Assembly (NCBI RefSeq): GCF_000002515.2
Contig: NC_006040.1
Coordinates: 186,001 to 250,000 of the forward strand
DNA: 64,000 bases
Direction of reading: 5' to 3'
Source of the DNA: Kluyveromyces lactis
Lineage: Eukaryota; Ascomycota; Saccharomycetes; Saccharomycetales; Saccharomycetaceae
Translations under genes and position numbers: made by a program
Part shown: piece by piece, positions 1-64,000 of the stretch
Layout: the number at the start of each line of letters is the position of its first letter
How positions within the stretch are numbered: position 1 is the first letter of the stretch
The notes under the pieces: generated by a model
What the model saw: the letters and a program-made list of their open reading frames with translations, nothing else
Told to the model about the DNA's origin: nothing
Database searches by the model: none

Positions 1-125
1 TCGGAAATACATATGGAGAACCTTTCCTTAAGGATGATTTGAAAAAGGCATCAGTGATCTTAACAACTTGCTTATTAAGTGTCATATCCGAAAGTGAGAC
101 GACTGTGGTTACAGTGAATGATTAA
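1..125 (+). CDS. Possible 3' end of an unidentified ORF (partial)
   Basis: An open frame enters from the left edge (first full codon at base 3) and stops at TAA 123-125, giving a tail of about 40 residues that ends SETTVVTVND. The other two forward frames close within about 45 bases, so this is the longest reading, but 40 codons is too little to be sure it is coding. I do not recognise the protein. By gene order, EXO70 could lie on this strand upstream, but the tail does not look like Exo70 to me. It may be chance. Confidence 0.25.
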   Translation, partial: GNTYGEPFLKDDLKKASVILTTCLLSVISESETTVVTVND

Positions 126-451
126 CGGAAGAAATGCTGTAAAAGCTTGGTATGCTTTATATTTCCGTTGATGCAACTTTCTTTGTTATTGCGACAAACT
201 CCATCAAGGAAAGATTTTTTATATGATAGAAAAACCTTAGACATGACTCATTTCAACAATGATTTAACGAAATGATTAGAGACGCAGGAATGGAGATTAT
301 AACGGTCTTGTTGCGTTATCAGAAAGGTTATGGAAACCGTGCTCTACTAGAAATTTTGAAGGATATTTGAATGATAAGACAGAAAGCCCGTGCTAAAGAT
401 AACATACAAGTTGAGGAGCAAGTGGTTTAGAAGTATTACTGTCAGTTCTGA
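126..451. other. Intergenic gap before the PQ-loop gene
   Basis: About 326 bases with stops in all frames. It should hold the promoter of the PQ-loop gene at 452. I see no RNA gene, repeat or clear factor site. Confidence 0.5.
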
Positions 452-1303
452 ATGATTTCTGAAAAAGCAGCGTATGCTTTGGCTACTCTTGGAACGGTAT
501 GTTGGTGTGTACAATTGATTCCACAAATTATTTACAACTATATCAGGAAAGACTGTACAGGGTTCCCCCCCTCAATGATGTTTCTTTGGGTGGTTTCTGG
601 GGTACCGTTTGGAATCTACTTTCTAATAACAAGAGGTAATATAATTCTTCAGATCCAGCCGCATTTATTCATGTTTTTCTGCTCATTATCATGGGTTCAA
701 TCATTATATTATCCCCCTTACAGTCTCTCTGTGAAAAAGATCTTGCTTCGATGTATTTTACCCATGATATTATTCATTGTCAGCTTTGAGATAGGGTTTA
801 CTCTTTGGTTAAGACCGGTGTATGATCATGGTACTCATTGGCCAGCGCTAGTGATAGGAATCATTGCCACTATTTTGCTTGCAGCAGGATTGATCCCACC
901 ATATTTTGAGCTTGCGAAACGTCAGGGACGTGTCGTTGGCATAAATTTCATATTCTTGTTTGTTGACTCACTTGGTGCATGGTGTAGCATTGCCAGTGTT
1001 ATTGTAGGGAACATGGATATCATGGGAATTGTATTGTATGCTGTCGTCGCAGCGTTAGAGCTCGGGATATTCGCTTCCCATTTCATATGGTGCTGCAGAT
1101 TTAAATGGTTTGGCAATGGTACTGGTGAATTCGATGATGACGATGTCGGTAGCACAAGCAGTTCCGTAGGTATAGAAATAAACGGAATCGATGGCGACTC
1201 TGCTGAAGACGGGATCTTTGCAGGTCCTTATATTAATAACGAGCAGGATAAAGATGATATTGGTAGTAATAATACAAAATCTATGAAAGAACAAAGATCA
1301 TGA
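452..1303 (+). CDS. PQ-loop repeat membrane protein
   Basis: A 283-residue protein starting at ATG 452. It shows about seven hydrophobic segments and two PQ-loop units. The first carries the classic proline-glutamine pair (QLIPQIIYNY, near residues 21-30). The second, near residues 146-156, reads GLIPPYFEL, so its PQ has become PP. PQ-loop proteins include vacuolar/lysosomal amino-acid and cystine exporters and SWEET-like carriers. This member resembles a fungal subfamily rather than S. cerevisiae Ypq1-3 or Ers1, and its substrate cannot be read from sequence. The last 60 or so residues are hydrophilic, rich in Asp, Gly and Ser, and probably cytosolic. The gene is convergent with VPS51 and sits outside the S. 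cerevisiae gene order I know for this block, so it may be lineage-retained. The family call is firm; the function is unknown. Confidence 0.85.
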   Translation: MISEKAAYALATLGTVCWCVQLIPQIIYNYIRKDCTGFPPSMMFLWVVSGVPFGIYFLITRGNIILQIQPHLFMFFCSLSWVQSLYYPPYSLSVKKILLRCILPMILFIVSFEIGFTLWLRPVYDHGTHWPALVIGIIATILLAAGLIPPYFELAKRQGRVVGINFIFLFVDSLGAWCSIASVIVGNMDIMGIVLYAVVAALELGIFASHFIWCCRFKWFGNGTGEFDDDDVGSTSSSVGIEINGIDGDSAEDGIFAGPYINNEQDKDDIGSNNTKSMKEQRS

Positions 1304-1363
1304 TAGTTGATAGGACGAGGATGATCTGGGAAATAAAGAATATACGACATGCAGCGCATACCG

Positions 1364-1912
1364 TCACTGTTTCAACATGGGTCGAGCCATATTGCACGTT
1401 TCTCGCAGTTGCTCCACTAAGGATTCATCCAACTGAGTCATCTCTTTTAGTATTTCATCCACTTTAATCAAATCGTAATAATTATCGTATATAGTATTCT
1501 TAATGGCATTGTCTGCTTCAGTTTCCTCTGCCAAGAGCAGATTTTGAACTTGCAATAACTGCTTCAAAGACTTCTTTGTTACATCTATATCACCCTTTTC
1601 CAGTTCTAACCGGATCTCTTGCTCTGTATCTTGAGGTGATTTGCAGTTTTCAATGGGTGTAGAAGCAACGACATTGCCAAGATTAGCGCTGGTCACGCCA
1701 GAATCAATGTCAGCACCTGATGCTGGTATCGACCCCGTTGTTACTCCAGGTAAAACTGACGGCGATGGCGACTTCGTATCAGCCTTATCCGATTCAGCAG
1801 TTGTTTCTCCAGGCTTATTATCCTTTTGTAGTCGATAATACTCTTTCAATAGCCTTCTCTTCTCATTATCTACCCGTTTCAACGATTTTTTATGCGTAAT
1901 TTGTTCTGCCAT
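1364..1912 (-). CDS. VPS51: Vps51, GARP tethering complex subunit
   Basis: A 182-residue protein starting at ATG 1912; the in-frame GTG further upstream is not needed. The N-terminus MAEQITHKKSLKRV closely matches S. cerevisiae Vps51 (164 residues). The family-defining stretch near residues 143-165 (NTIYDNYYDLIKVDEIL) is present, followed by a helical C-terminal tail. Vps51 joins Vps52, Vps53 and Vps54 in the GARP complex, which tethers endosome-derived vesicles at the late Golgi and binds the t-SNARE Tlg1. A Ser/Pro/Thr-rich insert lies between residues about 40 and 95. The gene is divergent from IRS4, as YKR020W is from YKR019C in S. cerevisiae, which supports the call. Confidence 0.93.
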   Translation of the reverse strand: MAEQITHKKSLKRVDNEKRRLLKEYYRLQKDNKPGETTAESDKADTKSPSPSVLPGVTTGSIPASGADIDSGVTSANLGNVVASTPIENCKSPQDTEQEIRLELEKGDIDVTKKSLKQLLQVQNLLLAEETEADNAIKNTIYDNYYDLIKVDEILKEMTQLDESLVEQLRETCNMARPMLKQ

Positions 1913-2349
1913 GGTCCCAAGAAACACAAACTCTCTTGAATATTACTGAACAGGCTGTAGGCTTGGGGTCCTGTATCGTCTAGACATTCAATTACCCGTT
2001 AAGGCTACCTTCAAAATGGTTAGTCCAAAGGTAATTAATGTCAAGCTGAAATGTCTAAAGTATGATGAACGCACTCAAAAAAAAAAAAAGCAGGTCACAT
2101 GACTACATCACGTGACCTTTATCTTTCCCGTTTCTTTAAAGGGTTTAGCTTCTAGACAGGTTCCATCAAACGTATTTATATACACATTTATGTACATCCC
2201 GCAACGTTTGCAGAGAAAATGTCAAACAGATCAACGAAACACCCTCAGATACAGGAGAAGCGATTGGATGACCAAATAGTGGATCTGATACTTAAATAAC
2301 TCTTCTGTTTTTGGTCTGAGATTGTGAATTTTGGCGCAACAGACCGGGG
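1913..2349. promoter_or_regulatory. Divergent VPS51/IRS4 promoter region
   Basis: This 437-base gap serves both genes. It holds a Reb1-type site TTACCCG (1992-1998), a 13-base poly(dA) run (2077-2089), a pair of E-boxes (CACATG 2096-2101 and CACGTG 2109-2114) and a short upstream ORF (2219-2299). Nucleosome-depleting poly(dA) next to Reb1 and Cbf1 sites is a usual yeast promoter pattern. Binding is inferred from motif matches only. Confidence 0.55.
2219..2299 (+). other. Upstream ORF of 26 codons in the IRS4 leader
   Basis: ATG at 2219 opens a 26-codon frame ending TAA 2297-2299, 50 bases before the IRS4 start at 2350. If the IRS4 transcript begins upstream of 2219, scanning ribosomes would meet this ORF first. 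Whether it is in the mRNA is not known. Confidence 0.35.
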
Positions 2350-4266
2350 ATGAGGTTTAGATCCCGACATCAAGTGGATAAACCGAACGTTATAGTGACA
2401 CAAAGCAATAGAAAGAATGAGGATCGATTGGGTGAAGATGCTTCCCTGAAAGCTGCTCAGGCAATGTTCAAGAAACATACTGTGAGCCAAGGGTTTGCAG
2501 TATCGGATGCACCAGGGACAAAACTATCTTTACCCAATTCAGGGCATGGTACGCCGGCACATAACGTCCAGGCTATGGCAAGGTCCTCTTCTTCATCCTC
2601 TGCAACTTCTACTCCGATAAACATTATTAGAAGAAGTCCGAGATCTAGTTTAAAGGGCAAACCGATGGGCGGATTATCTGTTTCCCCACGGACTGTCGAA
2701 GGTAATGCAGCGTTATCGCAGCAAGCTGCGGCTGTAGCATTGGAGAATGAAATTAGTGGTGATGAGTCTATTGTTTTGGTTCCAGCTGGAAACTCAAATG
2801 GGAGTATGACGCGGAGTAATAGCAGCATTAATGCAATTCGAATCGTTCCAGGTGGTGGGTTGTCATCTTCTCGTAGCTCATCGAAAGTGTCAATAGTCAA
2901 AAATTCACCGACTCATTCTCTGGCGCTTGCTGATAAATTAAACTCGATAACTTTGGAAAGCGTTTATGGAAAACCTAGTACTGCTACTGGGACTGCTACT
3001 AGGACGTTGGCCGGGCGTAAGGCGCCTCCAGCTGCTTTTATAGACCAGGATTCCGTTCTTTCGAATGATAAACATAGTGAAAATGAAGACACACCTATCA
3101 AGGGCACTATCTCTTATGACACTACGGCAAGAATGAATGTTCCTGTGACTTATGAGGGTACACTCCCAGATCTTATACCAGGTCATCAGAGACACAAAAA
3201 GAAGAAATGGCGTAACATTTTTGGATCAAGCGCTACGCATGGCAGCTCCGCTGGAGGTGCTATAGGGATAAATGGCACCTCTGCATCTGGAAATGATCAA
3301 TATGAAAATCCAAGTGGTACTTTATCTGAGTTACAGTTGAATCGGGCAGAAGATAATCTTATTGTGAAAAGCGTCAATCCAACGCAAAAGACTAGGCTTC
3401 AAACCACATTGAGATCTAATGATTACGATAGAAATTCAGAATTGGCTGCTGTCGCTGGAGGATATTCTTCGGATGAATCTGCATTCTCATCTGACTCAGA
3501 TCGGGAATTGCATTATGCTACAGATAATCATCACAATAACAGCATCAACAATCATTCCAGTGGCGTCTATTACGGCAACGTTGGTGGTAATGGTGTTTAT
3601 AATGGGGGTACGGCTGGTGTAGGAAGAACAAAACACAGGGCAATGGTACGATCTCACAAGCGCAAATCTTTCAATGAGGACAAGCCGTGGAAGTCTCATG
3701 TGGATATTGGATACATCAGTGAAAGAGAACGGAAAAGATACGAGGGAATTTGGGTCACCAACAGAAACAGTTATTTGGAACTTCTACCATGGTGGAATCA
3801 GCCGCTACAGGATGAAGAGCAAGAACAGGAACAGGAACGAGAAATGGATCATGAATCACAACATGGACTAGAAGAAGAATTAGAAGAAGAACGGGAACAA
3901 GAATCGGGACAAGGCCAAGAACAGGATGCAGATATTCCGGAAGATGGATTGATGTTGAACCTTATTGTAATGGAAATTTGGTCCAGAAGTAACCTTTCGA
4001 ATCAGTTGCTAGGTCAAATTTATGATAAAGTGGATACGAGACACGATGGTACCTTGAACCGACAATCTTTTCTCACGGGAATGTGGTTAGTGGATCAATG
4101 TCTCTATGGACGAAAGCTTCCGAAACAAATAGATCAACGGGTCTGGGACAGTGTCGACAAGTTTGTCATCAGTATTCCGAACAATAATCCGCATCATCGT
4201 CACAGAAGAAGGAAGAAAATGCTTAGGAAAGAATTGAAAACCATTAAGAAGGACCTTAAAACTTGA
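2350..4266 (+). CDS. IRS4: Irs4/Tax4-type EH-domain protein
   Basis: A 638-residue protein starting at ATG 2350. Most of it is low-complexity Ser/Asn/Gly sequence. The conserved part starts near residue 440 (KPWKSHVDIGYISERERKRY) and continues in a C-terminal EH domain (about residues 530-610) with an EF-hand-like loop, DTRHDGTLNRQSF. Between them (about residues 487-527, bases 3811-3930) is a Glu/Gln repeat run. In S. cerevisiae the paralogs Irs4 and Tax4 bind and activate the 5-phosphatase Inp51, lowering PI(4,5)P2, and affect cell-wall integrity and autophagy. A single ancestral gene is expected in a species that did not duplicate its genome, so the symbol stands for the pair. Its neighbours VPS51 and IML2 are as expected. 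Confidence 0.92.
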   Translation: MRFRSRHQVDKPNVIVTQSNRKNEDRLGEDASLKAAQAMFKKHTVSQGFAVSDAPGTKLSLPNSGHGTPAHNVQAMARSSSSSSATSTPINIIRRSPRSSLKGKPMGGLSVSPRTVEGNAALSQQAAAVALENEISGDESIVLVPAGNSNGSMTRSNSSINAIRIVPGGGLSSSRSSSKVSIVKNSPTHSLALADKLNSITLESVYGKPSTATGTATRTLAGRKAPPAAFIDQDSVLSNDKHSENEDTPIKGTISYDTTARMNVPVTYEGTLPDLIPGHQRHKKKKWRNIFGSSATHGSSAGGAIGINGTSASGNDQYENPSGTLSELQLNRAEDNLIVKSVNPTQKTRLQTTLRSNDYDRNSELAAVAGGYSSDESAFSSDSDRELHYATDNHHNNSINNHSSGVYYGNVGGNGVYNGGTAGVGRTKHRAMVRSHKRKSFNEDKPWKSHVDIGYISERERKRYEGIWVTNRNSYLELLPWWNQPLQDEEQEQEQEREMDHESQHGLEEELEEEREQESGQGQEQDADIPEDGLMLNLIVMEIWSRSNLSNQLLGQIYDKVDTRHDGTLNRQSFLTGMWLVDQCLYGRKLPKQIDQRVWDSVDKFVISIPNNNPHHRHRRRKKMLRKELKTIKKDLKT

Positions 4267-4381
4267 GCATCATCGATAAATACTCGGACGAAGTCATACA
4301 GCTAGATATATAGAGACATACTTTAGCATTGCAGTGTGCCGGCAATGTACAAATATCGGGCTCTATGTCTCTCTTTTCTTG

Positions 4382-4387
4382 CACGTG
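4382..4387. promoter_or_regulatory. CACGTG E-box upstream of IML2
   Basis: A palindromic CACGTG (Cbf1/Pho4 type) lies about 170 bases before the IML2 start and 120 bases after the IRS4 stop. Motif match only. Confidence 0.35.
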
Positions 4388-4556
4388 ATTAGCACAAGAA
4401 AGCAGGAGGTACTAAAAAAAGGCTCAAATTAGATCCATTCACAAGAACCGTCTCATCAATGATCTGAGATTTAAGAGAAGAAATTAACCTGCCAAGGAAA
4501 GGACCACCATCTGCTAGAAGTCAGTACTAGCATCGGTAGTACATTGTGTGATACTG

Positions 4557-6734
4557 ATGTTTCGTGTTTTCAATGCTTTAACAGGTGCTGGTTCGCCTAA
4601 GGCCACGGAGCTTTCTGGCGAGGAACGAACCAAGTTTATCCTACAGCAGGCGCATGATTTTGAGATAGCGTTGCAAGCTATGGATTATGTCCTTGATGAC
4701 AACGCGGAGGTGGGATTGAAGTTGCTAGCTGATAATCAGGCTACCAGTCCTGGTGATGCAACGGTTGGAGCGCTTGCGAAAGGTGTTATTGAGTTCCTTG
4801 AAGCCACTTTAGGATTCGAACCAGAGGTAATGAAAAAGGCCTCCACGACCCTGGCAGAAGCTGAGCAACTTTCATTGAAAAGTAGGGCCAAGCTGCAAAA
4901 ACTTAATATCAAGACGAGCTCTTTATACCCACCGGGTACAGAATATGCAGTTACATATACCGAGTCATGTTTGCTCCACGCGTTGTTAATGCTATTCAGT
5001 GAATCAATGGTGGAAGGAGCTAAGGCTTTGTTCAAGCTAAGAAAGGCGTACCACATGCTTCAAGATATACTTAAAGAGATTAATGCATCCGAAAAGAGAA
5101 AAAGAAGTAGCATTTACCTTCAAGAGATCAATGAATCAACTGCCAGTTTTATTTCTTCCGGCACTTGTTTCACATCGTATGATATCCCATATAAGCTCAC
5201 TCCCGAGGAAGAGCAAGACAAAGAACTCCTAGATCTCGCCAACAAGGTATATTCCCTGAGAAGAAAACGGCTATGTGGGGCCCATATCGGTAACTCACCT
5301 GCTATTAATAGGCTTAGAGATGATGTCGGAGCCGCCTCATTAAAAAAGGGTAGCGATGAAGAAACGCAAGAGTTCCAACTGCTCAGCGATAACGCTAACA
5401 TAAACCAGGCGACAATGGATGAATTTATCCACTCTGGTGTGAATTTATGTTTTGGTATCCTCCAAGTCGTGCTTTCATTGATTCCCCCAGCAATAGGTGC
5501 CGTTCTTTCTGTTGTTGGATTTCATGGCTCCAGAGAGGAAGGTTTAAGACTTGTTTGGAAATCTACCAAGGATAGGAACATTCACGGGGGTATTGGGTTG
5601 CTTGGATTGCTTTTCTACTATGATGGCCCCTTCCAGTTCACTGATATTGATTTTGATATCCCAGCGGCAAGGGATGATAACTTGCCTGTCACCGAGATGG
5701 ACCGTCCAACTTTGTTACATCCTGGAAAAATCTTGACAAGTGCCTTATTGCAAGCAAGAGCTTTATTCCCTAATAGTGCCTTATGGCTACTACAGGAAGC
5801 TCGTATGCTATCCAAACAAGGCCGTTTAAAGGAAGCTGTGGATTTATTGGATTCCATTGATCATAATACTATTGAAATGAAACAAGTTAAAGCCTTAATC
5901 GTTTTCGAGAAGGCCACTACTTTGGTATACATGCATGAGTTTGAAAGAGGAGCTGAAACTATGCTGATCATGCTGAGTATTAGTGAGTGGTCTCATGCGC
6001 TGTACACATATTTTGCCGGGTGTTGTTATCTTGAAATGTTCAGAAAATACGAAATGGGCATCTTGAACGGAGAAAATGCGGCTGAAAAGAAGGCATATTA
6101 CAAGGAAAGAGCAACTAACCTAGTATTTGAATCAGCGAACATGGTTGGTAAAAAGAAGTTTATGTCCAAGATTCTGCCACTAGACAGATTTTTATTGAGG
6201 AAAGTTGATCAGTTCAAGAAGTTTCAAAACATTATCAAGTCATCAGATCCCCTCGATAGCATTGGTGTATCACCTGTACATGAACTAATCTATTTCTACA
6301 ATGGATACAACAGAATGACTATGAAAGAATTGAACTTGTCATTAAAATCTTTGACAGAGTACCGCAACCCCACTATCGATCTTCAGAATCCTGATCAAGA
6401 ACTCATCAAGGATCTACTCACTTCTTTAGTACTAAGACGAACAGGTAAGATTGAAGAAGGATGTAAGATTTTAGATACTCAGGTTCTCCCACAATTGTTC
6501 ACCATACAAAACGATAAAGTAAAGTATATCAAAAAGACAGAGGATCCATGGGTATACCCGACCGCGTTTTACGAAAGAGCATTATTCAGTTGGAAATTAA
6601 AAGGTATGAACGGTCTGCATGAGGCCCACGAATGGTTGATTCGCGCTCAGAATTACCAGGATGATTACGAGTTAAGCACTAGAATTGGGATGAAGATTAA
6701 AGCAGCCAAGGACAGGGTTGAAGAGTCTATTTGA
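4557..6734 (+). CDS. IML2: Iml2/YKR018C family protein (TTC39-like)
   Basis: A 725-residue protein starting at ATG 4557; the frame opens slightly earlier at a GTG, but the [13 protein letters not shown] start fits the family. It belongs to the Iml2/TTC39 family of helical, TPR-like proteins; S. cerevisiae has two copies, Iml2 (731) and Ykr018c (725). A segment near residues 295-325 ([20 protein letters not shown]) is strongly hydrophobic. Later helices include the TPR-like [20 protein letters not shown]. Iml2 is reported at the mitochondrial outer membrane and lipid droplets and helps clear protein inclusions; its biochemical activity is unclear. One gene here corresponds to the duplicated pair. 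Confidence 0.93.
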
Positions 6735-7081
6735 AATCTTTTATTCCGATTGAATGTTGAACCACTCTGGAATTGTATTAAATCTCATTCACTGTCAACT
6801 GCGAATGCATGGAAAGCTCAATGTTAACAAATATTTAAATATACTATAGACACGATATATAACGTTATAACTTTGACATTTTTCTTAAATCACGACCTAC
6901 AGAATACTACTTTTAATTGGCCATATTTTTAAATAGTGAAGTTTCAAGATCGTTAAGCGAAGTTTAAAAGTAAGACAAATTAAATAGATAGTTAAGGTAA
7001 TTTAACTCAAAACAAACATGAAAGAAAGCAACCGTTGTGACCAGAGAAACAACTAGGGATTTATTTCAGAGGTTGTTGTAC
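6735..7081 (+). promoter_or_regulatory. IML2-HEL1 intergenic region
   Basis: About 347 AT-rich bases holding the IML2 3' end and the HEL1 promoter. The only discrete element I see is a 12-codon upstream ORF (7018-7056) just before the HEL1 ATG. Confidence 0.45.
7018..7056 (+). other. Upstream ORF of 12 codons before HEL1
   Basis: ATG 7018 opens 12 codons ending TAG 7054-7056, 25 bases before the proposed HEL1 start. It is out of frame with HEL1, so initiation here would lower HEL1 translation if it is in the transcript. Confidence 0.35.
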
Positions 7082-8587
7082 ATGACAAGTTTGGATGACT
7101 ACAATTTTGAGTTAAGTGAAGACGATGAGTACTATCAGTTTGTCGAAGACAGTGATTATGAGTCTGATTATTCATCCGGAAAAGTCCTAAAAGTGGATGA
7201 GAGCTTCCAGGGAAGTGACGATCTGCGCCTTAGATACAAGTCGCTATCCACCAATGAATTATATGATGATGTTATGGAACGTGTTGAATTTGTGCGTACT
7301 ATTACTCAGCTTTCTACCGATAGTATGATCATTTTATTACGGTTATATGGATGGAACGAGGAAAAGCTATTAGAGGATTATACAGAGAACCCAAGTGAGA
7401 TTCTTGAGAAAGGTGGGCTTATAGTGCCGGAGCACTGTAAGAAGAGAGATTTGACAGATAAACCTCATTATACATGCCTCATCTGTTGCGACAGCTACAG
7501 CAAAGTACCGGTTTTTAGGATGGAGTGTGGGCATGAGGCGTGTATCAATTGCTATAGAACATATTTGACTTCCACTTTGAAGAAGCCTAAGGCACCAACC
7601 TGTATGAGTTGCCATTTATCTATTACTTCTAGTGATATTGACCGAATATTCGGAAATAAAGAGTTCAGCAAGAAGCATATTTGTCTATCCTTTGAGACGT
7701 TTATTAATAAGCATTCCAAAAACTACAAATGGTGTCCCTATACAGGTTGCGGTAACATCATATATTCTAACAACGAGTCTACATTGAACGAAATGTTGAA
7801 GCGACATAAGATACCCGAAGTTGAATGTAGCAATAAACACGCGTTTTGTTTTTACTGTTCCACAGAAGTACACACTCCGAGCGATTGTAAAATTGCACAA
7901 TATTGGATTCAAAAGGTTAGAGATGAATCAACGAATTTAAATTGGATATTAAACAACACCAAGCCATGCCCGTTCTGCGGTACTAGTATAGAGAAAAACG
8001 GAGGTTGCAACCATATGACATGTCAGAGCTGCCATTCCGAGTTTTGTTGGATTTGCGATGGGAAGTGGGCCATACATACCGACAACTATGTGTGTAAATT
8101 CCAAAATGAAAAGAAAGATAACACAATTAATAAGTCAATAACAAAACGGTTCACAGATGGTTATAAAATGTTTATTGTACATGAAAATTCGTCAGATTTG
8201 GACCTTAAATTGGCCGGTACTATAGAGTCCAAAATATTCACACTTCAAAAAGAATTGGGAATATCGTGGATCGAAGGACAGTTCTTATCCGAATCAATTA
8301 AAATATTGTTACATGGTCGTTCGGTATTGAAATGGTCGTATGCAATCGGAGTTTTTTGTGATCCATCTCACAATCTCACGCATATCTTGGAACAAAACCA
8401 AACAATGCTATCTAATGCAGTTGAGTCACTTTCTTTGAAAATTCAAATTAAAGACCCCAAAGTATTGATCAAGAGTAAAGCCGAATTCCATGATGCATCC
8501 AGCCTAGTTAATGGTAGGGTGGTTGCCTTGGAGAAGTGTTGTCAAGAGCTTTTGATAAAGGGAATATGCAAACTTGAAGCTATTTAA
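7082..8587 (+). CDS. HEL1: RBR (Ariadne-type) E3 ubiquitin ligase Hel1
   Basis: A 501-residue protein starting at ATG 7082 (MTSLDDYNF); the frame is open a little upstream but has no earlier ATG. After an acidic N-terminus come RING1 (CLICCDSYSKVPVFRMECGH, near residue 132), an IBR zinc-binding region (CNKHAFCFYC, near 260) and RING2 (CPFCGTSIEKNGGCNHM, near 300). The Cys in GGCNHM corresponds to the ubiquitin-accepting cysteine of Ariadne ligases, so the protein should work by the RING/HECT-hybrid route. A helical Ariadne-like C-terminal region follows. S. cerevisiae Hel1 (551) ubiquitinates excess histones and acts redundantly with Hel2. Its position next to IML2/YKR018C supports the call. 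Confidence 0.93.
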   Translation: MTSLDDYNFELSEDDEYYQFVEDSDYESDYSSGKVLKVDESFQGSDDLRLRYKSLSTNELYDDVMERVEFVRTITQLSTDSMIILLRLYGWNEEKLLEDYTENPSEILEKGGLIVPEHCKKRDLTDKPHYTCLICCDSYSKVPVFRMECGHEACINCYRTYLTSTLKKPKAPTCMSCHLSITSSDIDRIFGNKEFSKKHICLSFETFINKHSKNYKWCPYTGCGNIIYSNNESTLNEMLKRHKIPEVECSNKHAFCFYCSTEVHTPSDCKIAQYWIQKVRDESTNLNWILNNTKPCPFCGTSIEKNGGCNHMTCQSCHSEFCWICDGKWAIHTDNYVCKFQNEKKDNTINKSITKRFTDGYKMFIVHENSSDLDLKLAGTIESKIFTLQKELGISWIEGQFLSESIKILLHGRSVLKWSYAIGVFCDPSHNLTHILEQNQTMLSNAVESLSLKIQIKDPKVLIKSKAEFHDASSLVNGRVVALEKCCQELLIKGICKLEAI

Positions 8588-8723
8588 AAGTAGTCGCATC
8601 TTTTCATTCGAAATGAACCCTAGGAAAACAAAATAAACGAAAGTTTCTGAATAATAGTTTAAAAGAATAAGATGTAACTGACATAAGATCCCATATTTAA
8701 CTAATCTTCTATGATTACCTTAA

Positions 8724-10286
8724 TTACCTGAACCTATCTTTAAGTAATCTTTCGGGTCCTACTTCTTCGTATTCCTCTCTACCTACCCAAAGCTGATGGA
8801 AAGTTCCTAAGCTTGCGAGGATACTTCCACCTAACCACCCTTGGTACTGTCTTTCCCTCAGATGTCCGGAGGATAGCATCCGGAATTTCAATGCAGGTAA
8901 TGATTTATTTAATTCGTGCATGATTCTATCTGAAAGACCAGGAATCTTTGAGGTACCACCAGTAAGTACAACATTATGTGCTAAAGTAGCTCTTAGATCA
9001 ACATCAGCTTCCATCATTGATTTATTGATCAAATCTACAATTCCGGCTACTTCATCTTCGCCCTTGGCTTGAATCCCATTAGAAGGTACTGTAGCTTTTG
9101 CAGATGATTCATTGGAATTCGCATCTTCATTTTTAATTTCGTTACTATTTTGTTCGTTGTTGGAGGAATCCTCTTTATTTTCCACTGGTCTTTTACCATT
9201 TTCATTAGGTTCCTGTGAAGGCGAGTCCACCGCTTCTTGTTCCGTAGATGCTGGTACAGGGGTGGATTCGGCAGTATTTTCCTTTTCTTTAGTATTTGTA
9301 CTTGTACCTGGCTTGGTTCTCTTCAATGGAACGTAATCGTTGTGCCATGTTTTTACGATACCGTCAGTGGAAGCAGGCCATCCTTCCGGGAAGTCTTCTT
9401 TCACTGGACGAAATAGTTGTTCTGCGAACGAGTATCTAGTATCTGCATCGAATATCAACTCTTCACCCCACGGTGCTTCTAGTGATCTTTTTGTCTGTGT
9501 TGCCAGTTCATCTTTGAAGGAACTTAAAGACTTTGGAGCAATATGCAACAAAGTCTCTTTGAACTCTTGGAAGAATTGTCTTTCATTGGCAAAATTGATA
9601 ACGGATTCATTAACGTCAAAGGATAATGTTCTTTTTACAAAGTCTGGTTTCTTCTTCAAAACTTGGAAGATAGGCACTATTTCTCTTGGTTTCAAATTCT
9701 TGGCAATCAAATGGTTCAAGTATTTCCCTGCAACATAATTCCTAGTAGAAGATTTCGAAAGAGTCATCCCATCAATAACTGGAGAGACTGTAGAGACATC
9801 ATGTCCTATATCAACCACAAGACAAGTAGGTCTTCCCATGGCAAAAGAAACAGCCGATGAGTTGGCAGCCAAATAACATGCTTCGAATTCCATTGATTCG
9901 AGTAATATTTCCAACGATTTCTTCCTACTAGCTTCCGAATTCCAGATGGGCTCTGTAAGCAGAACTGGAGTTCCTTTATTCGATTCGAATTTTAGATCAG
10001 TATTTAACGCGTATTCCCATTGCTCTTGAGCTCTGTCCCAATCCACAATGGTACTATTTTCCACTATAGGTTTAATTTCCATCCCAGCGCGAGGAAACAA
10101 AAGGGGCTGCTCATTGAAAATGCGCTTAGTATCACCATCTGTTTCTACATTCCCGTAGCTCGAAGGCATTATCGATTGGGGACAGTCTGTCCCCGAATAG
10201 CCAATGTTTGTCACAAAAGAACCTGGATCTATCACAATAGCATTTATTTCATCTCCACCGTATACTTGTAACGCAGGGTTTGACAT
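8724..10286 (-). CDS. ARP4: Actin-related protein Arp4
   Basis: A 520-residue protein starting at ATG 10286 (MSNPALQVYGGDEINA); the upstream TTG is not a likely start. It has an actin fold with recognisable nucleotide-binding loops: DPGSFVTNIGYSG near residue 22, VDIGHDVSTVSPV near 160 and LTGGTSKIPG near 440. A long acidic/Ser/Asn-rich insert (about residues 325-415) interrupts subdomain 3 and makes the protein longer than S. cerevisiae Arp4 (489). Arp4 is a nuclear subunit shared by NuA4, INO80 and SWR1, where it binds nucleosomes and actin. It lies tail-to-tail with HEL1 and head-to-tail with MIC60, mixing YJL081C into the YKR block. Confidence 0.96.
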   Translation of the reverse strand: MSNPALQVYGGDEINAIVIDPGSFVTNIGYSGTDCPQSIMPSSYGNVETDGDTKRIFNEQPLLFPRAGMEIKPIVENSTIVDWDRAQEQWEYALNTDLKFESNKGTPVLLTEPIWNSEASRKKSLEILLESMEFEACYLAANSSAVSFAMGRPTCLVVDIGHDVSTVSPVIDGMTLSKSSTRNYVAGKYLNHLIAKNLKPREIVPIFQVLKKKPDFVKRTLSFDVNESVINFANERQFFQEFKETLLHIAPKSLSSFKDELATQTKRSLEAPWGEELIFDADTRYSFAEQLFRPVKEDFPEGWPASTDGIVKTWHNDYVPLKRTKPGTSTNTKEKENTAESTPVPASTEQEAVDSPSQEPNENGKRPVENKEDSSNNEQNSNEIKNEDANSNESSAKATVPSNGIQAKGEDEVAGIVDLINKSMMEADVDLRATLAHNVVLTGGTSKIPGLSDRIMHELNKSLPALKFRMLSSGHLRERQYQGWLGGSILASLGTFHQLWVGREEYEEVGPERLLKDRFR

Positions 10287-10686
10287 GTTTGAAGAAAAAG
10301 CTACCAATAGTTACAGTTAGAGCTAATTCAGATTCTATTGGTCAATATGGCTTAAATGGAACGGTGTATAAACTAATTGTATCCTAACTTCTGTCACTCT
10401 ATGTGGCTTAATTCAAACGGAACCAGCATTGTCTGTTTGTTTAAAGCTTTCTGATAATTATCAAAATCATTACCCGGATATTAGCTTTAATTTCGACTTC
10501 TCTTTTAATGTTTGAAGAAAGTATATAAAGATTTAAAGTATCGTTCGTTTATGTTTTACAGTACGTTGCGTTTGGAATATGTTGATAATTATATATAGTT
10601 GATGTAACATCAGTCTGACGAGGGGAGGCAGTCAAATAAAAAAATGTAGCGTTAGAAATGGGAATGTAAATTTTTTTATCCTTTCT
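10287..10686 (-). promoter_or_regulatory. ARP4 promoter with Reb1 site; MIC60 3' region
   Basis: A 400-base gap between two minus-strand genes. TTACCCGG at 10470-10477, about 185 bases upstream of the ARP4 ATG, matches the Reb1 consensus. Nothing else stands out. Confidence 0.5.
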
Positions 10687-12294
10687 TCATAGAGTTTTAA
10701 TTTCGTGATCAACAACATCAACCAAAGTTTCAAGTTCCAGTTTGGAACGAGCTGCTTGTAGCCAATCGTCAGCTTCTAGTCTAGACCAGCCTTGTAGTTG
10801 CACGACATCTTCGACTGCCTTGTCAAGTCTGTTGAGTTTGATGTTTTCTGTGACCCGAGAGATGACGGAGTCGATATCATTTTCGTTAGAAATGCCTGAT
10901 TTATTAAATAGGAACAATGAGAAGAACTTAGCCGAGACGTGGCCTAGGAAACCTGCGTTTGGGGGTAATAGTGACGCTTCTCTGATTTTGTCTTGGAGCA
11001 AGCCCCATCTGTTTAGAAGTTGTTCGTTAGATAGAATTTGCTTGTTTTCTTTGGCAGAGGTCAAAGAGTTCAATTCGTTAACGACAACATCAATCAACTG
11101 AGGTTCCTTGGCGTCACATTTGTTTGGCTTACCAGGCAAGATATTGACTAAGGTGGTCAACTTTTGAAGATCTTTGGAAATGTCAAGGGATGGAGTGTTA
11201 TCCAAATTCAACTTGAATTTGATAGATGAGACCAAGTTGGTCAACTGGTTAACACATTCGGATCTGAGTAAAGTTTCTTCCAAAGCGGCTAAGGAATCAG
11301 AAACAGTTTTCACAGAGCCGTTTAATTCATCCAAATTCTTTAACCTCCCGTTTCTTTCATTTTCAATCTTATTGGAAATAATCTTGTTAAATTCTTGCAC
11401 TTGTTTAATGGATAGCATGGCTAATTCGTTCTTATGCTTAGCAAGCATCGCCTGTTCGTTCGCCTTCAAAGAGGATTGCAATTGAGAATCAAATTTCTGT
11501 TCGAATTCTACTTTCAAGTTGGATAAATCCTTTTCAAATTGTTGCATCAATTGCAACTTATTTGATTCAATTTCTTTCACTTTATCAGATTCAACTGATT
11601 GTTTCAATTCCGCAGAAAGTTGACCTAATTGAGAGTTCAATTGATCAGCCAAGTCTCTATTCAATTCGTTCAATTGACTGGATAAGCCATGGTACGATTC
11701 TAGGAATGATTCTACTGCATTTTCTGGAAGTATAAACTCTTTTTCGTTGAGTGAATCAACTTGCTTGTTGAAAGACTCGACAAAGGACTTGTTGTTAAAG
11801 GAGTTTGAATCATCGTCGAGTTTCAAATGAGGTAATCTCAACAACACGGAGCCAACAGGTGGAACAGAGGATAATACCACGGAATTAGAATCCGTGCCTG
11901 TGGTTGCTGCTGCCGCAGTAGAACCGGACCCGGAGGCAATCGATTGAGATTCAGTGACAGTGGAAGAGGTGGATCCCAGATGAGGAACACTTTGTACTTT
12001 CCTTGTGATCGATCCGAACTTCTTTCTAATCTCATCCAGAGACAATTGAGGAGCGTTCAAAGTTCCATCGTTATACGATTCAACCAATTGAACCAATTCT
12101 TCAGCCAATGGAACATTATCGGTGAACAATTCAGCGAATTGATAGTTATAAGTGGACAAGGCCACCCCGCCGACGTAGAAGACAGTAGTAGCAGCACCTA
12201 ATTTCCATAGAAAGTTTCTGAAGGGACGGGCCGTTTTAACTGGAACGTTGGTAGAGGCAAACCTCTGACCAAGAGCTTTGCTTGCACGGAACAT
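10687..12294 (-). CDS. MIC60: Mic60 (Fcj1/mitofilin), MICOS core subunit
   Basis: A 535-residue protein starting at ATG 12294 (MFRASKALGQRFAS); in-frame codons upstream begin with TTG only. It opens with a basic mitochondrial presequence, followed by an inner-membrane segment near residues 29-48 (FLWKLGAATTVFYVGGVAL), long coiled coils (about 180-350) and the conserved C-terminal mitofilin domain ending ELETLVDVVDHEIKTL. The size matches S. cerevisiae Mic60 (540). Mic60 bends membrane and holds crista junctions as part of MICOS, and contacts TOM and SAM from the intermembrane space. It corresponds to YKR016W. Confidence 0.95.
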   Translation of the reverse strand: MFRASKALGQRFASTNVPVKTARPFRNFLWKLGAATTVFYVGGVALSTYNYQFAELFTDNVPLAEELVQLVESYNDGTLNAPQLSLDEIRKKFGSITRKVQSVPHLGSTSSTVTESQSIASGSGSTAAAATTGTDSNSVVLSSVPPVGSVLLRLPHLKLDDDSNSFNNKSFVESFNKQVDSLNEKEFILPENAVESFLESYHGLSSQLNELNRDLADQLNSQLGQLSAELKQSVESDKVKEIESNKLQLMQQFEKDLSNLKVEFEQKFDSQLQSSLKANEQAMLAKHKNELAMLSIKQVQEFNKIISNKIENERNGRLKNLDELNGSVKTVSDSLAALEETLLRSECVNQLTNLVSSIKFKLNLDNTPSLDISKDLQKLTTLVNILPGKPNKCDAKEPQLIDVVVNELNSLTSAKENKQILSNEQLLNRWGLLQDKIREASLLPPNAGFLGHVSAKFFSLFLFNKSGISNENDIDSVISRVTENIKLNRLDKAVEDVVQLQGWSRLEADDWLQAARSKLELETLVDVVDHEIKTL

Positions 12295-13794
12295 ATCGTA
12301 AGTAGAAAGGGACACAGACAACCAGAGGCGAGCTTATGCGAGCTTGCTCAAGAACAAATGGATGGAGACAATAATAGGTTTATTCAACAATCATTCGAGG
12401 CAACATAGTAACGATTGAATCGTAGCTAATATGTCTGGATGAATTTGCTTGAGTGAAAAAAAAAAAGCACATAAAGACTTGCAAAGGATGGTATGTAACC
12501 TACTGACTATTTACCCGGACTTATTTGTCCGGGTAACAATTACCAAAAACGAAAAAAAGGAACTATAATCAAACTTGAAGGAAGCCAACATTCAGTCACG
12601 TGAATAAATTGTGTTCATGTGACCTGTATACTTTGATTCCTTCACCTCCATCCCTAAACATATACTACTTGTCCAGCTCGAGTAAAACCCACCCTTCGCT
12701 TCTGCCCCTCCCCCGCCCCAATCAGAGGCCGCCAATGACCGTTATTGCCCACTTAAAAAATATCCCGCATTATCCGGGCAACCCAAGGAATATTACACCA
12801 GTCAAATTCCGTCCAACCGGAACTCAATTCCTAAACCAGTATAAAAAACCTTCAGCAGCAGAACATCCAGCAAACCCGATCGCAAATGTGATCTTTTTCC
12901 TCCCTACTTCTCCAATTATACATTCCCCACTAGTATACTTTTTTTCCGCTTGCCTATTTCAGGTGTACGGTTCCGACAAACGGGGCGCAGGATATTCCCA
13001 ATGGAAAAGTCAATCTTTAGGAATCAAAACCAAACGAAGAAAAAGAAAAAGAACTGATGCGGATTTTAACACCACGAAAACTTCTGTGTCGGACTGTGGC
13101 AATTCCCAAAATGGTGTTGTACTTCGTTCCGCCATTCACTTTATTTCTACGAAACGTAAGCGACGGAATTTTCCTTCGAATTTTCCTTCTTATTTCCTTT
13201 GGGGTCCTCTTAAACTTTAGAAGGAAACAATGATGCTGCCAAAGGCTAGTTACTGCAAACAGAAAGAGAATTTTTTAAATGCTGACATGATCAACTTTGC
13301 ACTTCCGTTGCACATAACAATGTCGAGCAATGGGTCAGTGCTAGATACCGTTCGCTGACAAGTTTGCATAGTTACGGTTTTCCCGGATCCTTATTTCTTG
13401 TGTTGGAACTAGTTACCAAATGTAGTCACCGTCCAGAAGATGCCGTGTGGATTCCTTATGGATGTCCGTTGGAATCCCTTTATATCTCTAATGGCAAATC
13501 CAAGGACGTCCAATAAGATGAAGTTCCGAAGTTTCCATTCATTGTTTGGAGAGATGGATTTTGAAAGAATTTTGTCCATTCGAACCGGTAACAACAAGTG
13601 ACAAATGATTTGGATAAAGATTTGTTTTCTTAGTCACCGGCCGATATAAGAGGCAATTGATATTATGTGGACGCATGTATTTAAGTATATATATAAGGTT
13701 GGGTTTTAAGGTTGATAGTTAATTCAGGTTGGGTTTGGTGGCGACTGTTAGTGGTAGTATTCTTGAAATTAACTCGACTAACGTGCTTCAAACG
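12295..13794. other. Long non-coding gap, MIC60 to YKR015C-position gene
   Basis: About 1.5 kb between divergent genes. It holds a poly(dA) run near 12458-12469, a Reb1 dyad (12511-12536), CACGTG (12597-12602) with CATGTG (12616-12621), and a TATA-like TATAAAAAA near 12841. A 206-codon open frame at 12600-13220 begins with GTG and has low-complexity composition, so I do not call it a gene. Nothing else in this stretch looks coding. Confidence 0.5.
12511..12536. promoter_or_regulatory. Inverted pair of Reb1-type sites
   Basis: TTACCCGGAC (12511-12520) and its exact reverse complement GTCCGGGTAA (12527-12536) are separated by six bases, so two Reb1 consensus cores (TTACCCG) face each other in a perfect 10-bp dyad. 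It lies about 217 bases upstream of MIC60. Reb1 is a general regulatory factor that clears nucleosomes and blocks read-through transcription. The dyad is seen directly; binding is inferred. Confidence 0.65.
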
Positions 13795-15057
13795 ATGAAC
13801 TCATATGTGAATACATGTTCTGGTTTGGAACTTACAGCAGACCAATGCCAACGGTTGCTTCAGTTGTCTAGGGTAGATAGTTCGGTCTATCACTCTAGTT
13901 TCCAAAAGATTCTGCACTGGTTCTACCATGTGCAGCCGGATTCTTCTCAAAGTGAAACGTTAGCCATTATTGTGGCTAATATTTTGCTACATTCGTGTTC
14001 TATACGAACTGATGCAAATCTTAACGCAACTCTTATAAAATGTGTCGAGACCAGCCTCTTTGAAAATCCTTTCGATTTACCCAGATGGAGAATAATGTTC
14101 TTATTGGCACATTGTAAACCAACTTTGGCTCATGATGGCCAGGGTTCAGATCTAGATGACTCGGACCAGAAACATCATCAAATTTTTAACAGAATGTTGG
14201 CTCCACAGAGTTTCCAAACGATGGTCACTTCCTTGACTATGGATCCAAAACGCATTTCAATTCTTACAGAATTGGGTAAATACTGGTACGCTTTGTGTTT
14301 CAACTACGGGTATCTCTCTGCCAATTCTCGAGTATATTGGTCTCTCTTCACCGAACTTAGTGGAAAACCATACAACTCCGTGGCTGGATTTCAAGATTGT
14401 TTGATCCAATTTGGATCCCTTTACCTATTGCTACATACTCATAACCTGTCCGTCGAAAGAACCACTGTCAATAGATTCTTATGCATTTTCGAGGACAAGT
14501 TCAACGACTGGTTGCTACAAGCTTCAGAGGAATTGTATTGCCCCCTACAAGAACATAGATTACCTCAGATCCTCAACATCTTGGAGCTTTTGATAGGGTA
14601 CTCTTCTCCTCAACTAAGGCAAGATATCAGAACCTGTTTTGTCTCGCCACATAACTCATTCCATTGCCCCTTCGTCAACTCCTCTTTCATTAAGTTGATC
14701 GAATCACCAATCAATAATATCTCGAACACTACTACTTCGATATTAAATCTTTTACATCTTAGACACAACAGGGAAACTCACAGATTGGAGCCTTTGCCTC
14801 CAGTTTCTCGTGAATCTTCAGTGTGTTCTTCCATATCGCATGATTACATCACCTACTCCGGACTACCCACGCCATCGGCAAACACCACCACTGCAGCATC
14901 AACTGTTAATTCCAACTCTTCAATGACTTCTATCGCTGAGCAGGATTCCGAGGCTGATAATTGGCCCGAGGAAGAACAACTCTTGGAAGCAGAGAAGATC
15001 GGGGCCGCTATCCAAAGGCTTAACGAGCTGGGCTTTGTTAAGATGTCTACTGAATGA
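13795..15057 (+). CDS. Uncharacterised protein in the YKR015C position
   Basis: A 420-residue protein from ATG 13795 (MNSYVNTCSGLEL); the frame is open 22 codons further upstream but only from a TTG. I do not recognise a domain. It looks mostly helical and soluble (for example LLQLSRVDSSVYHSSFQKIL and ILNILELLIGYSS), with a Ser/Thr-rich linker near residues 355-400 and an acidic C-terminal helix (DNWPEEEQLLEAEKIGAAI). No signal peptide or membrane segment is evident. It sits between MIC60 and YPT52 in the orientation of S. cerevisiae YKR015C, a gene of unknown function, so homology by position is likely. I have not been able to confirm it by sequence. Confidence 0.8.
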   Translation: MNSYVNTCSGLELTADQCQRLLQLSRVDSSVYHSSFQKILHWFYHVQPDSSQSETLAIIVANILLHSCSIRTDANLNATLIKCVETSLFENPFDLPRWRIMFLLAHCKPTLAHDGQGSDLDDSDQKHHQIFNRMLAPQSFQTMVTSLTMDPKRISILTELGKYWYALCFNYGYLSANSRVYWSLFTELSGKPYNSVAGFQDCLIQFGSLYLLLHTHNLSVERTTVNRFLCIFEDKFNDWLLQASEELYCPLQEHRLPQILNILELLIGYSSPQLRQDIRTCFVSPHNSFHCPFVNSSFIKLIESPINNISNTTTSILNLLHLRHNRETHRLEPLPPVSRESSVCSSISHDYITYSGLPTPSANTTTAASTVNSNSSMTSIAEQDSEADNWPEEEQLLEAEKIGAAIQRLNELGFVKMSTE

Positions 15058-15511
15058 GATAATAAGCATGCGCACGATACTTCTTTCACTTCATTTCACT
15101 TCACTTCACTTCACTTCACTTCACTTCACTTCATTTCACTTCTATTCGATTAATGTTAGCTACTATTTATTCTATTCTATTTAATCAATACACACCCCAA
15201 CTATATTTATCAACCAAATCAGCCTCTTGTCATTGTTTTAAACGTCACGAACTCCCCTCAAATTACCAATCACGTGATCGACAATTCGTATTATCCAACT
15301 TAAAGGCTTTCAGTCATTGAAACCTTTAAATTCAGAATCAACAGGTTTCATCCCTTCCAGATAAAAAGATAAAAAAGTAGAGAAACTGGAACGAGTAACC
15401 GCGGGTAGAAGTCGTATTGGACATTTTGTTTCGAGCATTCACCAATATCAACCCCAGGTTTCCTATACTGCTGATTCTTTCTAAAATATCGCAATTTACT
15501 TCCCATAAATT
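15058..15511 (+). promoter_or_regulatory. Intergenic region upstream of YPT52
   Basis: A 454-base gap. It contains a TTCAC pentamer tract (15085-15143), in the 3' region of the preceding gene, and a CACGTG E-box (15271-15276) about 240 bases before the YPT52 start. Confidence 0.5.
15085..15143. repeat. TTCAC pentanucleotide repeat
   Basis: About eleven tandem copies of TTCAC, with one TTCATTTCAC variant near each end. It lies 30 bases after a stop codon, so it is probably in the 3' UTR. In the mRNA it would be a C/U-rich tract of UUCAC. Confidence 0.9.
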
Positions 15512-16135
15512 ATGCTTCAGTTCAAATTAGTATTGTTGGGAGATTCTTCTGTTGGAAAATCCAGTATTGTTCATAGATTCGTCAAAGACTCGTTTGATGA
15601 GTACAGGGAATCGACTATAGGTGCAGCTTTTCTTTCACAAACTATTAAATTATCTGAAGAGTATGATGAACAAGTTTTGAAGTTTGAAATTTGGGATACG
15701 GCCGGTCAGGAACGCTATAAATCTTTGGCACCTATGTACTATCGTAATGCAAATGCCGCTTTAGTTGTGTACGATGTCACTGAACCAGATTCTTTGCCTA
15801 AGGCCAAGCTTTGGGTTGATGAATTGAAAGAAAAGGTAAATGACGATAAGTTGATCATCTGTCTTGTGGGGAATAAGTTGGATCTAGTATCTGAAAGGGA
15901 ATCGACCTCTTTAGTCGATGAAGCGGACGCACGCGAGTTTGCACAAGAGAATAATTTGTTGTTCCACCAGGTCAGTGCTAAGACTGGAGAAAACGTAATC
16001 AAAGTCTTCCAAGATATTGGTGAAAGATTATATTTGCAGAACAAAGATAAGATACAGGAATCGAAGAAACCTAATAATAATAATATATCATTGCAAAGAC
16101 CAAGTACAAATGATTCACAGTCTTGTTGCTCATGA
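15512..16135 (+). CDS. YPT52: Rab5-family GTPase Ypt52
   Basis: A 207-residue protein starting at ATG 15512. All G motifs are present: P-loop GDSSVGKSS (residues 10-18), switch II WDTAGQERY, GNKLDL (NKxD) and SAK near residue 155. The start MLQFKLVLLGDSSVGKS is nearly identical to S. cerevisiae Ypt52. The C-terminus ends SCCS, with the paired cysteines that Rab geranylgeranyl transferase modifies. Rab5 proteins direct endocytic and vacuolar sorting through early endosomes. It is shorter than S. cerevisiae Ypt52 (234), mainly in the hypervariable tail. It is convergent with SCP160. Confidence 0.95.
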   Translation: MLQFKLVLLGDSSVGKSSIVHRFVKDSFDEYRESTIGAAFLSQTIKLSEEYDEQVLKFEIWDTAGQERYKSLAPMYYRNANAALVVYDVTEPDSLPKAKLWVDELKEKVNDDKLIICLVGNKLDLVSERESTSLVDEADAREFAQENNLLFHQVSAKTGENVIKVFQDIGERLYLQNKDKIQESKKPNNNNISLQRPSTNDSQSCCS

Positions 16136-16445
16136 AGACGGCTTTATTCGTATGCCTGCATATAGATCTTCAGGCCACAATAAATATATATATACGTTTA
16201 CGTATAACCATGAAACACACGCTAGCCCGTATAAATCTTTAACATTGAGGAACAACCGAGGATTTTGAAGAAATAGTTTTGTTTACATTTTTTGATATAG
16301 GTTTTAAGTGTATTCAGTATACATGATTAATTATGTGGTATTAATGTAAGCTTATGTAGTGCTAATCTGTGCAGCGTTGAACACCAATAGAGGAAATAAA
16401 TACAAGAATTGGATCAAAGGAACGGACAAAGTGAAAACATTAAAA
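16136..16445. other. YPT52/SCP160 convergent 3' gap
   Basis: About 310 AT-rich bases between two 3' ends. I see no coding frame with an ATG, RNA gene or repeat beyond short TA runs. Confidence 0.45.
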
Positions 16446-19400
16446 CTATTTTAATCTCTTGCAGATCAATTCAGCTGCCTTTTTCACACCTTCTTCAGAG
16501 CCTAGGACATATATAACATTGTTAACCTTATCGCTTTTTCTTGGAACATGGATAACAGTTTTAGTGGCATTTCTGATTTCTCTGATATTTCTACCGTTTG
16601 GTCCAACAATAGAGTTAAACTTCTTTGCATCCTTGGACCAAACGAAACCTTCGGTGTTAACAAGTTTAGCCTCGGCGATTCTGTCTTCTATCAATTTGGA
16701 CGCTTTTTCTAAGACTTGATCTTTGCTTTCTTCATCTTTCTTATAGTCTTCACCTAAAACATCACTCAAGTCAATTGGTGAGTATGTTAATCTCCATGGG
16801 ATTGTGTCAACCTTAGCTTCAGTTTCTGTGACAGATTGAATGAGGACGTTGGAGCTTTCATTTTCACCACCAGCGACATTTTCAGGAACCTTGTAGTTCG
16901 CACGAGATAAACTTTGTGCGGTTCTAGTCAAGTTACCATGAGAAACATCAATAGAAAATTCGTTTCTTAACGTTTGGAAAATCAAACCAGAGTTAGAAAC
17001 GTATGAATGGTATTTGGCAGGGACAGCAATTTCCAAGTCGAAACTATCCCTGATGATTTCTTTTTCGATTTTCTTCTTGCAAGATTCAATATTAGCAGGA
17101 GAACCAGAAACAGTGACCTTTTCATCTGAGCTGTTCTTGTTTGGAACATGAATTCTTACTTTGAATTCTGTCTCCAATTCACGTCTTACTGATCCAGCTG
17201 GACCAATCAAGGCACCAAACTTCTCTTGTGGAATATTTAGCTCCTCGGTAATGCTGTTTTCTAAGCCAGAAACAACTCCCTTAATTTGTTTGACAACCTT
17301 CTTCACAAAGTCAGATGGTCCGAAGATAGTGATAACCTTGTCTTCAGAAGAGGCATCAGGGATATTGACTCTCTTGTTTCTAATCTCATCACCACCAGCT
17401 TTGCTGATAATTTCTTTCAATTGGGAGCCACTACGACCGATGATATCGCTATAATACTTAGAGTCGATATCTTCCAGAGTAACTGTCTCAAAATTTGATG
17501 CTTGATCAATGATAGATTTGACTTTGTTTGCAGCTTCTTTGATGCTAGATCTAGAACCAGTGATTTCCAACTCGACTTCACCAGCTTCCTTAGCCTTTTC
17601 ACTGTCGGTTTTGTCCAAAAAGTTTAACTCAACACCATACTCTGCCTTAATATCGTTGATAGTTTCACCACTTTTACCTATGACTCTAGTAACATAGTCG
17701 ACTGGAACTTTGAGAAGCTCTTTATGGCCATTTTCAATTTCGAAGTCCAAAAGAGCCTTCAGTTCATCATAAGCGGCTTTGACACCACGAGATGGACCTC
17801 TGATGGTGACTAACTCACTGTCCTTAGGAAATCTGATGAAAACGGAGTACTTGTTCTCCAAACGGATACGATAAGTGCCTTGAGGTCCACTTAATGTACG
17901 GTGGTACTTCATAGGGACGATTAATTCCTTAGTGATAATATCGGACCATTTTTTAGCTTCTGCTAGAATATATGTTTTCGCTTGGTCAAGATTGTATTGC
18001 AAACCGGTCAATGTAACATCGGTATTCTCATCCTTAGAATCTTGTGGGATGAAAGTTTGAACGTCAAACTTTTCACGAATTTGTTGTAAGTTAGCACCCT
18101 TTGGACCAATCAATCTCGAAACTACATTGGTTGGAACTTGGAATGTGATCTTGGATTCTGTTGATGAATTCTCGACGATGGACTTGACAGCAGCGGAAGC
18201 AATCTTACATCCATGGTCATCACCTCTGATAGTAATTTGGTTGACTGAAGGGGTGCTCAACTTGATTAAAGCATGAGCGCCAGCATGAGAAACAGCTTCA
18301 TTGATCAAGTTCAAAGTGACTTTTGATTCTCCGAGTAGTTCATCCTGTTCTTTTTTGGCAAGGGAAACAACATTGGATGCTAAAAGGCTTTGCTTCTTTC
18401 TGATTGGTTCCAATTGTTGGTTGACCGATTCCAGCTTAACTTTTAGTTCATCATCAGATGGCTTGAAATCATCTTCATTGATCTTGGTGATTAGTAAGAT
18501 ATCGTCATTACCTGGGAAACAGTCACCCAATTGAATGAATGGGACATCACTTTCAGTCGAGACCAAGATTTGCTTGATGTCCTTGTGGAATAGATGATAA
18601 TCCAAATCTGAAATAGTTAACGTTTGTTCTGGAGATAATTCATTAACCAAAGCTACAATTTGTTTACGAACGGTCTTGATAGCGTCTGCGGCATCGTTGT
18701 TTGAAATTAAGGTAATACTGACGGATTCCAATGCTGGAATACTTTCCACTTTAGGTAAAACTACTTGCACTTGTGGGAAGTCTTCGGTAATTTGATCTAA
18801 GACGTTATATTTTTGGAAGTATAGAATCAAGTTCTTAGCATGTTTAACGTTTTTACCATGAGCTTTTGAAATTTCCAATGATTCCACGGTATGGAATTTA
18901 GATGAGTTCTTAGCGTACACGATGGCCTCATTGACGTTGTCAGAGCTTCCGATGAAAACGAATTGATCATCGCCGGAAATACTTGGAGCTTGTACTTCGA
19001 CGTGGAACTTCTCATTCAATTCTGAAGGCTTTACCAAAGGATGGAATTTGAATGGGACCTTTTCCTTTTTCACCACGATCTTTAGACCCAATTCGTTCAA
19101 ATAGTTGATCACCTTAACCTTGGCCAATTTAACATTATCACGAGGACCATTTAATGCGATTTCAGCGGGGTCATTGTTTGTAAACAGCTGCGCCTTTACA
19201 TCAGCTGGAATTTCAACTGATTCTAGATCGATGAAGGGAACCAACTTGGAGTCCTCGACAGGAAGAACAATCTTGGCGTTTTTAGTTTCCTCCTTCACGA
19301 CGTCCAAGATCTTACTCTTTGCAACGAGAACAGATTCAGCATCGCCGTGTAAAGAGATGGTTACTGAATAGTCTTCCAAATCTGAATCGTAGGTACCCTC

Positions 19401-20063
19401 ATCAACCTCCTTCGGAACCACGATTTTTACACCAGCAGCATCTGAGATTGCTCTGATGGTCTTACCACCAGATCCGATAATGGCAGATCTAGTTTTTGAA
19501 GGAACTTCAAAAGTCACATTGACAGGTTTAGTCAACTTCTTGACCAACTCTCTCTTAGCAAGACCAATCTTGTCAGAAGAACCAGAGATCAAGAAAGTAC
19601 GCGAAGTCTTTGATAGTGTGGATTCCACAGAGACATCGTACTTTTGTTTAACAGACTGAACGATGCTGGAGAATTCGGTCTTTGTGATTTGGTATTGTGC
19701 ATCTAAGTCTAGCGAGAACACTTCCTGAATGTTTCTCGAACGCAATGGCTTAGCAGAACCAGGTGAAGAAGCACGTCCGTTTTTGCCATGGGAAAGAGAA
19801 GAGACACTGTTAACGGAGCTACCTGATTTCAGAGTAGACCCCCAGGAGACAGCATTGCCAGAAGCAGACGCAGCAGCATTTCCTCCCAATCTTGGAAATA
19901 AAACCTTGACCGCTGGCGCAGTGGCAGCTTCTTCACCATTAGACTTTTCAGTTTGTTCAATTGTTTGGCCAGCTAATTTCGACGAATCATCAGCAGAAGA
20001 AGGTGGCGTATCTACCACGATTTGAGAATAATCTTCAGCAACATCAGGAGTGATTTCAGACAT
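16446..20063 (-). CDS. SCP160: Scp160, multi-KH RNA-binding protein (vigilin)
   Basis: A 1205-residue protein starting at ATG 20063, close to S. cerevisiae Scp160 (1222). It is a vigilin-type array of KH domains. Seven KH units keep the RNA-binding GxxG loop in order: GSGG (near residue 195), GPKG, GPQG, GKSG, GRSG, GPAG and GPNG (near 1160). The other KH units have diverged loops, as in the known 14-KH architecture. The first 100 residues are a Ser/Gly-rich unstructured head. Scp160 binds mRNAs and polysomes at the ER, partners Bfr1 and Asc1, and influences ploidy and translation of its targets. Confidence 0.97.
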   Translation of the reverse strand: MSEITPDVAEDYSQIVVDTPPSSADDSSKLAGQTIEQTEKSNGEEAATAPAVKVLFPRLGGNAAASASGNAVSWGSTLKSGSSVNSVSSLSHGKNGRASSPGSAKPLRSRNIQEVFSLDLDAQYQITKTEFSSIVQSVKQKYDVSVESTLSKTSRTFLISGSSDKIGLAKRELVKKLTKPVNVTFEVPSKTRSAIIGSGGKTIRAISDAAGVKIVVPKEVDEGTYDSDLEDYSVTISLHGDAESVLVAKSKILDVVKEETKNAKIVLPVEDSKLVPFIDLESVEIPADVKAQLFTNNDPAEIALNGPRDNVKLAKVKVINYLNELGLKIVVKKEKVPFKFHPLVKPSELNEKFHVEVQAPSISGDDQFVFIGSSDNVNEAIVYAKNSSKFHTVESLEISKAHGKNVKHAKNLILYFQKYNVLDQITEDFPQVQVVLPKVESIPALESVSITLISNNDAADAIKTVRKQIVALVNELSPEQTLTISDLDYHLFHKDIKQILVSTESDVPFIQLGDCFPGNDDILLITKINEDDFKPSDDELKVKLESVNQQLEPIRKKQSLLASNVVSLAKKEQDELLGESKVTLNLINEAVSHAGAHALIKLSTPSVNQITIRGDDHGCKIASAAVKSIVENSSTESKITFQVPTNVVSRLIGPKGANLQQIREKFDVQTFIPQDSKDENTDVTLTGLQYNLDQAKTYILAEAKKWSDIITKELIVPMKYHRTLSGPQGTYRIRLENKYSVFIRFPKDSELVTIRGPSRGVKAAYDELKALLDFEIENGHKELLKVPVDYVTRVIGKSGETINDIKAEYGVELNFLDKTDSEKAKEAGEVELEITGSRSSIKEAANKVKSIIDQASNFETVTLEDIDSKYYSDIIGRSGSQLKEIISKAGGDEIRNKRVNIPDASSEDKVITIFGPSDFVKKVVKQIKGVVSGLENSITEELNIPQEKFGALIGPAGSVRRELETEFKVRIHVPNKNSSDEKVTVSGSPANIESCKKKIEKEIIRDSFDLEIAVPAKYHSYVSNSGLIFQTLRNEFSIDVSHGNLTRTAQSLSRANYKVPENVAGGENESSNVLIQSVTETEAKVDTIPWRLTYSPIDLSDVLGEDYKKDEESKDQVLEKASKLIEDRIAEAKLVNTEGFVWSKDAKKFNSIVGPNGRNIREIRNATKTVIHVPRKSDKVNNVIYVLGSEEGVKKAAELICKRLK

Positions 20064-20543
20064 TATTGAAAATAAAGGAAGGTCCGGTTATAACAAAGCA
20101 GTAAATCAAAAACTAAAAAATCAGTAACAAACAAACAAATACCCTTAACTAATATTCAATATAGTGAGTGATTGAGTATTAAGCACAGGAAATAAAAGAG
20201 AAAAAGCAAACACACACGACTATGATACAGAAAAACGGTTGAGTATATTCTATAGTACACCAATTGATCCCACAATTCACTTATTCGGCTAATCTAGGTG
20301 GCTTGAAACCGGTATCTATGATTCAAAGTTTAACTATTTTTATATTTTAAACCTTCTTTTCTCTAACTGAATTTCACTTCTTATTTCTTCATATTGTCGA
20401 AGCTTCGAAAAGAACAACGATCCAAATCGTGTGAAAGCCCGTGAAAAGAAAGGAGAAGTGTTGGTTACCCTGAGTTCGTGATTTGCAAGGGAAAGAATCA
20501 ACCAACGCTTATCAAGTCTTCTGTCATCGGACAGTTTTCTATT
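20064..20543 (-). promoter_or_regulatory. SCP160 promoter region
   Basis: A 480-base AT-rich gap upstream of SCP160 and downstream of the first CAP gene. No distinct motif or ORF is visible. Confidence 0.4.
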
Positions 20544-21182
20544 TTACTTCTCGGGTAAGACATTTTCACTGAACTTTCCGATTACATTCCCCGGTGGGTC
20601 GTATTCGCATACTGTATATTGACCGTAATACTGGCCACATCGTATAAATGCACAGCCAAGTTTCGAGGTATTTTTCCATACCAGCTGGGTGAAATGTCCT
20701 GTATTTGCTGCGAACTGTGGGTTGTTAAAATCGTACAGTTTTACCTCGTTATACCATGCTAGAACAGCTGAGGTAGTATTATATCCTAGAGCAAGGTTCT
20801 CTCCGTAAGGCAGCTTTGAGTGTTCTAATTGCCCGTTGCATACGTAAGAATTGGCGAAATTTTGTGCTCTAGATGCAAGTTCTGGAGCCCAAACTAGCGA
20901 TGAAACCTGATGTTTCTTGCGTAATGAGTTGTGCACGTCCAGGATTTCCGTTTTGAAATCCGGGTCCGTGGCCGTTGGTTTTGTGGACACTTGTTCCGTG
21001 AAGGTGCCGGAGGCTGTTCTGTAAACAATTGTTCTTGAAGTTGTGAAATGTGTTGTCGTTGAGACGGTTTTCGTTCTTATTATTCGAACAGTGTTGTATT
21101 TTGTCACTGTTATACCCTGTGCATGACACAAGATTTTTGCGTGGATTAGTACCACCAATATGAGCCAGTAAACCTGATTCAT
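20544..21182 (-). CDS. Secreted CAP/PRY-family protein, short form
   Basis: A 212-residue protein starting at ATG 21182. It opens with a signal peptide (about 1-22, MNQVYWLILVVLIHAKIL), then a short Thr-rich stretch, then a CAP domain (about 75-205). The CAP signatures are GHFTQLVWKNTSKLGC and YTVCEYDPPGNV. Yeast CAP (Pry) proteins bind and export sterols and fatty acids through the CAP caveolin-binding loop. It lies next to SCP160, the position of PRY1, and is a tandem neighbour of a second CAP gene. Unlike PRY3 it has no GPI-anchor tail. Which S. cerevisiae PRY it corresponds to one-to-one is uncertain. Confidence 0.88.
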   Translation of the reverse strand: MNQVYWLILVVLIHAKILCHAQGITVTKYNTVRIIRTKTVSTTTHFTTSRTIVYRTASGTFTEQVSTKPTATDPDFKTEILDVHNSLRKKHQVSSLVWAPELASRAQNFANSYVCNGQLEHSKLPYGENLALGYNTTSAVLAWYNEVKLYDFNNPQFAANTGHFTQLVWKNTSKLGCAFIRCGQYYGQYTVCEYDPPGNVIGKFSENVLPEK

Positions 21183-21612
21183 TTGGCAGGTGTTGCTCTA
21201 TTTCCGAAGTTTATCTATCTGAAAAATTATGCCTCAAGGGTTATAGATACTTAAGCCATTCGAAAACCAGAAACATTAATGGCCCTGTTTATAAGCTATC
21301 AAGTTGCAAGCTCTGCCGATAGCTCTGTGTTCCAGGATTGTATGGAATTTGCAAGAAAACTGATAGGGTATAAAAACGTATACATAAAACGACAAAAGGT
21401 ATCTAAAAAATACGGACTGAATTCTAGAGTAAAATAAGATAGTGACGCCAGCAGACGACCGGGATAATCAAACGATAATCTACCATCTTCCTGTCTGAGA
21501 ACTGAAAAACTGTTTCGTTGTCCTGAAATATAAAACTGGTATTTGTATTGTGGGTAAGAGCCATGACAAATGTTTGACATTTGTTTCAAAAATATCCGAA
21601 ATGAGATTGGGT
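21183..21612 (-). promoter_or_regulatory. Gap between the two CAP genes
   Basis: About 430 bases upstream of the short CAP gene and downstream of the long one. There is no ORF with an ATG worth calling and no clear motif. Confidence 0.4.
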
Positions 21613-22476
21613 TTAAGCCAATGGCTCGACATTTGAGGCAAAAGTACCTAGCATGTTACCAGCTGGATCGTAGGAACAGATGATGTAGTCGCCCCATACA
21701 CCACCACATTGCTTGATACCACAACCGACCTTGGTGGTGGATTTCCAAACAACTTGGGTGAAATGACCGGTGCTAGAGGAATAATCTGGATTGGAGAAAC
21801 TGTAATCCTTGATTTCGCTGTACCAAGCATCGACAGCACCAGTGGTACCATAACCAATGGCCAAATTCTCACCGTATGGACCACCAGAATGAGTCAATGA
21901 ACCTGAACAGTCGTAATCATCAGCGTAGTTTTGAGCGTAAGAGGCCAATTCATCGGACCAGGACAAAGTTGGAGTGTCCTTATGTAGAGCTCTCTTAGCA
22001 TTGTGCTCATCCAACATTGAAGACGCGAAGGACGAAAGGTTAGAGTCAGAGCTGGAAGAACTGGTAGCTGCAGTAGTGGTAGCTGGGGTACTGGTAGCAG
22101 TTTGCTCGATGGTTGGAGTTGGGGTCAAAGTAGTTTGTTCAGCAGTGGATGTGGTGGATGGAGCACCAGTAGTGGTGGTATCTTCATCAGAGACGTACTC
22201 AGCAGCGACAGCTTGAGACGATGGAGAGGCAGCAGCACCGGCAGCAACAACTTGAGTAACAAAAGCGGCCGTGTCAGTTTCGGTGGCTGGGGCAGCAGTT
22301 TCGACGGATTGCCCATTTACAGTTCTGTATCCGGTAGAAGTAGTGGTACCATCAATGTAGACATAACCTTCGACGATGACGGTATGTCTAACGTGTTCAT
22401 GAACAGTAACAGTGGCTACTGGGGCAGCGATAGCAGTAGCTGCAAGAGATAAAAGAGTGGCATTGGACAGCTTCAT
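21613..22476 (-). CDS. PRY1: Secreted CAP/PRY-family protein, Ser/Thr-rich form
   Basis: A 287-residue protein from ATG 22476 (MKLSNATLLSLAATAIAAP); the longer frame upstream starts at TTG and lacks a signal peptide, so the internal ATG is chosen. A signal peptide (1-18) is followed by VATVTVHEHVRH, as in Pry1/Pry2, then a Ser/Thr/Ala/Pro-rich stretch (about 50-150) likely to be O-mannosylated, then a CAP domain (about 152-285) with GHFTQVVWKSTTKVGC and YIICSYDPAGNM. Pry1 and Pry2 bind and export acetylated sterols. The symbol marks the PRY1/PRY2 ancestor rather than a proven ortholog. It is tandem with the shorter CAP gene. Confidence 0.88.
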   Translation of the reverse strand: MKLSNATLLSLAATAIAAPVATVTVHEHVRHTVIVEGYVYIDGTTTSTGYRTVNGQSVETAAPATETDTAAFVTQVVAAGAAASPSSQAVAAEYVSDEDTTTTGAPSTTSTAEQTTLTPTPTIEQTATSTPATTTAATSSSSSDSNLSSFASSMLDEHNAKRALHKDTPTLSWSDELASYAQNYADDYDCSGSLTHSGGPYGENLAIGYGTTGAVDAWYSEIKDYSFSNPDYSSSTGHFTQVVWKSTTKVGCGIKQCGGVWGDYIICSYDPAGNMLGTFASNVEPLA

Positions 22477-23704
22477 TGTGACAAAGGATGGTACTGGTTC
22501 TTTAAAAAATATAAAACGCGCCTGGTGTTTCAATCTCAGACAGAAAGAAATAAGACCTCTTGTAATATATATACTAGCTTTAAACCACGAAATCTTGAAA
22601 CCAGCAAAGAATATTAACACATATATATATGTTAAGAAATATATACGAGAGTATAAAAGGAATGCCAAATAGACAAATGCTAAACACCGGCGCAATGTGT
22701 GTCTACACTGCCAGGGCATGGGACTTAAAACACCTCGGGAGGCAGACAACTAATAACTAAGTAAACTAGAACAATAGTATATACAAAGAACGTACTATTA
22801 TTGATGTTTGATTAATGGATGAGGGTTCTAATGTCGAAAAGGGTTAAAGGGTTGCCCAATTCGGGTCTCTGAATAGCCTACATAGGGTATTCATTGCTGT
22901 CAGTTCATCAATCCCTGTAGAACGTAAAGAGTCAGGGTGGTGTGAAAGGAAGCAGCATGCCCTGTTTGGAACAACATTCAATAGGTTTACCTAAAACAGA
23001 GCAGATTTCACACACCAAAAAAAGGGTACCAAAGCAGGCCAGATCCAGATCTGGTAACGATGAGAAACCAGAAAAGAAAGGAATAGAGTTGGCCGATGCC
23101 AGATCTGGAAGTGTCTTTTGCCAGTTGTAGATTGTAGGTGCCAGTTTTATGAATCGGGCAGTGTGAAGGTTCTACAGCTTACTATGGTTTCCGTATTTGT
23201 ACTGGTAATTGATTTTTATTCTACATATTCTGTTTAGCTATTTAGTCCTGACACCTCATATTGTATCTGAATCTATACTGTTGTTGGAAAAGTAGCAAAA
23301 CGGTCTCAGTTCATGATCAAATCTTGAGGTGTCGTTCAGGTGCTATTACATGTGCTATTCGTGCCGTTACTCGCATGGCACACTATGATATGGTAAGGAA
23401 CCGATATTTCGCATCTGGACTCTTTTGGTGTTTCACTTGTGCCTTCTTGTATGTGGTGTTTACTGGTCGAGACCTTCTCGTTGCCTAATTGGGGCGCAGT
23501 GCCTTTCTTTGCTTCTTTATAACACGAAAAAATTTTCATTCGCTATTGGAACTGGATTTCGGATCATGTGACTGTATCACGTGATTCGCACGCCTTCGAT
23601 TGAATGGGGCGCTTAATGTACTTATATTACCCATGCCCAATGTATTCCCAGTTATATCAGTTATATCAGTTGTATAAAAATGTGTGCGAGTGCCCATCAC
23701 CAAT
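22477..23704 (-). other. Long non-coding gap upstream of the CAP gene
   Basis: About 1.2 kb between the CAP gene start and the AMMECR1 gene 3' end. It holds two copies of the palindrome CCAGATCTGG (23045-23054 and 23099-23108) and a pair of E-boxes (CATGTG 23565-23570 and CACGTG 23578-23583). The short open frames inside begin with non-ATG codons or have no recognisable content. Confidence 0.5.
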
Positions 23705-24388
23705 CTATTCGGCCTCAGCGACAGTTGACAACCCTGTCTCGAACTCATCCCATGCTATTTCGGATTTTGTTCCCTCGTATCGGATCACCTCATCGAAATA
23801 CTTCTCCCAATGTTTCATAACTTCCTCTAGATAATTCCAACATCCCGCTTTCTCGATCAAATTCTCAAACGTCTCTCGTTGGTCCCAACCTTGTTCTGGG
23901 ATTACCTCTGGCAAAAAAGTAGCACTCATCCGAGAATTGGTCTTGGGATGCCTGAATTTAATCTCAATACCATGTTTCCCAATCTCCCAATTCCAAATAT
24001 CACCACTATTGCCTGTGCCCTCACTGCTATAAATAGTCTTGAACTGACTGAGTAAATTGCATCCACATCTTAGCTGGCTCAATTCTTCCCGCTCGATTGG
24101 TGTAAATCTCGAATCCTGCAATGCAGATATCAAAGCGTACCTTTTCAAACCCTCTTCAATCTTACCTTCGGAAAACGTACCAATACACCCTCTAAGTTGG
24201 TATTCACCTTTCTTCAACTTCTTCCATGTGACAAATAGGGGACTCCGTGCAAACTCAGGTTTTAAACCTTTCCCCTGATACAAAAAATCGTTCACGGTTT
24301 CTAGTGTTATCTTAGGCACGCGATAAAATTGGCTGTATAACTGGTAGAAAGCATAAAATGCGTATGGAGAACTAGTTTCTAATGACAT
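23705..24388 (-). CDS. AMMECR1-domain protein (YOR289W family)
   Basis: A 227-residue protein starting at ATG 24388. It consists almost wholly of an AMMECR1 domain, with the family motif LRGCIGTF (near residue 62; the universal LRGCIG) and the downstream FTPIEREEL. The domain is found from archaea to human, where AMMECR1 is linked to an Alport-related syndrome; its activity is unknown, though the conserved LRGCIG cleft suggests an enzyme or ligand site. S. cerevisiae YOR289W is the counterpart (251 residues). The adjacent, divergent MPD1 (YOR288C) matches the S. cerevisiae order. Confidence 0.93.
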   Translation of the reverse strand: MSLETSSPYAFYAFYQLYSQFYRVPKITLETVNDFLYQGKGLKPEFARSPLFVTWKKLKKGEYQLRGCIGTFSEGKIEEGLKRYALISALQDSRFTPIEREELSQLRCGCNLLSQFKTIYSSEGTGNSGDIWNWEIGKHGIEIKFRHPKTNSRMSATFLPEVIPEQGWDQRETFENLIEKAGCWNYLEEVMKHWEKYFDEVIRYEGTKSEIAWDEFETGLSTVAEAE

Positions 24389-24628
24389 TCTCTAATCACT
24401 TGGCTCTGCTATTGTGTGTTTCCTTATTCCTTTGATGATGATGATGGGATCGTGTCCCCTTATTTCTTAGTTCTTATGTATCGATGTTCCTTTTAACGAT
24501 TTCAAAATCAAATCTTTGGGTCCACTGCTGCCAAGAAATTCAACATCACTCGAAATTGACAAAAAGAGAAGAGAGTAAACCACCTTGTTAACTTCCATCG
24601 TTGAACATTTTCTAAAGTCCTCCAGACT

Positions 24629-25615
24629 ATGATGTACACACGTCTTCTATATGCATTGTTTTTGTTGGTCGAACTGGCGTTCGGAGCCAATTTCTACGAC
24701 CGTGATGAGAATATCATGGAATTGACACCTTCTAACTTCGATAAAGTCATTCATAGGACCAATTACACCACTTTGGTCATGTTTTATGCTCCGTGGTGTG
24801 GTTACTGTCAGGAATTGAAAGGTTCCATGAAATCTGCCGGTAAAATCCTCTCTGGAATGGTACAAGTTGCTGGAGTGAACTGTGATGAAAGTGTGAATAA
24901 ACAATTATGTGCACAGAACAGAGTATCGGGGTTCCCAACGTTAATGGTATTCAGGCCTCCAAAGATCAATTTGGATAACCCAAAGAAAAATTCCAATGGT
25001 GCTGCGTCACAGCATGCCACAGAAGTGTACAAGGGAGAAAGGAAATTGAAGCCCATTGTCGATTTCGCTTTATCTAGAGTGAAAAACTACGTGAAGCGGT
25101 TGAACCGTTACAGTAAGTTCGAAGAACTATTAAAATCTTCAAGAACCAGGTACGCTGTAGTGCTTATCTCAAAGAAGGAGAAGATTCCAACTTTATATAA
25201 ATCTGTAGCCCTCGATTGGCTTGGGATCTACGATTTCTATTCGATCTGGGACGAGAAATTGCAAGGCGTGTCACAATTGAGTTTTGAGAACGATACAAAG
25301 AATTGGCCAAATACTGTTAAATACCTCCAATCGTTAGAAAAAAGTGAAACTGAATTACAATCGCCCAGAATCGTAGTGATAGATAGAGAAACAGATACTT
25401 ATGACGAACTAGACATATTAAAAACTACAGATAAAAATGACATTGCAACGTTCCTTTCGAAATTCGAGTCAAAACCAAGGGAAGGTCCACTCAGTAAGAG
25501 ACAAGAATACCTCAAATCTATTTTGAATAAATCAAAGTCAAAGAAGTCCAAGACTAAAAAGAACAAACAGAAGACTAAACTTACGAAGGACGACATAGTT
25601 CAGGATGAGTTGTAG
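24629..25615 (+). CDS. MPD1: Mpd1-like ER protein disulfide isomerase
   Basis: A 328-residue protein starting at ATG 24629 (a second ATG follows at once). A signal peptide (about 1-19, LLYALFLLVELAFG) precedes a thioredoxin domain with active site APWCGYCQELKG near residue 53, a CGYC instead of the common CGHC. A second, redox-inactive thioredoxin-like region and a Lys-rich tail follow. The last four residues are QDEL, expected to act as an ER-retrieval signal in place of HDEL. Mpd1 helps oxidative folding and can partly replace Pdi1. Pairing with the AMMECR1 gene matches YOR288C-YOR289W. S. cerevisiae Mpd1 has 318 residues. Confidence 0.93.
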   Translation: MMYTRLLYALFLLVELAFGANFYDRDENIMELTPSNFDKVIHRTNYTTLVMFYAPWCGYCQELKGSMKSAGKILSGMVQVAGVNCDESVNKQLCAQNRVSGFPTLMVFRPPKINLDNPKKNSNGAASQHATEVYKGERKLKPIVDFALSRVKNYVKRLNRYSKFEELLKSSRTRYAVVLISKKEKIPTLYKSVALDWLGIYDFYSIWDEKLQGVSQLSFENDTKNWPNTVKYLQSLEKSETELQSPRIVVIDRETDTYDELDILKTTDKNDIATFLSKFESKPREGPLSKRQEYLKSILNKSKSKKSKTKKNKQKTKLTKDDIVQDEL

Positions 25616-25654
25616 GTATTTGTTAGTAGCTTGTATATAGATTGTGTTTAACAT

Positions 25655-25662
25655 CCGGGTAA
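25655..25662. promoter_or_regulatory. Reb1-type site upstream of MRPL23
   Basis: CCGGGTAA matches the Reb1 core (reverse complement TTACCCG), about 230 bases before the MRPL23 start. It may also insulate MRPL23 from MPD1 transcription, since Reb1 can stop read-through. Motif match only. Confidence 0.5.
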
Positions 25663-25890
25663 CAGTAATATGAGCGATTGAAAAAAATTTGGCTCCAAGC
25701 TGAAATTAAACATCAATTAATCAAATCGATTGTCAAGCTAAACATATGATGAGTTAAAAGACAACTGACTGTCCCGAACTATCCCTTTACCTAAGTGATT
25801 ACAGTTGAATAGCATCACTTAAAATTTAACTTTTTAGGTGCCACGTTTTAACCTGTCAGAAAGGAGGCAAAATAACAATATATTAGAAGT

Positions 25891-26358
25891 ATGTCTCAAA
25901 AGGTAGGACATACTGGTTTGGCATTTGCCAGGATGTGGCATCATGTTGATATATCCAAGGACAAGAGAACGCTTGGTAGGGTGGCATCTCAGGTTGCTCT
26001 AGCGTTAATGGGGAAGCACAAGCCAGTGTATCATCCATCTGCTGATTGCGGTGATTATGTTGTGGTAACGAACTGCCAAGCTTTGCGTGTGACGGGGAAC
26101 AAGATGACCCAAAAGACGTACTGGTCGCATACTTCTAGACCAGGTTCATTAAAGTTGACTACAATGGAAGACATGATCAGTAACAAGGGTTACAGTGAAG
26201 TTTTGAAGAAGGCTGTGTCCGGAATGCTTCCCAAGAATAAACTTCGTAAGATCAGACTTGCTAGATTAAAAATTTTCGATGGAAGTGAACATCCATACAA
26301 GAGTAATATCACCGCATTTGCTGATCAGCAACTAGAGCTGCAACACCAGAAGAAATAG
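25891..26358 (+). CDS. MRPL23: Mitochondrial ribosomal protein uL13m
   Basis: A 155-residue protein from ATG 25891. It is a close match to S. cerevisiae Mrpl23 (163): [20 protein letters not shown] at the N-terminus, [18 protein letters not shown] and the uL13 signature [20 protein letters not shown]. It belongs to the large subunit of the mitochondrial ribosome. No obvious cleavable presequence is present, as in S. cerevisiae. It is convergent with CRN1. Confidence 0.97.
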
Positions 26359-26702
26359 TGTGGATGAATTTTTATGTGACTTCTTAATTTTTGAGAAGTT
26401 AACGGCAGCATGTGATGTAAAATCCCTGTATATATTATTATTCGATCTAAATGGTTCTCCTTAGTACGCATACAATGTCTGTCGTTTTTCACTGTACTAA
26501 ACTCTTCCACTTTACTATGTACATATAGATTGTTATTTAGATATGTTAATTATCACATACAAATCACATACAAATCACATACAGAGATAGAAAAGATATT
26601 ACATCGCAGTATGCCAAAGCATAATACTTTTGCCTGGAAGAAAGAACATTTAACAGAACAAAAACGAGAAGAATTAGGGAAGGATGTATTTCATATTTGA
26701 TA
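26359..26702. other. MRPL23/CRN1 convergent 3' gap
   Basis: About 344 AT-rich bases between two 3' ends, with a short 11-bp tandem repeat (26553-26584) and no coding frame. Confidence 0.5.
26553..26584. repeat. Three copies of an 11-bp repeat
   Basis: TCACATACAAA occurs about 2.8 times in tandem. It lies between convergent genes and has no evident function. Confidence 0.8.
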
Positions 26703-28952
26703 TTATTTCCCTTGCTCCAAAAGACGATCTACTTTTGCTTCCAAAGCAGCAAGAATTTCATCTTTGCGGGTATTTTCCTCGGTTAATTTATCAATATAGC
26801 TTTCCAACTTTAGAACTAATCCAGATAATGTTTCTACAGATTGTCTCAAATTGAGAGACTTGTTCGTAGATGCTCCAGCTGCTGCTGCTGCTCCAGCTGC
26901 TGCTGCTGCTCCAGCTGCGCCACCTGTATTCGGATTGGAAGATGGCTTTTCTTCGCTGTCTTCCTGAGAAGGGTTCACACGGATGTTTGTTTCCACGCTA
27001 GCCTGTGATGAAGCTTCGACCTTTGCCTCTGGAGTACTTTCGACTTTAGAAGAAGCTGAGGCCTTCGAGGTAATTTCTGTAGACGAATTTTCTTCCTTTT
27101 GCTGTGGAACCTCTTCAGCAGCCTTGTCAGGTTCAGAATCGGTGTTAGCTTCCACCTTCACAACAACTTCTGGTTGTTGTGATGCTTTCACGATCTTTTC
27201 ATCCTCAGAGTCCCATACTGAACTTTCTTCGCTTGGGTTTTCAGCCTCATTATCAGCATCTAAGTCAGAAGCCTTTTGCAGCAACTTGTTTACAGAAGCA
27301 TCCTTACTCAATAGTTCGTCTACTTGGTTCTTGCCAGTGTCTTTTGCTGGTGGCATTTCTTTCCTAGCTGGACTACCAGAACTAGATGATGAAGCAGGAC
27401 TTGGTGATGTTTTCTTACTTTTATTACTAGGCGTTAGTTGAATTATCACTTCATGCTTTACTTCTGTGGATGGGGATTGAGATGGAGATTGAGATGGAGA
27501 TTTTGGCTGTTCTTTAGACTCTGAAGTTAATTCTTTGACTGGTTTCTTGGAATCTGTGAATTCAGGTTCGCTTCCATCATATAAAGTTTGGAGTTTGAAC
27601 AAAATTGGGCCATCAACAGATTTACCCTCAACCCATTCAGCTGCAGATAATGCTGGTTTACTAGAAGGAGCATCAGGATAAATGTCATCTTGGAAAACCT
27701 CGGACTTTCTAGGCACATAGAAAGAAATCGGTTCAACGGCGTGTTCACCTACAGCTTTATAAGCCTTCAACACTTCATTCTCCTTCACATTTACAGATCT
27801 TTTTGGAGCTACTGCAAAACCTCTCTGAGGTTCAGTGGACTGGTACTCCGATAACTCATATAATTCATCGTTTTGGAACTCGAAGTAACGAATATTACCA
27901 TCACCTTTTCCAGCAACGTATAGAATCCTATTCGAATCATCATAGAATGGCATTAGAATACCAGAAGATTGATCAACGTTATAAAATCCACCCAAATTAC
28001 CCTTCTCAAGATTAAATGCATCCCAGACACCAATCTGACGATCACTCAATCTGGAAAACCCAGTAGTAGCAACTTTATCGGTGTCACCTAACCATACCAC
28101 TCTCTGGTTCTTGGCACCGGAATGTGCTGGGCCCTCACTAACAATTTTCTCCGCTCTTACATCCCACACTCTTAACTTCTTGTCGCGGGAGACTGTCACC
28201 AAATGTTTACCATCATAGCTGAAGGACATAGATGTAACCATATCTGGATGCTTTAAAGTAAACTTCACCTCTTCTTGAGAGATGTCCCAAATCTTGACTG
28301 TATAATCTAAGGAAGATGAAGCAAGAATGTTTTCGGCAAGAGGATGGAACAATAGATGGCCAACCTTCCGTGAATGACCAGATAGCATTCTGACAGGTTT
28401 CAGGTCCTTGGGATTTCCCTCCTCATCGACGTATTCATGTAGACCATAATCTTCAGGAATCTCCCAGATACCGATTTTTCCATCGTCAGAGCCAGACGCG
28501 ACAATATGATCGTTAAATGGACTAAAATCAGTATCTAAAACTTGTGCAGTATGGCCTCTAAACAAAGGGACTTGATCTGGAATTTTACCAACTTCCTTAA
28601 CTGGGATGACGGCAAAAGCGCCACCGCCTGAGGAGTTCCAATTGACAGAAATGTACTTTCCATTACACTTGATTAGATTAGAATCCCACGCATTACTAGT
28701 GATTCTTAAGTTTTCGTATTGCAACTCCTTCTTCGCTGGTTGACCATAAACATGTCTGTACTTTGAAGCACGTACAAATCTTCCACTGATAATAAGAGAG
28801 TGCCAAATGTGGTAGCCATGGGCCATCACAATTGCATATGTTAGTAAAACCGAGTCTATAATTCTGACATGTCATGATAAACAATAAAAGAAAATGCTAA
28901 AAGGACTCATTATTACATATTTTCCAATTTGCAGACCGTGCACATACCTCAT
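26703..28952 (-). CDS. CRN1: Coronin Crn1, spliced with a 5-nt first exon
   Basis: Proposed join: exon 1 at 28952-28948 (ATGAG), intron 28947-28786, exon 2 at 28785-26703; 695 residues. Splicing gives MSGRFVRASKYRHVYGQ, the canonical coronin start. Without splicing, the nearest ATG (28826) would add an unrelated head and lies inside the intron. A seven-bladed WD40 propeller follows (for example GHTAQVLDTDFSPFNDHIVA), then a Ser/Pro/Glu-rich linker with SQSPSQSPS and Ala-rich runs, and a C-terminal coiled coil (about 655-693). Coronin binds F-actin and regulates Arp2/3. S. cerevisiae Crn1 has 651 residues. The intron evidence is the GTATGT, TACTAAC and CAG signals plus exact frame. Confidence 0.93.
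28786..28947 (-). other. CRN1 intron
   Basis: 162 bases. The 5' splice site GTATGT begins at 28947, a perfect branch site TACTAAC lies at 28846-28840, and the 3' splice site CAG ends at 28786. The joined codon is AG+T (Ser2). The first exon is only five bases long. Confidence 0.85.
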
Positions 28953-29289
28953 TGCGTCAATTGTCTTCTGTTAGCTTAATTGGATTGATAGAGCTGGAGA
29001 ACCAAGTGGTCCGAGTAACCTTATTCGTTTGAAACTTCCATTCAAGTATATTTCGTAATGTTTTACATTCTCCTAAATCTATTCGATTTCTTTCAAACTG
29101 AAATTTGACTTATTATGTTAGAATAGAATAAGGCGATACTGGAACAAGTGATGAAGTAGAAAGAGATGTGCCCCTGATGATGGGATATACGATACAAACC
29201 AGGTTCGTTAGTGATCCTGTGTCACTCTTTTATGCATCTATATAAAATGATCTGTAATTAGGTATTAAGAGTGTCTGCTTTATATTGTC
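28953..29289 (-). promoter_or_regulatory. CRN1 promoter / MAG2 3' region
   Basis: About 337 AT-rich bases. No clear motif or ORF is visible. Confidence 0.4.
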
Positions 29290-31149
29290 TTATAATGTTC
29301 TAGTTGAGTTGTTACTCAGAAGGAGTGTTTTACCCTTTTTCTTTGAACGACCTTTCTTCGATTGTGAAGCTTCAAGTAGCATTTTCTCGAACTCTAGGTC
29401 CTCTTCGATGACATTTTGGTCTGTAACGGTAATTTGTGTTCCCCATACAGTACGTTCCTTCATTTTTGGTTTCGATGAAGCTTCGTCATCTGGCGATGCT
29501 GACAATGCAATATTTGAAGGATGGTTAACGGTACTGGTCTTCTTTGATGGAAACTGAGTGGCTGGCTTTTGCATAGGTGGATACTGGTTATTGTTTTCAC
29601 GTTGGTAGAATTCTAGGTGTTCTTGCTCAAGTCGTTCTTGGTAGGTAATCTTGTCTTTATCCTCTTTGTTTCTCTTTGTCATCGCTTTTCTGTGCCTTTG
29701 TCTCAACTCAGCAAAGAATTTGTTATAAACTTCCTTTGGAATGATGTCCTCATTGCGCCAATCAAGGTCAACGAATGCTAACTCTGTACCAATCGGTAAA
29801 TGAGAGAAATACTTGAATTTGGATATAGTTGTTTCCGTAACCATTGATCCGTAATGGATGTCTTCAACTTTGATCTTGATAGTGCTAGGGAATTCGTGGT
29901 AGTGTGCAAATACGTTTTTCAACACCTTAACGTCTAATGGTGAAAGATAAAATTTCGTGGTGGAGTTGAACCCAGCCTCGTAATAGAAGAATGCATTATC
30001 ATCATTGTATTTTTCTAATCCACCTGATGCAATAGAAAGGGCAGAAATATCGGGCTCTTTATTGTTGTTCTTGGATTTTAATCCGTTGATTAATGATACA
30101 TTTTCATCTAACGCTAATTGTGCCAGCTTCCCATTATCGTGATACAACGCCTTATCGATTTCTAACTGTTCATATATCTGTAAATTATCCCGCTCCAATA
30201 AATGGATTGCATATTGCGTGCTACATTTCATGATTCGGGAATACACGGCTAACTCTTTCATATGCACTGATGGGAAATTTCCAATGGAGAATGGATCAAT
30301 GTTGAGGTTAACAGGTAACGGTAGTAGGGAGCCATGAGGTCTACACATTAGTTGCAATTCGACCATGGAACCAATAGTTGGGGTATTATCCTTGGAGTCT
30401 GCGTCAGTGAAAAGAACAGGTTTCACGCTTGTCTTTTTGATAATGCTACTACAAAGCGGGCATTCTCTTAAATCCTTGCGCTTCATCCTTGCATACGTAC
30501 TTTCATCGTTTTTTCCTACCATTGGGTCATTGGTAAACAGTTGGAGCAAACACGTTTGACAGAAGACATGACCACAAACAACCATTCTCGGAGATATAAG
30601 GTCTTCCGATAAACATATCGGACAAGTTTGTCCCTTTGGTATCACCACACGCTTCACTGATTCCGTCTCCAATGGCACGTTGGGATCGTTACATTGCGCT
30701 TCGTAAGAACCTTCATCATCCACAAGGAACTTATAGTTCGCATTCACAAAAGAATCCCCGTGTAGATAAACTCTGTCTTGGTTATCACTTTGACGTCTTC
30801 TTCTTCTTTTGTCAGGTGCTCTCGTAGACCCGGATTTAAAACGTTCCACTTCAGGTAGCTGGAAATCAAGCAAATGATTGATCGATATCTTTGTTTTCTT
30901 CCCGTTTAATTTGTAATCTCCATGGGCAAGCTCATCTTGAATGTTCCATTCCAAGTCCTCATGTGCACTGGGTTTCCCATGATTTCTATGAGAATTTCCA
31001 TTCCCCTTTGAGCCCCTGCCATTCTTCGCGGGTTTAGGCTTTGTATTGGCATTCGGAGTAGTGAGTGCCTTACCGGCATTCCTGCCACCCTTTTTCTGCC
31101 TGTAATCTGGAACAAAGCTAGGAGCCTCGATGTTCAGCTTATCAGACAT
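29290..31149 (-). CDS. MAG2: Mag2, RING-finger protein (RNF10-like)
   Basis: A 619-residue protein starting at ATG 31149 (S. cerevisiae Mag2: 670). The N-terminal 80 residues are basic, Gly/Asn/Lys-rich and probably unstructured. A C3HC4 RING lies near residues 177-235: CPICLSEDLISPRMVVCGH, then CQTCLLQLF, then CPLCSSIIKK. The rest matches the RNF10/Mag2 family, with a Lys-rich C-terminal tail. RNF10 and Mag2 are ubiquitin ligases linked to small-ribosomal-subunit ubiquitination and turnover of stalled 40S; that role is family knowledge. Position next to CRN1 and TDA5 matches YLR427W. Confidence 0.92.
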   Translation of the reverse strand: MSDKLNIEAPSFVPDYRQKKGGRNAGKALTTPNANTKPKPAKNGRGSKGNGNSHRNHGKPSAHEDLEWNIQDELAHGDYKLNGKKTKISINHLLDFQLPEVERFKSGSTRAPDKRRRRRQSDNQDRVYLHGDSFVNANYKFLVDDEGSYEAQCNDPNVPLETESVKRVVIPKGQTCPICLSEDLISPRMVVCGHVFCQTCLLQLFTNDPMVGKNDESTYARMKRKDLRECPLCSSIIKKTSVKPVLFTDADSKDNTPTIGSMVELQLMCRPHGSLLPLPVNLNIDPFSIGNFPSVHMKELAVYSRIMKCSTQYAIHLLERDNLQIYEQLEIDKALYHDNGKLAQLALDENVSLINGLKSKNNNKEPDISALSIASGGLEKYNDDNAFFYYEAGFNSTTKFYLSPLDVKVLKNVFAHYHEFPSTIKIKVEDIHYGSMVTETTISKFKYFSHLPIGTELAFVDLDWRNEDIIPKEVYNKFFAELRQRHRKAMTKRNKEDKDKITYQERLEQEHLEFYQRENNNQYPPMQKPATQFPSKKTSTVNHPSNIALSASPDDEASSKPKMKERTVWGTQITVTDQNVIEEDLEFEKMLLEASQSKKGRSKKKGKTLLLSNNSTRTL

Positions 31150-31939
31150 ATTTTTCGGTGCACTTTTGGCGAATAGAACAGGCTTTCTTGCTTTTCGTTT
31201 CGTATACTTTATTAATTAGGATCAGATGTCCCAGATTTTGTTTGAAATACCACTGCAGAAGCCACAAGTAGGTGTTCAACACTAGGGTTTCGCTCCTATA
31301 ACTGAAGTTACACGAATAGAGCAACTCCACCGAACTTAGATAAGGTAGAGAGCTGTAGTCAGCTTGGCTTTCTTTTCTCTTTCCTTTCTGAATGTATATT
31401 CAAAGGTACTAAAATGGAGAAACGAAGTGATTGAATGTTATGCAATAATATTGTTGAAATCAAGAGACTTATATGGAAAGGCAAGAGAGAACGGGCTACT
31501 TTCTCCTTGCACTCAACAAGGTATTGTAGTGAATTTAGGTGGAATAGCAGCTGAAATAATCCACCTGGAGGTGGTCTTGTCAGGTTCTCAGTGTATCCTA
31601 CTGTGATTATGAGTCACGTGGTGTGTTGTGCAAAGGGCTAGGTACTTTTAGGTGATAGGTTCTTCTCACAGAGCTTTGGGCTTAATACAGTTGATTGTAA
31701 TAGCTGATAAGTAAGACCTTGTGGTACCATTGGGCGGTTCTTAAGAGCCTCCTGAACTCTTGAAAGCTCCTTAGTTAGCTCTTTCCGTGTTGAAAACAGC
31801 GTAGATTATGGGAAATTTACATATTGATCCATTGAAAAAACGCTCTCCACTCGGTCAACTCAATGGCAAACATAGAAAGAATTGATAACGAGAGTACCTA
31901 TCCTCAATCGGCGATAGGACAGCCGCAAGAAGTTGCACG
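31150..31939. promoter_or_regulatory. Divergent MAG2/SPC2 promoter region
   Basis: About 790 bases. It contains a short dyad CCACCT-GG-AGGTGG (31561-31574), a CACGTG E-box (31615-31620) and, just before SPC2, a 26-codon upstream ORF. Open frames inside it start with TTG and look non-coding. Confidence 0.5.
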
Positions 31940-31943
31940 ATGA
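31863..31943 (+). other. Upstream ORF whose stop overlaps the SPC2 start
   Basis: ATG 31863 opens 26 codons that end at TGA 31941-31943; SPC2 begins at ATG 31940-31942, so the junction is ATGA. If present in the mRNA, it would place SPC2 under termination-reinitiation control. Transcript start not known. Confidence 0.35.
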
Positions 31944-32449
31944 GCAAGCCAATCAATGTGTATGCTGTACCTGAGGTGCGTAAGGCCCTCGATGAAGCGC
32001 TGCCTGAAATATTCTCGAGACTAGGTTACACGCAGACGTTTAAACTAATAGACACGAAATTGATCCTAGGTTATTCTCTAGTGGTCTTTGCAGCTGCAAG
32101 TTTCCTTCTCGATAAGAAACTTCCATGGGAACAGTCTAAACCATATCAACAGGTCTTAGTTGCTTTGTATATGATCCTGTCTGCTGTGCAGTTGTGGTTT
32201 AATAAATTCGTGGAAAAGGGCACAGTATATCAAGGTGTTAAGAAAAACGATACAGTCAGTGTTGGCGCAAAGTATAAGAAACACTCACATGAGTTTCATG
32301 TATCAATTACGAATCGCAAAGGTCGCAGTTTAGAGCTAGACACCACATTCACTAAATTCTTTAATGAACAAGGCTATATGCAATCGGATATACTATTCAA
32401 TTGGTTTAAAGAACAACTGGAAGCTCTGGGTTCAAAGAAAACGGAATAA
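31940..32449 (+). CDS. SPC2: Signal peptidase complex subunit Spc2
   Basis: A 169-residue protein from ATG 31940 (S. cerevisiae Spc2: 178). Two hydrophobic segments, near residues 42-58 (LILGYSLVVFAAASFLL) and 70-85 (VLVALYMILSAVQLWF), form the hairpin typical of the SPC25/Spc2 family, with both ends cytosolic. Spc2 is a non-catalytic part of the ER signal peptidase and links it to the Sec61 translocon. It lies in the same block as CYB2, as YML055W and YML054C do in S. cerevisiae. Confidence 0.93.
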   Translation: MSKPINVYAVPEVRKALDEALPEIFSRLGYTQTFKLIDTKLILGYSLVVFAAASFLLDKKLPWEQSKPYQQVLVALYMILSAVQLWFNKFVEKGTVYQGVKKNDTVSVGAKYKKHSHEFHVSITNRKGRSLELDTTFTKFFNEQGYMQSDILFNWFKEQLEALGSKKTE

Positions 32450-32658
32450 TAATCAACTATATGATACCACCTCACCCTTTAAGTAGAAACTGACTTATGG
32501 ATATTGTACAGAGTAGCCGAAATTGATTCTCTATTACTTTATGTATCTCATTCTATAAAAAAGATTCTATAATGAACTAAAGCGATGCTTTGACCAGCTA
32601 CCAAAAAAATGCCAACAACATAACTTAGTTTTGCTGACATTTAACCTGGAAATAGAAT

Positions 32659-33797
32659 TCAAGAGCTTTTACTACCAATTGGTAAACATGCGTCCATCTT
32701 AGAAAACGCTCGTAATTGTTCAATGATCATCTCTGGGAAACATTTCATCATTCTCAGAAAATTCACATAAAACGGTCTACATATTTCACCTCTCCTCCCC
32801 TCAATGCAACATTGTGTGATCTCTTTGGCCAATTCAGGTGCTTTAATTACTGGTGCCAAGAATTGTCTTGGAGGCTCAAACCCTTGGAACATTTGCGTAT
32901 CCATTTGACCAGGCAATACCAAGAGTGTTCTGACATTCATCGCATTATCATTCAGAAGCTCATACGTCCAAGATTCATGATACGATATCAATGCTGCCTT
33001 AGAAGCAGCATATGTGCTAGCTCTAGCAGGTGACATTATTCCTAACGCACTAGCAATATTAACAACGTAGTAAAAATCGTTATTTGCAGATTTCTTAGGA
33101 TGGAATGCTTGGATTAATCGTATGGTGGACAAAACATTTGCATGGAATATCTTATTCATTTCGACACATGGCATATCAGCAAGTCTGGAAAATCTACCCC
33201 TTATAGCAGCATTATTTATCAATAAATCAACTTTTGGAAACTTGTTCTTGATGGTTTTTATGGCATTTTCAACTTCCTCGTCGCTTGATAAATCACACCT
33301 TAGGAACTCAATCCGGTCTTTGGTAATCGATAAGTCTAGTTTAGGATCTACAACGTCTAGTATAACAATTTTGATGTCAGGGATATCACTCATCAACGAT
33401 TTTACAAGCTCGTTGCCTAATCCAAGACTCCCTCCGGTAATGACACACACCGGATCAGCTGTGTCTTTTATTGATATCCAAGAACCCCTAGTCTTATACT
33501 TGGTATCAATGTGGAAGTATATCGTTAATAGTACACTATAAGTCAAAAGTACAGGGTATAAGTATCGGAGATTTAAGCCGAGTAATCTGTTAACTCAGTA
33601 TCAATGGTAACTCATTGCTTGTTAGTATACCTATTTTCATGTCCAAGTATATCTTTCCCGTAAGTGCTCATCTCAACATACTTTTCAACCAGGATTAAAG
33701 GTAGAACTGGGTATCTAATTAACGGCTGTAAGGTTTCCCATAACGTGTCGACATTTTGTATCCATGTAGTACTACCTTGCATACTGAAGTTCTTCAT
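32659..33797 (-). CDS. TDA5: Tda5, membrane short-chain dehydrogenase (spliced)
   Basis: Proposed join: exon 1 at 33797-33682, intron 33681-33587, exon 2 at 33586-32659; 347 residues (S. cerevisiae Tda5 about 326). The unspliced downstream frame has no ATG near its start, only TTG. Splicing restores an ATG start and an uninterrupted N-terminal membrane segment near residues 40-60 (LLGLNLRYLYPVLLTYSVLL). The catalytic part is a classical SDR: nucleotide loop TGGSLGLG, NNAAIRG, active-site YAASK. The substrate is unknown; related yeast SDRs act at the ER or lipid droplets. Position beside TUS1 matches YLR426W. From memory, the S. cerevisiae gene also has an intron, which would fit. Confidence 0.9.
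33587..33681 (-). other. TDA5 intron
   Basis: 95 bases. GTATGT begins at 33681, a perfect TACTAAC lies at 33627-33621, and CAG ends at 33587. The join completes a Lys codon (AA+A) and keeps frame. Confidence 0.85.
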
Positions 33798-34266
33798 GCC
33801 CTTACGATACAGCACTCATGAGTTAAGAATTTCCAATCTGCTAAGAATAAGTAAAGTGTCGATATTTGAATAGATCAAGTTTTCTGTCAGACCAACTCAA
33901 TTTATAGGAAACAAATGACACACAAAAAGCGATCATCAGACCATGACACAAAAACTTTCCTTCGCCCTAAGTTGATTGTTTTATTCTATAATGGGTTATT
34001 TATTGACAATGGTGGTTTTATTTAAGAATTATTCAATCATACAACTAAATTTGCTATTATGAAGAAAGTATTGATATAATTCACTTATTAAAGATAAACA
34101 AGGAAATAATTGCAACTCCATGAGAGTAAGTGTGGGTGTTACAATGAAAGGTTCTTTACTACATAAACGTTTATAATACTGATTTCGCAGGGTTGTATGT
34201 GGAGATATTACCATGTTACTTCGGAATCATACTCAATGTACCTTGGCATCAACTAGCGAGCCTTTT
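33798..34266 (-). promoter_or_regulatory. TDA5 promoter / TUS1 3' region
   Basis: About 469 AT-rich bases between two minus-strand genes. No ORF or clear motif is visible. Confidence 0.4.
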
Positions 34267-37200
34267 TTAAACTGATAGGTTAAAGTGCAAGAGTAGCTGT
34301 CTTCCTGCAATGTTCGGGTGGGTCAATACTATACTTGTGCAATCCTGTGAAGTGTCAGTAATCTTAATTTTCTTGCCCTTGATAATTTGAACGGGTTTGA
34401 TTGTGTTAAGTGCCCATTCTCCGGTGTCTACGAAACGTAAGTTGTACACCTGTACAAGATTATCACCTGCAAGTATGAGGTGACCAAGGTTTAAGGACAC
34501 GCCTATGCAATAGAAATCTAATACAAGAATATCCTTTTTCCAATCCGGAATTTCCCCAAACTTATTGATTCGTATAATGGCTTCATCATAGCATATGATA
34601 AAGTTGTTTGGATCAATTCGAAAACAGGCTATAGGTTTAGTTTTCTTAGATAAAATATCTGACTTAACGTATTCAGCCATCTTCATCGTTGATGAGTTAT
34701 TCTTTGATTTAGATTCAGTTTGCTTCCTAAATGACAAATGGTTAAGCTTTAACTTTGAAGTATCAGTGAGCGTAGTGGGTAAAAAAGCGCCTTCTTCATT
34801 GAACGAGTCTGAGTACAAGATAGCACCCTTGGAGGAGCAAACGATAAAACTGTTTCTTAATATGGTAATATCGGATACCGTCGAAGCTGTTAATCCGCTA
34901 CTGCTAACGGGTATTTTGTAGCTCTTGTAATGCTTGAAAAATTTGAATACTTTCGTTAACGGATCAAACTCGGGAGTCATTATAATGATTTCACCTTTTC
35001 GTTCGTAAAACAGATGCCTGGAATTGCTGAAGTCTTCTGCCATTTTAAAAAATGTGATCTTCTCCTGGATGATGATCCCCACAATTCTGTTGTCAGGTAA
35101 ATATTGTTCAGAATCGTAAAATGCTGATATTAAACTGGGTATGTTGAAATAGCATAACTTCCTGTCAGCAAGAAGGAAAAGCAAGCCTAACTTTGTGCTT
35201 ATTTCCATCTTTGTCACTTTGGAAAAGTTGAGTATGCGTTTCCATTGGTGCAGTAATCTTGGCAATGTGATGTATACCCCGTGGTTTACGCTGCAAAGTA
35301 AAAATGTCTCATTCTCATATTGAAACGATACTGAGCATAAGATGTCACCTTTCATAGACGCGAAAGTTTTTGGTGAGTTCACACTGTAGAATTCCTTCAT
35401 CGCAGAGCTAACAGCGGACCCTTCTGGCTCTAATGGTAAATTAGTAGGCGCCTGAATCTCATCGTAAGAAAACAGATCACAGAGACATTGTAATTGAAAC
35501 GCCTGTTTTTCGTTGTGACCCATATGATTCTGGAATGCCTTCACCAGCGAGGCAACCCAGTGTTCTCGTTCTTCCATGGTTGAGGTTGAAAATGTATGAG
35601 ATTCGTTAGACGCAGTATTCCTAATCTTGAATGAATAAGAAGATTCTTCATTATCGTCATTGTTTAAAGTAGCGTTGGTAGCAGTTTGGTATATCGTCTT
35701 CGGTATAGAGCTCATTGTTGTTCCAGCAGGTAAAAGTGGAGGCTTCTTTGACGTAGACGGCGTTTGGACATTGCAAGATTCTTCATCAGCATCTGACAAT
35801 GATTTTCTTTTATAGTTAATGTCCTCCTTTGTTTCAACACTCAAATAATCAATGGGTATGGGTCTTTCTATTAGCTTATATTTCTTCCCTGATCCTTTGA
35901 ATATTTCTTCAGTGATCAGAAAATAATTGTCCAATAAAAAGACATAGACAGGGGCACTCTCAAGCCATAGTTCTCTTTTCTTCTGTAATATACCTTGCAT
36001 TATTAGCTTCCTGTCACCGTCCCCTAACTTTAAATCAAGATGCTCGTTGTTTGTAGTGAAATTTGACACGGAATCATTACCAGACTGTATGTTAAGGTAG
36101 TTGACAGTGTTGCCTGTCTTAGATGTAAAAATCAATTGACGAGCTAGTCTGACTATCTTACGTTTATCTATCGCATCACCATGGGCTTTATCTACTAATC
36201 TTGATAGTTGTTCAATCTCTTGAATTGCCATACGTAAGTATTCGTGATCATCCATTGATGGATCAGTACACTTCAATACAGATCTGAGTGTTACTGGCAT
36301 ATTTTGTAAAGATTTGAAAAATCCACCAAAAAAGATAACGTCGTGGTAAAGTTTAGATCTGGTTATTGGAGTTGACTCATCGATTTGCCTCAACCAAGAT
36401 GCAAACCGGGTATTATTTTCCTTTTCCCAATTGATTATTTCGTGGACAGTAGCCATATTTTGCGCATACTTCACATACACCTGTTTAGCATCATTTGCCC
36501 ACTTTAAATATATCTTGCCAACTCCATCAATGAATTTACCTTTTATTTTAAGTTTCCAAAGGATAGGGCTCAAAAGAATATCCTTATGTAACTCTATCAA
36601 TGGAATGAATATATCATATGCCATCGACTTAAAATTTGGGTCATCCGGTAAAAGAGCCGGATCAAAAGAGGCCCCATATATCTCTACTGCTGCATTAGCG
36701 AGGTTTAATGATCTTTCCTCTAGCACTATTAGATCAAATATGAAACTCTGGCGTTTAACTTCCTTAGGATTAATCTCAGATAATTCTTCGGGAGTCAATT
36801 TCCAGTAATCGGTCCATAGCCCCACTGACTTGTTGATGAATTCTGAGATTTTAAGCTGTGACCTGTAATTCTCTGATCCTTTTGAGCTCCAGCAGGTGTA
36901 TGAATAGCACTTCAAATCCGTAGTAGGATCATCATATATATGAGAATAAGAGTAACAGGGCAATAAATCCGTAAAAACCCCTTGAGTATCAAGCCCCGCA
37001 ATGATGATGGTGATTTGGTTCCCAGTTTCCGGATCGTCTTCGAATCGCACAGCACCTTGTAAGATAAGCGATTCAATAATTTTGTCCACGTTCGAATCAA
37101 TGATATCTTGCTCGCAAGAATTTGGTAGCTGGAATTCCAACAGTAATTGAACAATTTGAAAGAATTCCAATTTACCGAAAACGTATTCATTAAACCATTC

Positions 37201-38253
37201 GAAGTATACTTTCAAGAGCCACTGGTATATGTGTGACAATTGGCTAATGTTGTAGCACTGGTAAAGTTTTCTTTCATCCAAAAGGTCGATCGTGAAGGGG
37301 TATGTTGGCACTGTAATGCTAGCCACATTATTCAGTGGTTTACTCCCAGTGATTGAACCGAACGATTCATGTCTAGCATATTCTTCCACGTTTTTATTGA
37401 AAGCGTAGCTCGAATTGGAATAATAACTACTGATTGAGTCTGAAAGTCTTGGTTCATTAGGCCCTATTGCTCCATTACTAACATCTTTCATCTTCGGAGG
37501 TTGTGGATAGTATAAAGTTGTGTTTTGTAAACTACTTTTATCCGAAGTGGACCAGTTGAAATTTCCTGTCGATATTGGAGAAATGGCATCCAGCGCAGGG
37601 AGCGTTTCTGGAACTGCCATATCATTATAACGGTGTTCAACGGGCCCCGTAAACTGCAGTGTACTACTAGATGTTGCAGTAGTCTTTGTTGCCGCGTTAA
37701 TAGGGCCGGAGAACGTTCGTGGGGGTAGTGCCGGCAGAGCTTTCATTGTGATATCTTTCGAATCCGAACTAGCGAACCCTTCAAACTCAATATTTGGCAT
37801 CGTTACATTATTGGTGAATATACTTGAAGTTGAAGAAGAAGACAGCCTATTATTATTATAATTATTATTATCTGATTGTGAAGCTGGACTATCGCTATTA
37901 TTGCTGAAACTGCTATTTGGAAGAGTTTCAGGTGACCGAAACACAGATGGATCACCAACGAAAGGCGATATATACACTTTCGGAGCAGGCGCCCTCTTTT
38001 CACTCACACTTACCTCTGTGACAAAAGGAGATGAATAAAGGTGCTGTTGGTCAATCTGAGGCTGCTGCTTTTCACTTGATCTAGACGGTACGACGGTGAA
38101 AGATGATCCAGATGTAGGAGTCACAGGGCTCGTCAGTATTGGAGGAGGAGGCCTCCTCCTCCTCTCATTATTCCCAACTTTCTTGGGAGTAGATTGTTGA
38201 CTCTGCAAAGGCGGTAACGCCGGTAATCTAGGAGATCGTTGTGTACTGTCCAT
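34267..38253 (-). CDS. TUS1: Tus1, Rho1 guanine nucleotide exchange factor
   Basis: A 1328-residue protein starting at ATG 38253 (S. cerevisiae Tus1: 1307). The first 300 residues are Ser/Pro/Asn-rich. A DEP-like helical region follows (about 318-430), then a DH (RhoGEF) domain (about 490-700, including VKRQSFIFDLIVLEERSLNL), a PH domain (about 745-905, LIMQGILQKKRELWL) and a C-terminal CNH domain (about 945-1290, with LLCSVNHGVYITLPRLL). The order DH-PH-CNH is that of Rom1/Rom2/Tus1. Placement next to TDA5 (YLR426W) favours TUS1 (YLR425W) over ROM2. It activates Rho1 at the bud neck for cell-wall integrity and cytokinesis. Confidence 0.92.
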   Translation of the reverse strand: MDSTQRSPRLPALPPLQSQQSTPKKVGNNERRRRPPPPILTSPVTPTSGSSFTVVPSRSSEKQQPQIDQQHLYSSPFVTEVSVSEKRAPAPKVYISPFVGDPSVFRSPETLPNSSFSNNSDSPASQSDNNNYNNNRLSSSSTSSIFTNNVTMPNIEFEGFASSDSKDITMKALPALPPRTFSGPINAATKTTATSSSTLQFTGPVEHRYNDMAVPETLPALDAISPISTGNFNWSTSDKSSLQNTTLYYPQPPKMKDVSNGAIGPNEPRLSDSISSYYSNSSYAFNKNVEEYARHESFGSITGSKPLNNVASITVPTYPFTIDLLDERKLYQCYNISQLSHIYQWLLKVYFEWFNEYVFGKLEFFQIVQLLLEFQLPNSCEQDIIDSNVDKIIESLILQGAVRFEDDPETGNQITIIIAGLDTQGVFTDLLPCYSYSHIYDDPTTDLKCYSYTCWSSKGSENYRSQLKISEFINKSVGLWTDYWKLTPEELSEINPKEVKRQSFIFDLIVLEERSLNLANAAVEIYGASFDPALLPDDPNFKSMAYDIFIPLIELHKDILLSPILWKLKIKGKFIDGVGKIYLKWANDAKQVYVKYAQNMATVHEIINWEKENNTRFASWLRQIDESTPITRSKLYHDVIFFGGFFKSLQNMPVTLRSVLKCTDPSMDDHEYLRMAIQEIEQLSRLVDKAHGDAIDKRKIVRLARQLIFTSKTGNTVNYLNIQSGNDSVSNFTTNNEHLDLKLGDGDRKLIMQGILQKKRELWLESAPVYVFLLDNYFLITEEIFKGSGKKYKLIERPIPIDYLSVETKEDINYKRKSLSDADEESCNVQTPSTSKKPPLLPAGTTMSSIPKTIYQTATNATLNNDDNEESSYSFKIRNTASNESHTFSTSTMEEREHWVASLVKAFQNHMGHNEKQAFQLQCLCDLFSYDEIQAPTNLPLEPEGSAVSSAMKEFYSVNSPKTFASMKGDILCSVSFQYENETFLLCSVNHGVYITLPRLLHQWKRILNFSKVTKMEISTKLGLLFLLADRKLCYFNIPSLISAFYDSEQYLPDNRIVGIIIQEKITFFKMAEDFSNSRHLFYERKGEIIIMTPEFDPLTKVFKFFKHYKSYKIPVSSSGLTASTVSDITILRNSFIVCSSKGAILYSDSFNEEGAFLPTTLTDTSKLKLNHLSFRKQTESKSKNNSSTMKMAEYVKSDILSKKTKPIACFRIDPNNFIICYDEAIIRINKFGEIPDWKKDILVLDFYCIGVSLNLGHLILAGDNLVQVYNLRFVDTGEWALNTIKPVQIIKGKKIKITDTSQDCTSIVLTHPNIAGRQLLLHFNLSV

Positions 38254-39481
38254 TACTCAAAATGATACTGTTGAAATGAATTGCAATACTTTGATAAAGG
38301 TAAACTTGTATTCATAAAGCCAGAAAGTGAAAGCTTCGTGTATATAAGCTAAATTGATACGCGAGTAGCAACGAACGCAGTGGGAGATATCAGTTTGGGG
38401 CCTTTCACAATAAAGTATTCATCTGTCCACCCCATCATCTATTTACATAGTAGCTACAACATTATATTTGTTAATAACAATAAGTTGTTCCTACGATTTG
38501 TCGTTACCATTACAAAGGGAAGGGAAGCAAATTGAAGAAAACAGAAAACTGCAACATCACAGTTTCGAACGGTTAACTACCTGTTTCTTATTTGTTTCCC
38601 TTCTGTTTCCCTTTCTAATTGTTTCTCACTTCCTATGTCGACGGCTGAACGAAAAAAGATGGAACCCCGAAACGTTCGCCCGGAAACCGTCGTTGCGAAG
38701 CATAATTACTGCTCAGAAGGAACTCTCGACGAATGCATCTCCAGAACTGTACGCTACTGAGCAGGCTATTGGAAAGACGTTAATATGAAGGTTTGAAGGG
38801 CTTACATGAATGTGGGACAACGGAAGGCACACCTGGGGCTCCCTTTCTTAGCGTGAGAGAGGATGATGCAATTTTGTGTCACGTGAATCATTTCTTTTTC
38901 TCATAGTTCCTACGTACCTGACTACAACAAAGTAAGGTTATCATTCCAAAAAGATGACAGCTTTTTCAGTTTGTGATTTCTCGAAATGATTACTACGAGT
39001 CATATCAGATGCCATAAGACATCTGCTTGAAAGGAAAGTGCACATTCTGATGTCATGCCTTCTGCAATCGAATCATATTCTACACACAAAATATGTATCA
39101 ATATCTGCAAGGAATATCTTGTATGTGGTTTTTGGATATATGTATTATCAAACTAAAATAACAAATTAAAACAATTCCTGCGGTTTGAAATAGGACTCTA
39201 AACATGACTGAAATTGATTTATTGTTGTGTATCGTCGTAATTTGAATTGAATGTCAACGGGAATTGTATAACTGCGTATTGATTCGCCAATCGTAATAAA
39301 TAAGTGGACATTGTTTTACTTTTTCGTAAATACCTGCGTGATATTTGTTTTATCTATTCTGGCGCGATTTAGTTTATATAATATATGTTGGAATATTCAT
39401 TTATAAATTATCATTAAAGAAACGTTCATTAAATAATATGAGTCTTTATGGGTTCGAATGGCAAAAGTGAGATTGCTCTTT
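38254..39481. other. Long gap between TUS1 start and CYB2 end
   Basis: About 1.2 kb, longer than the TUS1 promoter should need. It has a pyrimidine-rich stretch (38571-38640), a less AT-rich segment with a 41-codon ATG frame (38635-38760) and a short dyad, and a CACGTG (38880-38885). A longer forward frame (38468-38788) has no ATG and I reject it. Nothing here is convincingly a gene. Confidence 0.45.
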
Positions 39482-41251
39482 TCATTCCTCTAAGAATTGA
39501 GTTGGTTCATGTGGGACATATACCTCACGGTATAGGTTATCGCGAGGAACATTGACAGTTCTACCATGGATTGTAGATAGATCTAGGTATTTTTCGGATA
39601 ATTGGTCTATACTTGTGACACCGAGTAATCTCATCGACATTTCCAATTCGTCCTTTAATAGCTCAATGGCTTTCTTGACACCTTCTTTACCGTAGCAACT
39701 GTTAGAGTATAAGAATGGTCTACCTAGACCGACACCCTTGGCACCAAGACACAATGCCTTTAGGATATCGGTACCTCTTCTAACACCACCATCAATGAAA
39801 ATTTCGATTTTATCATCCAATTTCTTTTCTCTTAGCACTGGCATAGTCTCAGCCAACACTTCGATAGGAGCCCTAGAGAAATCCAATTGTCTACCACCGT
39901 GGTTAGATAGAACGACACCTGCAACACCGATTTCAGCAGCTTTCAAGACATCTTCAACACATTGAACACCCTTGATGACGATTGGCAATTTGGTCTTTTT
40001 CTTAAATTCGATGATATCATCCCAGTTTAATGCAGGATCAATGAATGACGAGAGAGCTCTAGAAGCACCCTTAGATTCCTTAACCTTACTTTTTTCCATA
40101 GCCTTGGCACCGTTTGAGTTTGTAAATTTGACTTTAGCATCTTTTTCTCTGTTACCTAAGGAAGGAGCATCTACTGTAACGAAAATGGCCTTTAATCCTA
40201 ATTTTTCAACGTTCTTGATTAGATCTTCAGTGATCTTACGGTCACTGTTCACATACAATTGGAACCATTGGATTTGTTCCTTAGATGGGGCTGCTTCCAC
40301 GATTTCTTGTAAAGAACAAGAAGCCAAAGTGGAAATCATTTGAACAGGTTTCACGTCACTTTCACCGCAACCTCTTGCGATGTCCTTTTCACCTTCCTTG
40401 GGGTTACCTAGTTTACACAATGCGGTGGCAGACACATAAAATGGAACACCGACTTTTTCACCTAACATTGTAGTGGAAGTGTCAACTTCCTTAACGTTAA
40501 CCAAGATTCTTGGCTTGAAGAATATACGATGGTATGCAGCGTGGTTTTCTCTATGTGTAACTTCATCATCAGCGGCAGAAGAGTAGTAAGACCAAGCTTG
40601 CTTAGTCAAGATTTGGGATGCCAAGAATTCGAAATCATAGATGTTAACCAAGGAATCAATATCGGGTAAAGATTGACGCAATTGTTCCTTTCTTGCCACA
40701 TCTTCGGGAGTTTCACCTGGGGTCAATGCAGCACAGACCAAGTCATCAGGCATTGTACCATCTAGTGGACCAATTCTGTTCTCTGGAGCAATGTATTTTT
40801 CGATGACATCTGGAGCATGAATTGGAGCAAAGATCTTGGTCACATCTTTTCCTGCGTTGTTCTCAATGATAGCTGGACCACCAGGATGGGCGCTGATGAA
40901 ATCAGTCAAATTGTATACGTAACCCTCAATGACCACCCAACAGTCTTTGGGAGAAGAGTGCTTTGCGACTTCTGTTGGAGAAACCTTTGGTTTCGTCATA
41001 TCGACCTTGGCACCATTTTCAACGCTATCATTGAATTGAGAAATCAATGCAATACCAACCGAACCGGCAACAAGAAAGGCACCACCAGTGATGACTTTCT
41101 TACCGAACGAAAACGCACTATAGCCAGACTTAGCTGATCTCCCAAAACGCAGAGTAGCACTAGACTTATGAATTGGAGATTTACTACTGGTGCTAGCAAA
41201 TCTCAACCCACTAACACGGTTCTTACCAAAAACTCTTACGGCTGATCTCAT
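39482..41251 (-). CDS. CYB2: L-lactate:cytochrome c oxidoreductase (flavocytochrome b2)
   Basis: A 589-residue protein from ATG 41251 (S. cerevisiae Cyb2: 591); upstream in-frame codons start with TTG. It has a basic mitochondrial presequence, then a membrane sorting segment (about 47-65), then a cytochrome b5 heme domain with HPGG (about 122) and its partner His in APIHAPD, then the FMN alpha-hydroxyacid oxidase barrel. The barrel shows SNHGGRQLD, with the catalytic His, and DGGVRRGTDILKAL. The enzyme sits in the intermembrane space and passes electrons from lactate to cytochrome c. Lactate induction and glucose control are family knowledge. Linkage with SPC2 matches YML054C/YML055W. Confidence 0.96.
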   Translation of the reverse strand: MRSAVRVFGKNRVSGLRFASTSSKSPIHKSSATLRFGRSAKSGYSAFSFGKKVITGGAFLVAGSVGIALISQFNDSVENGAKVDMTKPKVSPTEVAKHSSPKDCWVVIEGYVYNLTDFISAHPGGPAIIENNAGKDVTKIFAPIHAPDVIEKYIAPENRIGPLDGTMPDDLVCAALTPGETPEDVARKEQLRQSLPDIDSLVNIYDFEFLASQILTKQAWSYYSSAADDEVTHRENHAAYHRIFFKPRILVNVKEVDTSTTMLGEKVGVPFYVSATALCKLGNPKEGEKDIARGCGESDVKPVQMISTLASCSLQEIVEAAPSKEQIQWFQLYVNSDRKITEDLIKNVEKLGLKAIFVTVDAPSLGNREKDAKVKFTNSNGAKAMEKSKVKESKGASRALSSFIDPALNWDDIIEFKKKTKLPIVIKGVQCVEDVLKAAEIGVAGVVLSNHGGRQLDFSRAPIEVLAETMPVLREKKLDDKIEIFIDGGVRRGTDILKALCLGAKGVGLGRPFLYSNSCYGKEGVKKAIELLKDELEMSMRLLGVTSIDQLSEKYLDLSTIHGRTVNVPRDNLYREVYVPHEPTQFLEE

Positions 41252-42253
41252 AGTAATGACGATGTTGATACCTAGGGGCTTTGTTTTCTGATTAAAGATT
41301 ATACCAAACAAATTTAACCTCAACCGCACTATAACCAATTCCCAACTGCGACATAGCTCTACTTATATATATATATATATATATATATATGTTATCTATT
41401 GTCTATTACATCTGCATTAAACTCGAACTAGTCATTTTCGTCAACAGCAAATATCGGGCCAACTCTTCGCAAACTCCAGAAATGAATGCCTCTTTCTCTA
41501 GTGTGGGATAAAACGCTAAACAGTTTCCACATTCGTGGGTCACATTGAGTTGGAACAAGCGGATCTTCGGATTACCAAGGACGCTTGATCAGTAACAGTA
41601 CCCCAAGGCTATTTTCATTGACGCACTGGACGTCAACCATACTGTAATTGGTATATATTTGGAATTATATCGGTATAAAAATTGCACGCAACCCACGCGC
41701 AATGAGGGAACCCCATTCTCATTCGGCTTTCTGGATGTTCTCTATGGGTCCTGTATTCCCTCAATGTAGGCAAAATTCACTACGCAGTTGCCAGCCGAAC
41801 AGTTGGAGATCTAAGGTCAGATGGGTCAACAAACCTGCAATAGCGTAGGGAGTCGTAGCAGACGGTAGATAGAACAGTGAAGTGTTCCATAGCTTGACAT
41901 AGAACACGGAAAACGGTAAAAAGGACGTCTCGAGAGGTTTGCGCATGCATAACGGCATTTTGAACTGAAAAAAAAATTGTAGCGTGGGGAGAAAGCAGAC
42001 AGGGTGGGTCGGAGAACAGGAAACAGGGCCCGAACTATACCATCGATACGCTAACGATGAGCTTGAGAAAAGCGAGATTCGGAGTGACTTTTGGAGCTGC
42101 TGTTTACCTCCTGTATATTATGTGTTTGGGGGGGATAACGCTGTGAGTAAGTACTCCGAATTTAACAGGCAGATAACGTAATATCAGGTGAGCAGGCAAT
42201 GGTCGGTCTTGGACCTTATGGTATCTTGGACAAAAGACAGCGTCCAGCAAGTA
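41252..42253 (-). promoter_or_regulatory. CYB2 upstream region
   Basis: About 1 kb between CYB2 and the tRNA gene. It includes a (TA)n tract (41364-41390), a poly(dA) run near 41969-41976 and a G7 run near 42128. I see no clear Hap1 or Gal4-type site and no ORF worth calling. Confidence 0.45.
41364..41390. repeat. (TA)n dinucleotide repeat
   Basis: 27 bases of uninterrupted TA about 115 bases upstream of the CYB2 ATG. It could serve as a TATA-like or nucleosome-poor element. Confidence 0.9.
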
Positions 42254-42327
42254 GACTCCGTGGCCAAGCTGGTTAAGGCGTGCGACTGTTAATCGCAAGA
42301 TCGAGAGTTCAATCCTCTCCGGGGTCG
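42254..42327 (+). tRNA. tRNA-Asn (anticodon GUU)
   Basis: A 74-base cloverleaf without intron, nearly identical to S. cerevisiae tRNA-Asn(GUU). The acceptor stem GACTCCG pairs with CGGGGTC, the discriminator is G, and the anticodon loop CTGTTAA holds GTT. The A box is TGGCCAAGCTGG (42261-42272) and the B box GTTCAATCC (about 42307-42315). A T8 run follows at once. Confidence 0.97.
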
Positions 42328-42335
42328 TTTTTTTT
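42328..42335 (+). terminator. RNA polymerase III terminator of tRNA-Asn
   Basis: Eight consecutive T residues directly after the tRNA 3' end, the standard Pol III stop. Confidence 0.9.
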
Positions 42336-42563
42336 GGAGAAAATTTCTTTCAAAATTGATCCGCTGCCCGTACTCAGCCAGATGATGATAGATAAATCAG
42401 ACCCTAGTGGACAGGAAGGAACGAAAGGCTGATCAAAGGTGGCGGTCAAAACGCCGGTGAAACCTTACTATTACTTTATTTTGATTACTATTATGCTTAA
42501 TACTCGTAGCAAGGGCTATATATGATCAGGCTGGCCATGTTTTGGCCTCTATTTCAAATCCGT

Positions 42564-43565
<1,002 letters not shown>

Positions 43566-44786
43566 ATGTTCCGTGTTTCTTTACAAGCTACTAGACGTGT
43601 TGCTTTTAGATCCGCTAGACAAATTAGGTTTTACAGTGCTCATCCACCTTCCGGTGGAGTGAGCCATATGAACAAGCCAGCATTGTTGTTGGCTGGGTTC
43701 AGTACTCTTGGTGCCATCTACGTTGCTGATGGGTGTCCTACTTTGATTGAGAGGAAGCCTGCTCCTGCTGAGAAGCCTGCTGAAGAGACTCCTGCAGCGG
43801 GCCAATCACAATCTATTTCTGAACCTACGAAGGATGCCGATGAATCTCCGGTGTCTGCTCAGGAGGAAGGTGCTGAGCCAGTTACTACTCCTGAGAACGA
43901 GATTACTTATAGCGAGGAGACACACCAGGCCTTAGCAGCCACCTTATCAGGAGATGAGCCAGCTGCCATTGAGCCAGTTGCTGAATCCGTCAATGAACAA
44001 GCTACCGAACCAGCTGCCAGTGGAGAAGCCACCAATGAACCTGTTACTGGCATTTCCGAGGATACCAAAGCTCCCTCTTTGAGCTTCGATGACTCAAAAA
44101 CTGCCAAGGGTGTTGTTTTAGAAGATGAAGCTGACAAAAAGGAGATTCAACAAACAAGCCCAGATGCCGTAAAAACCGCCTCAAAAGACGGTTCAGAAGG
44201 TGAATCGGATGTTGTTTTGCATGAAAAATCTCCTGCTGAAGCTGAGACCATAACAGAAGCAGAAGAGCAAGCTGAAATTCGGTCTATCTCCGGTGGCACT
44301 GCTGAACAGTCCGCTACTGCGGCTGCTGCGGCTGCAGGTGTTCAAGGTGAAAAAAAAAACGAACAACAAACTGCATACAACCCAGAAACTGGTGAAATCA
44401 ACTGGGATTGTCCTTGTTTAGGTGGTATGGCATACGGTCCTTGCGGTGAAGAGTTTAAGTCCGCTTTTTCATGTTTTGTCTACTCTGAAGCTGATCCAAA
44501 GGGTATCAACTGTGTTGAGAAGTTCTCCACTATGCAAAATTGTTTCAGAAAATACCCAGACTATTATGCTGAACAAATCAAGGATGAAGAAGAAGCTTCT
44601 GCAGAAGCTTCAAAAATCGAGGATAAGAGCACTACCCCGGTTTCAACTGCCACCTCTACTGTTGAAGTACAAACTGAAAATGCCGTTTTCGAACCTGTCT
44701 TGGAAAAATATGTGGAAGAAAACCCTCAACTAAAGGATACTCCTGAAGCTGCCGCTGTCACGAACACTGACGATGAAAAGAAATAG
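43566..44786 (+). CDS. MIA40: Mia40, intermembrane-space oxidoreductase
   Basis: A 406-residue protein from ATG 43566 ([19 protein letters not shown]); the earlier frame opening is a TTG. A basic presequence is followed by a membrane anchor near residues 37-56 ([19 protein letters not shown]), a long Ala/Glu/Pro-rich linker (about 60-275), and the catalytic core. The core has the redox CPC motif (WDCPCLGG) and a twin CX9C pair: [11 protein letters not shown] and [11 protein letters not shown]. Mia40 drives disulfide-coupled import of small Cys-rich proteins and is recharged by Erv1. S. cerevisiae Mia40 has 403 residues. An acidic tail follows the core. Confidence 0.96.
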
Positions 44787-45162
44787 AATCTTCCCGACCC
44801 TGAACTGCTGCCGTTAAAGATACTTTTTTAAATTTGCCAATGAGCATCATGAATTCTGACGTTTGAACAAAGATAATAAAACTAAAGCTAAAGAAATTAA
44901 AAAAATTACGTGGTTCCCTTGTTTGTGTTATATCCAATTCAAATAAAAGCCCATGGCTCTCGTAATGAACTGACCTGTTCATCGAACTCGCCTTCTTTGT
45001 CCAATAAAAAAAAAATTAACATACATTCTTATTACATTCTACAATTCCATTCGACATAATGGCAATGTGAAAACGAACAAAAATCCAATGAAATGTTCTG
45101 ATAGCGTGTATAAACACTACATAAAGACATTTTCCTAATGATATGCCATGCTTATTCTGTTT
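44787..45162. other. MIA40/SPP382 convergent 3' gap
   Basis: About 376 AT-rich bases between two 3' ends, with an A10 run near 45006. No coding frame or RNA gene seen. Confidence 0.45.
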
Positions 45163-47166
45163 TCAAATTAGATCCAGTAATTGGTAGAGAAAAATTGGCT
45201 CAAATCTTGATTCTGTTCTGTTTCTCCTTTGTAACCATAAAATATCTCCCATAAGGACTACATTTACTCTTTTATTGTTATATTTACTCACAGTGAATAC
45301 CGGAGCTACCTTCTCTTTGCCAAATATATTAATTGAGGCAGTATCATTATCAGTTTTTCTGAAGGATAATCCATGATCATGACAAAAAGTTTCTACAACA
45401 GTTTTAAAGGTGGTAGAAATTTTGGTCATGGGTGTATTGTTAAAAGCGTTGAACCTGGATTCCGACTGGCCAGTGCTTTCAATTAAACTTTTCAAGGAAA
45501 GCCGTTCGTCATGGTCCGAAAGTGTTGACGGATGATCGACAAAGTCAAGAAGTTTCTTCACTTCTTCTACATTATCTAATGAAGATGCAGTGTAAATTCT
45601 ATTAATCATGTATTTTAGCCATGAAGAAGCTTCATAACGGAAGGTGCTGCTCTTAAACACAAACCATTGGAATAAGGTCTTTAATAGCGAGTTGTTAATG
45701 ACCTTATATACTTTATTCCTGGTTGGCAAATCGAAGAAATCATTATATTCTTTCAACACATCAATAATAGCTGAAATGTAAATTTCATTCTCTGCATCGG
45801 TAAATTCGTCAATCAGGTGAAAGTGTGAATCGAAGTAATCAGCGAAAGATGAAAGCCAATACCTGTTGACTAATTCATAAAACTTGGAGTCACCCACTGC
45901 CTCCTTCAAGAGAATAACGTTTTGAGGGTTAACAGTCATTGAAGGTTCCCAATTTTTCAAAAACTGCTCGAACTCCAGCAGGATAAGTGCTTTTAATGAC
46001 TTTAAATCCCTTTCTCCCAAAATGAGATGCAACTCGCCGTATGTCACCATGAATTCATCTGACAGAAATTGAGGAGAAAGTTGTATTTCGAGAGCCGGCA
46101 TAATGTAGCGGGAAAGGAAGTGTTCCCTGCAGCTAATAAAGTCAATAATAGGTAAATACTGAACGGTTATTTGACGTAGCATCCTCGAATATCCGGTATT
46201 TGAATCTAACCAATAACATAAGGGTTGATACACCAACCTATAAATGCTGCTTTGTGTTTCGTTCAAAATATATCCAGATTCCATTCTATATGAAAGAAAC
46301 CTTATTGCTGCCCTCAAATGGTTCAACTTTTCGACCTGCATATCTGCCGTATTAATTCCACGATTAAGCTCTTTGAGCAAGAACATGGTACAGAGCTTAT
46401 CAAGTATGTCATCGTCATTTATTTCTAGGCATTCAGTAATCTGATCTTCAAGACTTGGTTGCGAAAGTTGTTTTTCCTTGACTTTTTCTAAAACACTTTG
46501 TAGCCTTTCCTCTTGGTGTACTTTGCGCTCGTCATCTAGTTGAGCTTTTTCCAAGCCAACTTGTATTCTATCTATGTCCGAATGAAGCTGCAGAAGCTTA
46601 TTAGCAATTTCATTCAAAGAGGAAATCTCTTCTTCATGTAATTCAGAACCATTGATTGTTCTTGTCACCGTATCAGGTAGTTCTATTTTTAATTCCGCAA
46701 GGAGACTTATATTTTGAATCAATTTCTCAAGCTGGGTGGCACGACGAGTCTTAAACTCCACTGTTTTCTTTTTATTTGAACTTTCATCTGATGATGCTGA
46801 AGTATTACTATAGTTGGAGTCATCTCTATCATGTACTGCACTTAACATCCCTAATCCGACACCTTTAGGACGAGTGACTGTTTCGATTGGGTTCACTATA
46901 CCTTTCCCATCTCGTCCTAAACCTTCACCTTGTTTGTAACCCATTTTTGATAAAAGCTTGGCACCCATACCATAGGTCTTTAACATCTGGTCGCTTTTCA
47001 ATCCATCATTGGAGTTGGCTTGTCGTACCGGTTCATAGTCTTCTTCTTCTTTTTGTTCTTCATTGTCATCGCTATATCCATATGGATCGGTAAATACCAT
47101 ACTATTCATTGTCATACTGATCTTTCTTCTTTTGAACTGATCATCGTCACTGATATGTTCTGACAT
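45163..47166 (-). CDS. SPP382: Spp382 (Ntr1), G-patch spliceosome disassembly factor
   Basis: A 667-residue protein starting at ATG 47166 (S. cerevisiae: 708). An acidic head is followed by a G-patch (about 64-110) with YGMGAKLLSKMGYKQGEGLG and RPKGVGLGML, then a long helical GCFC/TFIP11-like region to the C-terminus. Ntr1 binds and activates the DEAH helicase Prp43, with Ntr2, to take apart the post-catalytic intron lariat spliceosome. Three spliced genes (CRN1, TDA5, RPN13) lie in the same window. Its neighbour ATG17 matches YLR424W-YLR423C. Confidence 0.94.
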   Translation of the reverse strand: MSEHISDDDQFKRRKISMTMNSMVFTDPYGYSDDNEEQKEEEDYEPVRQANSNDGLKSDQMLKTYGMGAKLLSKMGYKQGEGLGRDGKGIVNPIETVTRPKGVGLGMLSAVHDRDDSNYSNTSASSDESSNKKKTVEFKTRRATQLEKLIQNISLLAELKIELPDTVTRTINGSELHEEEISSLNEIANKLLQLHSDIDRIQVGLEKAQLDDERKVHQEERLQSVLEKVKEKQLSQPSLEDQITECLEINDDDILDKLCTMFLLKELNRGINTADMQVEKLNHLRAAIRFLSYRMESGYILNETQSSIYRLVYQPLCYWLDSNTGYSRMLRQITVQYLPIIDFISCREHFLSRYIMPALEIQLSPQFLSDEFMVTYGELHLILGERDLKSLKALILLEFEQFLKNWEPSMTVNPQNVILLKEAVGDSKFYELVNRYWLSSFADYFDSHFHLIDEFTDAENEIYISAIIDVLKEYNDFFDLPTRNKVYKVINNSLLKTLFQWFVFKSSTFRYEASSWLKYMINRIYTASSLDNVEEVKKLLDFVDHPSTLSDHDERLSLKSLIESTGQSESRFNAFNNTPMTKISTTFKTVVETFCHDHGLSFRKTDNDTASINIFGKEKVAPVFTVSKYNNKRVNVVLMGDILWLQRRNRTESRFEPIFLYQLLDLI

Positions 47167-47380
47167 CTATACTGAATCACTGGAGTAGTAATAGCTGACT
47201 TGGAGTGACTGATACTCCTTTCAATCTTTACTCCGATTAATAGGTATTTATTCATACTTTGAAAAGATTTAAAGGTTTGAAGTTCAGTCTTCGAAGTGAA
47301 ATTGACCGTTTAAGGGTTTCAAATTGGAAACGTTGAAGAGATGAAGATCTTTCGGTTGATCTGAACTGCGTCTACAAGAA

Positions 47381-48652
47381 ATGAGTGATGCTGCAACTAC
47401 TATACCCAGTGATGAGATAGATAAATTGTGGAATAAGGCGAGAAACCAGCTTGTGGAAGCTCAAGTCGAATGTGAAGAATCATTAAAAATCCTCTCTAAA
47501 GTGCGAACTGAAATGGACAGCTCTCAAAAGTCCAGATTTAAACTTAAATTTATACTTAATTGTTTGGTGAACCAGGTTGAGTTCTTCAAGAATATCATGC
47601 TCGAGAAATGTATTTCTACAGAGTTGATTGACAATGAATGGTCAAAGCTGGTTTTAGTCGAGATAGTCAATGACGTGAGTTATTGGCAAAACGAGATAAC
47701 AACAAAGATGAAGATCTTGCAGGGTACAAAATACGACTTGACTGACGATCACAGTAGCCTTTCAGATTTCATATGCATGGATCACGTAGACATACTACAA
47801 CAAAAAATCGATGAGATTCCTATTATAAAACAACAAGTGACAAACATACGACAACACTACAAATCGATAAAAGATCGAATAGAAAACCAACTAGTGGCTG
47901 TAAAGTTGAAAAAACTCAGAACTTACTTTGATTCACATTTCAGCAGGGATAGCAAAAATAATCTATTCAAATTGTTGGAAAGTGATTATGTCACTGAATT
48001 GAACGAATTTGAGAATGAACTTGCCGATTTCTTGAGATCAATCACTGATCATTTCGACAAATGCACGATATTGAAGGAACAGCAGATTCCACTACCAGAT
48101 TTGAAGGAACTTTTCCAGATTGTAAAGAAAGACGATACACAGTTAGAAAATATAAGGGAATTAGTATTCGAAACGGGACTTGAAGTGAAAGCTTTCTCAA
48201 AGAAAGTCAATGAAACAATAAGTGAAATAATGGACAAAATTGGTGGATTCCATCTGCTGGCTTCCAAGATTGTGACAGAGTTAGAAAAATGTGAGGAATA
48301 CTTATCTATCTTCCAAAAGATTGCTAATTTAGTATTCGTTTATAAGGAATCTTGCATAAAAAAGATTGAACAAGTGCAACAACTCTGTGAGTTTTACGAT
48401 AAGTTCAAATTAGGGTATAAAAACCTTCTACGAGAAAGAGACAGACGGAAAGCCACTGCGTTACAAATGGAGAAAATATTAAAGGAATGTCAGGAGAAAC
48501 TACAGGCACTGAGTGATGCTGACTTGGACCAACGCCAGCAATTTTTACTTGAAAATGGTGACTATCTTCCCGAAAACATCTGGCCAGGTTATATCGACGA
48601 TATGGAATCGATGTATAGTTTCGAATATAGCATACATAATGTACCGAATTGA
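47381..48652 (+). CDS. ATG17: Atg17, autophagy scaffold
   Basis: A 423-residue protein from ATG 47381 (S. cerevisiae Atg17: 417). It is almost entirely long helices and coiled coil, with no membrane segment, fitting the crescent-shaped Atg17 dimer. Recognisable stretches include KLWNKARNQLVEAQVECEES near the N-terminus and ENIWPGYIDDMESMYSFEYS at the C-terminus. Atg17 binds Atg29-Atg31 and Atg13 and organises the phagophore assembly site in starvation. It is divergent from SPP382, as YLR423C is from YLR424W. Confidence 0.93.
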   Translation: MSDAATTIPSDEIDKLWNKARNQLVEAQVECEESLKILSKVRTEMDSSQKSRFKLKFILNCLVNQVEFFKNIMLEKCISTELIDNEWSKLVLVEIVNDVSYWQNEITTKMKILQGTKYDLTDDHSSLSDFICMDHVDILQQKIDEIPIIKQQVTNIRQHYKSIKDRIENQLVAVKLKKLRTYFDSHFSRDSKNNLFKLLESDYVTELNEFENELADFLRSITDHFDKCTILKEQQIPLPDLKELFQIVKKDDTQLENIRELVFETGLEVKAFSKKVNETISEIMDKIGGFHLLASKIVTELEKCEEYLSIFQKIANLVFVYKESCIKKIEQVQQLCEFYDKFKLGYKNLLRERDRRKATALQMEKILKECQEKLQALSDADLDQRQQFLLENGDYLPENIWPGYIDDMESMYSFEYSIHNVPN

Positions 48653-48760
48653 CGGTATTGTGTTATTATTGATACATAAGTATACATATTTACAGGTATA
48701 AATTATCTTTTACATCGTTATGGTTAACATTACTTTCTGTGGTTCAAAAATTGCAAGGTA

Positions 48761-50146
48761 TCATTTATAATTTTTCTCAAGATCGACGAACCTTTCAAAG
48801 ACATCATCGATAGTTAGTAAATCCACTTTCTTCGACTCCCTGGTTCTAATCGCCACCTTGCCTGCTTCAACTTCTTTGTCACCAATCATTATAATATAAG
48901 AATAATGCTTCTTGATGGCTTCTCTAATTCTTTTACTTACAGATTCATCTCTTGCATCCATATCAACAGAGAAATGGAAGCTGTTGAGTGGAATTGGGCT
49001 TTTTGGATCACTATTTTCACCACGTAATGAGTTGACTGTCTTGAAAGCCAATTCCATTATCTTCTCATCTTCAGTCTTCACTGGGATGACCATACATTGG
49101 TTTGGATTCAACCAAAACGGCCATTTACCTTTGCTTGAATCAATTAAAATGGCCATGAATCTTTCCACCGAACCGAAAACAGCCCTATGAATCATGATAG
49201 GTCTCTTGTAACTATTATCCTTGTCCTTGAATTGTAAATCGAATCTTTCTGGCAATTGAAAATCTAATTGAATAGTGGCGACTTGATGTGATTTGCCTGT
49301 ATGATCATTGACTAAAATGTCAATCTTAGGACCGTAGAAGGCACCATCTCCTTCATTGGTTGTCCATGGTTGCCCCCACGATTGCAAAGTATCCTTTAAT
49401 ACATCTTCAGCATGATCCCATACTTCAATATCGCCAACGTACTTCTCAGGACGAGTAGAGAGGGTCAATGAGTACGCTGCCTGCTTTGAATCACCCGATA
49501 TTGGGAACACTTTTGTATAACACATATCCACCAGCTCCAAACATTTTTGAATCTCTTGACGGACTTGATCAGGTGTACAAAAGATATGTCCGTCATCTTG
49601 ATGAAACTTTCTGACTCTTGTTAGACCCGATAAAGCACCAGATGCCTCGTTCCTATGCAATGGTGAGAAATCTGAGAACCTCAATGGCAATTCGTTGTAG
49701 GATCTGTCGAATCTTTTAAAAACTACACAATGCCCGGGACAATTCATCGGTTTCAAACCATATTCTTCCTTAGAAACGTCATTGCCCTCAACCCTAAACA
49801 TATCATCCTTGTAATTTTCCCAGTGTCCAGATTGCTCCCATAAGGTTTTTCTATAAATCAATGGAGTAACCACCTCCTGGAATCCGTATTTATTCTGCTG
49901 TTGAAGCTTCATAAAACTAACCAACTTATTGAAGATTTTGGTACCATTAGGCAAGAAAAAGATTGAACCAGGTGATATTGGATCTGTTATGTATAACTCC
50001 TGTTTGGTCGATACCTCATGTGCAGTGGTGGCTGCACTATCGACAGCTTGTGGGCCCTCATTATGATTGGAACAGAGTCTTTTGACAAACTGACAAGGTA
50101 CGCCCGCATTTCGTACTGGTAGGTAGTTTATTCGCTTTAATAACAT
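48761..50146 (-). CDS. MST1: Mitochondrial threonyl-tRNA synthetase Mst1
   Basis: A 461-residue protein starting at ATG 50146 (S. cerevisiae Mst1: 462). It is a class II synthetase: motif 2 region LHRNEASGALSGLTRVRKFH, motif 3 MIHRAVFGSVERFMAIL, Zn-site residues including NCPGH, and a C-terminal anticodon-binding domain (about 345-455). The N-terminal editing domains of cytosolic ThrRS are absent, as known for Mst1. A short mitochondrial presequence precedes the core. It charges mitochondrial tRNA-Thr. Confidence 0.96.
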   Translation of the reverse strand: MLLKRINYLPVRNAGVPCQFVKRLCSNHNEGPQAVDSAATTAHEVSTKQELYITDPISPGSIFFLPNGTKIFNKLVSFMKLQQQNKYGFQEVVTPLIYRKTLWEQSGHWENYKDDMFRVEGNDVSKEEYGLKPMNCPGHCVVFKRFDRSYNELPLRFSDFSPLHRNEASGALSGLTRVRKFHQDDGHIFCTPDQVRQEIQKCLELVDMCYTKVFPISGDSKQAAYSLTLSTRPEKYVGDIEVWDHAEDVLKDTLQSWGQPWTTNEGDGAFYGPKIDILVNDHTGKSHQVATIQLDFQLPERFDLQFKDKDNSYKRPIMIHRAVFGSVERFMAILIDSSKGKWPFWLNPNQCMVIPVKTEDEKIMELAFKTVNSLRGENSDPKSPIPLNSFHFSVDMDARDESVSKRIREAIKKHYSYIIMIGDKEVEAGKVAIRTRESKKVDLLTIDDVFERFVDLEKNYK

Positions 50147-50487
50147 ATTTCAGAACGAGTCTCTTCAATGAATCTGCCCACAGCGAACTCTCAGCTCGTT
50201 GTTGTAATTACATTTCTAATTCGATCTTTCCAGTGTAGGTAGTTTCCATGCATGGTTGTTTAGTTTTTTTCACTATTTAACTCAGTAGAAACTTGAAGTT
50301 CCCACTTGCATGTGATGAGACAGAACGATGCAATGTAGAACATGGACCTATCTGCCTACAGTACTACTTGCTTCAAAGTTAGCTAGACGAATAGAGTTAC
50401 TTACATTTGATCTCTTTTATATATATATGATATTACGAGAGTTGCCAATAGATAATAAATACATCGTTATTGAGTCCAAATAACGAT
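50147..50487 (-). promoter_or_regulatory. MST1 promoter / AlaX-gene 3' region
   Basis: About 341 AT-rich bases between two minus-strand genes. Nothing distinct seen. Confidence 0.4.
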
Positions 50488-51846
50488 TTAGAATTCGGAG
50501 TCAAGATAATGCTGTAAGCCCTCGAACTCAGACGCCTTATAAAGGGCAACTTTTCCTTGCCATTTGCCTCCATTTTTACCTCCGCCACCTTTCAGCTGAG
50601 ATACTACTGATTTCAACTTGTCTGACACCTCTTGGATTCTGTTACTAGAATCAGAAACAATGATGATAGCCCCACCTCCAGAAGCCTTTTCTCTTCCAGC
50701 AAGAACGTAGCAGTAGTCTTCCAATGATGATCCAGCAATAAGCTGGTTATTTTCATTGTAAAGTTGTGTTAGGAACTCGAGGGTACCATACTCATCGCGG
50801 ATAAAGTGAGCTTTAGAATTTTCCTTCAAATCAGTGATCAATGATTTTGAGCAGAACCCAGCTAATTCTTTTATCCAGAATTGTTCTCTTTTAGTAGTCT
50901 TTTGCATGTTCTTCAACAGCATATCACATTTATGTTCTATTTGATCTTCAGAACAGGAGAGTAACTTTTTTGTGTTGCTAATAACCTCATTAGAGAATAA
51001 TGCATACCTTCTAACTCTATCACCGCACATGAAGAACAACCTTGAATTGGTACCCCTGACAGAAGATTGAGAAGGAAGGATCAATACAGAAGAAATCTGT
51101 GATGTTGTTTGCAAATGAGTTCCACAACATGGGTTCTTATCGAGGTCTTCGATATGAACCACTCTTAACACACCTTTGGATAAATCGTAATCATCAGGCA
51201 CTTTGTGGGTACTAATTTCTCCCTGGGACTCTGGATCTCCTTCGAAAATCGTAATTGTTTTAGGATTCACCGTAATATATTCGGTGACGGTATCGGACAA
51301 CTCCTTGACTTCTTCTGAGGTCAATCTCCTATTAATCTCCAAATAGTTGAACAGATCATACGGTTCAATCTTTGGTTTCTTCTCACTTGGAATACCCCCC
51401 ATAGACCAAGAGAGGGTTTTCAACCCCCACTTCTGTTCAAGAATTGCACTTACCAAGTGCTGTCCCGTATGTTGCTGCATATAGTCCAATCTCTTATCCC
51501 AATCAATTTCAACAGACACTTTAGCTCCGACTGGAACATCCCTATCAGTGATATGAACTGCATGCAGTCCTCTTCTGAATACTGAGGAGACAGGAATTGA
51601 GGCCCCAGTTTTGAGAAGGAATTTCCCAGAGTCACTAGGTTGTCCGCCACCTTCTGGAAACAAGATAGTATCCTGAAGTTCGATCTCAAAGGTATTCTTC
51701 TTCTTACCTACATCGCATGCAATTACAGTAGTCTCAAATTCTTTGGCCTTAAATGAGTCTCGTTGGCAGGCTAGAGAACCAACAAAAGTGTGGTTTGCAG
51801 TTTTAACCATGGCTAACGTTCCGACCAATTTTATGCCTCTTACCAT
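50488..51846 (-). CDS. AlaX-type tRNA editing-domain protein (YNL040W family)
   Basis: A 452-residue protein if it starts at ATG 51846; a second in-frame ATG at 51810 (MVKTANHTFVGSLACQRDS) would give 440 and may be the true start. It carries the zinc-binding motifs of the AlaRS editing domain: HTGQH near residue 125 and CCGTH near 250, with FPEGGGQPSDSG upstream. The C-terminal part resembles the AlaRS C-Ala region and includes SGGGAIIIV. Stand-alone AlaX proteins remove Ser or Gly mischarged onto tRNA-Ala. S. cerevisiae YNL040W (456) is the likely counterpart. An overlapping upstream ORF is noted in the findings. Confidence 0.9.
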   Translation of the reverse strand: MVRGIKLVGTLAMVKTANHTFVGSLACQRDSFKAKEFETTVIACDVGKKKNTFEIELQDTILFPEGGGQPSDSGKFLLKTGASIPVSSVFRRGLHAVHITDRDVPVGAKVSVEIDWDKRLDYMQQHTGQHLVSAILEQKWGLKTLSWSMGGIPSEKKPKIEPYDLFNYLEINRRLTSEEVKELSDTVTEYITVNPKTITIFEGDPESQGEISTHKVPDDYDLSKGVLRVVHIEDLDKNPCCGTHLQTTSQISSVLILPSQSSVRGTNSRLFFMCGDRVRRYALFSNEVISNTKKLLSCSEDQIEHKCDMLLKNMQKTTKREQFWIKELAGFCSKSLITDLKENSKAHFIRDEYGTLEFLTQLYNENNQLIAGSSLEDYCYVLAGREKASGGGAIIIVSDSSNRIQEVSDKLKSVVSQLKGGGGKNGGKWQGKVALYKASEFEGLQHYLDSEF

Positions 51847-52049
51847 CAGCTTTTATGCCGACTAACATGTTTTAAGTTCCTTTTTTCCTCTCTTCTTATC
51901 AATGATGTAAGTTGGTTAAAATATTGATTAGTAAATGATGTTCTGTTGTTTGTGCTAGATATGTACATACATATATATAACTGAGGGAAAAGCAGCAAAT
52001 ACTGGTTAACTGCTCATTCAATAGAAGTGCGTAGCGTATATTTATTTAA

Positions 52050-53138
52050 TTAGGCACGAACGTACGTAGCGTCGATTTTTTGAAGCGATTCCCCCAAATT
52101 CAACATAATCTTTCTTCTGTACTGTGTAGGATTTTTAGTCTGTATTGGATTTCCTTCGAGATATATCGTTTCAAATTCAGGTAATTTCCCCAATTCTTCG
52201 CCTAGAGATTCGAACGGTTGATCAATTTGATTATCAGACGCCCATAGGTCAGTAAGATGTGTCAAATGCTTTAAGTTTTCGATCTTCGTAAGTCTATTAC
52301 CAGTTACATCTAAAGTAGTTAATTTTAGGTTATTTTCAAGTCCTTCGATCTTCGAAATAAAATTGTGAGAGACATACAATTCTTCTAAGTTCTCCAACTC
52401 CTCAAGTCCTTCAAATTTCTTCAATTTGTTAGATTGGATGCTTAATATTCTCAAATTTTTGAGGTGTTGCAAGTTTATCAATTTAGGGATTGAGTTCTTA
52501 CCCAACCATATCTCTTCGAGATTAGCCAAACCTTTCAAGTCATCAGGACCAATTTCTTTGATTCTGTTGCCACCAAGCTCAAGATTTTTCAACTTTGTAA
52601 GGGTTCCTAAATTTTCAATCTTAGATATCTTATTCTGGACGAAATACAAATTCTCGAGGTTTACCAATTTATCGACGTTCTTGATAGTTCTAATCTTATT
52701 AAAAGATAAGTCGAGTGTCTTTAGATTAGAGAAAAGATTAACGCTTTTCGAGATGTGTTTGATTCTATTATCGTAAAAATCAATCTCTTCCATGTTTTCT
52801 AACGGTAGTACCTCCAGTTCAGCTATTGACTCGATCAAATTCTGTCTTAAATATAACTTCTTCAAATTCTTAAATCTCAACAAATTCAAGTCTTCCAACG
52901 CCAGTACTTTCAAATGCACTAAGTCAATTACTTCGGTGTCATCTGGTATCTCTGCGGCCAATTCTGCATCTGCAGATATATAGTCAGGGTTGTGGTCTTC
53001 TATGACGTTCGATTGTAACGAGCGTCCCGCTGTGAACAACCCTGAAGATGATTCGTCCGGGGAATCAATACCAGTCTCTATTTCCTCATTCGTATTTTCA
53101 TTATCAGTATCACTCAAAACTCTCTCTTCACGGCTCAT
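52050..53138 (-). CDS. SDS22: Sds22, leucine-rich PP1 regulator
   Basis: A 362-residue protein from ATG 53138 (S. cerevisiae Sds22: 338). An acidic head of about 70 residues is followed by about eleven SDS22-type 22-residue leucine-rich repeats (for example LFSNLKTLDLSFNKIRTI and LEELYVSHNFISKIEGL) and an LRR cap ending in NPTQYRRKIMLNLGESLQKI. Sds22 binds the phosphatase Glc7 (PP1), aids its maturation and nuclear location, and is needed in mitosis. It precedes ACP1, as YKL193C precedes YKL192C. Confidence 0.96.
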   Translation of the reverse strand: MSREERVLSDTDNENTNEEIETGIDSPDESSSGLFTAGRSLQSNVIEDHNPDYISADAELAAEIPDDTEVIDLVHLKVLALEDLNLLRFKNLKKLYLRQNLIESIAELEVLPLENMEEIDFYDNRIKHISKSVNLFSNLKTLDLSFNKIRTIKNVDKLVNLENLYFVQNKISKIENLGTLTKLKNLELGGNRIKEIGPDDLKGLANLEEIWLGKNSIPKLINLQHLKNLRILSIQSNKLKKFEGLEELENLEELYVSHNFISKIEGLENNLKLTTLDVTGNRLTKIENLKHLTHLTDLWASDNQIDQPFESLGEELGKLPEFETIYLEGNPIQTKNPTQYRRKIMLNLGESLQKIDATYVRA

Positions 53139-53514
53139 TTTTTATATATTGGAAGTATATGGGTTCGGATCTAATACTAAATGGCGTTTATAACCATTGT
53201 CTTTACCTCAACAACCGTCTGTCTAAAGATGTGGTTTGCATGTTACATAACCTTAAAAATTGAACTCAGTGATCATTGGGCGCAAGGAAAAATGTTTGAA
53301 TTACAAATCATATGACCCGATGGAAATCAAGTTCAAACATATGGAGTAATAAGGATATACAAATAGACGTTTACATATAGCACTTTGGCCATGAAACAGT
53401 TCATCAAAACTATCTTATCTTTCATTATAAGTTATATATGTGTGTCAATATATGTACATTCTTCCACATTAAATTCTGGTAAAACCGAAGGGCAACGTTT
53501 CGGATCCCAATTGC
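53139..53514 (-). promoter_or_regulatory. SDS22 promoter / ACP1 3' region
   Basis: About 376 AT-rich bases. No convincing motif or ORF seen. Confidence 0.4.
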
Positions 53515-53880
53515 TTAGTTAGCTTCCGGGCTGGAAGCGATGTATTCCACAGTTTCACCGACAGACTTGAGCTCATCTGCAACCTTATCTGGGAATTCGA
53601 TATCGAATTCTTCCTCAATGGAAACCAACAATTCAACGGTATCCAATGAGTCTAATCCTAAATCCTTGGAAAATTGAGTGTTAGCAGTAATCGAAGTAGC
53701 AGAAGCTGTCTTATCAAAAGATTTAATCACATCAGCAATACGGGTTGTGATTTCTTCTTTGGATAGAGAAGAAGAAGCATAGAACCTGGAAGCACTTGAA
53801 AAAGTTGGCTTTACAAATCCGCTTCTCAATCCAGAAACTCTGGTCAAACTTGGGGCAGCACGGAATACACTTCTAAACAT
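53515..53880 (-). CDS. ACP1: Mitochondrial acyl carrier protein Acp1
   Basis: A 121-residue protein from ATG 53880 (S. cerevisiae Acp1: 125). A Ser/Arg-rich mitochondrial presequence (about 1-38) precedes the four-helix acyl carrier domain. The phosphopantetheine-accepting serine is in GLDSLDTVELLV. Acp1 serves type II fatty acid synthesis and lipoate formation, and its acylated form binds LYR proteins in Fe-S and respiratory assembly. Confidence 0.97.
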   Translation of the reverse strand: MFRSVFRAAPSLTRVSGLRSGFVKPTFSSASRFYASSSLSKEEITTRIADVIKSFDKTASATSITANTQFSKDLGLDSLDTVELLVSIEEEFDIEFPDKVADELKSVGETVEYIASSPEAN

Positions 53881-54196
53881 CTTTGCTTTCCTTCTTTATC
53901 TCTCTGTAATATCACTAGACACTATACTGTACAGTAACAACGATCTGAAATAATCGAATGTAAAATAAAAAGAATGTACAACAAATGATCGTTGAAAATA
54001 GTTGTGGTAGAAAGGTTTAATCCAAACTCTCTCTCTGCAAAGAATTGGCTTTTGATCGATTTTTTACCGGGAAAAATTGCTTAGGCACATAAATCACTCC
54101 GTACGTTTTGATGTTTTCCTAAATGTATTTGGATTGTTATATAGACTACATGAGGTGAGAATTAGAACAGTTGCAGTGGGAGAAAGTTATTCTATG
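53881..54196 (-). promoter_or_regulatory. ACP1 promoter / DCK1 3' region
   Basis: About 316 AT-rich bases. No specific element identified. Confidence 0.4.
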
Positions 54197-57100
54197 CTAT
54201 CTTGTGCTTCTTAGCATGCTGATATGTGTGGTAGGACGAGATATTCTCGTAGCATGTGACGCTGCGTGAGATGGCGCGTTGCTTTTTGTAGTTCTATGGG
54301 AAGAGGTAACGGTGAGATCATGCATACTGTTTTTTGTTGCACTTCCGTTACTTCCAGCAGATCTGATAGAGTGGCTCTCTGAGAATATGGATCTTGACAT
54401 TAGCATACTACTTCTCTTGGAAAAACTTTGCTGAGATGACTGGATTGATTTTATTCTTGCGATTATTTCGTCGTTGGTCTCGTTGATATCGATTCCGCTA
54501 ACTTTGATCTCTTTTTCGAAATTCTTGGCGAATAAGTCCTTCAAAAGCGTATGTGACTTGCTTAAGCTGATTGGACACAGCTGTCCGTGTAGTGCGAGAC
54601 AACGGTTTAGGACAATGGTCAATTCGTTGAACGCAGCAACTAATAATTCCACATCAGCAGGATCTAGTTTCGATTTGGTTTCTTCATCCGTATAGAATAC
54701 ACGATACTCTGCAATACCACCGTTAATAGGTGCATCAATGGTACCTGTGATATTTCTTGACAGTTCTGAAAATACTTCAGAACAATCGCCGTTTTCTTTC
54801 ATTAGTTTATAGCACATGTCTTCAAGTCCGCTCAGTTCTTGGATCTTTTGTTGTAACGACTTGATGGCGTTGTTGATTGGTGATAGACGTTTCTCAGTGA
54901 CTTTCACAACTTCGGATCTATTCATTAATGTTGGGAAAGTGGATTTCGTTTCAAAAATATACTCTATTACCCATAGATCAGTGATTCCGTGTGTCCCAGC
55001 AACTCTTCTAGAACTGCTAAACGTTTTCAAATCCCTGTTTTCTACGTACAATCTGACCTTGTTATTGTCATTCTTCTTGTCACTGGTGGCATACTCGTCT
55101 GATATTTGCAACCTTGGTTCCACACTGATAACGTGGATGAATTTACCATTCGGTGGCGATACCAATAACTTATCCGCTTCAGTAAAACTGTTCACTAGTT
55201 TTGAACCGGGATACAATTTTAACAGTCTGTTATGCACGGATGTGATATGTTCAAACGGTAATCCCTCGAACACGAACGTCTTTCCTCTCAGGTTCTTGGG
55301 GAAACCGTACCCGTAGAAGGAGACTTTGAAATAGTTCGGTACCAATCTGTCCACGTTTTGCAAATCGGTGTAGATGTTTGAGATTTGACCGTGAACGTAG
55401 GATAATCCATCTAAATCGTAGTTAATCTTATCGTATGCGTCAGCCAAATCTTTGTATACTGTCAATGCCTTTTCTAATTTCAAACCCTTGGTGAAATTTC
55501 TAGCTGCTTCCTTGTAGAGGTATTCTCTACGTTCAAATGAAGACTGTTCGGGTAAAGGTGGATACTTGGTTGCTGGAAGGCTATCATTTGGATTCCATTC
55601 ATAAGTCAACGCTAATAATTCTAGGGATAATGCGGCTTGTATGTAATCCTTCCTTCTCATGTGATTAATAAATAAGTCATTAACCAAGGTGTGCAACATT
55701 TCAGGTCTCTTCATGGACATTAGGTAGCCAAAGATTCGTAATTGGCTGGCAGTTCTGTCATCATCAAATTCTTCACCGGATGGAATATCCTCTGTTTCAG
55801 CCAACGAGAGTAGAAACTCCTTCAAGAAACGAACATAATTGAAAAGAGTGTCCTTAATGCTGTCCTCGGTATCGAGATGAATAACATGCAACAAAGTGTC
55901 CAAAAATATCTCCACTTCGAATACGGTTGGTCTCAATGCACCCTTCTGGTATGCATTGAAAAATTGAGGAGTTAGCTCTTCAATAGCTGTGGTTAATGAA
56001 TTTTCGTTCGTCCAAACCAAAATTAGTACAACCCAAATGATTTTACTACCTACCCTTCTTGCATCTACATGACGTAAGAATGAAAACGCACAGAAGTCTG
56101 TAACTATATCCATAGCTGCAGTCAAAAATGTCATTTGATACACCGAAGATCTTAGAATACCATACTTATTATCAAGATCGGTACCAATACAATTGTCACC
56201 CAAAATGTCCCAGATTTGCTCGAGTATGTACGATGCTCGGCCAATCAAGTCTCCGGTCACCAAATACACAGCTTTCCTCGGCAAAGGTGCTAGAGGAGTA
56301 GAGTTAACAGTCTTATGGTTAGCAATACACAAGACAAGTTTGAAATATCTACCCCAAAGCTCTGCATCGAAGGTCTCTAAGGTACACTGTTCGTCAGGAA
56401 CGTAGTAAAGCTTGAAAACATCCAGGCACATTTCAGATAGTGTCATACAAGCGCGCATTATAGCTGCCGTCATAGTAAACCATTTTTTTGAAGGGAAGAA
56501 ATCTCCCTTTATCAAACGATGAATGGTAACAAATATGGTTGCCAGGTCTTCCCGTACTATTTTTGTGACGTAATAAGGAGATTGGAAGTCTTCATCCTCC
56601 CGACATGCTTCAATGGCTTTTATAAAAGAACCATGAGAATCGTATTGCTGCTCGACAATTTTAGTCAAAGCAATAATAATAGTTGCAGTCTCGAGTAAAA
56701 CACCAACAAACACTTCATCAGTCACCATAGAATCTACTGTTATTTCCGGAAGAGGTGTCACTGTAGGGAATAGAGGGGCAAATACTCTTTTGAATTTGAA
56801 ACAGTCTTCTTTCTCACAGGCACTTCGTAGGAAGAGGAATATCCGGCAAAAAATCGGCAATAATCTAATCAGATTCCTTTTGAAAACTGTGTCCTGTGCT
56901 TGCTCTATAATTGTAATCAGAACACCGTTAGCGTAACTTGCAGTCGTCAAATTTGGAACGCAGCCTTTCTCTTTGATGAATGGCTTGAAACACCATTCAA
57001 TAACTTGGCCTAAGAATTTAGTTCTTAAAGGATTTTCCGCTGGATCCTTGAAGAATGGAGCTAACTCCGGGTTCTGGAGAATTCTTCTTAGCAAGAGATA

Positions 57101-60019
57101 TTTTGCATTTACAAAATTCTTTTCCTTTGTGGATAAATCATCTTGTGAGAATTCTATGCTATTTTCTTTTTCTTGACAAGCATTGAACAACAGAAGAACG
57201 AGTTGAATTAAATGAGGATCATCGAAAATTGCTGAGGTCTCGTTAATCGCTAAATCATAAGTTTCAAGAATAGTCACTTGGTCCACGAGCACAGAATCAT
57301 TTGTTACTCTAAAAAAGATACTAAGACTGTTGAAAAACTCGTCGACAGCTTGATGATATCCGACTATATCTTTAGAAAATAACCGTCCCAACTTCAAAAG
57401 TAAAATATACGATCGACACAGAGCCCTACCCACATAACTCCAACTGTTAGCTGAAGAAGAAAACTGTTCTGACATCAATCTTACCAAAATTGGGCCTAAC
57501 TCCGGCAGATAATTGGAGTTCTCCCTTTCTACTTCTTCAAAGAAATCGTTGAACAAATGCTTGTAGTTGTCATGGCGAGCGATATTCATATCTAAAAATT
57601 GCACTAGTGAACTGAAAACTGCTTTTTTCAAAGCTTCGGATGATCTGGCTGCGTGCCTGTAACACGTATAGTAAAGCAACTCCAAGAGAGATAGAAGGAT
57701 TGGGTTAAAATACTTGGTGATTTGTTTAATGGAAACCATCTTTAACGATTTCAAAGCTTCCAAACTTTTTTGCTCGAAGTCGTTTTCTGTAATTTGATGT
57801 TTCCTCAATAAGGACAGTAAACTATGGACGGTTCTGTCCATGTTGTAGTTGTTACCCACGTACCTTGTTCCAACCTCTATTTCAACTAGTGGTTTACCTA
57901 AACTTGAAATCAATTGGAAGACAGATTTCTTCTTGTACTCCAAGATTTGGAGCCCCTTCTTAACGTAAAATCTTGACTTTGCAAACAAACGACCATTTAA
58001 GTAAGCAGACACTCTCAAAGTTTCTTCTTTCGTCATTGAATCTATGCCGTCAATTCTGATAGTCTCATTTACCAGCTCCCCGGGTCTGACAGTAATGAAG
58101 GCCCATTTTTTATAAGAATGAGTAACAGAACTTGGTCGGAATGTTATTTTGTCGTTATTGGAAGAAATCTGAATAGTAATGTTGGAAACATTGCTCTTTT
58201 TATTTTCAAGCCCACAAATTGATACTTTGTCCAGCGTTAAGTATATTCTATCGGTTTGTTTTTGTTCAAGAGTATCATAAAAGATAGGATTCACAGCCGT
58301 GATGGCCATTGCGTTATCAGAGTTGGTCTGTAGAAATTTACAATCTTCCTTTATTTCTTTCACTGAAACAACTAAACTTTCCATTTGACCAGTAACAGCA
58401 ATACCCGTGTGAGAGTCATTGATAATTCTATCGATGAGATCACCCCAGCCATTGTTCTTCGTGGAAACGTTGCTTTTGGCTTTCATTAATTTTGCCAATT
58501 TTGCAGGGTCAGTCAGTGTAGCAGCTGGAATTGGTGGCTGCTCAGATTTAGAATCTGTATAGAACGAGGCAAAAAGCTCGACCTTAAAGTTATAAGCATG
58601 ACCTGATGCCAATGAACCCTTTTCTTTTGAGAACACGCGAGAAATATCCGTGGCACCAGCCACGACACCTCTACGGATAGACCCAGTGATATCGTCTGCC
58701 GAAGCAGCAAAGGGAACGAAAGGTTTTACAAATTTTTGATCAACATCTTCATCGATAACCACCTTGATAGTCTCAACTATTTCAACCACTAAATATACTC
58801 TGTTGTTTTCACCGATATTATAGGGCAAGTTTCTAAAGAGAGCAGCAGATACATTATCCATAGATTTCTGGTTATTCTTCTTCAAATCAATAAGAAATGG
58901 TTCGGTAAGTACTTCTTTGGCAGTCCTTAGATATAAATAGGCGGTTAAGGCTTCTGCGTGTTGATCAGAAACTAATGTACCGATAATCTCTTGACAATCA
59001 ACCAAAATTTGTGAAGGTGGGAACGATTTAAATTTGGTATTTTCGTCCGGCTTCAATTTTAAATCGTTTGCATTGGAGACTGGATAATTTGTTGTCATGG
59101 CATATAACGACGTACTTGTGGCCATTAATTGAGGAGATACAGAATCCGTCAAAAGCTTACCTGTAGCCTGGTCGCGAGTCAAGATTGACTCGAACCCGAA
59201 CGGATCAATCCTGTTCCTTTTCTGCAATGAGCCGATTTTTTTCGTCACTGAATGTGATGCGATGAACTTTGAAAATATGCTCATCAAGGCAGTAGCCTTT
59301 TTCATGATCAATGATCTTTCGTTAGTGGCCATAAAATTTGCTTGAAGTTGAATTCTGACTGCATCTAACTTGTAGTATAAGTCGACCATCTGATCCACGA
59401 TTTCAAACTCACCAAATGAGTAAAGATAATAAATATGTTTTGTTAATGTGAATAAATTTAACAAGATTTCACGATTTAGCGCATATCCGTTTGCAACGAA
59501 AAATGGATATGGAGGTGGAGTTTCTCTTGAAACTTTCGAAGCACGCATTAATTGATACAAACTCGGTAGTTTTTTGAGTCGACCATCCTGTTGCTCTAAT
59601 TCAGTACCAGTGGGGAACCTCAAGAATGCATAGTTCTCGATCTGCTCGTCAAAATCCAAATGAACAAATCGTCTGGGGAAAATCACTCGTTGAATTTTCT
59701 GTTTCGGTAAATTGTCAGTAACAGATCCCATATTGCTCATGAAGTCGATTGGCATTAAATCATTGCTAACATAACCACGGCACCATTTTCCATCCTTGGT
59801 CTGTTCCATAACAAAAACTTCATCGCCAGGATACAGATCAACATAATCCGATGATTTCAATACTAGCTCTGGACACTTCTTTAATGGAAGAAACGCTCGG
59901 GCAACAGTCCCTGGAATCAATCTATCAGTGGGGATCCATTCGAACTGTCTCAGTTCCGTGTGGTTTGCAGGTGTGTCGCTACTACCATTGGCAGTAGCAT
60001 CATTATTCGATTTCGTCAT
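54197..60019 (-). CDS. DCK1: Dck1, DOCK-family Rho GEF
   Basis: A 1940-residue protein starting at ATG 60019 (S. cerevisiae Dck1: 1932). It has an N-terminal SH3 domain (about 30-75, with YPGDEVFVMEQTKDGKWCRG), a DHR1/C2-like region (about 560-720), a long helical middle, and a C-terminal DHR2 GEF domain (about 1470-1840, with VPNYFKVSFYGYGFPKNLRG). The last 80 residues are Ser/Arg-rich and may hold SH3 ligands or phosphosites. Dck1 pairs with the ELMO-like Lmo1 to activate Rho5 in cell-wall, oxidative-stress and mitophagy responses. Neighbours RPN13 and URA4 match YLR422W-YLR420W. Confidence 0.95.
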   Translation of the reverse strand: MTKSNNDATANGSSDTPANHTELRQFEWIPTDRLIPGTVARAFLPLKKCPELVLKSSDYVDLYPGDEVFVMEQTKDGKWCRGYVSNDLMPIDFMSNMGSVTDNLPKQKIQRVIFPRRFVHLDFDEQIENYAFLRFPTGTELEQQDGRLKKLPSLYQLMRASKVSRETPPPYPFFVANGYALNREILLNLFTLTKHIYYLYSFGEFEIVDQMVDLYYKLDAVRIQLQANFMATNERSLIMKKATALMSIFSKFIASHSVTKKIGSLQKRNRIDPFGFESILTRDQATGKLLTDSVSPQLMATSTSLYAMTTNYPVSNANDLKLKPDENTKFKSFPPSQILVDCQEIIGTLVSDQHAEALTAYLYLRTAKEVLTEPFLIDLKKNNQKSMDNVSAALFRNLPYNIGENNRVYLVVEIVETIKVVIDEDVDQKFVKPFVPFAASADDITGSIRRGVVAGATDISRVFSKEKGSLASGHAYNFKVELFASFYTDSKSEQPPIPAATLTDPAKLAKLMKAKSNVSTKNNGWGDLIDRIINDSHTGIAVTGQMESLVVSVKEIKEDCKFLQTNSDNAMAITAVNPIFYDTLEQKQTDRIYLTLDKVSICGLENKKSNVSNITIQISSNNDKITFRPSSVTHSYKKWAFITVRPGELVNETIRIDGIDSMTKEETLRVSAYLNGRLFAKSRFYVKKGLQILEYKKKSVFQLISSLGKPLVEIEVGTRYVGNNYNMDRTVHSLLSLLRKHQITENDFEQKSLEALKSLKMVSIKQITKYFNPILLSLLELLYYTCYRHAARSSEALKKAVFSSLVQFLDMNIARHDNYKHLFNDFFEEVERENSNYLPELGPILVRLMSEQFSSSANSWSYVGRALCRSYILLLKLGRLFSKDIVGYHQAVDEFFNSLSIFFRVTNDSVLVDQVTILETYDLAINETSAIFDDPHLIQLVLLLFNACQEKENSIEFSQDDLSTKEKNFVNAKYLLLRRILQNPELAPFFKDPAENPLRTKFLGQVIEWCFKPFIKEKGCVPNLTTASYANGVLITIIEQAQDTVFKRNLIRLLPIFCRIFLFLRSACEKEDCFKFKRVFAPLFPTVTPLPEITVDSMVTDEVFVGVLLETATIIIALTKIVEQQYDSHGSFIKAIEACREDEDFQSPYYVTKIVREDLATIFVTIHRLIKGDFFPSKKWFTMTAAIMRACMTLSEMCLDVFKLYYVPDEQCTLETFDAELWGRYFKLVLCIANHKTVNSTPLAPLPRKAVYLVTGDLIGRASYILEQIWDILGDNCIGTDLDNKYGILRSSVYQMTFLTAAMDIVTDFCAFSFLRHVDARRVGSKIIWVVLILVWTNENSLTTAIEELTPQFFNAYQKGALRPTVFEVEIFLDTLLHVIHLDTEDSIKDTLFNYVRFLKEFLLSLAETEDIPSGEEFDDDRTASQLRIFGYLMSMKRPEMLHTLVNDLFINHMRRKDYIQAALSLELLALTYEWNPNDSLPATKYPPLPEQSSFERREYLYKEAARNFTKGLKLEKALTVYKDLADAYDKINYDLDGLSYVHGQISNIYTDLQNVDRLVPNYFKVSFYGYGFPKNLRGKTFVFEGLPFEHITSVHNRLLKLYPGSKLVNSFTEADKLLVSPPNGKFIHVISVEPRLQISDEYATSDKKNDNNKVRLYVENRDLKTFSSSRRVAGTHGITDLWVIEYIFETKSTFPTLMNRSEVVKVTEKRLSPINNAIKSLQQKIQELSGLEDMCYKLMKENGDCSEVFSELSRNITGTIDAPINGGIAEYRVFYTDEETKSKLDPADVELLVAAFNELTIVLNRCLALHGQLCPISLSKSHTLLKDLFAKNFEKEIKVSGIDINETNDEIIARIKSIQSSQQSFSKRSSMLMSRSIFSESHSIRSAGSNGSATKNSMHDLTVTSSHRTTKSNAPSHAASHATRISRPTTHISMLRSTR

Positions 60020-60448
60020 TCGTACAAAAAACCACCACTAAATCAATAGTTGTGACGAAAATAGTTGCAAGAGATATCCGAAAACTAGCCAATTGTATCT
60101 AGAATTCCGAGTGCATTCACTGATCGGTGTTAATGATGTTGTACAAGTCCAACCCAATGTGCATTCACTTAGTTCTGAATTAAATATCCGTTCATGATGT
60201 GATGATTTCTACCATCTTAGTCTTTCCAAGCGGTTTCATAAGAAATTTTTCATAGAAAAATACTACCATATCTTGGTCACATGATTAAGCCTACAACATT
60301 ATTCTTTTAAGGAAAATATGAACAAATGGCGTCAGCAGTGGCAAACTGTTTAAATAGGACCTACACACACGAAGATATCAATCATAGAACATCTGAGAGA
60401 TTGTCAGACCAGTGGTATAGGTTTAAAAGAGGAGAGAAGAATATTGAT
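60020..60448. promoter_or_regulatory. Divergent DCK1/RPN13 promoter
   Basis: About 429 bases. It has a CACATG E-box (60278-60283) and AGTGGCAAA (60337-60345), a one-base variant of the Rpn4 proteasome element. An in-frame ATG at 60326 and a short out-of-frame ORF from 60318 also lie here; I read both as leader or promoter sequence. Confidence 0.5.
60337..60345 (+). promoter_or_regulatory. PACE-like Rpn4 site upstream of RPN13
   Basis: AGTGGCAAA keeps the core of the proteasome-associated control element GGTGGCAAA and lies about 104 bases before the proposed RPN13 ATG. Most yeast proteasome genes carry such a site. Its place within the frame upstream of 60449 suggests that frame is promoter or leader, not coding. 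Confidence 0.45.
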
Positions 60449-61479
60449 ATGACAGAGGCGATCAGTTTTAGGGCAGGAAAATGTGATTATGATGAGGAGA
60501 GTAAAATTTGTACGCCGAAGCAGATGAAGGGGGAGATCCAGATCAAACCCAGTGAAGAAGCGCAAGGGTTTTTCGATTTCCAATGGAGCACTAAGGATCG
60601 AGTCTCAGGGTCAGCAGTGGAACCAATTGAGTTTATTTTGATTCCCGGAGAGACGAAATGGATCGATATAAAGTCAGCTAAGAACGGCAGAGTGTTATGT
60701 TTACTCTTCTCTACTGGTGAGAAATGGTTTTTCTGGTTACAAGAAAAGCACCAAGGCAATGAATCGTTGAACGAATGGAGTGAAAAGGATAAAGAGTTAC
60801 TTGCTAAGCTTCAGAAACTGTTGGAATTTGAAGAGGAAGAGGAAGAGGAAGAGGAAGTCAAAGAACAAGAACAAGAACAAGAACCGGAAAAGATGGAAAT
60901 TGACCCTCAAGACAATGAACAGCCGAAGGCCGACTCCAATCCGTAAGTATATACGCGTTGTACATTACTCATTTTGAAGCAATAGATCAAAAATAAGGAA
61001 CTGTAAACAGTATTTGAGATTTGATAGGCATTTTCAACGTCCAACTCTCCTTCTTTTCAGATCTGTTATTTCCAAATCATTACGATTTTATCATTACCAA
61101 ATTAAACTATATTTTACTAATACTATGTCCTAGTACCATCCGTATAAACCATCTTTCTGATTTCCTAACTAAAGATATGTTAGTGAAGTATATTGGATCT
61201 CTTTCTGAGGAGTCTACCGAATTCAAAGAATTATGTAACTGTTTGCCTGAGGATGTCGAAAAGGGAAAAGAAAACCTTTTGAAATGTGTAAGAGGTCCAT
61301 TCTTTCAGCAAGCAGTTGACATTTTGGACTTAGCTACGAAGCAGAGCTATTCGGGACAACAACTCTCACAAATGTTTGGATATTCGTATACCGGAGAAGG
61401 ACCACGAGCTCTACTGGAAGGACTTAGAAATAAGGGCCTCCAGGAAAAGCTAAAGAAGCAAGATTCACAATCAGAATAA
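60449..61479 (+). CDS. RPN13: Proteasome receptor Rpn13 with Pru and DEUBAD domains (spliced)
   Basis: Proposed join: exon 1 at 60449-60942, intron 60943-61133, exon 2 at 61134-61479; 279 residues. Exon 1 encodes the Pru ubiquitin/Rpn2-binding domain, which matches S. cerevisiae Rpn13: FRAGKCDYDEESKICTP, ILIPGETKWIDIKSAKNGR, FFWLQEKHQGN. It ends with a Glu/Gln-rich linker. Exon 2 encodes a helical domain with LCNCLPEDVEKGKENLLKC, GPFFQQAVDILDLA and GQQLSQMFGY, which lines up with the UCH37-binding DEUBAD of human ADRM1/RPN13 (LPYLP, SPQFQQAL, GQLGPLMCQFG). S. cerevisiae Rpn13 (156) lacks this domain. The start at 60449 is chosen because the upstream in-frame ATG (60326) adds 41 residues unlike the family. 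Confidence 0.88.
60943..61133 (+). other. RPN13 intron
   Basis: 191 bases. The 5' splice site is GTAAGT (60943-60948), the branch site TACTAAT (61115-61121, one base from consensus) and the 3' site TAG (61131-61133), 13 bases after the branch A. The join completes CC+T (Pro165) and stays in frame. The in-frame stop for the unspliced form is the TAA inside GTAAGT. Confidence 0.8.
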
Positions 61480-61615
61480 GAAAATGGAAACAAAATTAAT
61501 ACTGACCGTTGGCAGCAGCTGGTAAATAAGTATCTACATAAGATTTTTAATGGACCACTTATATATGAGAATAAATATAGGTATATATGTGGGAGAAGAT
61601 GGTTGTTAAGCCTGA

Positions 61616-62710
61616 CTAGTCCCATCTGACAGCCCAGTGTAACTCATCTCCAGCTTTGAATGGAGCAACTCTGAGGCCTTTTCCATCAGTGATTATTTCT
61701 GGGATATTAGTTGTCTTTTTGAAGACTGTAACGTTTTGGTTGGACTTGATGTCTTCTGGTTTCAATGCATAAAATGATAATGGTGCATCGCTTACGAAGT
61801 TCTTTAAAGTGTCCAGTTTTCCTTGAGTTTCGAATATTTCAGCCAGGTATGGAATTGCCAGCGATTGCGAAAACACACCGGCACATACGCCTACATGTTT
61901 AGCTTTATTTTCTATCGGATGTGGCGCAGAATCAGATCCAAAGAAAAAGTATGGTTTCCCGGATGTTGCAGCTTGAACTAGAGCCCTTTTATCGCTAGGA
62001 AGCTTTGCAACAGGCTTACAGAAATTGATTGGATTTCCAGCCCAATCGTCAATAGTCAAGAAAAGATGATGCGCGGTGATAGTAGCGGCGACCATGACAT
62101 CCAATGGATCCTTGACATCAGCATTGATCTCTTCAATGGTCTTGATGGCGGCAGCAGTGGTGCAATGTTCCAAAATGATCTTCAACTTTGGGAAATCAAG
62201 GTGGAGCTTCTTTAAGGCAGGCAAGAATGATTCTTCGGCATTCAAAACATGAATATCCTCTTTTTCACCAGCGACACTTGGTTTTTCACCATGTAAATTC
62301 AACACGATGCCCTCTTCTTCCATGGCCTTAAACAATGGATAAAACACTGTGAAATCGTTAGGGTCCACACCTTGCGCCGAGTTGGTAGTCACACCAGCAG
62401 GATAACATTTCACGCCTTGAATAGCACCAACTTTTGCTGCTGCATGGATCAATTCAGGCGTCAAATCTTTGCAGAGATAGAAAGACATTAAAAAAGTTGT
62501 TTCTGGTGCAAGAGATTCCAAGGTACATTTATACTCTTGGACTCTTTCCAAGGTAATAACCGGTGGGCTTAGGTTTGGCATCACATAAGCAACAGAAATA
62601 CCACCTTCCTTCACAGTAGGAGTGATCAATTTGCACATTTCGCCATCTCTCAAATGGACGTGCATATCACAAGTGATACCAAGATCATATTCAGTTTGAG
62701 ATTCGGACAT
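61616..62710 (-). CDS. URA4: Dihydroorotase Ura4
   Basis: A 364-residue protein from ATG 62710, the same length as S. cerevisiae Ura4. It is a class II (PyrC-like) dihydroorotase. Metal ligands include HVH in CDMHVHLRDG (near residue 15), the carboxylated Lys in QGVKCYPAG (near 100), His in NLHGEKP and LEHCTT, and Asp in GSDSAPH (near 258). It catalyses the third step of pyrimidine synthesis, carbamoyl aspartate to dihydroorotate, in the cytosol. It is convergent with RPN13. Confidence 0.97.
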   Translation of the reverse strand: MSESQTEYDLGITCDMHVHLRDGEMCKLITPTVKEGGISVAYVMPNLSPPVITLERVQEYKCTLESLAPETTFLMSFYLCKDLTPELIHAAAKVGAIQGVKCYPAGVTTNSAQGVDPNDFTVFYPLFKAMEEEGIVLNLHGEKPSVAGEKEDIHVLNAEESFLPALKKLHLDFPKLKIILEHCTTAAAIKTIEEINADVKDPLDVMVAATITAHHLFLTIDDWAGNPINFCKPVAKLPSDKRALVQAATSGKPYFFFGSDSAPHPIENKAKHVGVCAGVFSQSLAIPYLAEIFETQGKLDTLKNFVSDAPLSFYALKPEDIKSNQNVTVFKKTTNIPEIITDGKGLRVAPFKAGDELHWAVRWD

Positions 62711-63291
62711 GGTTTCTCAGAAAAGCAGTAAAGAAGCTATATCCCACGGTGACTATAGTTAAAACAGTCCACTAAACCTTAAACACTTTTTTACAAGGTA
62801 CTGCTCGAACACTGTTCTTAATAGAACTTTTGTTCTCAGACACTGCTAAATACTGATGACTACAATTTTTTCGTACTCTTTCCGATTATTGAGTATTTTA
62901 CAGAGGCTGAAGATGTCAAACTAAGAGATATATCGTCCACAAGGGAATGTCTGGACCTTGTGTAAATATAATACCGGCATTATGAGTAGCTAATTCATAT
63001 GTATGATATCTTACAATGTAAATGGTGAACTTTGCTTATAAGATGGTATCTAGGTAAATTTCTTCTCTATATTCCTATACTGTCCCTGCATTTAAGTGCT
63101 TACTACCGTGAAAGAAAAGAGTGTCCAAAATTTTTTCAGACTTATGGTATCAATCTCATCGGTTCCTTGAAAAGGATAAGATACTGACTGATATTGCTCG
63201 AACTAGGTATATTTAGGTTTTGATAATCACCTTTAGCCGGTAACTCAGAGTAGTGTGGTATAGTTGAGGTTAGGTGAGAATTATCCTTGAA
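62711..63291. promoter_or_regulatory. Divergent URA4/DPH2 promoter
   Basis: About 581 AT-rich bases. I looked for a Ppr1-type TTCGG-N6-CCGAA site and did not find one. No other clear element. Confidence 0.4.
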
Positions 63292-64000
63292 ATGAATGAT
63301 TCAGTGTTGGTGGCTCCATCGCTATCCACTGCACAAACAGAAGATACCTTTGAATTCCAAAGTTATGGTGAAACTGAACATTCTAGATCATACCTTGGGT
63401 CAGATGTGACTAAGGATAATCTTGTTGAGCTAGTCAGTGCATATTATAGTGTTCCCGAGTTGATCCAGTACTTCGAGGAGCATCCGCAGTATAAGAAGAT
63501 CACATTGCAATTCCCAGATGAGCTAGTATTGGATTCATCGATAGTGGTTCAACTGATGCAACAAGAGCTTGTAAAAGCTGAGGATGAGACTTCACAGTCC
63601 TTTAACACTATAGATACTGACGAAGTGTTACATAATGAAAAAAGCTGTGGTAACTGTAGCGGATGCGACTGTTCTTCCAAGATTGATAAAACAGAAACTA
63701 AAAGAAAAGTATGGATTCTCGCTGACACATCATATAGTTCATGCTGTGTTGATGAGGTAGCCAGTGAACATGTAAAGGGAGATATAGTGGTTCATTTTGG
63801 AGACGCCTGTATGAACGCAGTGCAGAAGCTCCCTGTTGTTTATTCATTAGGAAGGCCCGTCTTAGATTTGGATTTGGTTGTATCACAATTCAAGTTGAAA
63901 TACGCAGCTAAAGACCAAAAAATCTGTTTAATGGCCGATGCTCCACACTCGATGCATATGAAATCTATCTACGATATACTACACGACAAGGAAGGGTACA
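63292..64000 (+). CDS. DPH2: Diphthamide biosynthesis protein Dph2 (5' part)
   Basis: The frame opens at ATG 63292 and runs 236 codons to the window edge without a stop, so the 3' end is missing (S. cerevisiae Dph2: 534). Family features in the visible part are ITLQFPDELVLDSS, an ADTSYSSCCVDEVASEHV stretch with the first cluster-region cysteines, and HFGDACMN. Dph2 pairs with Dph1 in the radical-SAM-like Fe-S enzyme that starts diphthamide formation on eEF2. It is divergent from URA4 and corresponds to YKL191W, following the SDS22-ACP1 (YKL193-192) block. Confidence 0.94.
   Translation, partial: MNDSVLVAPSLSTAQTEDTFEFQSYGETEHSRSYLGSDVTKDNLVELVSAYYSVPELIQYFEEHPQYKKITLQFPDELVLDSSIVVQLMQQELVKAEDETSQSFNTIDTDEVLHNEKSCGNCSGCDCSSKIDKTETKRKVWILADTSYSSCCVDEVASEHVKGDIVVHFGDACMNAVQKLPVVYSLGRPVLDLDLVVSQFKLKYAAKDQKICLMADAPHSMHMKSIYDILHDKEGY

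Follow-up and report, generated by a model that had tools for sequence, protein, structure and literature searches.

The window analyzed here, a 64-kb stretch (contig C4:186001-250000) of the seven-contig, 10.73-Mb Kluyveromyces lactis genome, has in its ORF list two neighboring reading frames, 60326-60946 and 61177-61479, that appear to be parts of a single RPN13 gene interrupted by an intron (Table 1). Exon 1 ends in phase 2 at 60942, and joining it to 61134 produced one open frame of 279 amino acids from ATG 60449, or 320 from ATG 60326. The preliminary description of this DNA had linked the two ORFs in frame through GTAAGT, TACTAAT and TAG signals and had placed the junction at 60942/61134. 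All of these signals were present (donor at 60943-60948, branch-point-like motif at 61115-61121, acceptor at 61131-61133), and both frame and signals agreed with that junction. The flanking genes in the window, DOCK-like and amidohydrolase, fit what we take to be the S. cerevisiae gene order, DCK1-RPN13-URA4.

Table 1. Features of the predicted RPN13 locus (window coordinates)
Feature	Position	Strand	Description
Possible 41-codon N-terminal extension	60326..60448	+	Upstream ATG; coding score near zero, 0.04 bits per codon
PACE-like element AGTGGCAAA	60337..60345	+	One mismatch vs GGTGGCAAA; ends 104 bp before ATG 60449
Predicted RPN13 exon 1	60449..60942	+	Pru domain with an acidic tail; 164 codons plus 2 nt
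Predicted intron	60943..61133	+	191 nt, phase 2; GTAAGT/TACTAAT/TAG
In-frame TAA within donor (CC/G TAA GT)	60944..60946	+	Unspliced RNA would give Pru-only protein ending DSNP
Predicted RPN13 exon 2	61134..61479	+	DEUBAD (UCH37-binding) domain and stop; 114 residues
RPN13_C (PF16550) match	61150..61380	+	Profile positions 20-91 of 112; C4:247150-247380
100-aa ATG ORF inside exon 2	61177..61479	+	Counterpart KDRO_D01280, 98% identical

The predicted protein probably starts at ATG 60449 and would thus be 279 amino acids long. We prefer this start because three related Pru proteins (P0006, P0007 and P0008) begin at the same methionine, because the 41-codon extension has no counterpart in them and was seen only in P0005, a 99%-identical ORF, and because the coding score of the extension is neutral. 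The extension is more likely 5' leader or promoter than coding sequence. The PACE-like element within it differs by one base from GGTGGCAAA, which we take to be the Rpn4/PACE element motif; one-mismatch matches across the window numbered 12 against 12.7 expected, and the element is suggestive of an Rpn4 site by its position only. A short upstream ORF at 60318, MNKWRQQWQTV, is out of frame with RPN13 and overlaps ATG 60326.

Exon 1 matched the Pru profile PF04683 with an E-value of 2e-27 (96 bits, cut-off 25), and the genome search found no second Pru domain. Its best match in the PDB was the 26S proteasome subunit RPN13 of 156 amino acids (E 5e-45), presumably that of S. cerevisiae. The C-terminal end of K. 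lactis Rpn2, APLPSSFKVEDSLEF, aligned with APLPTPFKVDDNVDF of the yeast Rpn2 in the PDB; PMC5494190 describes the C-terminal extension of human Rpn2 as the docking site for Rpn13.

The predicted intron and the second exon

Triples of donor, branch point and acceptor are not rare in this DNA, as strict patterns gave three on the plus strand and seven on the minus strand of the 64-kb window. A junction screen of the window with loose patterns, requiring a minimum of 100 open codons before the junction and 80 after it, returned four junctions, three of which sit within single long ORFs; only 60942/61134 bridges two separate ORFs. In nine hand-picked intergenic gaps, 147 of 12,220 positions preceded at least 114 open codons, a proportion that overstates chance because some of these open runs enter neighboring genes. 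Exon 2 had a coding score of +0.16 bits per codon in the predicted frame and -0.55 and -0.52 in the other two, and the intron scored negatively in all three (-0.28, -0.81 and -0.41). The whole open stretch from 61018 scored 0.09, mid-range among 62 long open stretches, and the coding score is supportive of exon 2, not decisive. Intron RNA structure was unremarkable (z -1.12).

Two other plausible introns lie on the minus strand of the window, both with canonical GTATGT/TACTAAC/CAG signals. The first, 28947-28786, would place a short first exon with a terminal Met codon ahead of GRFVRASKYRHVYGQPAKK, presumably part of a coronin-like protein. The second, 33681-33587, would add a hydrophobic N-terminus to ORF 32659-33393, which we take to belong to a dehydrogenase-like family. 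The RPN13 intron departs in both donor and branch point from GTATGT/TACTAAC, the Saccharomycetaceae consensus given in PMC4202332. Its acceptor ends just 12 nt past the branch-point motif, which is short for K. lactis, a species reported there to have a longer distance between these elements.

The preliminary description had recognized a DEUBAD in exon 2 from the motifs LPED, GPFFQQAV and GQQLSQMFGY. All three were present, and the domain assignment was supported by a match to the Pfam profile RPN13_C (PF16550) at E 1.8e-6 and 28.5 bits, though under the curated cut-off of 39.3; the joined Rpn13 protein gave E 7.4e-6 and 26.5 bits against the same cut-off. In a whole-genome profile search, this was the only RPN13_C match at E <= 10. 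The strongest evidence for exon 2 as a putative DEUBAD is this RPN13_C match itself, which directly follows the single Pru domain that the genome search found. The profile match is far more convincing for the predicted domain than is pairwise similarity to human ADRM1, which is modest (40 of 5000 shuffles scored as high). KDRO_D01280 and the P0129 record carry precomputed PF16550 and PF16550.11, respectively. A phmmer search of exon 2 against the PDB returned 0 sequences up to E 10, and a fold model built from a two-sequence alignment was uninformative, with no significant fold match.

In at least one public annotation, the tail of exon 2 is a protein of its own: KDRO_D01280, a 100-aa 'hypothetical protein' from Kluyveromyces lactis, begins at the ATG equivalent to 61177. 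The earlier remark that the second ORF has no independent start context was thus too loose, as an in-frame ATG exists and is used by the annotators. The locus could accordingly be read as two genes, one for an Rpn13 that, like the S. cerevisiae protein, has only the Pru domain, and one for a small separate DEUBAD protein from ATG 61177; each ORF has its own start and stop, and the 100-aa version nearly equaled the 114-aa exon against RPN13_C (28.1 vs 28.5 bits). However, the RPN13_C match starts at exon 2 residue 6, ahead of this ATG, though the residues before it add little score, and the intron signals restore the frame at a junction of a type unique in the window. Four Pru proteins also end in a manner compatible with a phase-2 GTAAGT donor, and human and S. 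pombe Rpn13 each have Pru and C-terminal domain in one protein, according to PMC2935449. We regard two independent genes as very improbable. Instead, the public record appears to be a split gene model, which the predicted spliced RPN13 corrects.

The off-consensus splice signals, and the observation that the four significant matches among 553 candidates all stopped within exon 1, might also be taken to mean that exon 2 is a decaying relic whose splicing-in was lost. Against this, exon 2 has coding-like codon use, the UCH37 gene (below) is intact, and exon 2 is 98% identical to KDRO_D01280 with no frame break, though this pair is too close for a strong test. A relic is extremely improbable in our judgment.

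A candidate UCH37 partner

A full-length Rpn13 had led to the suggestion that this lineage may keep a UCH37/Uch2-type deubiquitinase, and a candidate was found. The genome encodes two C12 peptidases about 3 kb apart on contig C5: P0003 (309 aa, KlUCH37), with a UCH37-type C-terminal domain, and the distinct, Yuh1-like P0004 (245 aa, KlYuh1). P0003 matched the C12 peptidase profile PF01088 with E 1.8e-52 and the UCH_C profile PF18031 with E 1e-5 (25.7 bits, slightly short of the curated cut-off of 26.0); P0004 had no UCH_C match in the profile search. The PDB matches of P0003 were UCHL5 (2.9e-42), BAP1 (9.4e-32) and UCHL3 (1.2e-10), and its alignment with UCHL5 spanned residues 3-289, C-terminal helices included. 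An AlphaFold2 model of P0009, which differs from P0003 by one residue, was confident (pLDDT 85.6) and has C-terminal helices at 233-308. Its best fold matches were UCH37 chains, the first two from RPN13 complexes, and the top one was 4wlq_A, UCH37 of the UCH37-RPN13 complex (TM 0.75/0.79).

The active-site residues Q82, C88, H171 and D186 of KlUCH37 were invariant in 32/32 aligned relatives (the best 32 of 120 listed, out of 851 UCH37 matches). In human UCH37, changing F117, F121 or L181 to alanine lowers debranching about 20-fold in each case, as reported in PMC9033301. This K48-debranching backside patch corresponds to F120, F124 and L188 in KlUCH37; F120 and L188 were found in all 32 aligned relatives and F124 in 27 of them. 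KlYuh1 has G, D and S at these positions, in a region where the alignment is weak. Judged by its alignments, its UCH_C match and the model, P0003 is a UCH37 ortholog.

We think it very probable that a single gene, K. lactis RPN13, makes up the locus, is spliced at 60942/61134 and acts with the C5 UCH37 as an Rpn13-UCH37 module. The evidence comprises the sequence and its gene structure, the homology of the domains, a candidate partner enzyme in which the catalytic and K48-debranching residues are conserved, and a conserved Rpn2 tail, and from it we infer splicing, binding, activation and debranching by K. lactis Rpn13-UCH37. Splicing of the pre-mRNA would yield a full-length 279-aa proteasome ubiquitin receptor whose Pru domain would bind ubiquitin and dock on the C-terminal tail of Rpn2. 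The exon 2 DEUBAD would bind the C5 UCH37 at that enzyme's C-terminal helices, bringing it to the proteasome and activating it, and the proteasome-bound enzyme would trim or debranch K48-linked chains.

This predicted arrangement resembles that of human ADRM1/RPN13 and UCHL5/UCH37 (PDB 4WLQ, 4UEL), in which Pru and DEUBAD likewise follow each other in one protein, as they would in K. lactis after splicing. KlUCH37 shares with the human enzyme the C12 domain, UCH37-like C-terminal helices, the active-site tetrad and the K48 patch. Unlike in human ADRM1, a stop-in-donor intron separates the acidic tail from the DEUBAD in K. lactis, and the sequence similarity between the two DEUBADs is weak. Among fungi, S. 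pombe Rpn1301 also has a C-terminal domain and co-purifies with Uch2, according to PMC2935449, but S. pombe has two Rpn13 homologs, whereas the K. lactis genome gave one Pru and one RPN13_C match. S. cerevisiae Rpn13 has a strongly similar Pru (E 5e-45) but, at 156 aa, is Pru only. The preliminary description was right that this yeast lacks both the Rpn13 C-terminal domain and UCH37, which is stated in PMC2935449 and, for UCH37, also in PMC8635973; both were presumably lost. The K. lactis module is most likely a complete one of the ordinary Rpn13-UCH37 kind, absent from S. cerevisiae.

One set of residues could suggest otherwise. Human RPN13 R309 and Y313, said in PMC11603131 to bond with UCH37 E300, are aligned with E and C of the K. 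lactis protein (pairwise alignment, hand-numbered). Such differences would fit a spliced gene whose DEUBAD and UCH37 have drifted as a pair into a different role, or a UCH37 that works mainly off the proteasome. Yet Plasmodium UCH37, with serine in place of E300, retains Rpn13 binding according to the same source, and the genome search found no other DEUBAD match; searches with the NFRKB and ASXH profiles, both run without a positive control, had no match in it either. We consider such drift, or work mainly off the proteasome, quite improbable and retain the ordinary proteasomal module as our reading.

Most budding-yeast proteasome work uses a species that lacks UCH37. K. lactis is genetically tractable, is related fairly closely to S. 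cerevisiae and appears to have the Rpn13-UCH37 module in full. The contribution of UCH37 to a yeast proteasome and the cost of its absence could therefore be tested directly, through comparison of the two yeasts or exchange of parts between them. It is the placement of a complete module in an S. cerevisiae relative that is useful here; an intron switch, considered next, would be a new part.

The stop codon within the donor

Because the predicted intron is in phase 2 and its donor is GTAAGT, unspliced RNA reads AAT CCG TAA. The retained-intron product would be 165 aa from ATG 60449, near the length of the 156-aa yeast Rpn13 in the PDB. Four retrieved Pru proteins, presumably from Kluyveromyces, were compared as proteins: P0005, P0006 and P0007 end in SNP and P0008 in PNA, all compatible with a phase-2 GTAAGT donor (NP or NA, then TAA). 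P0005 is nearly identical to the gene in the window, so three of the four are independent.

Leaky or regulated splicing that yields a Pru-only Rpn13 is possible given this structure. Such an intron might set the share of proteasomes carrying UCH37, which is compatible with the single spliced gene favored above. The stop within the donor, the similar lengths and the four Pru protein ends all agree with this idea, as do a donor and branch point that are off the consensus given in PMC4202332. Human Rpn13 without the DEUBAD occurs naturally, but PMC8677766 describes it as apparently a product of the proteasome and reports that no splice variant was detected. Moreover, the stop needs no special purpose, since retained introns in Yarrowia lipolytica almost invariably bring a premature stop from the intron boundaries, favoring NMD, according to PMC2911113; the relatives, too, were compared at the protein level only. 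We consider it unlikely that the intron regulates UCH37 loading. Likewise, it is decidedly unlikely that it forms a true switch, in which splicing gives UCH37-loading Rpn13, retention gives DUB-free Pru-only Rpn13, and the donor stop has been kept in close relatives for that purpose. If such a switch did exist, a failed splice in the S. cerevisiae lineage could have fixed the Pru-only form, leaving UCH37 without a dock and then lost. A single splicing failure, at a stop already in place, is suggested as a concrete route for losing a proteasome function.

Distribution and neighborhood of UCH37

Kluyveromyces, Lachancea and Eremothecium form one group. Among the best 120 of 851 UCH37 matches, the named Saccharomycetaceae were Kluyveromyces dobzhanskii, six Lachancea species and Eremothecium gossypii; no Saccharomyces, Zygosaccharomyces or Torulaspora was named among these, and several high-ranking entries carried no name. 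This distribution is consistent with a loss of UCH37 once the Kluyveromyces-Lachancea-Eremothecium group had branched off, although on its own it is no proof. In P0012 and P0014-P0023, from Lachancea, Eremothecium and others, precomputed UCH_C was absent, yet the C-terminal stretch aligned; the DEUBAD-binding end of UCH37 may be diverging in these proteins.

The K. lactis UCH37 gene has a SAC3/GANP-family gene on one side and a gene of the scramblase family on the other, with the Yuh1-type gene nearby. At C5:884453-888455 (L001, L002), the SAC3/GANP-family gene lies between the Yuh1-type and UCH37-type peptidase genes, which is possibly an old tandem neighborhood. We take the SAC3/GANP, scramblase and Yuh1-type genes to be THP3, AIM25 and YUH1, if the assignment is right, and S. 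cerevisiae presumably has YUH1 next to AIM25. With these assignments, the K. lactis UCH37 site would correspond to the YUH1-AIM25 interval of S. cerevisiae, where the empty site could be examined.
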